This document shows positions 1 through 64,000 of a stretch of DNA of 64,000 bases, in pieces (the stretch's first letter is position 1; each line of letters begins with the position of its first letter). The notes under the pieces are model-generated. The model saw nothing but the letters and a program-made list of their open reading frames with translations, did no database searches and was not told where the DNA came from. The translations under genes and the position numbers were made by a program. The stretch comes from Maylandia zebra (taxonomy: Eukaryota > Chordata > Actinopteri > Cichliformes > Cichlidae): assembly GCF_041146795.1 (NCBI RefSeq), contig NC_135173.1, forward strand, positions 56,844,865-56,908,864, written 5' to 3'.

Positions 1-3000
1 CTCCACTACCCCAAATCCAGCCCAACTTCACCAACCTCCCTCCAGGCACCGTCCTGACACCAGCTCCAGGAGGAGGGAATGTGGGTTACGCGGTTGTGCC
101 AGCACAATATGTCACACAGGTTAGCGAATTATCTTTGTGTGCTTTTTGGTTTGACGGGTTTTTTTTTATTTTTTTGTTTTTTATAATTCAAGTATTTATT
201 AGATTTTGCATTTTATAACAGCAAATACAGAGATGCAGCAACCAAAAGCAAGAAGCAAACAAACAAAAACAAACAAACAATTTTTTTTTTAAATAAATAA
301 ATAAAAACAAAAAAACCCCACAACAAAACAAAACAAGTGAGGTTTTAACATATGTTGTATTAAGCTCAAATGTCCAAGTCAGGTAGACATGTAGGTGCAA
401 AAATTGTCCCACTGTTCCAGCGCAGCTTCCGTCACATGATGTATTTTTCCCAGCATCTTTTCGCATGCAACATTCCCAATCATTCTGTCTTTCCACATTT
501 TAAGCGTTGGAGTATGGGAGTCCTTCCAGTGTTCCAAAATGACACGGGTACATGTTACCAATGCAGTACTTAACACTCTAAACTGGTGTTTATTTAATTG
601 CAGCACCTCTCCTTTGTCTCCTAGTAAACATAATTTAGGTGATCTGGGTAGGTTACAAAGTGTCCACCCCTGCAAATAATTCAGTACAGTGTTCCAAACT
701 GGAAAAACCAGCGGGCATTCCCAGAGTACATGTATCAGAGTACCTTTGGCTTGTTGGCATTTCCAACACAAGTCATCTCTACCAATCCCCATTCTATACA
801 GCCTTGAAGGAGTATAATAGTATCTGTTAAGAATTTTGTATTGAATAAATTTCCCCCTGGCTTCCCTAATGTATAATCCATTGTTCGACAATATAGAATC
901 CCATGTACCTTCATCCATTGTACGCCCTGGTTTGAAGGGTTTTTTTGTTTTGTTTTGGGTTTTGTTTTTTTGTTTTTTGTTTTTAAAAGATTGATTTCCT
1001 TTTCCTGAGTGAGTTTCAATATCGTGTTTCTGCTTTTCTCATAGATCCAGCAGCCACCATTTGTGACACTTGCCAGCAGCTCTAGTTTTTCTGCATCCAC
1101 TGGTATCCAGACTCAGGCCAGATTGCCTCTTAATGGGTAAGAAATGGTAGAAGCCATCTTACTATGACTTTTGTTTTTATATATATTGCATTGAAAGACC
1201 AACTAAATGATATCTGTTCTATTTAAAAAGATGTTTACCAAAATATTAAAGTGATTTTCTTCATTTGTTCTCGTGACTGTCTATAGTTTAATCTAATTAA
1301 TGTTCATTGGTTCAGTTTGTCAGCAGCAGAAACAACCTCAAGACCAAGAAAACCATGTAACTGTACCAAGTCACAGTGCCTCAAACTGTAAGTGTAACGG
1401 TCACTGATAATGTTTATCCATTGGATAAATCTGTCCAGGTGTAGCTCAATAATTAATACATGTTTGTATACAAACTATATGTTTGTAATTTCAGCTGAAT
1501 ATTTTGTAAAGTCATCTGTGACATTATATTTTAGCTTTTTGTCTCTGAGTCAGAAAGAAGAAACCAAGTTCCTGTTTACGCTCCATAAATATTGATGCAT
1601 ATTTTTAATATTGTAAATATTTTTTTGCTCATCTGGCAGAGGGACAAGTCTCTTTCTTAAAAAACATTAAGACAAAAGTTCAGTGGACTTGAGCTTAATT
1701 TGATTTGTTGGTCAAAGTAGGGCTGGGTTTTTATTAATGAACCTGTAGAAGGATTATCAGTTGCCTGCAGCTGCCTTTGTCTCCAGATTGCTCAGGTTCT
1801 CTAACCTGGTATGCTTTCAGTATTTGTGACAGTTGGCTTTCTGCGTTGGCTCTCTCTTGTCTGCTTCCAGCTGCTGTGTAGGTCTCCTGAGGCTCACAAG
1901 CCCACTGCCACTTGCGGCTAGCTGTGTCCTTACCTGCACCCACAGCCGTCTTACAGTGGAGGCCAAAGGCTGGCAGGGAATCACGTGTGCCCTTGCAAAA
2001 TGAGATTTATGGTCATAAACACCCCATGGTGTTTTTAACCCTCATTGTATTTAAAGTTCAATAAAATCTCAGTTCAGTGACTTTATTATGTTTACTTTAA
2101 GGAATAATCATTGTTAATAATATAGATAACAGTAATCAGTATTATTATGTTTGCACTAATCTAGCAGCTTGCAGTCATATTAATCTCATACAAATGCCTG
2201 GGTAAAACTCTAAATTCATGACCTTTATTTCCAGGAGGTCAAAGAACAACTTTGCTATGAAATCGCCATGGTAAATGATAAATGGACTGGTATTTATGGT
2301 TTTTATAAGTGCTTTATACAACATGCCTAATTCACCCTTTCACACAAGCACTTCTTTCTACACCTAAGTGCTCTCTGATGTGTTTCTTATTAACACTTGG
2401 AGCATAACTTGGGGTTCAGTATCTTGCCTAAGGATACTTTGGCATGCAGACTGGAGCAGCAAGAGATTTAACAAACAAACTTCCAATTAGCTGACCTGCT
2501 TAGCTGGTAATGGCTAGTTTAAAAAAAATCCTAATACAGTATTATTTTGCGGTGGAAACCATTTTTCCTTTTTATCAGAGTTTAGGAAGCACTGAGAGAC
2601 TTAATGTTGCTGAATCAAATTACAGTTGACATGGTTTTATTAAATGGTGGGTTTTTTTGTTTGCCTTCCTATAGCTACTGTGACTGTTTTGCAAATGGAG
2701 AGTTCTGCAATAACTGTAACTGCAATAACTGCTTCAATAACCTGGAACATGAAACTGAACGTCTCAAAGCTATAAAGGTGAGGCAGAAGTCCACTTTCTG
2801 AATTCTGTTTTTGGGCTGAACTGCATCCTGTTTGACTCATAAATTGCTGCACAAACATGTTTTCACAGACTTGTCTGGACCGAAACCCAGAGGCCTTTAA
2901 ACCTAAAATTGGTAAAGGCAAGGAGGGAGAGTCGGACCGTCGACACAGCAAGGGCTGCAACTGCAAACGCTCAGGCTGCCTGAAGAACTACTGCGAGTGC

Positions 3001-4352
3001 TACGAGGTAAGCTCTCCAGTTTTCTTTTTTTACAGATGGCGTCACCTCCATTCATTCGTCTCTTATTGGCATTTATTTCCTTCATTTTTGTTTCTCTTCA
3101 CAGGCGAAGATCATGTGTTCGTCCATTTGTAAATGCATCGGCTGCAAAAACTTTGAGGAGAGCCCGGAGAGGAAGACGCTAATGCATTTGGCAGATGCAG
3201 CAGAAGTGAGAGTTCAGCAGCAAACGGCAGCCAAGACCAAACTATCCTCACAGATCTCAGATTTGCTCATGCGGACGACGCCTGTGATTTCAAGTGGAAG
3301 TGGCAGGTACCTGAAACACAGTTCACACATTTTTCAACATAAAATCAAATCTGCAAAGAGCTTCTTTTACAGTAAGCATATGATATGTACTTTTGTAGAA
3401 TCTTTAGCTTTAGCTAAAGTGTTGCACAAGTAAGGGCTGCAGGAGATTGACTGACAGATTGATACAGCATCTGCAGTGATGCGGACACAGTACCGCAAGA
3501 ATTAGAAATGATCTTCCAGTGAAGGGTGGCTGGACACTCCTTTAGAGAGACGGTGAGGAGCTCAGTCATTTGGGAGGGACTGGAGTTGCATCTTTTGATG
3601 GCTTAAGAAGGCCTTTATGTCACCCTGAAAGAGGTGTCCAGGAAGAGGGAGGTTTGGGTGAATCTGGATCCTGATACTCAGGAGAGATGAGTGAATAAAG
3701 CACTTATCTTTTATTTTATTTCAACAATAATGGCTACATCCCAGATACATTGTAAGGAAGTCTTCTTTTCTTGCAAGGACCAACTAATGTCTAGGCATGC
3801 ACCCTGGGCACCAAACCAATACCAGTGTTAAATTAATAAGCTGTATAGAAGAAGACACTCAGAATCTCTGTCATCTGCAATGCAACATCAAATTTGACCT
3901 AAACTACCTAAACTTTAAAACTTTAAGTAGAGACGTACGCGCTTTCAGAAACGGTGCAAAATGTGTGTGTTTCCTGTACAAGCTGCAGGAGTTGTCAGCA
4001 CATCTATATGAAGCTATGGAGGGGGTCATTAAAACTCACTTGTGTCTGATTGACATGGAGTCTCCACGATCCATCTGCTTACTACTGCTGAGACCAGATA
4101 ATGATGGCTTTGTTGTCAATACTCAGACTTTTATTTTGCTTTTCCCCCAGGCTCCCGTATACGTTTGTAACAAAGGAAGTGCTTGAAGCAACATGCGAGT
4201 GTCTGCTGGAGCAGGCCAAAAAAGCAGAACAGACTCACCAGCCTCAAGTTGAGGCAGAGAGGATGATTCTGGAGGAGTTTGGACACTGCCTCATGAGGAT
4301 AATCAGCTCGGCAGGGAAAGCCAAATCAGACTGTGCCTCCATCAACTGCTAG
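1..4352 (+). CDS. lin54: lin54 (C-terminal part): tesmin/CXC-domain DNA-binding subunit of MuvB/DREAM
   Basis: This is the 3' part of lin54; the start lies left of the window. Coding exons joined by GT-AG sites and frame are 1-119, 1045-1136, 1316-1387, 2675-2777, 2869-3006, 3104-3306 and 4151-4352 (stop TAG). The first exon reads in frame from base 3 ([17 protein letters not shown]). Two cysteine-rich CXC repeats follow: [17 protein letters not shown] in exons 3-4 and [18 protein letters not shown] in exon 5, joined by the conserved linker with [19 protein letters not shown]. The tyrosine in each YC(D/E)C is the residue that contacts the CHR promoter element in the human protein. The C-terminal helical segment ([18 protein letters not shown], then ERMILEEFG) contacts the MuvB complex in the family, and the protein ends [13 protein letters not shown], close to human. 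Known role: nuclear repression or activation of cell-cycle genes. No damage was seen in the visible part. Confidence 0.97.
161..928 (-). mobile_element. 5'-truncated L1-like LINE (ORF2 C-terminus) in a lin54 intron
   Basis: On the minus strand, 379-918 encodes 179 residues typical of the C-terminus of fish L1-clade ORF2, including the CCHC-like knuckle [19 protein letters not shown] and the tryptophan-rich segments around it. The element's 3' poly-A tail shows as the T-rich run at 161-182 on the plus strand. The flanks repeat: GGTTTGACGGG at 148-158 and GGTTTGAAGGG at 929-939, each followed by T's, which fits a target-site duplication with one mismatch. Most of ORF2 is missing, as expected for 5' truncation. 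It lies in the lin54 intron between 119 and 1045, opposite to the gene, and leaves the splice sites intact. Confidence 0.85.
1734..1990. other. Unassigned GC-richer block in a lin54 intron
   Basis: This part of the 1388-2674 intron is richer in G and C than the AT-rich surroundings and has a 69-codon minus-strand open frame (1734-1943). I see no splice sites, domain or family resemblance. An old repeat or a conserved intronic element are both possible. Confidence 0.25.
2271..2472. repeat. Dispersed teleost repeat (L2/SINE-tail type)
   Basis: The block runs from AATGGACTGGTATTTATGG through GCTTTATACAACATGCC, then CACTTCTTTCTACACC and TATCTTGCCTAAGGATACTT, ending at GACTGGAGCAGCAAGAG. This succession of phrases is a very common interspersed repeat in perch-like fish genomes. 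It is diverged here and lies in the intron before lin54 exon 2675-2777. Family assignment is from memory and uncertain. Confidence 0.55.
3480..3680 (+). mobile_element. Degenerate RTE/Rex-type LINE fragment in lin54 intron
   Basis: GTGAGGAGCTCAGTCATTTG followed by GGGAGGGACTGGAGTTGCA and a later AGAGGTGTCCAGGAAGAGG resembles the end of the reverse-transcriptase ORF of a common fish non-LTR retrotransposon (RTE/Rex3-like: 'gaggagctcggtcatccgg'). Only about 200 bp is recognisable, with no open frame. It lies in the 3307-4150 intron. Confidence 0.45.
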
Positions 4353-5235
4353 GCCGAGGCCTGTAAAGGCTCTCCACCCTTAACCCTCCTACCAGCTGTG
4401 GAGGCTAAGAGAATGGATTACTTTTTGCACTCTGTCCTAGACCCCAGGGTTTCTGGCCTGCAGGGAAACAGGTTGTCTCCTTCATCAAAAGGCAGAACAA
4501 TGAACTGAAGGCAGGCAGATCCCACCCCCACCCCCCTGCCTTAGCCAAGCTGAGGCCAGCTGGAATAATAAAAAACATGGAGCAGTTGTTTGCACTGTTC
4601 ACCTATGCTAACAGAAGGAGAAATGGACTGACTTTGAAGACGTTACCATACTTGTCCACCTGAGTGTGATGCACACAAATGACTGAACAGGAATACAAAT
4701 GTTCTTTCACTTGATTTTCTTTTTTTTTTCTCCCCCCCCCTCTCCCCCAAATTTCCCTTCCAAACCTCTATCAAATGTTTCCTTCACATTTGCTCTTCCA
4801 TTTCACTCTGGGGTTTTTTAGGTTTGTTTTGAGGTTTAAAAAAATGCCTGTAATTTTATGTAATCCGTATATTTGTGCTTTCAGTAGACAAAAAAAGAAT
4901 ATGTATCTTTTGATATTTATTTTCACAGGTATTTGTAATCATTGTCAGCGCTAATATTGTGTGGCTTCAAATGCTACAACATGTTAATTATTAACCAAGG
5001 CTAGGCTAAATTGTTTTAATGAGAAATAAGTAGATGCAATCTTTGGTTTTATCCTAAATCCAAATGTAAGATGAATACACACACACACACACACACACAC
5101 ACACGCGCACACACACACACACAGTACAGAATAGTTGTAACTTGGTTACACTGACAGAGGTTCACATTTTTCCTGGTGCTGTTTTGTTTTCTTAGTTACA
5201 TGCTTACTGTACATTAAAGACCAATTACACCCACG
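4353..5235 (+). other. lin54: lin54 3' UTR
   Basis: About 0.9 kb follows the lin54 stop with no further ORF. It carries a run of T and C near 4720-4746 and an (AC)n microsatellite at 5076-5123. An ATTAAA at about 5214 is the best-placed polyadenylation hexamer before the sequence loses transcript-like character. The end point is inferred. Confidence 0.5.
5076..5123. repeat. (AC)n microsatellite
   Basis: Perfect AC dinucleotides are interrupted once by GCGC at 5105-5108. The run lies in the presumed lin54 3' UTR. Confidence 0.97.
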
Positions 5236-6579
5236 TGACTTGTTTAGTGTTCTTTCAGATATCTGGACACGATAGCCTGAGTGTTAGTGTTTTCCAGCCC
5301 TGTCCACACCTGTGTACCTTTAGACCCTCTGTCTCAGTTTTAGTCTGGCCTAAGCTATAAAGCTGAGACTTGTGAACAAGGGCTGGAAGAGCTGCTTGTT
5401 GTGCTTTTAAGTAAACAAATGTGGGCAAAGCTTCTTTTTATGTTTGTTTGTTTTTTTTTCTATTTAGGTTATAAACTTCAAACAGAAAAGTTATTCACGG
5501 AGTTCCACGGGAGCACTGTCCCAGTACTGTCAATGAAGCTAGATGACACAAATCAATTAAAATACAGGACACTCTGAGAAACAAGTGTTGTAAAACCCAT
5601 TTAAAAAGCATTCAGCTGATCCAAAACACTATATCAAGTATGCTAACAGGAAAAGAGATCATATTTCTCTTATATTGTTTTCTCTTTCTTGTTCTGCCTT
5701 TGAGCACCATTACAGACCTGCTAGTTCTATTATTTTTCATTAGTTCTCTCATGTACACACTCATATACAGACATGATATATCTGTCAGCATACATTCAAG
5801 TAATCACTTCAGTCTGCTGAAGAAGGCTCATTAACCAAAGCATGCTACAGCATCTGCCAAACATGCTGGAGGTGGAAGCATTGCTATGGCAACTCTGAAT
5901 ACCTGCCATTGGAACTAAGTCACTGGTGTATATTGATTATGTGACTGCAGATAGAAGAATTCCTCACTCTCTGCTCAGACTCAGCCAAAACTGACCGGAT
6001 GGAGTTTCACAGTGTAAATGGATAATTTCTTTGCAAAGAAATGGGCTGTCCTTCAAAGGATAGGTCAGTCGTCTGATCATACAGGTTACTGAAGAAAAAG
6101 GGGAAGGCAGAGAGACGTTACTGTGTGCTGTGTTTTTTAAGAAAAAGAAAAGAAGAAATGTCAATTACTTCTAGACTTCAGGCAGTTGTTGACTGCAAAA
6201 GATCTTCATGCAACTAAAGAGTCCTTAAATTTGAAATGATGTCAATTTGTCCAATAACCTTTGAACATATAAAAATAGGCAACTTTGCATAGAAATATTT
6301 GTAATTCCTAAAAAGTTAGCAGAAAATTGTTTTACAAGTCACTGAATTAAAGCTAAAAGTCTTATTATTAGGTAGACATGGTACATGCAGGTGCGATTAC
6401 TGAGATAAAACAGTGCAACGTGTCGGATGTGTGAGGCAGAAAGAAAGAAGGTTGAGTAGATTTTAACTGGGTCTATTACAAATATAAAGCAACGGGGGTT
6501 ATCAAGTTGTATCTCTTTATGTTGATTTTCTGTACCACTTGGTGGCGACAGTCATTGGTGGTGGCAATCCACCACTTCG

Positions 6580-7525
6580 TTGTTTGACCGTCGAAGAAGA
6601 AGAACAGCAAGAAGAAGACACGCAAAGAAGAAAAAGAAGCCGAAGGAGAACCATGAGTGTTGGTGTTGGCGGTCAGTATCATGGCTGGGAAAATAAGGCT
6701 CTCAGAGAAAATTAGTTTCTGAAATGCGAATTGTTATATGTACCTTAAATTGCATTATCTACACCATTCCTCTAGGTTAAATGTGTAGACGGTTTGGGGA
6801 GTTAGCTCACTTCTGAACGTGATTTGAAACGAGGTGTGCCATTGAACGTTAGCCCAACTAACCCCTCTGCACGTGTGGAGAGAGACTAGGTTGCAAACTT
6901 TGCTGGTTTGGTGAAAAAGTAAAATGTTGATCAAGAGTCGCCGCCAGCAAAATAAGCCAACATTTTCTGAAATTGGAGTAAACACGTAAAAAAAAATCGG
7001 CGCACATCCCATAATTGTAATTCAATTTTTTTTTTTGCAAAATACAACTGTACGATAATCGTATTTTGCAGGCAACTTATGTTCTGATTCGTGTGCTGGT
7101 TTATATAGAAACTAATTGATTTTGTTTTCACAGGTTAGCTGCAGAAAAGTTCCCTTGAAGTGAGCCACGTGTGGATGTGACTTGCATGTATGTATGTCTT
7201 CATGCCCAACAACATATTGTGAAATAAATATCCTTCCCAATGATTATACCAATCACTACCCATCTGACCCATTCATATGTCTGGGGAAGATTATACACAC
7301 GCTTTCAAATGAGGGTGTTATCTTATATTTTCTTAACTAAAGTGCACCTCTGCTGTTAAATTTAACAGTTTATTTTATTACTCCGATTGTTTTTACAGGG
7401 TTCAACTGCTGAAATGTTTCCCCGAGTTCAGGTGATGTATTGATATAGATGCATAATGACCTGACTGCTTTGCCTTCATGTTACTTTAAATTTGTTGTCA
7501 AATAAAATCAACTTGTCAAGAAAGT
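6580..7525 (+). ncRNA. Possible three-exon noncoding transcript (inferred)
   Basis: Three putative exons have canonical borders: about 6580-6671 (donor GTCAGT), 7134-7187 (acceptor TTTTCACAG, donor GTATGT) and 7399 to about 7525 (acceptor TTTTTACAG, AATAAA at 7501-7506). The first exon begins in a purine-rich GAAGAAGAAG stretch like other transcript starts in this window. Its only well-placed ATG (6653, context ACCATGA) gives just seven codons (MSVGVGG) before a stop across the junction, so coding is unlikely. Introns are short (about 0.46 and 0.21 kb), and I saw no convincing snoRNA in them. This is based on splice and polyadenylation motifs only. Confidence 0.3.
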
Positions 7526-7937
7526 TTTGTTTTGTGACATTCATTGGCTGTTGCTACTTTTTTAGTACATATATTAAAACAATGCAGAAAAATACATTGC
7601 CTCTGATTCTCTTTACTGTTAGCATTGATAGAGTCAGACGGCTAATGTTGTAGATAAACTATAGTTATGATTTTGTCCTACTGCTTTATCGCTATTTGGT
7701 GCTAATTTGTTTTAAAAAATTGGATTAATCCCTCCCCAAGATATTTGAACAGTTGTTAAGTAGGTAACTGAACAAGATTTAATGACAATTTGAGTCAAAA
7801 CAGGCAAAAATATTTTATAAAATGTTATTTTTGGCCTGTGAGACTTCTTTTGTAGACTCAGCAAATCTGGACCTTTTTCTTAATAGTCACTCTGTTAGTA
7901 ACCAAGTTTCTAAAGATAACATAAAACACATTTTAAA

Positions 7938-8230
7938 TTCTATGTGCAAAAAATTAAATTCCATGTAGTTTTTATGTATAAAGCACCAAAAGATACACCT
8001 GTTATTTATTCCTATCGCTTAGGTGCCCTTTTTATGAGTGTCAAGTGGCTTAAACAAACAAAAAGGAATCACTCCTTTCAAAATGGTGCCGTACAAGAAC
8101 TGAATGTGACTGAAAAAATAAAACCCTAAAAGAACAGCAAGAATGCCGAGAAAACTACAGCTCGAGTCACTGGGAGCAAAATATAAATGAATGAGGGGTG
8201 GCTAAAGATTTTTGCATATTACTGTAAATG
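7938..8230. mobile_element. Short non-autonomous Tc1-type element (internal deletion)
   Basis: The right end, ATAAATGAATGAGGGGTGGC then TAAAGATTTTTGCATATTAC, is a mutated copy of a fish Tc1-like terminal repeat whose better copies here end GACTTTTGCACAGTACTG (17094-17112 and 48104-48120). The left end near 7938 (ATGTGCAAAAAATTA) is a weak inverted match. No transposase frame remains. Confidence 0.5.
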
Positions 8231-8399
8231 AAATGCTGAAATACTTTAAATGATATAAAGACCGGTTCGTTACTATTCCTACTCCTTAATAAAGAAACAC
8301 TTTAAAATGATAAATGCTCACATAAAATAGTTACTAATATTTTTAGCGTTTATTATAAAAATCTTAACATTAGCATAAGTTAGCAAACAGGGAGAAGCT

Positions 8400-8648
8400 C
8401 CCCCGGAAGTCGTTCTTCTTCGTGGTAGGAGGAGGCTGTTGCTTAGTGCCACGTTGATGGAGACCAGTGGGGACGTGGAAATCTGTCTCGAGTCCGCAGC
8501 CGGGACCCGGTAGCCTCTTCTTCTGTTTCTACAGCTGTAAATCCCTGAGCAGAATCGAAAGGGGAACCTGTACGGGCGGAGACAGTTAGTGTTTGCCTAC
8601 TCTTTTTTTAATGTGTGCGTTCATGTGAAAAGAAGAGAAGAAGAGAAG
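8400..8648 (+). other. sec31a: sec31a 5' noncoding exon and promoter region
   Basis: A GC-richer stretch begins near 8400 (CCCCCGGAAGTCGTTCTTC contains CCGGAAGT, an ETS-like site typical of housekeeping promoters). It runs to a strong donor (GAGAAG|GTAAGC) at 8648. No long frame from here joins the protein. The first coding exon begins at 9758, so this is read as the untranslated first exon. The exact transcription start is not visible. Confidence 0.6.
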
Positions 8649-9758
8649 GTAAGCTGCTTTAGTGAAGTAATAAGATCTGTGTGCGGGTTTGTGTGAGTGT
8701 GTAACTGTTTCTTCTCTCATATGTCCCTGCAGGTAGCTAGCAGGCTTCTAAACACAATATCTCATTGCAGCTGCATTAGTCCAAGCTGAACCATGTCGTA
8801 GTAAACATGTACAAGAAGTGACAATAAATTTACGCGCATTTCTCGTATTATTCGAGGCTCATAAACGACACGGCTGTGTGGCTTTTAATTGGTCCACCAG
8901 CTGTTAGCTTGCTGCTAGCAAGGACTTTTATTTTGTAATTTTAACCAAACGACTGCAAAACTTCTTTTAAAGCTAAATGTAGCATTTCTGATGTCCTTTC
9001 CCGACACAGCCCCGAGCTACACAAAGCGTGTGATAATTAGTGCCAGTCAGAGCAGGCCTTTGTTACTCTGTAACTAGTGTATTTATTACAGCAGCAAGAT
9101 GAATGGGAAAGCGTGTGTAAAACTGTAACTACTTGTTTATTAAGCGGTCCGCTCCCCTCGATGTAAAAGAGACAGATTCACACTTTTGAAAGTCGTTATT
9201 AATATGGTATTAAAATTCTTTGATATTGTTAGCACACCTAACGGAAAATAATCCATAGCAGTCCTGCAATAAATGCAACTCCATGAAGATGTTGTGTTGT
9301 GGTTGAACTGATAGAAAAGTCAACACATAAAAAGTTATCAATATTGATTTTTGTTTCCACAGCAGATTTCTGCTTATATATCCAGCCTGTCATAAGTGTC
9401 TAATGAACACTTAACAGTGTTTACAATGTGGTAAACGATGCTATAACTCAAATAAACAATTCAGTAAGATTCAGCTGGAACCTCTAAAGCTGGAACCTCT
9501 AAAGTGATCATACCTTGGGGAAACGCTAAGAAAAAACTGCACATGTTAACCTTTATAAAGCTACCATTAAAAAGCATTGTATTTAGCCACTTCATTTGAA
9601 ACTGATCGTTTAAGCTCTTTTTTATTGTCATAGAAACGAAACTACATGAAAGGATTCAATATCTGGTTATTCTGAACGCTAAAGTGAGAGAAAAGTGTCA
9701 TAAATAAATTGTAATAATCACTGCACAGTCGTTCAAACTATGCCCTTATTTCTCAAGG

Positions 9759-12700
9759 ATGAAACTTAAAGTGATCAACCGCACAGCCATCCAGAGCTGG
9801 AGTCCTGCACAGCACCACCCCATCTACCTGGCAACAGGTATGAGCATGCAGAGAGCATCAGTACAGGCGTGCATCTGCTGCCGTCTGTCACTTTGACATG
9901 AAATTACATCATTTATGTCAGTTACTTCAGCCATTTTCACAGCCTCTTTAAGTGGAAAATGACATGTTTAGTGTTGTATATTTAGGGCTGCAAGCATGTG
10001 GGACATTTAATCATGTGAAGACGATGCAGGCTTCAGAATTCTCTATGAAGTTGTCCTTATTATGAAAATAGCAGGAGGCCAGGGCAAATATTTGTAAAAG
10101 TGGGTGCTATCAGTGAACTTTTAACCCATATTCACTAAATAAGAATGAATGATAAATCAACTCCGCACCTCTGGAGACAGAGTTGTTATGGTGTGACTGT
10201 ACAAACTGTAGTTGGTGTTAATGAATAGAGTATTTTATCTGTAATTTACACTTAATGTGATGCTACCACATTTTCTGTTGTCAGGACTGTAAGGCACATG
10301 AACTAATACAGTCTCTCACCATCCATTTCCATAGTCTTTAAAATGCTCCGCAGCTCTCGTCAGGTTTTTTTTTAATGTACACCAACAGAAAATGTTCTGT
10401 CCCATTTCAGCTGGGTTTTCTTCTGTTTCAATTTTAGCCATCATACTGTTGTTTAATCCCTGTTTTACATATTTGACATGATATAGTAAATGTATTAGAT
10501 AGTAATTGATCATATGAGCTATTCTTATTAGTAAAATACACTTTTAAAAGAATTTATTTAACTTATTTTTGCAGAAATAGCTGGAAGGTTTTTTTTCCTC
10601 AAATAATGAGCAGTACCATGCAGATATGTAATATCACAGTTTAAGAATGGATGGATACTAGAAAGGCAAAATTTGCCAAATAAATGATGCTGCACATCCC
10701 CAAGAATCAGTTGTATGAGGGATAAAATGCTCTGGACTGATGATATAAATAGAGCATTTATCTTAACAGCTTGTTTTGTTTCCTTGTTTGCATATTATTT
10801 TTCACACTTGATGATGTTTCAGATCATCAAACAGGTTTTAATATTAGATAAAGATAACTCAAGTAAATACAAAATGCAGTTTTTAAATGATACAAAAACA
10901 TTATCCAAACCTACCTGGCCCTTATCAACCGGGTTATGCAGCAGGACAATTTTCGAAAACATACCACAAAGTCCACTTCTGAAAGTCTGATTCAGATGGC
11001 AAGGAATCGGCTTGTTTAGTGACCTTAAGTACACAGTGAGATTAGGAACGCCTCAATCGCTACAAATAAATCTGGTAAAAGCCAGCACGTCTCTGGTAAA
11101 CCACTTAGTATTAGTGTTACAGTTAGGCTGAATTTTATCTACATGCTGAACAAGCATAGTTTCTGTTACCTTTCACATCTAATTTCTTACATACATTTTG
11201 ACTTTAGAATCCATTTGTTAGAATATTCCCCTACAGATGAAAATGAACGGTCGAAAAATAAACAAGAAAACAAAAAAATAAAAAACAAGTGAAAAGCTAA
11301 CTTGCTTACCTAAGCATGGGTTCTCAGAAAGCTATGAGACACAGGAATGGAGATTTCCTCACTACTGCAAAAAACCTTTCTACATAGTATAAGAGTTTGA
11401 AAAAACAAGACAACTGCACTTAAAGTTTTGTGAAGATGTTTCATCTCTCATCCAACAGGCTTGTTCAGTTCTGTGCTTTGTGAGTTCATTATTAGGGAAG
11501 TAAAAAGAGGAAGAATGCTAAATGATCACAATAACAATCCCCTTCACAAATATTGAGTGATAGTGGATATATTCATCCAGTGGTGCAGCTATTGTTGAAG
11601 ATCAGAAAGCAGTGACAAATATCCATAACAATTTTTAATAAAAAATGGGACTTAAAGGCTTTATTGTTTTTATTTTTATGTGATATTCTTCTAATTTCAA
11701 TGTAGGACAAGAAAAAATGCAGATTTTTACAGCAAACCAAAGATTGTAAATTGTTTGGATTATGCGTTGGAAAAATGGCTTAATCTATAAACATAGCTGC
11801 ATATAGAGTTTCTGTTGCTTTATTAATTGTTGATGTTTGATACCTGTATTCCTGCAGGAACATCAGCTCAGCAGCTGGATGCCTCCTTCAGTACCAATGC
11901 CTCCTTGGAGTTTTTTGAGCTGGATTTGGCTGAGCCATCTCTGGATATGAAATCATGTGGCAGCCTCTCCTCCAGTCACAGGTAGAATAAAGAACTCTCC
12001 ACAGTAATATTACTGATTTTCTATTTTTCGTCCTGCTGTTAATCAGGGCTTCTTCTTCTTCTTCCTCCTCACAGATACCACAAGTTGGCGTGGGGTCCAT
12101 ATGGTATGGACTCCCAGGGTCATCCCTCTGGTGTTCTCATCGCAGGTGGGGAGAATGGCAATGTTATCCTGTACGACACTGCAAAGATAATGAGCGGAGA
12201 GAGCGACGCCATCATCGTTGAGAGCGACAAGCATACAGGGCCAGTGAGAGCTCTGGATGTCAACCCTTTCCAAGTATGGTGCTTTTCACCTTGTGCAAAG
12301 GATTTCAGCTTGAAGCTGGGTTTAAACTCAAGGCAGTGACTCATTTGGTGTTTTGTGTCCTTTTTTCCTGCAGACAAACCTTGTTGCATCAGGTGGAAAT
12401 GAGTCTGAAATCTATATCTGGGACATGAATAACTTTGGCTCTCCAATGACACCAGGACCTAAAACACAAGTATGAAGAATTTTAGCCCTTTTAGTCTAGA
12501 ACTTACTCAGCTTGACTCGGCTCAGCTGAACTTGGTTTTTAGGGTTTTTTGATAGGTGGTAGTATCTCTTACTAAGTGCTTTTTTAGCACCTACTCGGCC
12601 GGGGTCTGAAGCGATCTGAATCAGTCCGAAAGTGTAACGTCAACAGATTGCACGCCACTGATTGGCCAGTCAGGGGCATCACTCGATGAGTCATAAGAAT

Positions 12701-15700
12701 GACTCCTTCACAACAATCAAAACTGCCATTTTTTAAAACCTTCTAACAAGGGAAATGGCTACACAAAAACCAACACCGTGGTGCTCAGTTGTTTTAGAAA
12801 ACAACCAAAACTGAGTTGAGCCGAGTAAGTATTAGTGGAAAAGGGCCATTACATAACAACAAAATAAATATCTACTAATGGCATTTTCCATTTTCACCCA
12901 GTTGCATTTTTAACCAATGTCGGTCTTCTAATGATCAAATATGACTAAAATGTTTTCCTTTTCAGAACTTTAACTCTTTAAATGTCAGTTTGTTTACAAC
13001 ATGCCATGGTTAATTTTCACTATACTAAATGTGAGGCTGAACATTTTGGGAGAATTACTACAGTTAGTGATAAATCCATAACTAGAATCAGCATTAATTT
13101 GGATGCTTTTTTGTTGTAAGGACTACACAGTACCTTTCCACTGTCATTTGTACATTTCGTATACTTAAATGTACCATTTAGTGCTTTTTTGGTATTACTC
13201 TGCTATTATATCATCATCTTTCAAATATTTTAAGTGTCAGTTTTATGTTGGGCACAGTTTTTCTCAATTCATGTATCTAATTAACATTTGTATATGACAC
13301 TAATGAATGAACAGTCCATATGAATGGTTTATGTTTTTCTCTTAAAGCCAATGGAAGACATCAGCTGTGTGGCTTGGAACAAACAGGTCCAACACATCTT
13401 GGCCTCAGCCAGCCCGGGGGGTCGAGCTTCAGTGTGGGACCTCCGCAAAAATGACCTCATTATCAAAGTTAGCGACCACAGCAACAGAGTACGTTGTCAG
13501 AGAAACCCTCAACATGCTGCATTTTCTCCCAGTCCTTTGGCTCTGTCTACTCAACTTAAACAGTCTAAGATCACTGTTGCGTGTTTCTTTCCAGATGCAT
13601 TGTTCTGGCTTGGCTTGGAACCCAGAGGTGGCCACTCAGCTGGTCTTGGCTTCGGAGGACGACAGGATGCCCGTCATCCAGATGTGGGACTTACGATTTG
13701 CTACCTCTCCTCTCAAGATTCTAGAGCATCACTCAAGGTAAGCACTGATAAATCAGTCTAAATCTAATCTGTTTTATACTTTTTCTTACTGATAACAAGT
13801 CTCCCTAAAGACCAAAGCAGACTAAATGTATCTTTATAACAAGCTTTATCTGCGTATCCAGAGCCCGATATATCATATTCCTTTGATCCATAAGCTAATA
13901 TAATTCTAAGATATAGCAAACACTTGAGCCCACTTACTCTTTCTTGCTGCTGGAATACTCAATGTAGCATCATTGTTAAACTGCTGCCGACTAGTCCATA
14001 AAATACAGTTTCCTCCTGTCTGAGCTATGTTTGCGAAAACCTGCAGTGCTCAGCTGTACCATTAGAACCATTAGACCTTTAAATAGTGTTGATAATGTGG
14101 AATAAAAGATTGTAACTGTGCTCTTTTTCATCTGACGGTTCATTTGACAGGGGTATCCTGGCCATTGCCTGGAGCTTAGCAGATCCTGAGCTGCTTCTGA
14201 GCTGTGGGAAGGATAGCAGGATTTTGTGCTGGAATCCAAACACAGCAGAGGTGAAAATTCTGTGTGTGTGTGTGTATGTTTGTGAACTGACAGTTATCAT
14301 TTCATGATTGCCACTGAGGTTGGAAAGTCATTTTCTTGAATCCTCAGGTTCTGTACGAGTTGCCCACCAGCAGCCAGTGGTGTTTTGACATCCAGTGGTG
14401 TCCCAGAAACCCCGCTGTGTTGTCAGCCGCGGGCTTCGACGGACACATCGACATCTACTCCATCATGGGAGGGAGCAGCCAGGCACAGAGCCAGAGGCAC
14501 GCTGACCAGGTAAGATTAAGTCTCCTGAAATAAAAGTATTGTTTGGGGTTTTTTTGGCATTTCGCCTTTATTGGATAGCAGTAGTGAAGATATCTCCAAA
14601 AGTTGATTCTGTTCATCTGGACGCAGCGTTTTCAGTGGGAGAAACGTTTCGTCACTCATCCAAGTGACTTCTTCAGTCTCAGCTGACTGCAGGTTTCCCC
14701 AATCTTATAAACAGTACATTTGACTGAAACCAGCCCACTGAAAGGACAGTGGGCTGGGAGTGAATAGTGAAGATAGACAGGGAAGCCGAGAGGGAGGGAG
14801 AGTGGGGAAGACACGTAGCAAAAGGCTGCAAGTCAGACTCAAAAGCTCCCAGACTGAGCTAAACCGACGACTGTTAAAGTATTGTTTTAAAAACAACATT
14901 TAAACATTTAAAACAACTATAAGAGTAGCATCATTTATATTAGACTTACAGTTGGGTCCCTGAATATTTGGAAAATGACACAGTTTTTTATAGCAGCTTT
15001 GCCTTTGTACACCACCAGGGGGATTTTAAATAGTCCAGAGCAAACTTTCAGTTTAATGTCAGCTTGAAATTAACCACACTTATCCTTTCTCTCTTTTTTC
15101 AGAGCTGTGAATTATTTCTTTTTGTTCATATTAATTTGTCTACCTCGACTCTGTGTGTTTCTTACAGATTAGCAACTCGTTTGGGAACATGGATCCATTT
15201 GGGACAGGGCAAACATTGCCTCCCCTGCAGCTGCCTCAGACTCCAGCTACTCCAGCTGCAGTCAACCCCCTGAAGAAGCCACCCAAGTGGATTCGCCGAC
15301 CTGTGGGAGCCTCGTTTGCAGTGAGTTCTGTTTCTTTAAGCTTTGATCAAAAGTACGGTGAGACTGCTTTTCTTTTTTTAAGCACACTTGAAATCTTTTT
15401 TGATTTGTTTCCTTTTAGTTTGGTGGGAAGCTGATATCTTTGGAGAATACAAAACCAAACCCCCAGCAGCCTCAGCAGCCCACTTCTCACGTTGTGCACA
15501 TGAGCCAGGTTGTTACAGAAACAGCTTTTCTGAAGCGCTCCGACCAGCTGCAGGCCACTCTGAGTTCAGGTAACTTCGTGGACTTCTGCCAGGAAAAGAT
15601 CGACGTGGCTGAAAATGAGTTTGAAAAAACTGTTTGGTCTTTCCTTAAGGTATGAGGAAGCATTAAAAAACACAATTTTTAATCAATAATGTTTTTGCTG

Positions 15701-18700
15701 AAATTTGTGTGGATAATGCTAATGTGGATGTTATGTGTTTTAAGGTTAATTTTGAAAGTGACATCCGTAGCAAGTACCTGGAACTTCTGGGGTACAACAA
15801 AGAGGAGCTGGCTTTAAAGGTGCGACATGTTATCTGTTCATCTGCATGTGAAATATGATGCTACGCATGTTTTTCAGTTGAACTTGTGATTAATTTATCC
15901 ATTTGTTGTCAGATTTCAGCAGCACTAGAGGAGCAGTCTGCCAATCCCCTGAAGGTAAGCTTGTCAAAGCAGCTAATCTTATATTGTGAATTTTAAAGGA
16001 GTATCTCAGCATTAAATCTCTTTATGGGGTATCAGAGATAAAGGATGCCACTCTGATGTGTGTCCTTTAAAAGTGAATAAAGATGAATGTGACAGTCAAT
16101 AATTAGTGTGATCACCTTTATCCTTTAACATAGCCTGAAGTTTGTTAGCAAGCTTTCTTGTCATTTCTTTAACTGCTCTTAGTAGTTTTTTTCTGTTCTT
16201 AGTTAAGATGATCCCACACTCCGCCAATAATGTTGAGATCTAGGTTCTAGGAATGCCAAACAACACTGATACTGATAGTGTTTTTCTATCCAGGTTTGCT
16301 TTTACTGCACTGGCAGTGTGTTTGGGATCATTGTTATGGTGAAAAATAAAGCTGGTGCAAATCAGATGCTTTCCAGGTGGCATTGCATTGTGAATCAGAA
16401 TCTGATAGTACTTTTCTGTGTTCATAATTCCATCAGTTTTGACAAAATCCCCAGCACCACTCAGTGAAATGCAGGTCTAAACCATAACATATCCTCCTCC
16501 ATGTTTTACAAAGGGCTGTAGACACTCTCTCCTAACCTCCTCTGTACAAATTGATAATGATGTGAGCCAAAGATTTTAAATTCAGTTCTTGTGTAATTTG
16601 GCATACCTCAGCCTTTTCTCCCTGTTTCCCCGCCTTTCTGATGAAGCTTTGTCAAACAGTAGACGGATTAACTGAAGGGCCAGATGTGTCTCTCAGGACC
16701 TGTATCAGGTCTTTGCTGGATTTATTTCTAATTCTTATTAGTTTTTTTAGATCTTCTTCTTTTGTCCTCCACTCTTCAGTTTCCTCAGTCTTTTAAAGGA
16801 TACACTACACACAACCTGTGTAAAAAATACTGTTTTATTCTTGTCAAACTATAATATCTTTGACATTTTTCATAGATTTAACTTAAATATGAAATGGGAA
16901 CAAATGATATGTTTTTGTGATGGGCTGCTAGTAACAAAGTGCATATGCATGTAGACAACACCCTGAATGAAAAGGAAGCAAAAAGTTTTTCTGGTACAAG
17001 GACTGATAATGTGTGAAAAAGCAGCCAATGTCCAAAGACATAGAGAAGCCGGGAGAAGTACTTCTCAAGGCCACTCATTGGAGAGCCAATGAGAGACTTT
17101 TGCACAGTACTGCATGCACAGGAAAGTAGTGGGAAACACACTAACTAGTCAGCTAGCATCCTCCTTCAGATATTTTTATGTCTGTGCTTTCTGAGCTGTG
17201 CTTTCTGAGCAGTCCAGGTTTGAAGTTTTCCTTTGGTGTAAAATTGCTGGAAAAGGACTATTGGCTTGCCACATCAGATTTTCTTATTTAAACAAGCGTC
17301 ATGGAGATTTGTAATTTTTAAGTCTCTCCTGAGACTCAGCCTATTCATTTATGTCCTCTGTAATGGACATTTGTTTTTGGTCTATATCTTTTGACTTAAG
17401 TCCCAGTGTGCTTGAAATAGGACATCCTGGCCTTTACAATTATATCTCATCTGTTTGCTCCAAATAGGCAGGAAATCACCAAAAAGTTAAACTGAAAGAT
17501 ATTTTTCCCCTCAATCCTCACAAACAAAAGCAACTCAAAAAAGTCGAACCCTAATCCAACAAGAACTCCTGCTTTTTCAACTTTGGAATGAAACCTTTCC
17601 AGGCTTTTCCTAGTAGCAAGAAAGAAATATGGATATCAAAACATTATTGACATGATTCTGGCTCATCTGACATTTCATTCTGTGGGTAAAGCAGCAAAAT
17701 TATATCTCAATCGGTGAAGTTAATAACAATTTGTAAAAAAATCATTAAACATAATGTTTGCAGTCTAATGATGAATAGTAGCAGTTTTATACTGGAAAAT
17801 GTATCACTAAACCGCTGTTCAGGTTTCCAGACAAGGACTACACACACAGTGTCACCACTTTCATAGCAGGAAGACTTAGCAGCTCAATAATGTAACATTT
17901 CCTTCAGGTTTTGTTGGACTCCAAAAACTGAACTGAAAGACCGTATCCCATCACGCTCACATTTATCAGGTGCACACAAATGCAACACTACATGCAACAT
18001 TAAACATAATGAAAAGCTGCTACAAGGGTCAGCCTGCCTCTTTAAAAGGATGTAGCTGTTACCTTCTAAAAAACTTCCTATGGTCTTGAAATGTTTGTCT
18101 TTCCATTCCAAGACCATTTCTTAAATGAACAAAGTTTTACATTGATCTAAACTTTTTATTTGCTCCTCACGTGTATTTTCACGACACTGCTATGCTATGC
18201 AGTCCATATTTCACCCCACATTGGTCTCCATTCAACTCAGCCTGTTCTGATCTGTTCGCATTTGTTCACTGACAGAAGAATAAAAAAGTCTGACTGATTG
18301 CTGCTGGCAGTAATTACAGCTTGTCAAAGCCTCAGTTCACGGCGGAAAAGATGTTTGTCTCTGTCTTATGTTTTGCAATATGGGAAGTGTTGTAAGCAAC
18401 AAAGTCATGTTTCAATGCTATAAACTCAACTTCGCTTTTTGACATTACTCAGAGGAAGCTCGACATTTGAAAGTCACAATCACAGCAAAAAAGTGGAAAT
18501 TCTTGAGTCTGCAGTGCCGCACACTTTAGGAAAGCACTCTGTCACACGCGCTTGTATGCACTGCTCACTTTCTGTATAAATGTATTGCAGTGTTTATGCA
18601 TCTGGTTCCACCAGTGACCTCAAATAGGAGCTTTACTCCAGTGCTAAATCTAGTGATTTTGCTTTTGTCTTCATTCTCTGACATATGGAAAATAATATTG

Positions 18701-21700
18701 GTCTGACTTAGGTTCTGATCCCAGTTTGAAATTCACATTTCCCTAAATGTTGATTTAAATCCACTTTTTTTTTTTTTTTTAGCTGAAACCAATTAAATAA
18801 TATATGCCTGACCTGACTGCCCCAGTAAGCTGAATCCATACTGTTTCTGGTGATGCACACATCCCAGCCTCAGCCTGATGTGGCAGATCATATTATGCAG
18901 TTGACTCTGAATCCATCTCCGCCTCTTCTGTTCAGGTGGATGTGCCCGCTCCAGCCACGCTGCAGCCATTAGCAGACCTCAGCTTCATGCCGCCTGCTGA
19001 CACTCCAGAGGCAGCATTTGACATGATTGCTGCTGTAAACCTTCAGCCTGCAGCCATGCTTGATCTCAATTCCACTCCTGAAGCAGAGGATGAGGATACA
19101 GCAGCACCAGCGGCAGATCCAGAAGATGCTCTTCGCAGTGAGCCATATGCAAATTTGGATCAGGTTCTCCCAGAGTTGGAGGTGGATGAGAATGAGAATG
19201 AGGAGGAAGAGGAGGAAGAGATCCCCTTAGATCAGGTACACCTTTGTTTCCCCATTAAAAAGAGCTGAGCAGCAAAGTTACAGGAGTGCAAATTTTTTAG
19301 CTGTTTTCAGTAATGAACTTCAGATAATTTGAGGAGAATCAATACAGCATTATTTCCACAGCTGTCCATGAATTAGTAATAAAATGTGATTAAGATAATA
19401 CATTGTTTAAATTTATAATAGAGAAAACTCAATGAACAAAAAATACTCCAAAATCATTTTGGCTGTAATGTGGAGCTGTCACCAAATATTAAAACAACCT
19501 ATTGGAAACTGATTGAACACTACGGAAAGCTGAAAACACCTGTCTGGGTGTGCATATTTTTTTTATAATTAATGAACCATGTAATCTGATTACTAACACT
19601 GTTTGACTCTTCATGCAGGAATAGATGGATTCTGGGTTGGTTTTAGGCATGCTCAAGGGGTTAGTCCAAACTGAAATATCTCAGAAAAAACTATGAATTG
19701 TTATAAAGTTTGGTACGTATACCCTTGTTGCTATGGCAACATTTACTTGATTGAAATAGCAAAAATTTGGCACAGGTATCCACTGTGCCAGGAAGGTGGA
19801 GGGCTCACTAAAGTTATCATGAGGCTGGCAGTTGTTGTTTTAAATGAAATATCTCAGCATCTTTGGGGTGGCCTGTCATGAAGTTGTTGATCCCATGACT
19901 TTGCATAATCTTACATTTCTGAAATTTACAAAACTAAGGACATTTCAGTGAGTCTCAGCTGCACTTTATAATGCTAGTGAGCAAGTGTTGGCATGGTAAC
20001 CTGCTAAATTATGATTATGAAACTGTACTGTTACTAAGTTTAGCCTCAGGGCCTTTCATTATGTTAGAAAATCTTTAGTATCCTGGAACACTTGAAGGCT
20101 GGAGAAAAGATTGAAGCATCATTACATGTTTCTGTTGTTACAGGAGATGACAGCATCAGTTGATGAGGAGCCCATTCCTGCTGAGACATTAGCCCCTATT
20201 GAGGTCCGAGCTCCAGCTCCAACACCAGCAGGAGGGGTCAATCTCAGCATTAGTCAAGGTAACAGCACTATCAGTGTTTCAACACATTAACTCAGTAATT
20301 TGTTGTTTGCCCTGGGATTTTAACCATCATCAAATTGTAACGGGTATGGATATGTGGCAGGCAGCAAGGCACCAGAGAGTTGAAAAAGAAATCCACTAGG
20401 AAGTGGATTTAAGTGGAAACTTATACTCTTCTGACTCATTATTGCTAGTATTTTCTTCAGTATTAAATGAATCTAGTTAGAGATGTCTGAACTTTTAACA
20501 GCTAAGTCTGCTGCTTTTGAGGATTTACTTTTCTTTCAGTAGAGGAAGAAAAAGCAGCTCTTTATAAAAGAAAAGCTCAGACATACTTTTAAAGCAGACA
20601 GCTGTTATATGATTATAAATTGGTTGAAGGTCTCACACCAGTAAAGACAGAAGCCATTCGAGGAGGGCTTTGTTTGTTGGACATGAAGATGTCACACTTA
20701 TGAAGCTCACACCTGCCACTGGGTTTTTTCCTAAACATAATGGGGTTTTTTATTTCTTGCCAGATGTGGATGGGCTCATCACACAAGCTCTGCTGACTGG
20801 AGACTTTGAGGGAGCTGTGGAGCTTTGTCTCCATGACAACCGATTGGCGGACAGCATCATATTGGCCATTGCTGGAGGGCCAGAACTTTTAGAAAAAACC
20901 CAGAAGAAGTATTTTACAAAATCACACAGCAAGATAACCAAGGTGACAACTGGGGGAAACTTCCTTGAGTGTTTTTTGATTAAGAACGTGTTACTGGTGT
21001 TGTAATTGTGTATTTGTCCTGCAGCTGATCAATGCAGTGGTAATGAAAGACTGGCACGACATCCTGAAGACGTGTGACCTTCAGAACTGGAAGGAGGCTC
21101 TGGCAGCCGTCATGACCTACGCTCAGCCTGAGGAGTTCTCTTCCCTCTGCGGTTAGTTCACATGTATTTTGTTGTTGGATATCAGGGGGTCAATCACCTT
21201 TTTTAAGGTGAAGACTTACTGTTTGAATTCAGTATTTAGATTTTCTTCTCTATCCAGGCATTTTGTAAATTCTATATAAATAAATCTATTTTCTTTACTT
21301 ACATTCAGTCCATCCTGATTTTCAATTTTTTAAGACCTTCTCGGGGACAGACTGGAGGCATCAGAAGATGCTAACCTACAATCCCAAGCCTGTTTGTGCT
21401 ACATCTGTGCTGGCAATGTGGAGAAACTTGTCTCTTGCTGGACCAGAGTGCAGAACGGACACTTTCCTCTCTCACTGCAGGTATAGAAGCTCTGCTGCTC
21501 ATGTTTTGTTTTTTAAATGTGTAGTGGCACATGTTTAGCTGCTTTGTAGGTGGCAGAAACAAGCTTATTAATGCTTTTCCTTTGATTGAACAAATTTGTC
21601 TTTTATCTTTCAGTTTTGTTTCTTCCAGGAATATGTCTGGCTTTTTAGCTGCTAAACACTCCTCTATGTTCACTAGCTCTCTCCAGCTGTGTCTTTCTAC

Positions 21701-24700
21701 TCTTTGTTGATTAGCAGGAATTAAACAGTGGCTTATTAGAGCTTTTACAGTGGGAATGAACCAAAACAATCCTATTTTGAGCTTAGGACAGTCACTACCT
21801 TTCATTTCGTCATTTTGCGTTATATTATGAACAAAAATATTAATTTTACTTTAAATCTGTGTTAACCAATATTTTTTGTATTAGTAATGGCTCAAGTGAT
21901 AAGTCATTGCAAAGAAATTCTGAGGAAAATCTTCACCTAACCCTGCAGTGTCCCTGCATTTCCATTCCAGGACAAAACTATATGCTACCATTCCAGCACC
22001 AAAGAGCACACAGACACAAGTAGCAACTGGCTGGTGAAGACTGTGAAGTGTTTAGCAGCTAAAGAGACAGTTTTCTGGAGACAAAAATAGAAAGCACGTC
22101 CTAAACATGAAGCCAAATTAAAGTAGATAAAGTTGCTGGTTAAGTAAACAGGGAGCTTGTGGATTATGAACTGTTTATAGTTGGCAATAAGCCAATATTT
22201 CTCGAAGTGACCATTGACATATTTAATTAATGACGTTGTCGTGCTCATATATTGTGCCTCTGTGCCTCAGGACCTGGTGGAGAAAGTGGTGGTGCTGCGG
22301 CGTGCAGTAGAGCAGACCCAGCGCTCTGGCCCCGCTGCTATCGGCATCCTGCTAGCTGAGAAGATGAGCCAGTATGCCAACCTGCTGGCCTCCCAGGGCA
22401 GTTTGGCCACTGCCATCACCTATCTGCCTGACAACAGCAACCAGGTATGTACACAGCTGCTGTTTGTTGCACCTGCTCTCTGAAAAGTGTGTGTGTGTGT
22501 GTTTTTTTAATATTTTAATATTTGGGAGTATTTGTCCTTAATGAGATATAAATTTCCATGAATACACTCGGCCTAATCATCCCTGCTGTTTTTCATTGTT
22601 ACTGGTTATAAGTTTGTTTTCATGACCATGAACAGAGTCTATGGTATTAATTAAAAGCATCAGTTTAAACGAAGCATCACTGAACTGGACTGCTCCACCA
22701 TTTTAGTGCTGTTCTTACTTAGGATTACATGTCTGTCTGTGCAGTGCACCTGTACAGGTTGAAATGCTGCTTGCTCACCAAGCTTGTTAGTGTTGCTGTT
22801 AACAGGACTCTAACAGTTTTACATTAATAAAGTTCTTCTCCATGCAAACATCCAGACATTTAAATGACAGTAAATGACCTTTTTCACGTTCAACAATAGA
22901 AATTTAGATTTTTATATAGTCAGTTTATATATTTTTTTTGTCAGTTCTTATATTAAGACATCTGAGGGATTCAATGTGTTGTTAAACCTCTTTACATTGA
23001 CAGGTTTGGTTCATTTAAGGTTAAAGGGGGCTCTATGAGACCCACAATGTGAAATGAGTTTGACATCACAGGTTTGGACCATCAGACCCCAGACAGACAT
23101 GGTCAAATAGAGGGACTTAAGCGAAAAACCTTACTAAGCTCATTTCTTTTTTACTTAAATAACAAATGGAGTTATTTAATTTGTCTGTGTGCAAAGCAAT
23201 AAAAATGTATAATGTTTTTCAGTCTGTTTAGTTTCATAATTCTTAATCTAACCGCATGGGGCGATCGTGGCTCAAGAGTTGGGAGTTCGCCTTGTAATCG
23301 GAAGGTTGCCGGTTCGAGCCCCAGCTTGGACAGTCTCGGTCGTTGTGTCCTTGGATGAGACACTTCACCTGTTGCCTACTGGTGGTGGTCAGAGGGCCCA
23401 GGGTGGCTGTGGCTACAACGTAGCTTGCCATCACCAGTGTGTGAATGGGTGAATGACTGGATATGTAAAGCGCTTTGGGGTCCTTAGGGACTAGTAAAGC
23501 GCTATATAAATACAGGCCATCTTATTTTTTTTTCTTAAATAATAACAGAGGTACCAAACATACAAACAGTAAAAACCATTTTATTCCAGTATTTTTTTGA
23601 TGGCATGCACACTTTTTATTGTGCTCAGTTATTGGAAACTACAGAAGGAAAAAAAAATGAAGTGATCAGTTGAGAAGTATTGCTGTTACTGGTGTTTTTT
23701 GAAATCATTTATTATCATTTAATATGCAATGTAGCTTTCCTGATCAAGAATGACAGGCTCTAACCAGGTCTTTTGCTCCATTCAGGTTGCCATTCAGCAG
23801 CTTCGTGACCGTCTCACTCGGGCTCTTGGGCAGCAGGGGTCGGCTCCTGGAGCTTCAGTGCAAACCCAGAGAGCTCCATCTCAGCTGCCTGCCCCTCGGG
23901 CTCAGCTTCGGCATCCTTACACCCAGGTCCATCCCACCATGGTGCCTCAGCCCACCCCAGCAGCACCAGTCCCCATGCCTACATCCGCCTCCGCCCCAGC
24001 ACAGCCACAGTATTACCAGCCAGTATGTTCCGCAGAGCTGCCACTACATCTCATAACAGTGTTTACACACAGATCTGATTTTCTTGGTTCTTATCTCTCT
24101 ATCATTTACTCTGATTTGCATTTGTTATGATTTTATTGACAAATTTTTTATACAAATGTATAAACTACCCAAGAATAAGATTCTGAAATCCAGCATAAAC
24201 ATACACAGTCTTAACTACACTGTAATAAAAAATTGGATTTAAAAAAGAGATACTACAAGTAAGTGATCGCCACATTTTCCCACATTAATGAAAACAGATG
24301 TATAACCATTTTCATACAATATAATACAATTTCATAGAATATAGTTAACATAGTTTCTTTTCTTGGGAGTTTTGTTTATTCAACAATGTCTGTCTTTAAA
24401 TCTAGGAAATGAGAAGATCTCTCTCTCTTAGCCTTAATTTACAATTCCAGTTCATGTGTGTGGATTAATCTGTTCTTTGATGTGTTCATGTTGAATCTTG
24501 CTTTAAGTTTATATCAGACCTGAGGGCAGACTGGTCTATTTCCTGTTCTTCCTCTAAATTTGACATCTCCACACTTACTAACTACCTGACAAAGTGCTCA
24601 TTTTAATTTCCTGATGTGTTGTAGTCATTTCATCATTTGCCAGTCCATTCTTGCCAGGGTTTAAATGACAAGCTGTGGGTACTTTTATCAGCATCTGGGC

Positions 24701-27700
24701 AATTTTGTTACTGTGTCTAAACTTTCTTTCAGGATGTTGTGTTCTTGTAATTTGAACCTTGGCTCGTATAAAGTCCTCTCTTATGTCCACCCGTCCAATG
24801 TTTGTGCATTGTGGCGTTGTTTGGTGTGTGCTCCCCTCCCATGCTGCGGCCATCATTGGTATGTGCCGTGTGTTTCTGTGTGCTTCAGATGAGGGCAGCC
24901 TCCACTGTCACCTCCTGGAGTAACCAAACTCCCACAGCCCTCCCCAATGTCCCTCCTCCTCTTCAAGTAGGCAGCGCCTCAGACCAGAAGGTATACTGAG
25001 CATTACCGCCCATTCAACCTTGACACACACTTCTTTTTGCAATTTAAAAAGCTTCACTGAGCAGGCCAAAGGTCCACATCCCAAACCTTCCCATGGCTTC
25101 CAACCCTCATTGCTAGCTACCATCACTGAACTTCCTGTTAGTACTTCCGTGGCTACAGTGCATTCAAAAGCTTCATTCAATCTGTTTCTGCTGCCGCCTC
25201 ATAATTAATGTGAATCACTGCATGATTTATAGCTTACTCTTCATGGTTTAAAACAAAATGCATGCCCTTCTGCACAAATTAAGCTTCACTGAAGTGCGGT
25301 TATTGCATCACTTTTATCTGTGAAAGTTCTTTTAACATAAGACTATTCTGCCCTCTAGCAAAACTAAGCTTTATTATAATCACTACATAACTTGCTTTTG
25401 TAGAGCACAGTGTTGATTCTCAGTGGACAGAGGAGGAAGAGTTCAGATTTGTTGTCCCTGCTTTTTCAGGTGGAGCCTTCAAACCCGATGTACGGCATTC
25501 CAGCCTCAGGCACGGCTGCAGCTCCTCCAGTCTCCTCCCCTCCTGCCTACATGTATTCTCATCAGTACCAGCGTAAGTGTTTTCACTTCCAGAACTTAGC
25601 TGTCTATCATGAGGGGCATTGGCTTACGAAAAAAATAGATTTCATTTTAGTAGAACAACCTTGTCTTGCACATTAGGCCCAAATTTATCAATATGTATAT
25701 ATATTTTTTTTTCTGTATTACTACATTAATACACACACATACCCTTGACAATACAATGCACAGTTTGTGCTTCATTTGGTGGTTTCAGTAAGAAACAGTT
25801 TACCAGCTTGCACATTTCAAACACATTTGATACAGTTTTATTCAAGTTTTTTTTTTTTTTACCTAACAAACAGGAATATTCCTACAATATGATCCAGTTA
25901 GATGATCATGGGCTACGAAATTATATTTGTTGATAAAAGTTCATCAAATGGGCTCAATGTAATACCCGTTTTCAACTACAGATACTAGAAATCTAATTAC
26001 TATTTATCTTTATAAGCCCCGAGTCATCTATCTGCAGTTCCGGCCTGTGTACAGACAGTTATCTCTGGGTTACTGAAACCATGAGGAAAACTTCAAAACG
26101 TGATGATTATATAAAAGTTGCTTTTATTGTCTCCTTTCTGTGATTTCTGGCTACAGAAGCTATTATTCATTGATGATGCACACTGAGCTAATTTCATTGA
26201 ACCAAATCAGACCAACATAATGAACACACAAGTTTGAGCTGTGCAGGTTTGATCATTTTTGGCATATTTTAAAGCTGCACTTACAAGAAAAAAAAACTGG
26301 TGTTGAAGCACTGTACTTGTGAACGAGGTTAGGTGGAGCATGCGCTCCTCCTTCAGGCTGCAGTGATGTATGGGGAAATGAATCAACAGTATCTAAATGT
26401 TGTATAAAGGAGACAGGATTCCACCAGTTAATCTATTTGTGTATTCTTTGAAACACTAACAAGTATTTTGCTGTTTAACGCTAATGTCGGATCTCTTCTG
26501 TGCTGTCATACTTAATCTTAGTTACTAACAGGAAGTGAGAATGTTCAGTTTGTATATCTCTTTGTCAAAACATTGAGTACTTCAGCATGCTCTGCACTGT
26601 AACCATCCTGTTGCATGGTGCACTTGGTTTAACATGCAACAGTTTTTTCACTAACAGAACATCCTCTGTGTGACTCCCAGCTTACCCCCAGGTCAACCAG
26701 TACCAGCATGGAGCTGGTGGCATGCCTCTCTTTCAGCCTCTTCAGTACTCCTCTGTTCCTCCTCATCCACCTCCTTCAGTAGAGCCATCCTCCCCTCCTC
26801 AGCCCCCTGGCTTTCTTTCTGAGTACACACAGCCCGTCCAGTCTCAGCCAATATCTTCAGTCTATCCTGGACAGCCTCCCATCAACCAGTGCCTGTCCTC
26901 CTCTCCTCCTTCCCAGCCTCTTTTCTTTCCTAGCTCTTCTTCCTACTCCACTCCTCCGTCCTCTGGAGTTTCTTTCCAGCATGGCGGGCCAGGATCTCCT
27001 GTGTCGTACATGCCTCCTCCACCGAGTGGAGTCTCAGGTACAAAGATAGACAACAAGCTGATCCCCGCCTCTCAGAGAACAGGTCTGCATGCCTCTAATC
27101 ACCCTCACTGTCACTGTGCTCCTTACAAATTCTCTCAGCCTTTAAAACTAGTAGGATTCCAGTTTCCTTTGTTTACCTACACTAACAGTTAATATCATAT
27201 CTAGTTACTAAATGAATTCATTTCATTAGTGTTAACCTGCAGTGCAGGTTATTACATCTTACCTGCTATAATGTGAATAATAACAGACTTTTTCTGGTCA
27301 CTATTAAATTAAATCTTAATTATCAAAGCAATTTGCATTTAAATGGTGCACTGGTTATACAATAGTAAATATGTTTTCTGTTACTGTTTACAAAAAGGGA
27401 ACATATTGGGTGTCTGAAGGTCATTTCTCACAATAAAAGCACTCAGAATGTATTATCCACATAGACAGTAACTTTAAACCCTAAATGGCAGATGTTTATG
27501 TTGTAAATGTAAATCTTACAATACTTACATGTCCCATACAATTATGGGTAGGTTTCATATTTAGCAATGATTTTCAATTTGCTTCTATTTACCTGTGTCA
27601 TCTTAGTATATATGGCAGGAAGGTATGCACAAAAATCAATTAAATAGTACTACAATGGAAATTGAATATGCTTTCTGCATTAAGCTAATATTACACCTAT

Positions 27701-29056
27701 ACTTATTCCGGTGACATAGCACAACCAGATGATATTTTATTCAGACAGCAGTTCAAGTGTGAATCAATAGTGTCCTGCTCTAAAAGACTGCAAAAAGCAA
27801 CAATGTCACAGGTTTTCAGCAAGACAGTGATAATCGAGACTGTCCTTTTCTGATTTGTTGGGAGAATTCACCAACTATGAACACGTAAACAAACCAGACT
27901 ACTTTTTTTCCCCATAGATAATAGTAATCATACAGTTTAAACTGTGTAAAAATCAGTGTTGTCCTATGGCTGAAAACATTTCCAACTGAAGCTGAGAGAA
28001 ATGCTAAATGCTCAGATGACAGAGTTGTTATGGACACAGCCAGGTAATCATACTTTTTACAGTTTGCATGGCTCCACAGAGTATGAGAAAATCACGGGTA
28101 TAATTGTGACCTGCGTACAATCACACGTGTAATAAAATCCATCTATTCTGGAAGAAATTTGCACAACATTTTTTTTGATACGATGCAATCATCTTTAACA
28201 TTCACAATAATTAATGAAAACCACAGTGAATACTCACTCTTTTAAACATAACAGAATCTAATGATTATACAAATCAAAGTTTGGTTAACAGTGTGTTTTT
28301 GCACCTGTTTAGCATTTATAAGCAGTTTAATTCATGGTATGTAACACAAAATAATGTCACTTTTAAATGATAAAAGTTAAATTTTATTGAACAATGTCAT
28401 AATAGGTGGCAGCTGTTTAAACATTTAAGGAATGGCACCGTAAAGCAGTGATAAGTGATTGTTTTCATTGCTGAAAAAAAGAATTAATGATAAATGCTGC
28501 GCATTAATAAAGAACTAAAAAAATGTTTATAGCTCCTTAGAGATATATCATAGTCTGTTATCAATAACCAATTAATGTGGTTATATTTTTTAAACTTCTT
28601 ATAAATGCTAATAGGGGGACTTGTAATAAAAATTCAAAACATCAGACAGATTTGTTTTCCATTATAGGGCCTCAGAACGGCTGGAATGATCCTCCAGCCC
28701 TGACCCGAGCCCCTAAAAAGAAGGTAGGTTTCATTAATCAGAGTTTGAGTGACACATTTTAGAATTAAGACACATTTATATTACTCTGTTGCTGCTGTTC
28801 GACAGGCAGTTTGAGGAGGTAAATTGATTTATTTGTAGTTATTGAAATTGTTGGATGAGAAATGCCGTTTTGTGGTCTGTTTATACCTGATTCTGCCTAA
28901 ATAATGTGAACATTTTGCCTGTCGTTGTTCCTCTGGACAAAGGTACCATTATCTGAAATATAGAGTGAAAATTGAAAAAACGCAATGCAAGCTGAAAACT
29001 GAGGCAGTTTTAGTTTTTATGGTAATATGAAACATTTTGAGGTAACTCAAGTTATG

Positions 29057-29137
<81 letters not shown>

Positions 29138-31954
29138 TTTAACACATAAAAGATCTTTGACAATTAGCTATTTTGAAGTATGTGCTATCATTGTATTGTT
29201 TGGCTCTATATTTTCTGTTAATACATAATAAGATTCATTATTTATTTTACCTATGACGACTGGCCTTGTATGGAGAATTATTGTTATGACAACAGACCCA
29301 GTACTGAAGTAAAGTCAGTAACAGAAAAGGAGTCTTTGTCAAAGAAATCATTTGAATGAAGCCAACACATTTCAAAAGAGGCAACTTTTCCTTTGAACTC
29401 CCTCTTTTCTGGCTTATGCCAAGCTTCTTTAGAGTTCATTATGGATAATAGTACAAACTGATGTTTTGGTGTGCTGAATTTGCTTTGTCCAAAACAAAAT
29501 AAGACAGGCAGAGTTTTTATATCATTTAGGCAGCATTAGCTGCTGATGAACAAGCTCACACGTGCTGATCTGTATTTGCATTTACACAAGTAGAACAGTG
29601 AAAGTATGAAAATATGTCCGATGCTGTCAGTTCTAATTATAAAACTGCAACAACTGCAAAATAATTATACTTTAAACATGGCGTGGGTACAACATTTGGC
29701 TAGCTAACTACTAGAACAGTTTGAGAATTGAAGATGGATTTCTGGACAGTAAGGAATTCCACATCTGTAAAGTTTACATCTATGTCTGTGTTTAAGTTAC
29801 AGACAGACAGCCATGACAGAGTTTAAACAAACTGTGCTTACTTCTATTCAGCAGGTTCCACAGAGCTACAACCCTCCTATCCCCATCACTGCTCCCATAA
29901 TGACCCCGCTGGGCACTGACCCTCAGGCACAGCCAATGTCCTCTGGGGCTCCTTCGGCCATGATGCAGGGCCAACCCGGTGTCCAGGTCCCCTACTCAGG
30001 CATGCAGCAGCAGCAGCTCTCCCCTCCACCTATGAACCCTGCAATGCCAAAGACCAGCATGGAGGGTGCACCAGGAGCACCCACTGGAGATGTGATCCAA
30101 GTAAATAACTCTCAGGTTTAACTAAATGTTAAACCATAGATTGTATATGATATACTGCAGATGGTTGTCTGGAGGAAATGATATATCTGTGTGTTTGTTT
30201 TTAATTGTCTAGCACTGCTGCTTCTTACCAGATTTTCATTGCCCCAATAGACATACCTTAGAATCAACTGTATTACATTATACATGCCCCAAAATGTATT
30301 TTGTAACGTATTCCGTTACGTTACTCAATGAGAGTAACGTATTCTGAATACTTTGGATTACTTAATATATTATCATGCTTTTTACAACTACATGAATGTA
30401 CTATTGTTGTGTGAATTATTACTTTTACTGAAGGTTACTCGCCATACCAATAGCAACTAGATTTTTAAATCTTAATATAAAATGAGTAACAGTAGGGTGG
30501 ACATTAGGTAAGGCTGCACTTTTTTCAGCGATCTTCCGCGCGTATATAAGACAGGTAAAGGGACCTCTGGCTAATACGTCGGGCTCCGTGTCGGGCTCGT
30601 AGCCGAAAACTAGCTTTACTTTCTTGTCTGGGTCAACTTTCTATACATATATTATATATTTACATGCTTCTATCTCCCGTTTCTGGTGGGTGACATCTCT
30701 TACTTTTCGACTCTTTTTCTCCCTCCTCGCGCTCACAGACACATAACGGGTATGGCAGTCCATTCTCCCTGCAGCATGGACTACACTGCCCATGAGGCTA
30801 CATTCTTTAGGGCGATGCCTGTAACACTCTGCCTGTTGCCTTCATATTAAATCATTTTTGTGAATAAGTTTTTGAAATTTATTCTTTTAATGATGAATGA
30901 TTCACATTTTTATATTTTTGGTAAATACTAGTTGACACGCCTCTTACTTTACCCTTCAGCCTCTGCAGTCCATCCCTGCTGAGAAGATCATGAAGAAACC
31001 CATACCTGACGAGCACCTCGTCCTAAAGACTACATTCGAGGGGCTGATCCAGAAATGCTTGGCTGTAGCTACTGACCCTGTGAGTCTATGTAATGAAATT
31101 AACAGTGCAGTTCAACAAAGTGAGCCCTTAGATGAGTAACTGAGTGTTCTTTGATCTTTTCACAGCAAACTAAGAGGAAGCTTGATGACGCGAACAAACG
31201 TTTGGAGGCACTCTATGACAAACTCAGAGAGCAGACAGTGAGTATCCAGCACACCACTGCAGAGGTCAACAGTGAATCTTGCCTTTAACAAGAGTGTGAA
31301 ATGGTTGTTTGATCTGTAAAATGTAAAGAAAATAGTGAAAAATTTCTCACAGCCTAAAATCATTTTCTGTATTTAAATTTAGTCATCATAAGGTTAGTGT
31401 GATACTCCATGCACACATCTGCAAGTGCCTTGATATGCTGTGAATTTACAATGTGCACATTGTCTCTAAGCAGACTAGAAAGATAATGAGAACCACTTAG
31501 TGGTGAAAGTAAATTCTGATGTTTTGCCCAATAGTCAAAACATGAAGAAATTTGACCTCCGGAGTTTAAACAACTCAGCAGATTTTCACATGAGAAGCTC
31601 CTTCTAAAAAGAGGTGTTTCATGTATAAAGAAATAAACATATTATAAAATGTAGTCTCAGTCAAAAATTCATGCCATCAACTGCCTTATAATGACTGTTT
31701 CCCAATTGGTGTTTTGCATTGATTTGCTACAGTTGGCCATTCTACTGACGTAACTCTGCTGTTCCTCTGTGCAGCTCTCCCCTGCCATTGTAGGAGGACT
31801 GCACAACATAGCCAGGAGCATAGAGTCCCGATCCTACACAGAGGGCCTCAACATCCACACCCACATAGTGAGCAACAGCAACTTCAGCGAGACTTCAGCG
31901 TTCATGCCTGTACTCAAGGTGGTGCTGACGCAAGCCAACAAACTCGGTATCTGA
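9759..31954 (+). CDS. sec31a: sec31a: COPII outer-coat subunit Sec31A
   Basis: Sec31 and Sec13 form the outer COPII cage on ER-exit vesicles. Coding exons: 9759-9837, 11858-11981, 12075-12273, 12374-12469, 13348-13488, 13595-13737, 14151-14250, 14348-14509, 15168-15320, 15419-15649, 15745-15819, 15913-15954, 18936-19235, 20144-20258, 20764-20942, 21025-21151, 21335-21480, 22271-22444, 23786-24022, 24889-24990, 25470-25572, 26681-27082, 28668-28723, 29855-30100, 30960-31079, 31166-31237, 31775-31954. All junctions keep frame, giving 1367 aa with every exon used; human is about 1220, so some exons are probably alternative. The start [18 protein letters not shown] matches human. An N-terminal WD40 propeller (about residues 1-370; [36 protein letters not shown]) is followed by an acidic exon (18936-19235), the helical ancestral-coatomer element ([19 protein letters not shown]-like segment), a Pro/Gln-rich Sec23-activating region, and a conserved C-terminus ([17 protein letters not shown]). 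Confidence 0.97.
10810..11030 (+). mobile_element. Tc1-like relic, internally deleted, in sec31a intron
   Basis: The block begins with the inner terminal repeat of a common fish Tc1 family (GTTTCAGATCATCAAACAGG, then ATACAAAATGCAGTTTTTAA and CCTACCTGGCCC). It jumps to a stretch matching the catalytic-region codons (GTTATGCAGCAGGACAATTT, then AAAGTCCACTTCTGAA). About 1 kb of the usual element is missing. Two more fragments of the family's terminal repeat occur at 39388-39452 and 42006-42080. Confidence 0.65.
11425..11475 (-). mobile_element. Degraded Penelope-like terminal fragment
   Basis: GTGAAGATGTTTCATCTCTC followed by ATCCAACAGGCTTGTTCAG is a decayed version of the terminal phrase GAAGACGTTTCACCTCTCA seen at both ends of the better-preserved Penelope-like insertion at 49383-50523. 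Only about 50 bp is recognisable. Confidence 0.5.
12482..12850. mobile_element. MITE with inverted ends (possibly PIF/Harbinger- or hAT-type)
   Basis: The left end (GCCCTTTTAGTCTAGAACTT, then ACTCAGCTTGACTCGGCTCA) is the inverted complement of the right end (ACTGAGTTGAGCCGAGTAAG, then TATTAGTGGAAAAGGGCC), with scattered mismatches over about 45 bp. The interior (about 280 bp) includes CCACTGATTGGCCAGTCA and has no ORF. TTA flanks both sides, compatible with a 3-bp target duplication. It lies in the sec31a intron after exon 12374-12469. Superfamily is not certain. Confidence 0.7.
14600..14755 (-). mobile_element. Penelope-like element terminal fragment in sec31a intron
   Basis: The stretch GGACGCAGCGTTTTCAGTGG, GAGAAACGTTTCGTCACTCA, TCCAAGTGACTTCTTCAGTC and onward to CAGCCCACTGAAAGGACAG is a widespread fish repeat unit. 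Read on the minus strand, GTCACT and AGTGAC pair around TGGATG, immediately before GAAACG. The insertion at 49383 has the same layout at its ends, which supports a Penelope-like terminal unit. No ORF is present. Confidence 0.55.
16095..17113 (-). mobile_element. Degenerate Tc1-like transposon in sec31a intron
   Basis: On the minus strand the sequence follows the layout of a fish Tc1 family. The right terminus at 17094-17112 is GACTTTTGCACAGTACTG. Transposase codons follow, with the catalytic phrase [18 protein letters not shown] visible in the frame at 16240-16425. The left part ends near TAATTAGTGTGATCACCTTT. Only about 60 continuous codons remain open, so it is long dead. At about 1 kb it fills roughly a third of the 15955-18935 intron. 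Confidence 0.8.
19640..19910. repeat. Probable dispersed repeat in sec31a intron
   Basis: Paired phrases (GAAATATCTCAGAAAAAACT near 19675 and GAAATATCTCAGCATCTTTG near 19846, then GTTGTTGATCCCATGACTTT) resemble a common degenerate fish interspersed repeat in which advice-like codons are absent. I cannot name the family, and there is no meaningful frame. Confidence 0.35.
23258..23522 (+). mobile_element. tRNA-derived SINE with L2-like tail
   Basis: An RNA polymerase III A box (TGGCTCAAGAGTTGG) and B box (GGTTCGAGCCC) are spaced as in a tRNA gene. They are followed by a body and a 3' tail (GTAAAGCGCTTTGGGGTCC, AGCGCTATATAAATACAGG) shared with L2-type LINEs that mobilise fish SINEs. It lies in the sec31a intron 22445-23785 in the sense direction. 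A clear target duplication was not found. Confidence 0.85.
29067..29129. repeat. (TG)n microsatellite
   Basis: About 31 uninterrupted TG units are flanked by TATATA, in the sec31a intron between 28723 and 29855. Confidence 0.98.
30260..30870. repeat. Interspersed repeat, probably from a DNA transposon
   Basis: This block contains the phrase GTAACGTATTCCGTTACG and its partial repeat GAGTAACGTATTCTGAATAC, familiar from many fish repeats. It continues into a GC-richer part (CGTCGGGCTCCGTGTCGGG; ACTACACTGCCCATGAGGC) unlike the flanking intron. No ORF survives. It fills most of the sec31a intron 30101-30959. Class is uncertain. Confidence 0.5.
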
Positions 31955-32960
31955 TGAGGCTGAAAGTGCCAGCAGCTCATTTGAGTGCTGGACCACAGGT
32001 GGAGAGAGGCCGGACATGGGTCGATCTGAGTATTAAAAAAATAGTTTAACGGGAAGCTTGTTCAATGCAAGCAATGAAGAATTATGTATGAAAATACTGT
32101 TAAATTCTTCTTTGTGCCATTCACGTTTCTCAAACAGAAGCCATGCTGTCAGTTGCACTCAGTGGTGAAAGTAAATTCTGAGCCAGTTAAGGGGCTACCT
32201 ATCGACTGGCTGACAAGCAGACACTAAGCATTTATTTTTAAATCAGTCAACAATTAATACACAAATGTGAAAGATATGAATCAGGAATAAAAAGTGGATA
32301 AAGCAAAATAAAGATAATGAATTTTAAGGGCATTCCTGTCTGTTGATAATCAGCGAATCGTGGCAGACTCCTGATGCATGCTGTTGGCTCAAAATTTATG
32401 CAGCTGTATCGGCCTGTTCATCTTTAAAGTCTTTGAACTTTTGTGCACTACACTAATGCATATATACCTTTAATTCATAAATATATCTAAATTTTTCTCA
32501 AAACTACAAAGTAACACTTTAGTTGTACATACAAATGCATCATTACTTGCATGCATTTTGCAGTTGACCTGCAAATAAGATTGCAGATATAATCACTCAT
32601 TTTACCAGATAGAACATGAATTTGTTAAAAACATGGCATTATAGTGACAGTTAGGGTTAAAGCAATACTACGTGCCACATGTATTTGGAGTAAAATCAGT
32701 GCGTATCAAATGCCAGTTATTTTTAATGCATCTACTATGACTTTTGTTTAAACTTTAAACCCTTTTTTCTGCTTTCACTGACTCACTTTCACCACGAGTG
32801 TTACTACATACAACACATTGGACCAAGATACAGTAAGTGTGTGGGATATTTCAGTGCAGAGCAGTGTAATCCCAGGTGTTGAGGACATTGATGTTTTACT
32901 TCTTTTGTTTGTTTGTTTTTCAGTGTAATAATAAAGCTCAGCAGAGTGCAATGGACCTTT
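31955..32960 (+). other. sec31a: sec31a 3' UTR
   Basis: This is AT-rich sequence without coding potential after the sec31a stop. AATAAA at 32930-32935 (TAATAATAAAGCTCAG) is the best hexamer, followed by a GT-rich stretch. A second AATAAA near 33213 could serve as a distal site. The end is inferred. Confidence 0.5.
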
Positions 32961-34018
32961 CAAAAACAGGCTGTGCTTTTATTGAGTTTTTAAGTATGCA
33001 TGCGTAAACAAATGCTAGCAATCGCCTTCCCTGACATTGGAATTAATTATCTGCTAATTAATCAGACCTCAAACGAAACTGGAAGGAGACTTGTACTTGA
33101 TTTTCATTCCAATTTTGATGAGGGCTGAAGTCTGAGTGGTCAAGCTCACGTTTATGTTGTTGATAAAACGAAAACAAGTCTTTGTTTTTGATTGACGACA
33201 TGCAATATTTTCAATAAATAGTATTTATTTACAGTTTGCATTGTTTTTTATTTTGTTTGTGAAATGAAAGATCATTAGTGAAACGGCTGCAGAAATTCTG
33301 GTCATTTATATGTGTTTGTGTTTATAACACAATCAGAGTTTAAAATATAATGCACTGTTACACATGCAACTTATTGTTAATGCAGTTGTTTTTTGGAACA
33401 CTTCGGGCCCCTTATTACCAACTGACTATCTTTTAAACATCACAGCCTAGCTGAGTATTGTTACTAACAATATTCATTTCTTTATGCCCACAGTGTACTG
33501 ATCTTTACATTATACTGCCGGTGCCACGTCACAAAGCTCAAATCATCTCAAACAGTTTAAGACAAGCTGCAGAACACAGGTCATTCTTAAATGTCCTCCA
33601 TACAATGTACAAAAGACTTTCATGATAATACACCAAACTTTATTTATTTATTCATCAAAGGCTTATCCAGTCCAAAAAAAACAATAAGAGCTCAAATAAA
33701 AAAAAATAAAAAAACACTGCTGAGTGAAATTTTAGCTGTACAAACTGACACAATTACAATCAATAAGAAAACTCTCGTCTCTCCAACAGGGTACTAAAGA
33801 ACACGTTATTGTTCACACACTGTTTACATTCATTTAAAGCCAGAGCATGCAATACTTAAATGATAAACGATTAGGCGTTGAATGAGGGAATTCCATCAGC
33901 TTAAATAGCAAGTAGCTCAGATCATTTCCAACAGGTAAGTTTGTCATCGCCAGGTGTGCTGACAGCAGAAGCAGGAAACGGAGCAAGGACCCACCTCTGC
34001 AACAGAAAGTGTGGTTAA

Positions 34019-34075
<57 letters not shown>

Positions 34076-34560
34076 GGAAGCTGGAAGGAAAATGAAGAGG
34101 AGGCAGGGACAGAGTGAGCAGCACAGAGACTGCAGGACCACGACAGTATCCCCCTCTTAACTGGAGCATTTTTTTTTACCAAGAAGCTGGGAGCTAGAGT
34201 CTGATGATGGTCAGCAAGGTCCTTTGTCCTGAGGAGGGTGGTCCAAGGGGCCTTCCAGATGCATAGACAGCGACAGAACTCTCACCTTCGAGAGAACAGA
34301 GGAGGTTGATTGCCCAGTTCATTTAGTCTGCCTGTTAGTCTACAGATGGAAGCCAAATAATAGACTAACCTGGACCGTGATGCAGACAGACAGAAAGCTC
34401 TCGAGGTTGGTGAGTATTCGGGAGTCCGTGCCAAACAGCATGAAGTTAGTAATTCAATTTAAACTTATCAAAAAAATAAATAAAGTGAGCGCTTGGACCA
34501 AAATCAACATGATGAAACAAACTAATAATGGCAGAAAGATGCAGCTGATGTGCACTCCTA
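32961..34560. other. Intergenic region between sec31a and tmem150c
   Basis: This is AT-rich DNA without coding exons. It contains an (AC)n microsatellite at 34021-34073 and a GA-rich block at about 34074-34320 (CCACGACAGTATCCCCCTC) that may be an old repeat. The open frames here are short or come from the AC repeat. Confidence 0.6.
34021..34073. repeat. (AC)n microsatellite
   Basis: About 26 perfect AC units. They create artefactual open frames of alternating valine and cysteine on the minus strand. Confidence 0.98.
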
Positions 34561-34569
34561 TCCACCAGA

Positions 34570-34850
34570 GGGCGGTGGATGTGGTACAACCAGTCTGTGC
34601 TTGCCTAGGTAACGCCCTTCTTCGCGGCTCTTGTGGCTCACTGACGACAGCACAGACGCCCACAGACCGGTTGTACCACATACTTTGCACACTGCCCCCA
34701 TGCGACAGCAGGGCGCTCTGCGGGCACACAGACAGCACCGCGGGCGAACAGTCCCGGGACTGCCAGCGGACTGTGAACACGATATACCTGCGGGACCTTC
34801 AAGTCCGCTCCTCGGTGCGCTGTTTCGGGGATTATCCGCCACAGAGACAG
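34570..34850 (+). promoter_or_regulatory. tmem150c: tmem150c promoter / 5' noncoding exon
   Basis: A CpG-rich island-like stretch (GGGCGCTCTGCGGGCACAC, CACCGCGGGCGAACAGTCC) in AT-rich surroundings ends at a good donor (GAGACAG|GTATGC, 34850). The coding start comes 1.1 kb later. This fits an untranslated first exon with the core promoter just upstream. Several open frames overlap it on both strands, a by-product of high GC, and none is supported. Confidence 0.5.
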
Positions 34851-35984
34851 GTATGCTCCACAGTTTGATATGCGCTAACCGATCAGAACAGCCTGCTATC
34901 TGCTTGTAATGTTTGTGTACAGATGTCCTAACTCTATCTGACAGTACTACACAACTCGCTTCCTGATGGTCCTAAAATACGTATACAGTGTTTCTTCTTC
35001 TGTCTTCCCACTGAGAGACACGTCGCAAGGAAAAGGGAGATTTAAGAATTTAGAAATAGTTAAAATGACTTCTTCATCGCCTTCCTCGTGAATATAAAAG
35101 TATACTTTACATGTCTCAAACAACCCTGGTCACAAGTTGCACATTTGCTACAAGGAAATTAAAATGAGATCCTACGGACTTAAGTTACGGTACTGTGTCT
35201 GAAAGTCTGATTCCAAATAACTTGTTATTGTCCTCATAAGATTTTCCAAAAAAAGATGACCTAACCCCCCCCCCAACAGTCGTGTGTGGATGGGTCAGGG
35301 ATTCGTGAAATCTAACTGTGCTCCTTCCAGCGCTCGCTCACATGTCACACACATTTAAGGTTTAGATCTACTATGTAAATTTAAGATTTATTTTGATGTT
35401 AAACATTTGTAAATGCTGTGAAAAATATAACATCGCATTTTTTTAAATGTTGTTTGGAGCTAAATTTGCTAATATGTCGCTTTAAAGGGTGCATTTGTAG
35501 TGCACAAAAGCTTAACAGCTATATGTATTTATGACAGCATATCATGATTTCCCACGCGTCCTGTTAACGGTTTTCCTTGTCCCTCCTGTGTCACCCCATC
35601 ATAACATAATAATAAACATACCTCCGGTCGGTAGGTCACATGGGTCCAGCTGTAGATTCTTAATGGAGTTAGCAAAAAAAGTCATTTCAGGAAATCTAAT
35701 ACAAAAGCATTGTGTAGCCAGGCTGGATCTGTAATTTAGCTGCTTCTTCCGCTTTCAGGTAATACAAGCTAAAGTAAGAAAACGCAAAATTAATGCAAGA
35801 GGTAACTCAGAAGTAGTTCTTGAAAGTATTTCCTGCTGTATCCCTTCTGGACCCTGCTATTGTCTCCACCTGAACGATTTGTCTATTAATCTCCATCTCC
35901 TTTACACTTCAAATATATTAAACAAATACATGTTATCATGCAGACTAACACAGCATCTTCATCTGTGGATTGAGAGAGGGCAAG

Positions 35985-38900
35985 ATGGTGAATTTCAGCC
36001 TGTGGGCTCTTCTGCCTCCCATCTACTCTGTTTGTACTGCTGCTGGACTGTTGATGGTGTAAGTTTTGTTCTTTTTAGGAACACATTAACCTCATATATA
36101 CACTCAGAGAGGTATATGAACAGTTAAAAAGAGCCAAAAAAGCAACAAAGATAACCAGATTAACTGGTTATTATCTGTGTACACTCTGTACTATTCAATT
36201 CAATTCAATGAAATTCAATTTCATTTATATAGCGCCAAATCACAACAACAGTCGCCTCAAGGCACTTATACTATACAGATACCCAATAAAAGAAAACCAT
36301 GAAGACACCAAAAAGGATCACTTGCAACACAAAACAGCACTGACACAAATATCTATGTCTGATAAGCAACTAAAAAAACACAATATCAACACAGAGACAT
36401 AACGACTAGAAAGAAATGTGTAAAATGAGCAACAGGAAGTCAAATATTAGGGACGAATAAGATTAACCAAAGAGAGATTAAAAATGATAAGAAAAACATG
36501 TGACACACAAATCAGAAACTAACAAGAAGCACTCCGACAGCCCAAACCTGCACCAAGGCAGCTCACTCTCTGAGGAGTATTTACTTTTAACAGAACCGCT
36601 TTGTATTTTGGTTTTCTTTGTTCTTTTTAAATGGACTTGAAGAAGTTTGTAGTGCAATAAAAATGCATTTTGGTTTCAACTTGAACGAAAGGCAAATTTT
36701 CTATATGTTGACAATAGACACCACACGTATAAGAGTCATAGTTTTGAAGTTATAAGGCTTTTTGTCACTTTCCAACCAATAATTCTCGGTGGATGTAAGT
36801 CAAATTTCATTGGATTGTTACCATCACCCCACCCTACACCTACAAAGTTTTATCAGGATTCATTCAAAACGTTTTGAGCGATCATGTTCCCAGACAGAAT
36901 GACACACGTGTGCACACCCAACCTGCTAGGGAGGGTGGGTTATGTTTACCAGTAGGTTACCAGTGAAAGACTACAAGAAAGGGAACAAAAATGGGAAATG
37001 AAGATGAAAACCAGATGATAAGAGACTATGAACGCTGGCGTTACATGAAAGTATGTATGTAGACGAGCAGTTCATGATCGAAATATTTCAAACCAGAGTA
37101 GTTAAAAAAACAAACAAACACACACACCTCAGTATTGCTTCCACTTTTGTTACAGAATGTTTTATTCATTATGTTTCTTTCTGTGTTGCTGCCTTTAAAC
37201 AGGTACTTCATAGCTGTTTACAATAAGAACATAACGCCGCTGGGTTCACAATACAGGTTTGAATTCATATATTTTATATACTGCAGGTATTTCTTTTGAT
37301 GTATCTGTGGATTCATGCTGTTCATTTGCTTTAGGAGAAGAAATGGCTCCCTTTATCCCCCCTACATGAGGTGTGTGCTGTGCTCTCCGTTTCATATCAT
37401 ATTAACAATAAAAAACGTTTAATTTAAGAATAGCAAATATGATTTTTCTCCTGCTTCTTGTCTCAGTATTGCAGGCAACTTTCCTCCAGCCAGCTGTGTC
37501 TTCAGTGAAGTCATGAACCTAGCAGCATTTGTAGGTAATGGAAACATTGCTCTAGAGCTTTCATTAAAAGACAGCGATGGAGCTCATAAGAAAAAACGTA
37601 TATCAAGCTTTGGATACATAGACAGTACATTAGTTTGCTGTTTTCATTGATTCAGAACATCTTTCAGCTCATTTAAAAAAAAGAAAGAAAAATAAATCTT
37701 GTTTTTAAACTACTCGCTGTGTGCTGAGAGGTTTGTTTTTAGATCCGTAATGGTTCTTCTCCTGTTTTCAGGGTTTTTTATTGCCGTTTTCAGATACCTG
37801 CAGCTGAAGGGCAAAATTGACAAACCTTGGCTGAACATTTCTAGTTTGGTGGTTTTTTCTATTAGCTCCTTTGGAATGACCATTGTAGGGAATTTTCAGG
37901 TAGTTACACACAAACATACACATGCTCATACATACACCACGTCATCTGGTGGTTAATTTTCCAACTTAATAACTGAAGTCTGGGTTTACTGACTGACTGG
38001 TTTTTGTGTTAGGTATTCACTGAGACAAACATTCACAATGTTGGCGCCGTATTGGTGTTTGGACTTGGAACCTTGTCCTGCTGGCTGCAGTCCTATATCA
38101 CCCTGAGAGTTAACCTGAAGAATGAGGGGAAGATGGCTGCCATCGCTCGATTCCTGTTGTCTGGATCCATCACTCTTTGCATGATACTTTGTATCCTTTT
38201 ACTTGGTATAAAGAGAAGAATACACTCATTTGAGTGAGATGCCCATTTTTCACATGAAATGCAAAAGAGCAAAAACGCTCCCTTACTGGCATTCAAGAAC
38301 GAATTACAACTCCAGGTCCCACAGAGTTTTGCACCTTTTGTGTAAAAGGTAAATGAAAACAGTATGCAATGATTTGCAAATCTCAGAAACCCATATTCTA
38401 TTTACAGAAGAACACAGAAACATAACAAGTGTTTAAGCTCATTTTGACATTTAATGGCAGCGACAGGTCCCAAAAAAAGGGCAACAAGAGGCTGGAAAAG
38501 TAAGAGGTACTAAAAAGAAGCAGCTCCAGGAACCTTTGCAACTAGGGATAGCTCAGTAGGTAAAGTGGTCGCCCCATGATCGGAAGGTCGGCGGTTCGAA
38601 TCCACTTAACGGCTACCCTGAGGTACCCCTGAGCAAGGTACCGTCCCTACACACTGCTCCCCGGGCGCCTGCTTAGTGGGCTGCCCACTGCTTCACTGAG
38701 TGAATGGGTCAAATGCAGAGAAAAACAAGTAATTTCCCCATGGGGATCAATAAAGTATCCATTATTATTATTATTAATAACTAATACAGTGAACTGGCAA
38801 CAGGTCAGTAACATGACTGGGTATACTGTAAGAGGCAGAGATTCTTGGAAGTAAAAACTGGCAGAGGTTCAGCAGTCTGTGGAAAAAACTGTCTAAAGTT

Positions 38901-40070
38901 GTGGAGTATTTTCAGAATAATATATCTAAACACAAAGTTGCAAAGACTTTGATCTCATCATCAACATATGTATTATTTAAAGATTTGAAGAAAATAGAGA
39001 AATGTCTGTGCATAAGAGGAAAGGCTGAAATTCAGTACTGGATACCCATGCTCTTTATGCCTTTAAGCAGCACTGCATAAAAAACAGCCATGATTCTGCA
39101 TTGATAATCGCATGCATGGCCTCAGAAACACTTTCAGGAAGTTTGTTATTGTCTGTGGACAAAGCCATGCCATCCATAAATGCAGGTAAAAGCTCTGTCG
39201 TGCAAAGAAGAAGCCATAAGTGAGAATGATCCGGAAACCCTGCAGACTTTAAAATGGACTGAGGCCCTGTCCACTGTTCTGTGGTCAGGGGAATCGAAAT
39301 TTGAGTCTCATGGACACTGCGCTCTCCAGACTAAAGAGAAGTGATATCACCATAATATATAATACATACTTATTATATATTATGATTTGTTTGATGCCCG
39401 GAAACATGTAAGTGTGACACATATGCAAAAAAATAAGAAGGGGGGGCACTCTGTTTATTTGAAATGACAGTTTATTTGGGTTTGTATCGTTAATGCTTCA
39501 TCTTTAGAATTTCCTGATATAGGCTACATATATTCTAAAATTTAATGTTTTAATTTGATAGATTTTGTATTTTCTCTTGGCTTTGGTCTTTAAACCTTTT
39601 ATGTTTTTTTATCAAATTGATCTGATTATGATCTGATTATGATTATGATCTATTACTGATCTCTTTATCTGATCTCTTTATCTGATTCTCTACCTAATAA
39701 GGAGCTATAAAAATACTTTCAGACCGTCTCTCTGCTCTTAGTTTGGATGGAGTTTATTTTCTACCCAGCTCAGCAGATGAATAGCACATAATTCTGGTAG
39801 AGAACTGTAACAATATAATGTGATGTTCATTTTTCATGTGCTCACACCTTCACTCTCTGAACCCTTAACTCCATCGACACAGACTTCTCCCTGATGTCTC
39901 AACGCCTTCATATGCATGCAAGTCAATGCCAGTGGGCACTCGTCATGATGTTGCTCATCTTCATCAGCACTTTTGCCATCGAGTTTCGTCACAGCAGCTT
40001 CAGTATTCTGTGCACAGACAGACCAGGGTATCCCTTCCATCACTCAGAAACCTCTGAAGGGCCTATGTAG
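35985..40070 (+). CDS. tmem150c: tmem150c: TMEM150/DRAM-family membrane protein (tentonin 3)
   Basis: Coding exons are 35985-36058, 37203-37256, 37335-37370, 37467-37534, 37772-37899, 38013-38190 and 39883-40070, giving 241 aa (human TMEM150C 249). The start is MVNFSLWALLPPIYSVC, a hydrophobic segment directly after the initiator. Recognisable family stretches are PPYMSIAGNFPPASCVFSEV (extracellular loop with conserved cysteine), KPWLNISSLVVF, SFGMTIVGNFQVF, IHNVGAVLVFGLGTLSCW, LRVNLKNEGKMA and FISTFAIEFRHSSFSILC. Six hydrophobic segments are visible. The human protein is described as a modulator or component of mechanically activated currents. The match to TMEM150C is much closer than to TMEM150A, despite vamp8 and mat2a lying nearby. 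The C-terminal tail is shorter and unlike human. The large last intron holds a split Tc1 relic and a SINE. Confidence 0.95.
36187..36560 (+). repeat. Common teleost repeat (5' phrase clear, remainder diverged)
   Basis: TTCAATTTCATTTATATAGC followed by GCCAAATCACAACAACAGTC and GCCTCAAGGCACTTATACTA is one of the commonest interspersed phrases in perch-like fish, probably of LINE or SINE origin. The downstream 280 bp is A-rich and not recognisable. It lies in the tmem150c intron after the first coding exon. Confidence 0.55.
36770..36940. repeat. Possible degenerate LINE-type repeat
   Basis: GTCAAATTTCATTGGATTG, then AAAGTTTTATCAGGATTCAT and CGTTTTGAGCGATCATG followed by a cagacaga/acacac stretch, resembles the end of fish repeats with an untranslated 'exceeding-conserved' phrase. 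Support is weak. Confidence 0.25.
38335..39330 (+). mobile_element. Degenerate Tc1-like transposon interrupted by a SINE
   Basis: GCAATGATTTGCAAATCTC, GCTCATTTTGACATTTAATG, GGCAACAAGAGGCTGGAAAA and (after the SINE) GGCAACAGGTCAGTAACATG, GTTGCAAAGACTTTGATCTC, GCCATCCATAAATGCAGGT, AAAATGGACTGAGGC and CTGTTCTGTGGTCAGGGGA appear in the order of a known fish Tc1-like element running left to right. Many small changes have removed any long open frame. The two halves read smoothly into each other once 38545-38778 is set aside. It lies in the last tmem150c intron. Confidence 0.8.
38545..38778 (+). mobile_element. tRNA-derived SINE nested in a Tc1 relic
   Basis: The head is tRNA-like, with A box TAGCTCAGTAGGTAAAG and B box GGTTCGAATCC. 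The body is CCCTGAGCAAGGTACCGTCC, and the tail (CCCCATGGGGATCAATAAAG) ends in ATT repeats. Short flanking duplications AACTA (38540-38544 and 38779-38783) fit a target duplication. It splits the Tc1-like relic at 38335-39330, so it inserted later. Confidence 0.88.
39388..39452 (+). mobile_element. Isolated Tc1-family terminal repeat
   Basis: TTGATGCCCGGAAACATGTA, AGTGTGACACATATGC, then AAAAAAATAAGAAGGGGGGG matches the terminal repeat of the Tc1 family also seen at 10810-11030. Only about 65 bp remains. Confidence 0.5.
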
Positions 40071-40160
40071 CTGCTCAGTGAGCTGTACACAGGCTAATGT
40101 ATAAGGTCTGATGTTGCATTTACAAGTACATACTTATTACTCAGTTACAGCTCTCTTTCA

Positions 40161-40225
40161 GGGGCGGATCTAGAGAAATTTTCTTAGGGTGGCATGAGGG
40201 TGAAATCAAATGGGGTGGCAAAATT
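40161..40225. repeat. Repeat phrase, possible MITE end
   Basis: AGGGGCGGATCTAGAGAAAT followed by TTAGGGTGGCATGAGGGTG is a phrase found at the ends of a widespread fish repeat. The reverse-complement start (GATCCGCCCCTG) occurs at about 61962-61973. The partner end of this copy was not located. Confidence 0.4.
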
Positions 40226-42005
40226 ACACGTTACATTCTGTAATACGCATTATATATGGGTGTAATACATCAAATGCAGTAAGTACACACGTTTCATATA
40301 AATATACATATTTTCTTTAAATTAAACGTTTCAGTTATGTAAAAAACATGCAAATTTTGATTTATTGTACTGTATATACTAAATAAGTATGCAGTCCAGT
40401 AAGTGTAAAATCCAGAGAGCTACGCAACATGAGGATGTTCATTTCCACACACAAGTCTAACTTCAGTTTCACACTCTTTTTGTTTATTAGAAATACTGTA
40501 ATCAAATTGTGAAATGCTTAAATTTACACAAAATGCCAGAAATCTGCAATGTCTCAAACACCAACATCTCAAAAATATTGAAGATAAAAGGTGAGTGGAT
40601 GGAATGGCCACTACATTAAACAGTTTAAAGGTAATGTTTGAAAAGCACGTCACCTGAGAGTGTAATGAACAAAACAAAACCTTAAACACTGCATTCTTGG
40701 TGGATTTTAATTGACTTGGTACTAGCAATCATTGCCAGTATGATTATTTGTGTTATTATGCACTCTGTGTGTTAATGTGTTTTATTATCTTTTATAGGTT
40801 TCCTATTCATTTTCAGTTATATGAAATACATAAATAAAAAAATTCAGTGAAGTAATAAAACTGATGTTTCTGACAGTATTCATCTTTGCTGAGGCTCCAC
40901 ATAACTGCACTGTAGCACAGCTGTGTACATACAGATGTCACTGTATCTGTAAGCCTCAATAATGTGGTCAGGGGATTCTCTGAACATTCCAACAACCAAT
41001 AAACACAAAATATAAAAACTTTGAATTGGCCATCATCTTCCAAGGTGGATGGCACTATTCCCACTATAGCTGGTTAAACCATTAAAATTGTGTAATTGTA
41101 GCAGTGTAGCCATGTGAAGAAAATACAGGCAGAACTACGTAGATCCAGTTTTTCTGTGAAAAAAAACACAAAAAAAACCAAAAAAAAAACCAAACAAACA
41201 TTGGGCCTCGTTCAGTATGTGTATGGAAACGTTGTTATCCTGAGCAAAAAACACAAGCGCACACAGAATTACAGAAAACCTGTGCAAATTTTGTTCATGC
41301 CACTGTGTTTGTTAGAGACTCTGAATCATCCATATAGTGCCATGCTTCTACTACTCTTTGCAAAGAAGCAAGTTTACCTCAAGGTGAAGTGGAGAAAGTG
41401 ATGATAGTGTAAGCCTGCATCATTAAAGCAAGAAAACAGGAGGAGATATAACTAAAGAAACTGAAACAGTCTCACAAGTCAGTGATTCATGTATATTTTA
41501 ATGAATCTGTTGGTGTTCTACACACAGATTTAGAAGAAATGAAGGTCTATAACTCTTAGTAACATTATTATTAATGCCGCTGTTGTAGTTATCATTTGAT
41601 CATTATTTACATTTCCAAAACACCATGTGCCAAACGATTCTTAGAATTACAATTTAAAAAAGTTCTGAAAATGGCCATAAGGCTCTTGTGCTTTCCTGGT
41701 TTGCACATCTCTGCAACATAGTTTGGAAGTCTGGTGGTGGAACACGGCACCAGCACTTTATCCTCTGAAGAACAGTGTCGACAAGTTTGCCCAACTGTAT
41801 GATATGTGTGCGGTTTTTTGGACTTTGAGGCCACATTTAACTGCATCTCTTAGGGCTGTTTTGTAGCATGAGGCATCATGTCTGTTGTTACAAACTGGGC
41901 ATTAGTAGAGTTGCAGTGACAGCTTCAGGTTCACATTGTTGGAATGATTCTGTTGATGGTTTTTGAACAGAACTTCTACGTCCATACATTGGTGTAAAAA
42001 AAAAA

Positions 42006-42080
42006 GTGTTTCAGATCATTGAACAAATTTAAATATTAGACAATGATAACACAACTAAACACAAAATGCAGTTTCTAAAC
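42006..42080 (+). mobile_element. Tc1-family terminal-repeat fragment
   Basis: GTGTTTCAGATCATTGAACA, AATTTAAATATTAGACAATG and AACACAAAATGCAGTTTCTA match the inner terminal repeat of the Tc1 family seen at 10810-11030. No transposase codons are beside it. Confidence 0.55.
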
Positions 42081-43599
42081 CAAAGTGTTTATTATTTATG
42101 TCAAGGTGCGTGGTGAGAACAGGACCCAAATAACTAACTCGATAACTGAACGATCCAGCGTTGACTCAAGCTCAGTCAAACAGTTTAGTAACCACTTTGC
42201 GAAAGTGATCAGCAGCACCTGGAATCTAGATGGAAGACAGGTGTGGCTGGCTTCAGCGTGGGAAAGACCTTCTGGCCTGATGACGCCCATAAACTGGCAC
42301 ACTGGAAAACACACATACAGGAGAAGGCAGGGGAGCCAAAACAAAACAGAAAAACATACACTCAGGCAGATCGACCGGCGGAGACTGCCAGACGATCATA
42401 AAACAAGTTATAGCACCCAAAAATAACCCGCACAGAATTCTAGCTGCTGCATGAATTTGGATGTAGGACAGTGGTGATGCAGGCAAACTCTGCTTCCACC
42501 TGCAAACATTTAAGAATTACAGTAAAATGTGAAAAAAGTATTTGGTGGACCACAACAATATGATGTAGGAAAATAATAACAACAATGAAATCCATGAAAT
42601 GCATTTTTATTTTCTGATTCATTTTAGTTAAAACAATGTGAAATAATCAGAAGTGGGAGTGGTGCGCTTTCTTAACTGCAGATCCAATTTGAAAATTGCA
42701 ATTTCCAGCTCTGGGTGAATATTCATGAAAAATTTGAACACTTTACAATTTTTTATTTATTTTTTTAATGGAGTAATCAAGACAATATAATGATAACAAT
42801 ATCTCACGCTCAGAAAAGAGAGCTGGCCACCTTCTTTTGAAATCAGCAATGAAAAGCTTGTCTTTAATCACCCTGCCAGGAATCTACTGATCTCTGCAAT
42901 GTCTGATCAACATGTGATCTACATAGGTAACTTTGGAGTGCATTTCAAGCTTTAAAGGTGCATGGAAAGTTTAAACATGTGCATGGATAAGGGTGTCTGT
43001 GGCCAAAGTGGCCGTGGTTTAACCTGCAGTGCTTCAATAACTGAGATCTTGTAGTCTCTTGTGCTGCACACTCTTTACACTTCCACATTCATGTTAGTGA
43101 AATTGAAACAAAACAAAAAGACACTACATCATATATTACTTATTACTTAAAATATCCTCACAGAAAGTGTAAAGATACACTCTGACCCTTCATCATGATC
43201 TTGAAGATGAATACTTCTAAACATTTAATGGTGATGGAATTTTACTTGCACTATGTAAGTGTCACCAATAAATTGAATTGTTCCTGTCCAGCCTTTAAGT
43301 TTGGAGATGCTTTTCAAAAAAGAGATGTGTTGTAATAACATATTAACCAAACTTGTGGCTATAAAATAGAAAATGTACAACAAGTCCTATTTTAGTTTTA
43401 CAGTACTAACTACATTAAAACATTACAATAATAGCTGATTCATTACATGTCAAACTCAAGACCACCATCACAGTATTTAGTTATAAGACTGGTGAAAGTG
43501 TATATGAGTTGAAAAGTTTCATAGAGACTTAAAATCAGCTCATCAGCTCTGTGCAGACTTATTCACCTTTGTTCACTCATGTTTGGTTTATTTAAGATA

Positions 43600-43645
43600 G
43601 CCCTGTAATTTTTTATCTTGAAAGGGGCTATACAAATAAAATTTT
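43600..43645 (+). repeat. L2-like LINE/SINE tail remnant
   Basis: CTTGAAAGGGGCTATACAAA followed by TAAAATTTTAG resembles the 3' tail shared by L2-type LINEs and their SINEs. The upstream body is not recognisable. Confidence 0.35.
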
Positions 43646-44255
43646 AGTTTACTTACTTGGCTAATTAGATATTTGTGTTAATGATCAGTTAACAGGTGTA
43701 CCTTATACTACTACCTCTGCATTACAGTGTTGCTCTGGCATAGTTTCAGTATTGCTGTTGTAGGACAAATAAAACACTTTCATATAAAATAGTCCCCTGT
43801 TGTCTTCGCACATTTCTTTATACTGACATAAATGTTAACCAATAAATAATACCAAATGCAAAACATGCTTTCATTTAATAAAATGGCACAGACAAGTAAA
43901 CTGAGTGTTGGAATATCGATTTTAAATAACGTTTTAAACAAATAAACAAATTCTTATTGTTGTTTTACTTGTTGTTCATTATTAAGGTACCGCCGCCTAC
44001 TGGCGTGGAGTCTGAACTGACGGAGCTGGCCATGTGTGCATATTACTGCCCTGTTTGTTAGCTGTGAAGTGATTGCTAGTTAGTGGCTTACCACCAGATA
44101 TATTTGTTAGCGCGTGCATAATCTGTAGTCTGCTTGATCTGTTAGTCTTGTAAAAACAGCGAGGACCGGGTCCAGCCTGGTTCTTCCGCCGCGGTGCTGC
44201 TAATTAGTAAGCTAACGTCAGCTAACAAGAGCCGTTGCAGACTCACCCAGTAAAA

Positions 44256-47014
<2,759 letters not shown>

Positions 47015-47790
47015 CAAAGTGCGTAGACAGATGACTTCGTGATGACCTCTCCTCTTATTTTGCCCCCACCTTTTTTGCAATTCTAGTGTTTTATTGTTTT
47101 GGGGGGGGTTTTCTTCCACATTGATGGGTGACGAGGGACTGGCGATGCTGCTGGGACTGCTGGCAATCAATGGGGCTGATTATGAAATTCCAGTCTTTAA
47201 AGGTGGCTCACTATCCAGTTCTTTCAGGATGCTTTTCTCATCAATAGAAACGGATGCACCAAGCATTATAGGAACACAAATGGGACTTCAATGTCATTGG
47301 ACCATTTGATTGAATGGGAAGCTGTTGCTTTACATTTACAAGCCTGAAGGAAACTGCACATGACATGTGAGACTAGCTTTTTACCTTTTAGATGAACTGT
47401 ATTTGACTGCCACTCTCCAAATGTATATGCGTGAACTGTATTTCTTAACCATTTTGTAAATGTTCATGTACCATTTTCCTTCCTCTCTACCCAAACAAAT
47501 GTGTCGCAGACGTATGAAGTCCTGTGCAGTGAGTGAACTGTCTCGTTTTAGAAAGTATAATTACAGTATAGATGCACTCAGCAGAATGAGAGTCTTCATT
47601 TGAAACTTTGTTTGAATGTCTTAATTAATCCCCCTCACAGGTGATGGTGTCTATTTAAATGTGCCATACTTGTTGTTCATTTGTAATGTTGATCTTGGGA
47701 AGTGAAAATACTGAAACATTGCCAGACTCTGTGTGAAACATTGTTGGTATTATTCAGGAAATGGACTTCTAATAAATGCCTTGTCTCCCC
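47015..47790 (+). other. enoph1: enoph1 3' UTR
   Basis: Noncoding sequence follows the stop to the polyadenylation hexamer AATAAA at 47771-47776, followed by a T- and G-containing stretch. The 71-codon open frame 47094-47309 lies inside it and has no family resemblance. Confidence 0.7.
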
Positions 47791-47931
47791 CAGAAGCCTG
47801 ACTACTTCTTCTTCAGTCCAAACTGTTTTTAAAAAGTGCTTCCAAATTGAACAGTAAGGATTACAAATGGCTAAACCACAAAAAAGAAAGGAAAACAAAA
47901 AACCCTTAAAGGTGCAATTTAAAATTGGTGC

Positions 47932-48121
47932 TTTGATAAGTAGCTTGTGTCAACATAACACTGGTTTGTCCCAATAGGTAAGTGATTTTAACAAGCAGCA
48001 GAAACATGCGTCTTCAGAAAACCTTCAAGTTTTGCTCAAGATTACTTAAAGAATGACAAAAGTCTGGCTCCTTGGAAGAAAAATATAAATAAATGAGGGG
48101 TGAGACTTTTGCACAGTACTG
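47932..48121. mobile_element. Short Tc1-type element end (non-autonomous)
   Basis: The right end AAATATAAATAAATGAGGGG, TGAGACTTTTGCACAGTACTG is a well-preserved copy of the terminal repeat also found at 8195-8230 and 17094-17112. The remaining about 150 bp has no ORF. The left boundary is uncertain. Confidence 0.55.
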
Positions 48122-48429
48122 CAGTCATGACATTAATTAATTAATCAATTTTAGGACTGTTAGATTCTGCATCTTATGATATTCTTTAACATGCTGATGG
48201 GTGGGTTGGTTATTTGATTCATCAATCATGATGAATCTACTTTTTGTCTTTGGTGTATTATTGACCAAAAATTTGTTCAGAGTATAAATTACTAACTGAA
48301 AAATGTCTTTTACATAATTCTGCTTTTTGGTTTGCTCTGTTCCTTACTTTTTGCCTCAATTATTTCCTTTTTTTCATCTGTATTTTTGCAAACGGCTCTA
48401 CAAAAAAGAGGGAATTAAGCCCAAAATGT

Positions 48430-48853
48430 ACTATTTGTTACATAAAGAAGGGGGCGCGGTCTAGCTTTCACGTCGGTTTGACAGCCGTTTTTAACCGACG
48501 AAGAAGAAGATGACGGCGACGAAAACAAAGCGACGCTCATAAGTCACCTCTCAATATTATCGTAACTTCAACCTAATTTTTTTTCATACCGAGCGTTGTT
48601 TTCTCCAAATTCATACTAACCCCACATTGGATTCACGTAACCCAACCAGTTAGCTTGTTCTAACTAGCGACGGACATTTTATTTAACAGCATATGATATC
48701 AAAATATTAGCCAGCGACTAGCCTGTCATCAGTTAGCTGACAGAAGCCAGACAGTTAGCTTAGCTCCAGCAGAGATATCTGACGTAGCTTTGAGTTCAGA
48801 GCCCTTTAGGGGTGAAGCTTTAGTTTAAGTCTTGTTCCAGAAAAACCCGAAAC
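48430..48853 (+). promoter_or_regulatory. hnrnpd: hnrnpd promoter and 5' UTR
   Basis: A GC-richer stretch with ACCGACGAAGAAGAAGATGA at about 48498 marks the likely transcript start. A long leader with several upstream ATGs follows before the coding ATG at 48854 (context GAAACATGTCG). GAAGAAGAAG also appears at the putative transcript start near 6590, and its complement at the sec31a start near 8413. No TATA box is evident. Confidence 0.4.
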
Positions 48854-51800
48854 ATGTCGGATGATTATGAATTAAGCGACGACCCGAACATGATGAGAAT
48901 GGAGGAGGATGGAGAGGCGAACAGTGACGACCCGATGTCAGCAGCGGGGGACTGTGGCCTTATGGGGGGCGAGGCCGAAGGATCAAGGATCGACGCCAGT
49001 AAAAACGAGGAGGATGAAGGGTATGGTGATGGTGAAGGGTGGATAGACTCAGGTTCACTGTTGATAATCGAAAAGATGCTGTAGCTGCAGGACCGGATTT
49101 TTGCAGGACCTGGCATTGTTATTGTTGGGTACTACTTTATTCATTAGGAGGGGTGATTATTTTAACAAGCATTCATAAACTAAACATTACACTAGAACGA
49201 TTTCCGAGGTGTTTGAGTGTTACCGGTTTGCTATTTTAAAAGTTTGGGTTTTAAAAGGAAATGTTAGACTAAAGTAAGTGATATTTTCAAATATCATTTA
49301 CTTTTGAATGTTTGTTATTATTTTCAGTTTTCTGTTTAGAAAAACAGCTTTGCCTGTTGTTCAGAAAATCAAAGTATGGATGTCAAAGGAGCTTGCAAAG
49401 AAAAGCGTCTTGACTTCTTTAAGTTGCTTGAAGACGTTTCACCTCTCACCCGTGAAGCTTCTTCAGTTCTAAGGTCAAATGGTGGAGAGTCCCAGATATA
49501 AATCTAGTGGGAGTAACCCCCCACAGAGGGACAAAAGGACCCCCTGATGATCCTCTAATCGCCTGAGCCAAGGTGTGAAACTGGGTGTGGGTCCCAATCA
49601 GCCAGAGTTTCGGGTGAGTTCATTGTGAAACCTGGCCCCACCTTATGCGAATTCCTGAGATCAGATGGCCCAGGATGTGAGTGGGCGTTAAGGCGTCTGG
49701 GAAGGGATCTCAAAACTGGATTATAGATGGCAGAGAGTTGGTGTCGTAAACCCCCGCCTCTGTTCAAAGATGGTCGCTCACAGTGGACATAGATGGCTTC
49801 TTTCACTCCTCTTTCAAACCATCTGTCCTCTCTGTCCAAAATGTGAACATTGGCATCCTCGAAAGAATGTCCTTTATCCTTAAGATGCAGATGGACTGCT
49901 GAGTCTTGTCCTGTGGAGGTGGCTCTTCTGTGTTGTGCCATGTGCTTGTGAAGTGGCTGTTTGGTCTCTCCAATGTAGAGGTCTGGGCATTCCTCGCTGC
50001 ACTGTACAGCATACACCACATTGTTAAGTTTGTGTTTTGGCGTTTTGTCTTTCGGGTGAACCAGTTTCTGTCTGAGCGTGTTGCTGGGTCTGAAATGCAC
50101 CGGGATGTCATGCTTGGAGAAAACTCTCCTGAGTTTTTCTGATACACCGGCTACATAGGGGATGACAATGTTCAGACAGACGCAACAACAACCGCTGTAC
50201 AGTGCAGCGAGGAATGCCCAGACCTCGCATAAGGTGGGGCCAGGTTTCACAATGAACTCACCTGAAACTCTGGCTGATTGGGACCCACACCCAGTTTCAC
50301 ACCTTGGCTCAGGCGATTAGAGGATCATCAGGGGGTCCTTTTGTCCCTCTGTGGGGGGTTACTCCCACTAGGTTTATATCTGGGACTCTCCACCATTTGA
50401 CCTTAGAACTGAAGAAGCTTCTCGGATGAGAGGTGAAACGTCTTCAAGTAACTTAAAGAAGTCCAGATGCTTTTCTTTGCAAGCTCCTTTGACTACGATG
50501 ACCTGGATGACTGAGAACCTTCACAAAGTATGGATGCATATACAGAGTATTGGTTTGTTATTGTCCTGTGGTGTGACAGAAAATGATGCAAAGAATAGGG
50601 TGAAGTATAGGCAAATTATCCGTTTTAGCGACGTCCAATGGGAGCACTAAAAAGAAGAAGATTGCATTAGATTACCAATCATTGATATTGGCTAATAATT
50701 AGCAAATGTTTAAGTGTTGGCAATATCAATCAAAAGTGGAGCTAATGGTTCCAAAATTGTATGAAGAGCATACATTACAGTGCAGGATTTTTGTTTCCCT
50801 TTTTAGGAAAGGTGGGAAATAAAACCCAAAATAAAGTCACAAGACTTACAAAATATATATATCGCCATCAGCTGTGAGTCACAGTCCTTTTATATCAACC
50901 TGGTCACTGAATCCCTTAATTAAAAATAATTAGAACAGGTTCAATTTAGGGAATATCTTAACATTTTATCACTGCAGTTGTAAACAAAACCATCTTTCTT
51001 GATAATAACACTGCACTGGTTGGTTGCAGGTCTACAGTACTTCACTGGTGGATTTATATGCATGGTTTTCCTTGCAATAAAGTGATTGATTCTGATATAG
51101 AAAGGGGTTTTGGACTTACACCATTTAAAAATCACCATCACTTTAAAATAACAAAACAATTACCCCACGTTTCATGATTATAGTTGAATTTACTCAAGAA
51201 TAAATACATTTCTCTTTATCAAATGGTCATAAACAACAGAAAGATGTTAACAGGCTTCTGTTAAGAAAGGGAACAGATTCTTTGCCCTATTTTAATATGG
51301 ACAAAACATGTTTATATGTGAAGGCCCATTTTGAGCTAAGAAAAACCCTTGTATGTGTTCACATTTTGATTGCACATAAAAGATTAAATCAGGTCCTCAT
51401 TAGTCACCTAATGAATGGAGAATCTGCTGTGTTTGATATTGTATTGTCTGGATGTAAATTGATGATAAATTACTTACTAAGCAAGTTACATAGATTACTT
51501 GTAGCAAATGAGGGGACCTTTGAGCAGCCCAGCTGTTTAAAGAAGCTTGCATACAGTGGGGCAAAAAAGTACTTAGTCAGCCACCGATTGTGCAAGTTCC
51601 CCCACTTAAAATGATGACAGAGGTCAGTAATTTGCACCAGAGGTACACTTCAACTGTGAGAGACAGAATGTGAAAAAAAATCCATGAATTCACATGGTAG
51701 GATTTGTAAAGAATTTATTCGTAAATTAGGGTGGAAAATAAGTATTTGGTCACCTCAAACAAGGAAAATCTCTGGCTCTCACAGACCTGTAACGTCTTCT

Positions 51801-54800
51801 GTAAGAAGCTTTTCTGTCCCCCACTCGTTACCTGTATGAATGGCACCTGTTTGAACTCATCATCTGTATAAAAGACACCTGTCCACAGCCTCAAACAGTC
51901 AGACTCCAAACTCCGCCATGGCCAAGACCAAAGAGCTTTGGAAGGACACCAGGAAAAGTATTGTAGACCTGCACCAGACTGGGAAGAGTGAATCTACAAT
52001 AGGCAAGCAGCTTGGTGTGAAAAAATCAACTGTGGGAGCAATCATCAGAAAATGGAAGACATACAAGACCACTGATAATCTCCCTCGATCTGGGGCTCCA
52101 CGCAAGATCTCATCCCGTGGGGTCAAAATGATCATGAGAACGGTGAGCAAAGATCCCAGAACCACACGGGGGGACCTGGTGAATGACCTGCAGAGAGCTG
52201 GGACCAAAGTAACAAAGGTCACCATCAGTAACACACTACAACGGCAGGGAATCAAATCCCGCAGTGCCAGACGTGTTCCGCTGCTGAAGCCAGTGCATGT
52301 CCAGGCCTGTCTGAAGTTTGCCAGAGAGCACATGGATGATACAGCAGAGGATTGGGAGAATGTCATGTGGTCAGATGAAACCAAAGTAGAACTTTTTGGT
52401 ATAAACTCAACTCGTCGTGTTTGGAGGAAGAAGAATACTGAGTTGCATCCCAAGAACACCATACCTACTGTGAAGCATGGGGGTGGAAACATCATGCTAT
52501 GGGGCTGTTTTTCTGCCAAGGGGACAGGACGACTGATCCGTGTTAAGGACAGAATGAATGGGGCCATGTATCGTGAGATTTTGAGCCAAAACCTCCTTCC
52601 ATCAGTGAGAACTTTGAAGATGAAACGAGGCTGGGTCTTCCAACATGACAATGATCCAAAACACACCGCCCGGGCAACAAAGGAGTGGCTCCGTAAGAAG
52701 CATTTGAAAGTCCTGGAGTGGCCTAGCCAGTCTCCAGACCTCAACCCCATAGAAAATCTGTGGCGGGAGTTGAAAGTCTGTGTTGCTTGGCGACAGCCCC
52801 AAAACATCACTGCTCTCGAGAAGATCTGCATGGAGGAATGGGCCAAAATACCAGCTACTGTGTGTGCAAACCTGGTAAAGACCTATAGTAAACGTTTGAC
52901 CTCTGTTATTGCCAACAAAGGTTATGTTACAAAGTATTGAGTTGTATTTTTGTTATTGACCAAATACTTATTTTCCACCCTGATTTACGAATAAATTCTT
53001 TACAAATCCTACCATGTGGATTCATGGATTTTTTTTTTTCCACATTCTGTCTCTCACAGTTGAAGTGTACCTCTGGTGCAAATTACTGACCTCTGTCATC
53101 ATTTTAAGTGGGGGAACTTGCACAATCGGTGGCTGACTAAATACTTTTTTGCCCCACTGTAGAGATCTTATAAAGCAGTCTCAACACATAGACACCACCT
53201 GCTTATTTTTGTGTGATTTGTCAACAGGAAGATGTTTGTTGGAGGCCTCAGCTGGGACACGACTAAGAAGGACCTGAAAGATTACTTTTCAAAGTTTGGG
53301 GAAGTGGTAGACTGCACGTTAAAGCTGGACCCCATGACTGGACGGTCAAGGGGTTTTGGGTTTGTGCTCTTCAAAGAACCTGAAAGTGTTGATAAGGTAT
53401 TATCCTGTTCACATAAGGGGATGTGTGTGGTTTTTTTTTTTTTAATTACCAGTAAATTTGCTTTTCTAACAGACATGAACTTGCTGTGATTGTGCAGTTT
53501 CATGTCTGTGTGGGTGGCTTTTTTTTTTTTCAGTTTTATTTAATGATTAGCAGAAAATTTTAATATTTGGCCTTTTTTGGCAATTTGGATTTAAATTAGA
53601 ATGAATGTAACTATACTACTGCGCGGTTTATGAATACAACCTATAAAGTTTGAGCTCAATGATGCCCAAACAATCAAACATCCGTTCCGCTAAATCAAAA
53701 TGAAAGATGAAATATTCACGTATGTACATTTTTGTCAATGGTCTATATTGCTTTACAGGTTGCCTCACAGAAAGAACATAAACTTAACGGGAAGGTGATT
53801 GACCCCAAAAAAGCCAAGGCCATGAAGAGCAAGGAGCCAGTAAAGAAGATCTTTGTTGGTGGTCTCTCTCCTGACACTCCTGAAGAGAAAGTCAGAGAGT
53901 ATTTTGGTGCCTTCGGAGAGGTGAGTGACTTGTGAAAATTAGATTTTGTTTGATCTTTTCCCCCACTTGTTCTGTGTGGCTCTGCAGGGCTCCTATTTGC
54001 CCATTAAATTATGTCTTAATGTGAACAGGTGGAGTCCGTTGAGCTTCCCATGGAGAACAAAACAAACAAAAGGAGAGGCTTCTGTTTCATCACATTCAAG
54101 GAGGAGGAGCCAGTAAAGAAGATTATGGAAAAAAAGTACCACAATATTGGATTAAGCAAGGTACAGTCCTTTTCTTTTAGGTCCTATATTATGTGTTTTT
54201 ATTTTTCAGAATTTCCCCCCTTTTTATATGTAGAAAAAAGTCTGCGATGCATATGTTGAAAAGCTGTATGTCTTCTCTCACTCAGTCTCTCCCTACCGTT
54301 CTGTCTCTATTACAAATAAATAAATGAAACATTAATACATTAATTTTAAAAAACCCCGTTAGTTTACCTGAACTGAGGCCACTCTCATTGTCTTATCAAA
54401 GCAGCCAGACTCCACTTATAAATTTTATAGCTGATCAACCTGTTGCTTTACTGCTGCATCAAAAGGTTCGTTTATGTGACTTTGGTGTTTTAACATGATA
54501 ATTATGAATCAAACTAAGGTGTTAAACACCAGAGCCACACAGCAGCGACGTGACAGCAACTAAAGCAGCCCTGTTCTTTTCAAATGTAGATAATTTGGCT
54601 AACATAATTGTTAGCTTTGACTGTATACACAGTCAAAGCGTGTCAAAGCTCTGGGGAAAAAGAAATGCTGAGGATAGTGACTTTGTGGAATTATTACAGA
54701 CAGATTAGTAACCTTTTAAAAAGTACTGTGTGGGTGTTACTTTATATGCTTCAGTGCACTTAAACTCATCTGGCTTTCTGTTAGCATTTACATCTGTTTG

Positions 54801-55278
54801 CTTCTTTTCTAATCTCTGTACTCATTCAAATTTACAATAACTGTGCACTCATGGGTATATTTTTTGGATTCTGTTGTAAGACAAGAGAACTACTTTGAAA
54901 CATTGACTTTAATGTGGTCCATTACTAACGGAGAGCTGTTTACCAAGAGGCTGCTCCCCACCAATGAAATTTAGATTTTTGTAACTGCAGCACTTTGTTG
55001 GACAAACTTTGCATTTATATATGTGAAAAAACAAAGATCGTGCAGGCAATTTGGCTGTATTTTAAAGTAAGAGTGGTGTGCAGGGAGAAAGTTGGAAGCT
55101 ACAGTGTGTCTCATTCTGGTCTGTTTGACAGCAGTATAGTGTAAATGAGCTGGGCTGCTCCTATTGGCTGCTTCTAACTGTCACTCACAGACCCTTCTTT
55201 AAAGGGGCGGATGCACAACCAATCCTAATTTAATTTAAAGCTACAGACACTGAAATTGAAATGTGTGTGTATGTATAT

Positions 55279-55317
<39 letters not shown>

Positions 55318-56211
55318 TGGAGAGATAGATAGATTTATGTATATATATATATATACATATAAAATGTGTACGAACATGGAAGACTTGTGTGAATTTGTGG
55401 TGAATTATGGGACCTTAATTTGACTTAATCTGGTAATTTCTTATAGTGTGAAATAAAAGTGGCGATGTCTAAGGAGCAGTACCAACAGCAGCAGTATTGG
55501 GGTGGCAGAGGAGGATATTCATCTAGGTCTCGGGGAAGAGGTGGTGAGTGTAGACTGTTTTGCATAACTTCTTGCAGGTAAAGATATTTATAAAGCTTAC
55601 TTGTACAAACTGTGCAAAAAAGTGTTTTCTGTTCTTAAAGATAACAAAGCTTTCTCCTCTGCTAGGCTTATTATGTAAATGTGATGGTAAAACAGTAATT
55701 AAAAAACAAACAAACTAAAAACACACACATACAAAATTCTTAACTGTTTTACATTTCTGGGATGTAAATCACAAAATTAGCAGTTAAGTCTGCTCTCAAT
55801 CTAACAGTCTGATTTAATAATAGAAGATGAGGTTTGACAGTTTCATTTTTAGTTTGAAACACAGGTCAGTTTATGTCAACTTGGTGTCTGTTTTTTGTTT
55901 CAGGCCCAAATCAAAATTGGAACCAGGGTTATGGCAACTACTGGAATCAAGGCTATGGAAATTATGGCAACTATGGTTACGGTAATCAAGGCTATGGAGG
56001 ATATGGTGGCTATGATTACTCTGGTTACAACAACTATTATGGCTATGGTGACTACAACAGTGAGTATAGTTTTACGGCCAGTTTTTTTTCTACTTTTGAA
56101 ACAATACAAACGTGTGAAATTTCCACTTTGTTCACATGTGCAGATCAATCTGGTGGTTATGGCAAGTCGCCACGACGTGGTGGTCACACGAACAGTTACA
56201 AGCCGTATTAA
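48854..56211 (+). CDS. hnrnpd: hnrnpd: heterogeneous nuclear ribonucleoprotein D (AUF1)
   Basis: AUF1 binds AU-rich elements and controls mRNA decay; it shuttles between nucleus and cytoplasm. Exons are 48854-49020, 53228-53396, 53759-53920, 54029-54160, 55447-55543, 55904-56059 and 56144-56211, giving 316 aa. An acidic N-terminus ending ASKNEEDEG leads into RRM1 (RNP2 [11 protein letters not shown]1 RGFGFVLF) and RRM2 (RNP2 [11 protein letters not shown]1 RGFCFITF). A Gly/Tyr/Asn-rich tail ([17 protein letters not shown], exon 55904-56059) follows, ending HTNSYKPY, the transportin-type signal. [19 protein letters not shown] and [13 protein letters not shown] identify hnrnpd rather than hnrnpdl. 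The human alternative exon between acidic region and RRM1 was not found; exon 55904-56059 corresponds to the human alternative exon of the larger isoforms. Intron 1 (4.2 kb) carries two transposable-element insertions. Confidence 0.96.
49383..49646. repeat. Left arm of long inverted repeat (Penelope-like terminus)
   Basis: It includes GAAGACGTTTCACCTCTCAC, AGGTCAAATGGTGGAGAGTC and ACCCCCCACAGAGGGACAAA and ends near CCTGGCCCCACCTTATGCG. It pairs in inverted orientation with 50225-50490, with only scattered differences. Confidence 0.88.
50225..50490. repeat. Right arm of long inverted repeat (Penelope-like terminus)
   Basis: This is the reverse complement of the left arm, starting CGCATAAGGTGGGGCCAGG and ending TTTGCAAGCTCCTTTGAC. 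The arms are about 580 bp apart. Confidence 0.88.
51554..53159 (+). mobile_element. Complete Tc1-like DNA transposon in hnrnpd intron 1
   Basis: The element is 1606 bp, flanked by the duplicated TA target (51552-51553 and 53160-53161). Terminal inverted repeats begin CAGTGGGGCAAAAAAGTA on both sides and match over about 200 bp with roughly four substitutions and one A-run length change. An inner repeated motif (GGTGGAAAATAAGTATTTGG, with its complement on the right) gives the IR/DR layout of Tc1 elements. It carries one uninterrupted transposase gene (51918-52940). It lies in the same direction as hnrnpd and ends 68 bp before exon 2. Confidence 0.96.
51918..52940 (+). CDS. Tc1-family DD34E transposase, intact 340-aa frame
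   Basis: This is a cut-and-paste transposase that binds its own terminal repeats and inserts at TA. Start [19 protein letters not shown] is the usual Tc1 N-terminus, and 340 aa is the full family length. Residues 1-110 form the paired-like double helix-turn-helix DNA-binding region ([19 protein letters not shown]; linker PRSGAPRKI resembling the GRPR motif). The catalytic triad is visible: first Asp in [15 protein letters not shown], second in [14 protein letters not shown], and Glu in [15 protein letters not shown], with 34 residues between the HD aspartate and the Glu (DD34E). The glycine-rich box is [17 protein letters not shown]. There are no stops or frameshifts. The minus-strand open frame 51899-52846 is only its shadow. 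Confidence 0.95.
53397..53758 (+). other. hnrnpd: hnrnpd intron 2
   Basis: A 362-bp intron between the two exons that jointly encode RRM1. It contains two T-runs and no repeat or conserved feature that I recognise. Confidence 0.7.
55279..55317. repeat. (TAGA)n microsatellite
   Basis: About ten AGAT/TAGA units, with further degenerate units and an AT-rich run to 55355, in hnrnpd intron 4. Confidence 0.95.
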
Positions 56212-57965
56212 TAGGGGAAACCCTCCTCTTGAAATAGGTATGTAATAGTACATATATACTTTTTTGCTTTTAAACTTAAAGTAGTTTTATATTTACTTTG
56301 ATGTTTGGTAACATTATGCATAATTTCCTCCATAAATTTCTTTTTCTCAGCACCCTGAAGTGCTTTACAGTAGTGGTAACATAGAGGCTACGCTCTTGTG
56401 GCGATTATTTTAACAGCCGGCTTCTGCTGCCTCTTTTGCATCTTCTCTTTTTTTTTTAAACTGTAAAGTTAACAGGTAATGTACTGCTACTACAGTAAAT
56501 GGATGCCAAAGTTAAGGATGTGCAAGGAAACAGAAGGAAGTATGTTGTCTCCTAACTCTGACATACCTTGTTTGTACCTGCCAGCGGAGCTTCCTTGCAG
56601 GCCATGAGCTGACTCCCAGATACTCTCAGGGCCCGCTCAATGCGGACCGGGTATGAGAAGCATACGCTCTCGAATGCTGCCATTTGGTATGGTCTTCCAA
56701 CATCCTGTATCAGCATTTCTAAACTAAACAATATGGGACACGTCCAGCTTTGTCATCTTTCTTTCAATTTTTTAATTTCTTTGCAATTGTTTGTAATGTA
56801 AAACGTAAAATATACATATGTAATTGTCATTTTTTACAGGCCCTTACTCCCCCACAAGTAATAATTATAAATCTGAAAAAATAACTTTGTTTTTTAAAGG
56901 ATACATACAGCTTTCTCTGGACTTTCCAGTTCCTAATGTTAATATATGCATCCCTAATCTTAATTAAAATGCTTGTTTCTTTATTTAGCTCTTGTAGCCA
57001 GTAGTCCATGAGCTAAAACCTGGTTCGTATTTGGACTCTACTGTGCTGGGGGATAAAGTGCTTTAATTTGTGTACATGTATTGTTCTGTTTTGTGTTACT
57101 CACAGCGATGGAAAAGGCTCCTCCTTTTGTTAATTTTCCTGTAACAAATTTTCCTCTTATAACCTTTGGTAAAATGAGAAGAATCAAAGTGTCACTACAT
57201 CTCCAGAAAATTTGCATGTAATGCTTTCTTTAATGTGTATTTTTGACCAATCTGAACATTTCTTCCATTTAGTATTTTGGCTTTGACTTCTTCAATTTAA
57301 TGCACTTCAAGATCTCTAGCTTAACTTTCTAACTTTTTATGTAATATGTTAAAATAATCAGTTTGGTTTTTTTCTTATAGTTTTTTTTATTACATTGGAC
57401 ATTATAAACACAGGGGATTCCTATTGTTTTGCAATCTTACCCTCTTTGTTTGTCTATAGCTGATTTATTGTTGTTTGTTTTTCATAGGTTTCAGAGTGAT
57501 GAAAGTCTACCGTGCGCTGTTGGAGCGTTGGCCAGAGAGATGATGGCATCCAGCAAAGATTACTTAGCTAGTTGTAAGACAGTAATTGAAGAACACCGAG
57601 ACCTACAGTACATTTTCTCTATACCTACTGAGTATTTCATTGTTATGCATTTATTTGGATTGCTGCAATGTTTGATCAGTTTGCTTTCCTCATCCCTTCG
57701 TTTTTTGTACTTATGTCCAAATGCTAACTTGTGAACCGCTTCATATATTCCATGACTGAAATGTAACATTGGTTGGAACAAATCACTCACATATTCAGTA
57801 ATGTGGTAGCAAAGATACAAAATGTGTTATTACAATTCATTATCTTTATCATATTCATCAATCATATATTAAATATGTTATTACAGAGTTTGACAGTCAT
57901 AAACATACAATATATATACAGTGTATTGGACATGAAGAAATGCGACAAATAAAAATAAACACATT
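56212..57965 (+). other. hnrnpd: hnrnpd 3' UTR with apparent introns
   Basis: After the stop, a donor (GAAATAG|GTATGT, 56238) faces an acceptor (TTTTCTCAG, ending 56350), and another acceptor (TTTTTCATAG) ends at 57487. Two AATAAA hexamers overlap at 57948-57959. Human AUF1 transcripts are known for alternatively spliced 3' UTRs, some of them NMD targets, so this arrangement fits the family. The 101-codon frame at 57429-57734 falls in the last block and has no protein-family features. Splice use is inferred. Confidence 0.6.
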
Positions 57966-58239
57966 TGAATTTCTGTTCCATTAATAGAGTGGTTTTATGT
58001 CACACACGTAAGACTGTTGGAGTGTTAAAGTATTTCAGCTAACTTCATATCACTTCAATCTCTGCTGCTCTCAATTTCTTTTTCACATTATGTTGTCACA
58101 AAATAACATAATCAACAATCATTAGCCCTTTAAATTTACATGTCTTTGCTTAAGCTGAAGTGATCACTTGCAAGAGTAATTCAAATGCCGGTAAGCGCCA
58201 TGTTTGTAGCTTTCAGCCTTGAGTAGGTAAACGTGGAAT

Positions 58240-59793
58240 TTATATAACTTTTGTGGCAGCAAGGATGATGAGGATGATGATGATCAGCACAATCACACCG
58301 ATTAGGATCATCATTTTAACATTTTTCCACCAGTATTTTCTGGCCACCCTTGTGGATGTTCTCTGGAATGAGTCAGCCTGAAAAGAAAAAAAACTGCCAA
58401 ATTAAACCCTGATATTTGAGGAAGCACATGCGTCGTTTAAAGACAAGCAATCTCCAGAAGCCCTATAAAGCATCAACCATTTGCAAGCTTTAGAGATGAA
58501 CACGAAGGTTTCTGATTGAGTGATTACAAAGTGATGAAGAATGATGAATGGATAATTAAAACAGGGACCCTAAAATACTAGAAGAACAAACTGAGTTTTT
58601 GTTTCCCAAGGATGGTTACATGTATTGCAAAGATGTAAATGTGCATGAAATACTGAAATATTAAGTATCTAGTGAGAACAAGTTACCATACATATATAAA
58701 TAATTGAGATGAAATAGATACTAAACTAAAGGGGTGACCGCAGTAGTGTATAACTGTTTAAACATCCTAGCTAAAAGTAACAATAAAACATTTAAAAGTG
58801 GGTGAGCGGTAAAAAAGAAATGTAGTTGAATAGCTGAAACAGGTAGCAATGTGTGGGTTATTTTACAAATTTGGTCTGTAAATGAAAGCAAAAGAAAACA
58901 AAGGTTTATAGGGGAACTGGAAACTGCTAGGGACGTTTCCCTAATCAGACAACAAACTGTAAAGGTTAGGAAACTGCTTTAGTGTCAAATAAGGCATTTT
59001 ATTATGACTATATGTATCAGGAGCAGGATTTTCTTTTTAAATCTCAACCCGTCTAGTTACAAACATACCATACTATCCCCAGAAATCATGAAATCACTCA
59101 AAGTATCTGAAAGCTTTACTTTATGAACAAAAAGCATAAATATGCTTTGTAGCACAGCTAAACATAATATCTTCATATATGATAAAAGATAAAATGGATT
59201 CAAGCTTCTTCCTAAAAGGCCCACGATCGGATACTTACAGACGCCTGCAGGTCATCCGTCTTGCCAATCAGATCATCTAATCTGTCGCCTCTCTCCAGCA
59301 CTTTGTTGATGTTGTCTGTCAGAATAACTTTAACCTCATTTACCTGACCTTGCACTTGGTCAAGCTTAGAGGCCGGAACAGCGGGAGTTGGCTGAGAATG
59401 TTGGTCAGCCTGTGAAAAATGGTGGAAATTGATTCACTTTTAGTGCTGTTGGTCCCTTATCCAAACATTTACTACCATGTGTATGCCACTACAGGTCTGC
59501 CGGGCAAATGGCGGTGCTACAGTCCCTGTATAAGTTATTTCTAAGAACCAAACCTTACTTCCTGCAACTGTGCTAACAGGAAAAAGTGCTGTCAAGTGTC
59601 AGTAAGTTTACCAAGGCCTGTGTCACTGCCAGATGAGCACCATTGTCACAAAGTAAATTTTACTTTCAAAATTTTGATACGGGATTGTTCAATAATGTCA
59701 AGATTGACATCAAGTCACCCTCAGTCATCAATAGAAGAGCAGTATATTAGGCAAAAATGAAGTTATAGTCTAAAAATAACATCGACTTACCAT
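58240..59793 (-). CDS. vamp8: vamp8-like R-SNARE (endobrevin)
   Basis: This is a tail-anchored R-SNARE for endosomal, lysosomal and secretory-granule fusion. Minus-strand exons are 59793-59791 (initiator ATG only), 59409-59239 and 58377-58240, giving 103 aa (human VAMP8 100). The SNARE motif runs from about residue 16 ([20 protein letters not shown]) and carries the central-layer arginine in [12 protein letters not shown]. It is followed by [20 protein letters not shown], the basic/tryptophan juxtamembrane [10 protein letters not shown], and a C-terminal hydrophobic anchor ([19 protein letters not shown]). The [12 protein letters not shown] stretch and KT(D/E)DL favour VAMP8 over VAMP2/3. Neighbouring mat2a supports this, as VAMP8 and MAT2A are close on human 2p11. 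It converges tail-to-tail with hnrnpd, with less than 300 bp between the hnrnpd poly-A signals and this stop codon. Confidence 0.9.
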
Positions 59794-60050
59794 AGCAACA
59801 CTGTTTCCTGGTCAAAACAGCAAAATCCAGCTTCGAACAAAAAAAGGAAATCTTCAGACGAGTTCAGTCCAACTAATTTAATAAACAAACATAGAGATCT
59901 GTGTTTCGGGTCATACAGCAAAAGCTGGACAAACGTTTCCTGAAGGTTGCACCTCTTCACAGTTACTTATTAACTAACAGTTGCCGCAATCAAAGTCTCA
60001 CTGTTTTACCAGAACAAGTCGCCATCACCAGAGAGAACTAAATTTAGTCG
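59794..60050 (-). promoter_or_regulatory. vamp8: vamp8 5' UTR and promoter region
   Basis: Sequence immediately upstream of the minus-strand ATG has no coding frame that joins the gene. The transcript start is not marked by a TATA box that I can identify. Extent is inferred. Confidence 0.3.
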
Positions 60051-62328
60051 AACATGAACATGCAGTACTTTCATTTCCTGCTTTTGAGGAACTAGGCCGC
60101 TATATGATCACTACATAAGAGCAAAAACAGCCACCCTGTTTAGTTATTACAGACAAAGAAGATTGAAGTTAAGCTGGTAAATAAGTGTCTACTGGTTTTA
60201 GTTCTGTGTGGTTTACATACCATCAGCTGTCAGAGTGGTAAATGCAGGCCAGTGTTGAGCTGATATGTCTGGGCAAAGTACTCTGTGTTTGCGGCAGAGG
60301 GATATTTGCAAGGCAATAAAGGGGTGTATTCACTCGGCTGCTCCACTTCATTTCCTCATCCTGTGTTGTGCAGTTTGTTATTTCACCAGTGTAGCAGCCC
60401 ACACATGACAGTTTCAAAGTTCTGTTGTGAAATTATGCTTCATTCTAACATATTCAAGCGTCGGTTTAGTGCAGGTTAGCCCCTTTTTATGTAATTACTA
60501 GAAAACTTTTGAAAATATGTTATATAAAACAGGTCACAAGACGCACTATTTACCAGTGTCTGTAAGCTGTCTCATCAATGTATCATATCTATTTCTGGTC
60601 ATTTTTGCATGGCCTTTGCCTTTTTAAATCGTCTTCGGTGATTCAGAAATAAAGCTGCAATATGGGATACAAGTTGAATATTATTTTAACAATATAACCG
60701 TTAGATTAACACAGTGGGTTAGCCTGCGGGGCCTGGATATGTTATGTGTGTAGGTTTTGTATGTCTTGTTTTCACACCAAATTGTGCTTCATTTACAGTT
60801 TTTTTTTTTTTTTTGCTGTTTCAGCTTTCTTCCCCCACAGTGCAACACAGTAGTGTTTGTGTGCATGTGTGTTCATTTGTGTGTCATTTTTCTGCTGAAA
60901 GGACAAGGAATAACTGAAGATTGTGTAGCAGTCAAAGAAAAATAAAGCATTAGTAACACATAAATACTGAAGCCATTCAACCATTAATTCTATTTACTGA
61001 GCTCAGGATGTACTTCTCTAATAAAGAGGATCTGGGTGTGAGTTGTGGGAACTGATCATTGAGAGGGAGAATGCTTGCCAAATACTAACAGTAGCTGTGG
61101 ATTACTGAAGTGGAAATAATAAAGACAAATCTTTAAGTGTGCATCAATGCTGGCTTGCTTGAAGTCACTGGTACAAAAAAGGTAGCCTTAGGCTGAAAGG
61201 GAGAGGACAGATACAGGTTGGTTACTTGCCAGATGAAGTAATGGGTAGGACTGCAAACTGAGGGGTAAAGGGAAGCAGGTGTGTGAATGGGTGTGGCTAC
61301 AGATCATGGGTTAGTGCAGATAAGTGAATCAGGTGACTGGGTGAGGAGCAAAGTCTGATGGCATCTGGTGGACAGATGGAGAAGCTAAAAGAGTGAATAC
61401 TGAACAGCTAAATCACAGAAGAAACTAATATTACAAGTCTTTGCATCACTAAACATTATGTTTCTTTTCTTTAATATGAAGCATTAAAAAAAGTTGTATC
61501 CATGGTCTTAATAGGCTTATCCAGCTACAATCACAATGCAAGCAAGTATTCATAATTAGTTGAGTTACACACAGTAAGAGATTTGAGTAAATTGCCTCTG
61601 TGTATTTCTCTTTGGAGCGCATGCTTTTATAGAACCAGTGTTTTGTCTGTAGTTTTATTATTACATGATGAACAATTAATCTAGAAAACGTGGCTCTAGA
61701 AAACTTTACATTGGGGGCAAAGAGGTCTAGGCAGTGTCGCACATGTCTCTTCAGTGAAGTAGTAAAAATCCCCTTTATGCAAGTGGAGTCAACAAAATAT
61801 CCACAAAAACACTTTAAAACGATTTATTCTAATATAATCTCTTCTAAGAAAACAAACCCGATTTTTTAGGTAGGTAAGTTAAAACAGTTAGTTTTTTAAA
61901 GTAACTTTTAAGGACATAAAACTGTAAGTGGGGGGTGGGTTCAGCTGGTGGGCACCTGTAGATCCGCCCCTGCCCTGTTAAGTGGCTCAGTCTAAATATA
62001 TTCCATATAATTTTAGAAGCTGGGAATGTGTTTTCTAGAAAAGTCTTCATTTGTTAGCCCAAAGCTGTGAGATACATGGAGTGGGAGTGACAAGTTCAAT
62101 ATAAAAAAGAAAATGCATCCCAACAGTGCCACCTTGAGGCTGCCCGAGCTTGCAAACATTCCTTCTTCAGCCATTACAGCTGTTTGCAGATCCTGAAACG
62201 GAAATTACTTCTACGGTGTGCTGATGTATCGTGTTTTCCTGCACGACTACTGATGAAAGGTTTCATCAGTTGCTTTCTGGAGTTTCTAAATCACAGTTAT
62301 CTTCAACCTTCAGAGTTAATCATTGCTT
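60051..62328. other. Divergent intergenic region between vamp8 and mat2a
   Basis: No supported gene. There is T-rich sequence at 60800-60814 and a GA-rich unassigned block at about 61140-61400. A repeat phrase (GGTGGGCACCTGTAGATCC, then GCCCCTG) lies at about 61937-61973 and matches in reverse the start of the repeat at 40161. Otherwise nothing recognisable. Confidence 0.5.
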
Positions 62329-62335
62329 TATATAA
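62329..62335 (+). promoter_or_regulatory. mat2a: TATA-like box upstream of mat2a
   Basis: TATATAA lies just before a GC-rich CGGCGCCGGCG stretch and 128-134 bp upstream of the ATG. This is a plausible core promoter with a leader of about 100 nt. Inferred from motif and spacing only. Confidence 0.4.
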
Positions 62336-62462
62336 TCGGCGCCGGCGAACATCACAGGCAGCTTTCACTTTATAAAGCAAACCTACATCGGTACGATTGC
62401 CCTTTGCTTCATTTTGACCCGCTGAATTCAACTTTTCTGCAGCGACTGTCGACGAGCAGAAG

Positions 62463-62538
62463 ATGAACCAAGGTAGCGGAACCCGCAGCGGGAAGACTTT
62501 CCTGTTCACGTCGGAGTCTGTTGGAGAAGGACACTCCG
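62463..62538 (+). CDS. mat2a: mat2a-type S-adenosylmethionine synthetase, first coding exon
   Basis: MNQGSGTRSGKTFLFTSESV followed by GEGHS ends at donor TCCG|GTAGGC (62538), leaving one base of a codon. In the family the next exon begins by completing Asp in GH-D-KICDQ. FLFTSESVGEGH is the ATP-binding N-terminal signature of methionine adenosyltransferases, which make SAM from methionine and ATP in the cytosol. The following 1.46 kb to the window edge has no second exon, so intron 1 is at least that long. The choice of mat2a over mat1a or a mat2a-like paralogue rests on the vamp8 neighbour and is not certain from 25 residues. Ser in GEGHS, where human has Pro, is a difference worth noting. 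Confidence 0.85.
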
Positions 62539-63169
62539 GTAGGCTAGTGCTGTACTCATGTCTCACAGTGTAACGAACAATGTCCAGCTAGACATTCACA
62601 CATGGATGTATCAGAGACACTTGGACATGTCTGGACATGCACACATACATTGTCTGTCCTTGTAACTCACCACAGCCGTGATGTTAGCAAACTACACAAG
62701 TGTATGGAAGATCATTTTACTCAAAACTGATATTGGGGGCAAATAATGATGGTCAATTAACACTTCAGTTATTTCCGTTAAATGAGAATATGAATGTTAT
62801 AATATTCAAAAATTTATTTTTGCGGCAGAATAATTAAATGTTATATCCTAATTTCAATTTTTTTAAAATATAAATAAAATGAGAACCTTAAATAATTAAG
62901 ATGTTTTTTATAACTAACACTAGAGCGTGAAATATAATTTAAACCAAAATTGAAATTAAATATGCAAATTGCCAAAAATGTGACATAAAAATTTATTTAA
63001 AGTAGTTTTAATATTTAAACAAGATTGAAGCTTCAATACTAAACATACTTTAAACATCTTTGAAAAGAAAGCATGATAATCTCAAAAGGTGGGAGGAGAA
63101 AAATATTTATTGGAAAAGTTCAGCATTTTAGAAAATATGTTAAGTGGTTTTCTTGGTATGATTAAGTAT

Positions 63170-63313
63170 ACAATTATGATGCAAACTAAGTAGCTTGTAG
63201 AATCGCCTTTATTAGTGGTGACTTGAAATAATCTATGACTTAATTTTTCATCATTGTGGAGGAATTTTGACCCACACTTCTTTAATACATCGCTTAGTAA
63301 AAATAAACATTGT
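63170..63313 (-). mobile_element. Tc1-like relic, target of a later insertion
   Basis: TGTGGAGGAATTTTGACCCA, CACTTCTTTAATACATCGCT resembles the transposase-coding part of a common fish Tc1 family in reverse (GTGGAGGAATTTTGGCCCACTC type). Only about 140 bp is recognisable. It lies in mat2a intron 1. Confidence 0.5.
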
Positions 63314-63844
63314 ATGCACACGGGTGTTCACTGCTCGTAGACCCAAATTACACCTTTCTTGGCTGCTACTTCGAAGCACATCTGTCCTGCGTGCTGCACA
63401 ACAACATTGAATATTTAGTATTTACTGCTGTTTACACTTAGCTAGATTAATGTGATGGTGTTGTGTTTAGTATGTTGCTTTGTTTTGGGGTTTTTTTGTC
63501 TTTTTTTGCTTGTTTTCTATTCTTCTCTCAACAGGTGATCCAGGAGATTTTTATTTTTTTTCTCCCCCCCTTTCTCACTGTCCCTCTCCCCTTCTGTTTT
63601 TCCTTTCCTTCCTCTTTCTTTCTCCCTTTCCTATCTCTCACTCATGTCTGTCCCGTCTGTAACATCTGAAAATAAAATATAATAAATAATAAAAACAAAG
63701 ATCGACCAAATGGACCAATACGGCAATGCCACGATGATCCATTTGGCAAAGTAAATCCATTGGGTATCCTTGTTGGTCTTCAGACAACAATTCTGATGGC
63801 TAAAGAACCAAATGGGACAGGCGAAATTAAAAAAAAAAAAAAAA
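63314..63844 (+). mobile_element. Non-LTR retrotransposon or SINE insertion with poly-A tail
   Basis: This 531-bp insertion is bounded by a perfect 18-bp direct repeat, AGTAAAAATAAACATTGT (63296-63313 and 63845-63862). It ends in a poly-A tract at 63828-63844, the signature of target-primed reverse transcription. The body has a C/T-rich half (63540-63660) and a unique-looking half (AAGATCGACCAAATGGACC; CCATTGGGTATCCTTGTTGG). No coding frame with known domains. Family unresolved; probably an L1-mobilised element. Confidence 0.75.
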
Positions 63845-64000
63845 AGTAAAAATAAACATTGTTATCATATTTTATATATTATTATCCTTCTACAACATAT
63901 CAGGATTCAAATTGAATACAAATCTGCAGAATGTATTTATTTTATTTCACTTTACTTTATTGTTGCCCAATTAGAATTTTTTACATACTGATTTTGTGTT

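Follow-up and report, generated by a model that had tools for sequence, protein, structure and literature searches.

A complete DD34E Tc1 transposon, probably recently inserted, in the first intron of an hnRNP D/A-B-type gene of Maylandia zebra

A 64,000-nucleotide stretch of Maylandia zebra DNA (the window) carries a Tc1-like element with an uninterrupted transposase frame, which raises the question of how old this insertion is and whether the copy could move itself. The original prediction had described a complete, young and possibly active transposon, its youth being argued from the likeness of its two ends. The account that we consider very likely is that, while its family went through a recent burst, this complete DD34E Tc1 element inserted at a TA within the first intron of an hnRNP D/A-B-type gene.

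Structure of the element and its insertion site

All parts of the predicted element (TA duplication, arms, inner repeats, DD34E residues and 340-aa frame) were present, and positions 51554-53159 of the window sequence thus hold a full DD34E Tc1 transposon. Its ends, read from the sequence, were TA/CAGT...ACTG/TA at 51552-53161, and the TA on both sides is the target duplication of Tc1/mariner elements. Arms of approximately 200 bp that carry both outer and inner repeats, together with CAGT ends, place the element in the long-arm (inverted repeat/direct repeat) subgroup, while the presence of both a DDE domain and two HTH domains places its transposase in the DD34E/Tc1 group of Tc1/mariner. The features of the locus were as follows.

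49021..53227, plus: intron 1 of the host gene, holding the element in the same sense (splice sites read by eye)
51552..51553, no strand: left TA target-site copy (sequence)
51554..51752, plus: left terminal inverted repeat (inverted-repeat match)
51567..51579, plus: left outer direct-repeat core, AAGTACTTAGTCA (sequence and copy comparison)
51714..51719, minus: AATAAA in the left arm (sequence; role inferred)
51740..51752, plus: left inner direct-repeat core (sequence)
51867..51873, plus: TATAAAA, likely TATA box of the transposase gene (sequence; role inferred)
51918..52940, plus: transposase ORF, 340 aa and stop (ORF, Pfam, structure-chain match)
51918..52073, plus: HTH_SB DNA-binding domain, aa 1-52 (Pfam PF25787, E 1.7e-22, above cut-off)
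52128..52337, plus: HTH_Tnp_Tc3_2 domain, aa 71-140 (Pfam PF01498, E 1e-20, above cut-off)
52362..52793, plus: DDE_3 catalytic domain, aa 149-292 (Pfam PF13358, E 8.2e-15, above cut-off)
52957..53159, minus: right terminal inverted repeat (inverted-repeat match)
52957..52969, minus: right inner direct-repeat core (sequence)
52990..52995, plus: AATAAA in the right arm, likely transposase poly(A) signal (sequence; role inferred)
53134..53146, minus: right outer direct-repeat core (sequence)
53160..53161, no strand: right TA target-site copy (sequence)
53228..53396, plus: exon 2 of the hnRNP D/A-B-type gene, with an RRM (Pfam RRM_1; end read by eye)

The inverted arms spanned 51552-51752 (201 nt) and 52957-53161 (205 nt) with the TA and 199 and 203 bp without it, and differed by 3 substitutions and one length/composition difference at an A-run, so that the predicted 4-5 differences were about right. 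A 13-bp core was common to the outer and inner direct repeats, giving four sites in the element. The catalytic triad of the transposase consisted of D153, D244 and E279, the last two being separated by the 34 residues of DD34E spacing. From this layout, the transposase would be expressed from an internal TATA-driven gene, its paired HTH domains would bind the four direct repeats, and the two ends would be brought together for cutting by the DDE site and insertion into a TA.

The element ends 68 bp before exon 2, and the best solved-structure match of the exon 2 region was hnRNP D-like. Two dead relics had also been predicted elsewhere in the window. One was borne out by a match at 16270-16515 on the minus strand (42% over 83 aa, E 4.6e-16), and a Pfam scan of frame 16243-16476 in the same region returned nothing. 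The other, at 38335-39330, was not, since tblastn with the window transposase gave nothing there at E<=0.01; one Tc1-like reading at 39180-39341 had no Pfam match.

Relatives in the genome and age of the insertion

Relatives were sought throughout the 962-Mb genome by DNA and by protein. Each of the 40 DNA candidates scored (the best 40 of 978 first-look candidates, the window copy among them) spanned 1-1606 or 2-1606 at 99-100% identity. The 39 other copies, full length or at most 2 bases short at one end, exclude a chance origin of the element. No stop was present in 116 of the 119 protein matches that were scored, the window copy being one of them, and an identical 120-aa core (100% over 120 aa) was found at 150 places or more, the matches listed being all on contigs C1-C3. 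Frames of 361 aa or more accompanied 95 of 150 listed core matches and frames under 340 aa accompanied 44. A very long open frame beside one copy was set aside as a run of N. Pattern searches for relatives found no match in viral contigs and three stretches in prokaryote genomes, none of them a relative; terminal-repeat stretches had no match in open-access paper texts, although the family may still have a name.

To the window copy and the 39 DNA-list copies were added, from the protein list, 57 of 60 and 16 of 19 copies (3 and 3 were dropped as not full length), which made 113 full-length copies for alignment. Two were then left out, L097 because its flanks equalled those of L096 and L122 because its right flank resembled that of L083, and the resulting 111 copies, selected because they resembled the window copy or its protein, are not an unselected sample. 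These differed from their consensus by a mean of 6.5 substitutions, of which a mean of 2.5 were private, compared with 8 and 1, respectively, for the window copy; the single private base was the C at 51572, inside the left outer direct-repeat core. Pairwise difference was approximately 0.7% across 1.6 kb (97 copies). A full ORF, scored by a fixed start motif, was present in 101 of the 111; among the ten others, one was intact except for one start-motif residue, one had no stop, in two the start codon was altered or absent, and the remainder were broken. Six less selected copies, obtained from the first nine new places in random order by keeping those whose frame was 361 aa (the three shorter-frame places being left out), carried 6-14 substitutions and were thus somewhat older; two of them aligned in part, at 31-1607 and 296-1608. 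Judged from these sequences, the family of the window copy is one that expanded recently.

Both ends were flanked by TA in 94 of 97 full-length copies, and the target preference around it was ATATATAT (97 copies), which is AT-rich and palindromic. When 200-bp flanks of 113 copies were compared at E<=1e-20, those of the window copy matched no others and similarity was noted in 6 pairs of other copies. Because flank similarity was so rare, most insertions look independent.

The presence of one private base among 111 copies provides a better foundation for a young age than does the likeness of the arms. At the zebrafish rate of 4.13e-9 per synonymous site per year, as quoted in passages of PMC7913693, the insertion would be roughly 1 My old or less. 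If shared coding variants were repeat hits, up to 8 bases rather than 1 would count as private; for 7 changes the 95% interval extends to about 2.2 My. Insertion of a cut-and-paste element does not generate its two arms from a single template, and the difference between them is therefore no clock. Thus, the prediction of youth held, on other grounds than the arm likeness first put forward, and the likeness of two ends should be used with caution in dating DNA transposons.

Exchange between arms and competence of the window copy

Arm-to-arm substitutions ranged from 0 to 7 among the 40 nearest copies. Variants present in at least two copies on each arm numbered 7 as opposed to 2.3 expected, a value reached in 0 of 20000 shuffles; with single occurrences counted (96 copies, i.e., the 97 less L097) the excess was weaker (19 as opposed to 11.8 expected, largest shuffle 21). 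Left arms with 170G also carried 140C and 177C in 7 of 9 cases compared with 25 of 97 (p 0.003). Recurrence of some variants in both arms indicates arm-to-arm exchange, and it may be, as a tentative reading of these patterns, that the arms of this Tc1 family keep swapping short tracts, so that the ends evolve together and arm likeness is no clock. The window copy (left T-T-C-T and right T-C-C-C at markers 55, 140, 170 and 177) would then be one state in a pool of arm haplotypes. As an age argument, arm similarity is weak where arms seem to exchange sequence. The same two observations, the variants common to both arms and the company kept by 170G, are also what an old insertion made to look young by gene conversion among copies could leave behind. 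This explanation is improbable, however, as conversion would have to hold the whole 1.6 kb at approximately 0.7% across more than 100 scattered copies, and shared variants look unlinked in the selected sample (mean r2 0.012 compared with 0.011 shuffled, 97 copies), a result that may reflect copy choice. All four combinations were seen at many site pairs. Recombination between copies was dropped as the main account when 212T and 535A were found together in 3 of the 6 less selected copies, which suggests that much of the apparent lack of linkage may stem from the way in which copies had been picked.

At four residues the window transposase did not match the consensus of the sampled copies: S8W in HTH_SB (30 of 111 copies, window copy counted), R131C in HTH_Tnp_Tc3_2 (11 copies), and R288C (26) and R291W (11) at the end of DDE_3, 9 and 12 residues past catalytic E279. 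S8, R131 and R288 are identical in Sleeping Beauty; R291 is not. Judged by residue conservation, these changes probably weaken the enzyme of the window copy, although S8W, present in so many copies, may be harmless. That the copy is autonomous, its own transposase working and moving it in cis, is consistent with its open 340-aa frame, DDE triad and complete arms and with the occurrence of each change in other copies, which makes each alone compatible with having been spread. Nevertheless, we regard autonomy as unlikely. None of 96 other copies shared three or more of seven window-copy variants compared, so this combination is without sampled offspring; three of the altered residues are those matched in Sleeping Beauty; and the private base sits in an outer direct repeat. 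Domestication of the transposase for a host function, which an open frame in the intron of a gene, in the same sense, might suggest, is far less credible still. Singletons in the 111 copies showed a deficit of amino-acid changes (54 silent, 73 amino-acid-changing and 6 stops as opposed to 45, 127 and 8 expected), in a set drawn from 113 full-length copies of which 73 were chosen by protein likeness, whereas the 40 copies picked by DNA showed no sign of selection (18, 50 and 4 as opposed to 697:2230:133 possible). Moreover, the arms and TA copies are complete, many such copies exist, and the window protein differs from consensus at four residues.

The window copy was probably moved by transposase supplied in trans, since open frames are present in many copies of the family. 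An open frame alone is no proof of a working enzyme. "Possibly active" is doubtful for the window copy with its four departures but fits the family, with its many near-identical open-frame copies. The original prediction had held that differences from the family consensus near the catalytic residues would count against it, and in part such differences were found, at R288C and R291W near E279.

Comparison with known Tc1 elements

With at least 150 Tc1 copies that are nearly identical and mostly open-framed, this genome is a useful natural system in which to ask which copies remain mobile, whether altered copies depend on others for movement, and whether the hnRNP-gene insertion varies among individuals or species. 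Exchange between dispersed Tc1 copies has reportedly been found in C. elegans by Fischer et al. 2003, and arm exchange in the present family, if true, would parallel it. Mosaic copies arising by recombination or conversion are described for Pokey of Daphnia in sections of PMC3575242. In both of those systems exchange is between copies, whereas the better signal here was between two arms.

The element is of an ordinary, well-known cut-and-paste kind. Sleeping Beauty likewise has long arms that contain outer and inner repeats. SB100X shares the DD34E motif and domain order of the window transposase, and the Sleeping Beauty catalytic chain 5cr4 matched aa 114-340 (E 6.8e-85) with 133 of 227 residues identical in this catalytic part; it differs as a rebuilt, evolved laboratory enzyme. 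Its transposase is given as 340 aa in parts of PMC9777934. Zebrafish ZB (Tc1-8B_DR; 1597 bp, 341 aa, 201-bp arms) and ZB-like members (340 aa, arms of approximately 200 bp) are similar in length, protein size and arms, and intact copies and Cichliformes hosts are reported for the ZB, ZB-like, SB and SB-like branches (portions of PMC7913693 and PMC9777934). The TA target, CAGT ends, 200-bp arms and length of approximately 1600 bp are also features of DTSsa1/Group 1 Tc1 elements of salmonids and lampreys (portions of PMC2198921 and PMC3516227), nucleotide identity to Group 1 being 92.5-100% in PMC3516227; the Group 1 forward primers (three of six primers) had no match in the window at 3 or fewer mismatches, which speaks, indirectly, against membership of that group. 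Young Tc1 insertions in cichlids are already published: in Metriaclima (Maylandia) zebra itself, Tc1-Mariner copies diverged by 0-1% make up 1.3% of the assembly, a superfamily total according to extracts of PMC6447674, and these too are young insertions like the one described here.

Structure of the element and its intronic setting

The Tc1 element and its neighbours in the window were located as follows.

51554-53159: Tc1 element, flanked by TA copies
51552-51752 and 52957-53161: arms of the element (inverted repeats), TA included
49021-53227: intron 1 of the hnRNP D/A-B-type host gene, containing the element
49382-50493: second mobile-looking unit, in intron 1, with inverted 269-bp arms (49382-49650 and 50225-50493, 97.4% alike)
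49555-50316, minus strand: frame of the second unit
16270-16515, minus strand: relic of a different Tc1 family, 42% identity over 83 aa to the transposase of the window copy
59215-59433, minus strand: exon of a synaptobrevin/VAMP-type gene (Pfam PF00957)

The two arms differed by C/T substitutions at three positions and, within an A-run, by a single length difference, in agreement with the four to five differences of the original prediction. The 13-bp core AAGTAYTTRGTCA occurred twice in each arm, once at an outer and once at an inner position. The middle of the element was mostly taken up by a single 340-aa frame in which Pfam identified Sleeping Beauty HTH, Tc3-type HTH and DDE_3 domains and in which D153, D244 and E279 were all present, as expected from the earlier description of an uninterrupted transposase with a complete DD34E triad. 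A TATA-like site that starts 51 bp upstream of the ATG is a putative signal of the transposase gene, as is the AATAAA located 50 bp downstream of the stop. The latter (52990-52995, in the right arm) has a counterpart in the left arm (51714-51719, minus strand); both read outward, and the plus-strand copy could bring host gene transcripts to an early end within intron 1.

Splice sites of the host gene were predicted by eye from the sequence. Exon 2 encodes an RRM (Pfam), and the closest solved structure to its product was hnRNP D-like, with hnRNP D0 and A/B among the following matches. The element has the orientation of the host gene and ends 68 bp upstream of exon 2. The minus-strand frame of the second unit, which had no Pfam match at E<=0.01, presumably resembles the end of a Penelope-like element.

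Family copies and age of the insertion

Copies were sought in the genome that holds the window (962 Mb, 63 contigs; window on C7). The DNA search gave 978 first-look candidates, and the 40 that were scored, window copy included, were all full length (one starting at base 2) with 99-100% identity; in the protein search, 116 of 119 scored places were without a stop. A core search with aa 151-270, a query free of the common variants in copies seen up to then, gave at least 150 places, all 100% identical among the matches listed, and those listed were all on contigs C1, C2 and C3 (57, 44 and 49, respectively). The frame was at least 361 aa long in 95 of these 150 and shorter than 340 aa in 44. Extrapolation from C1-C3, if other contigs are alike, would bring the number of young copies in the family to the order of a thousand.

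In 13 of the 150 listed core-identical copies the frame measured exactly 306 aa, which would fit an A-run frameshift at codons 35-36. This type of defect was absent from all ten non-standard ORFs among 111 aligned copies; a shared defect, repeat slippage and sequencing error are all compatible with it. Two copies about 4 Mb apart on C3 (L096 and L097) had both 200-bp flanks in common at 99-100%, and thus represent a single insertion duplicated along with its surroundings.

Over 1608 bp, the 111 copies, which were selected by likeness to the window copy, differed from their consensus by a mean of 6.5 substitutions, with a mean of 2.5 private, as compared with 8 and 1, respectively, for the window copy. 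At 4.13e-9 per synonymous site per year, the rate quoted in PMC7913693, one private change corresponds to about 0.15 My (95% 0.004-0.84 My); for 7 or 8 changes the estimate is about 1.1-1.2 My, with an upper bound for 7 of about 2.2 My. Six less selected copies had 6-14 substitutions, which indicates that the age of the whole family is somewhat underestimated from the nearest copies. Two Lake Malawi species are described in PMC11202377 as having parted within the last million years; an insertion of such age, if the host belongs to the Lake Malawi group, could vary among species or individuals.

Arm similarity and possible exchange between arms

In LTR elements a single template gives rise to the two LTRs, and their similarity can therefore be used for dating. 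A cut-and-paste element carries its arms along unchanged, so the difference between them is inherited. Thus, the low divergence between ends that had been taken as a sign of youth does not serve as a clock, and arm-to-arm differences across 40 close copies ranged from 0 to 7 substitutions.

Seven arm variants were present in at least two copies on both sides, as opposed to 2.3 expected from type-matched shuffles, none of which reached 7 in 20,000. The broader test, in which single occurrences were counted, was weaker (19 versus 11.8 expected), since shuffles reached 21. Variant 170G occurred in 24 of 111 right arms, and 7 of 9 left arms with 170G had the usual right-arm bases at positions 140 and 177, versus 25 of 97 (p 0.003). 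Six other within-arm pairs tested went in the same direction, none at p 0.05. These patterns, a modest effect in a selected sample, suggest tract exchange between the two arms of family elements.

Transposase of the window copy and its known relatives

The transposase of the window copy departed from the consensus of sampled copies at S8W, R131C, R288C and R291W; Sleeping Beauty has residues identical to the family consensus at S8, R131 and R288. Three of the four departures were C-to-T changes at CpG, at sites changed in 11, 26 and 11 of 111 copies as compared with a mean of 0.95 and a maximum of 5 for 63 other CpG positions, an enrichment due at least partly to the selection of copies that resemble the window copy. 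These changes may have arisen by repeat hits, by common descent or through exchange. No more than two of the seven variants of the window copy were shared by any one of 96 other copies compared, and the sole private base of the window copy, at 51572, was within the left outer direct repeat. Activity is therefore uncertain despite the open frame, given the four coding departures, the unshared combination of variants and the private base in a direct repeat, and the simplest reading is that this copy would have been moved by transposase of other copies.

The three forward primers, of six in all, used for Group 1 in the lamprey and salmonid work had no match to the window at up to 3 mismatches, which speaks against membership in that group without settling it. 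The element is of a well-known kind. PMC9777934 describes ZB- and SB-type copies from many Cichliformes, with intact ones among them, and according to PMC6447674, M. zebra exceeds Nile tilapia in Tc1-Mariner sequence diverged by 0-1%. The best solved relative of the window-copy transposase was SB100X, identical at 133 of 227 residues in the part compared.
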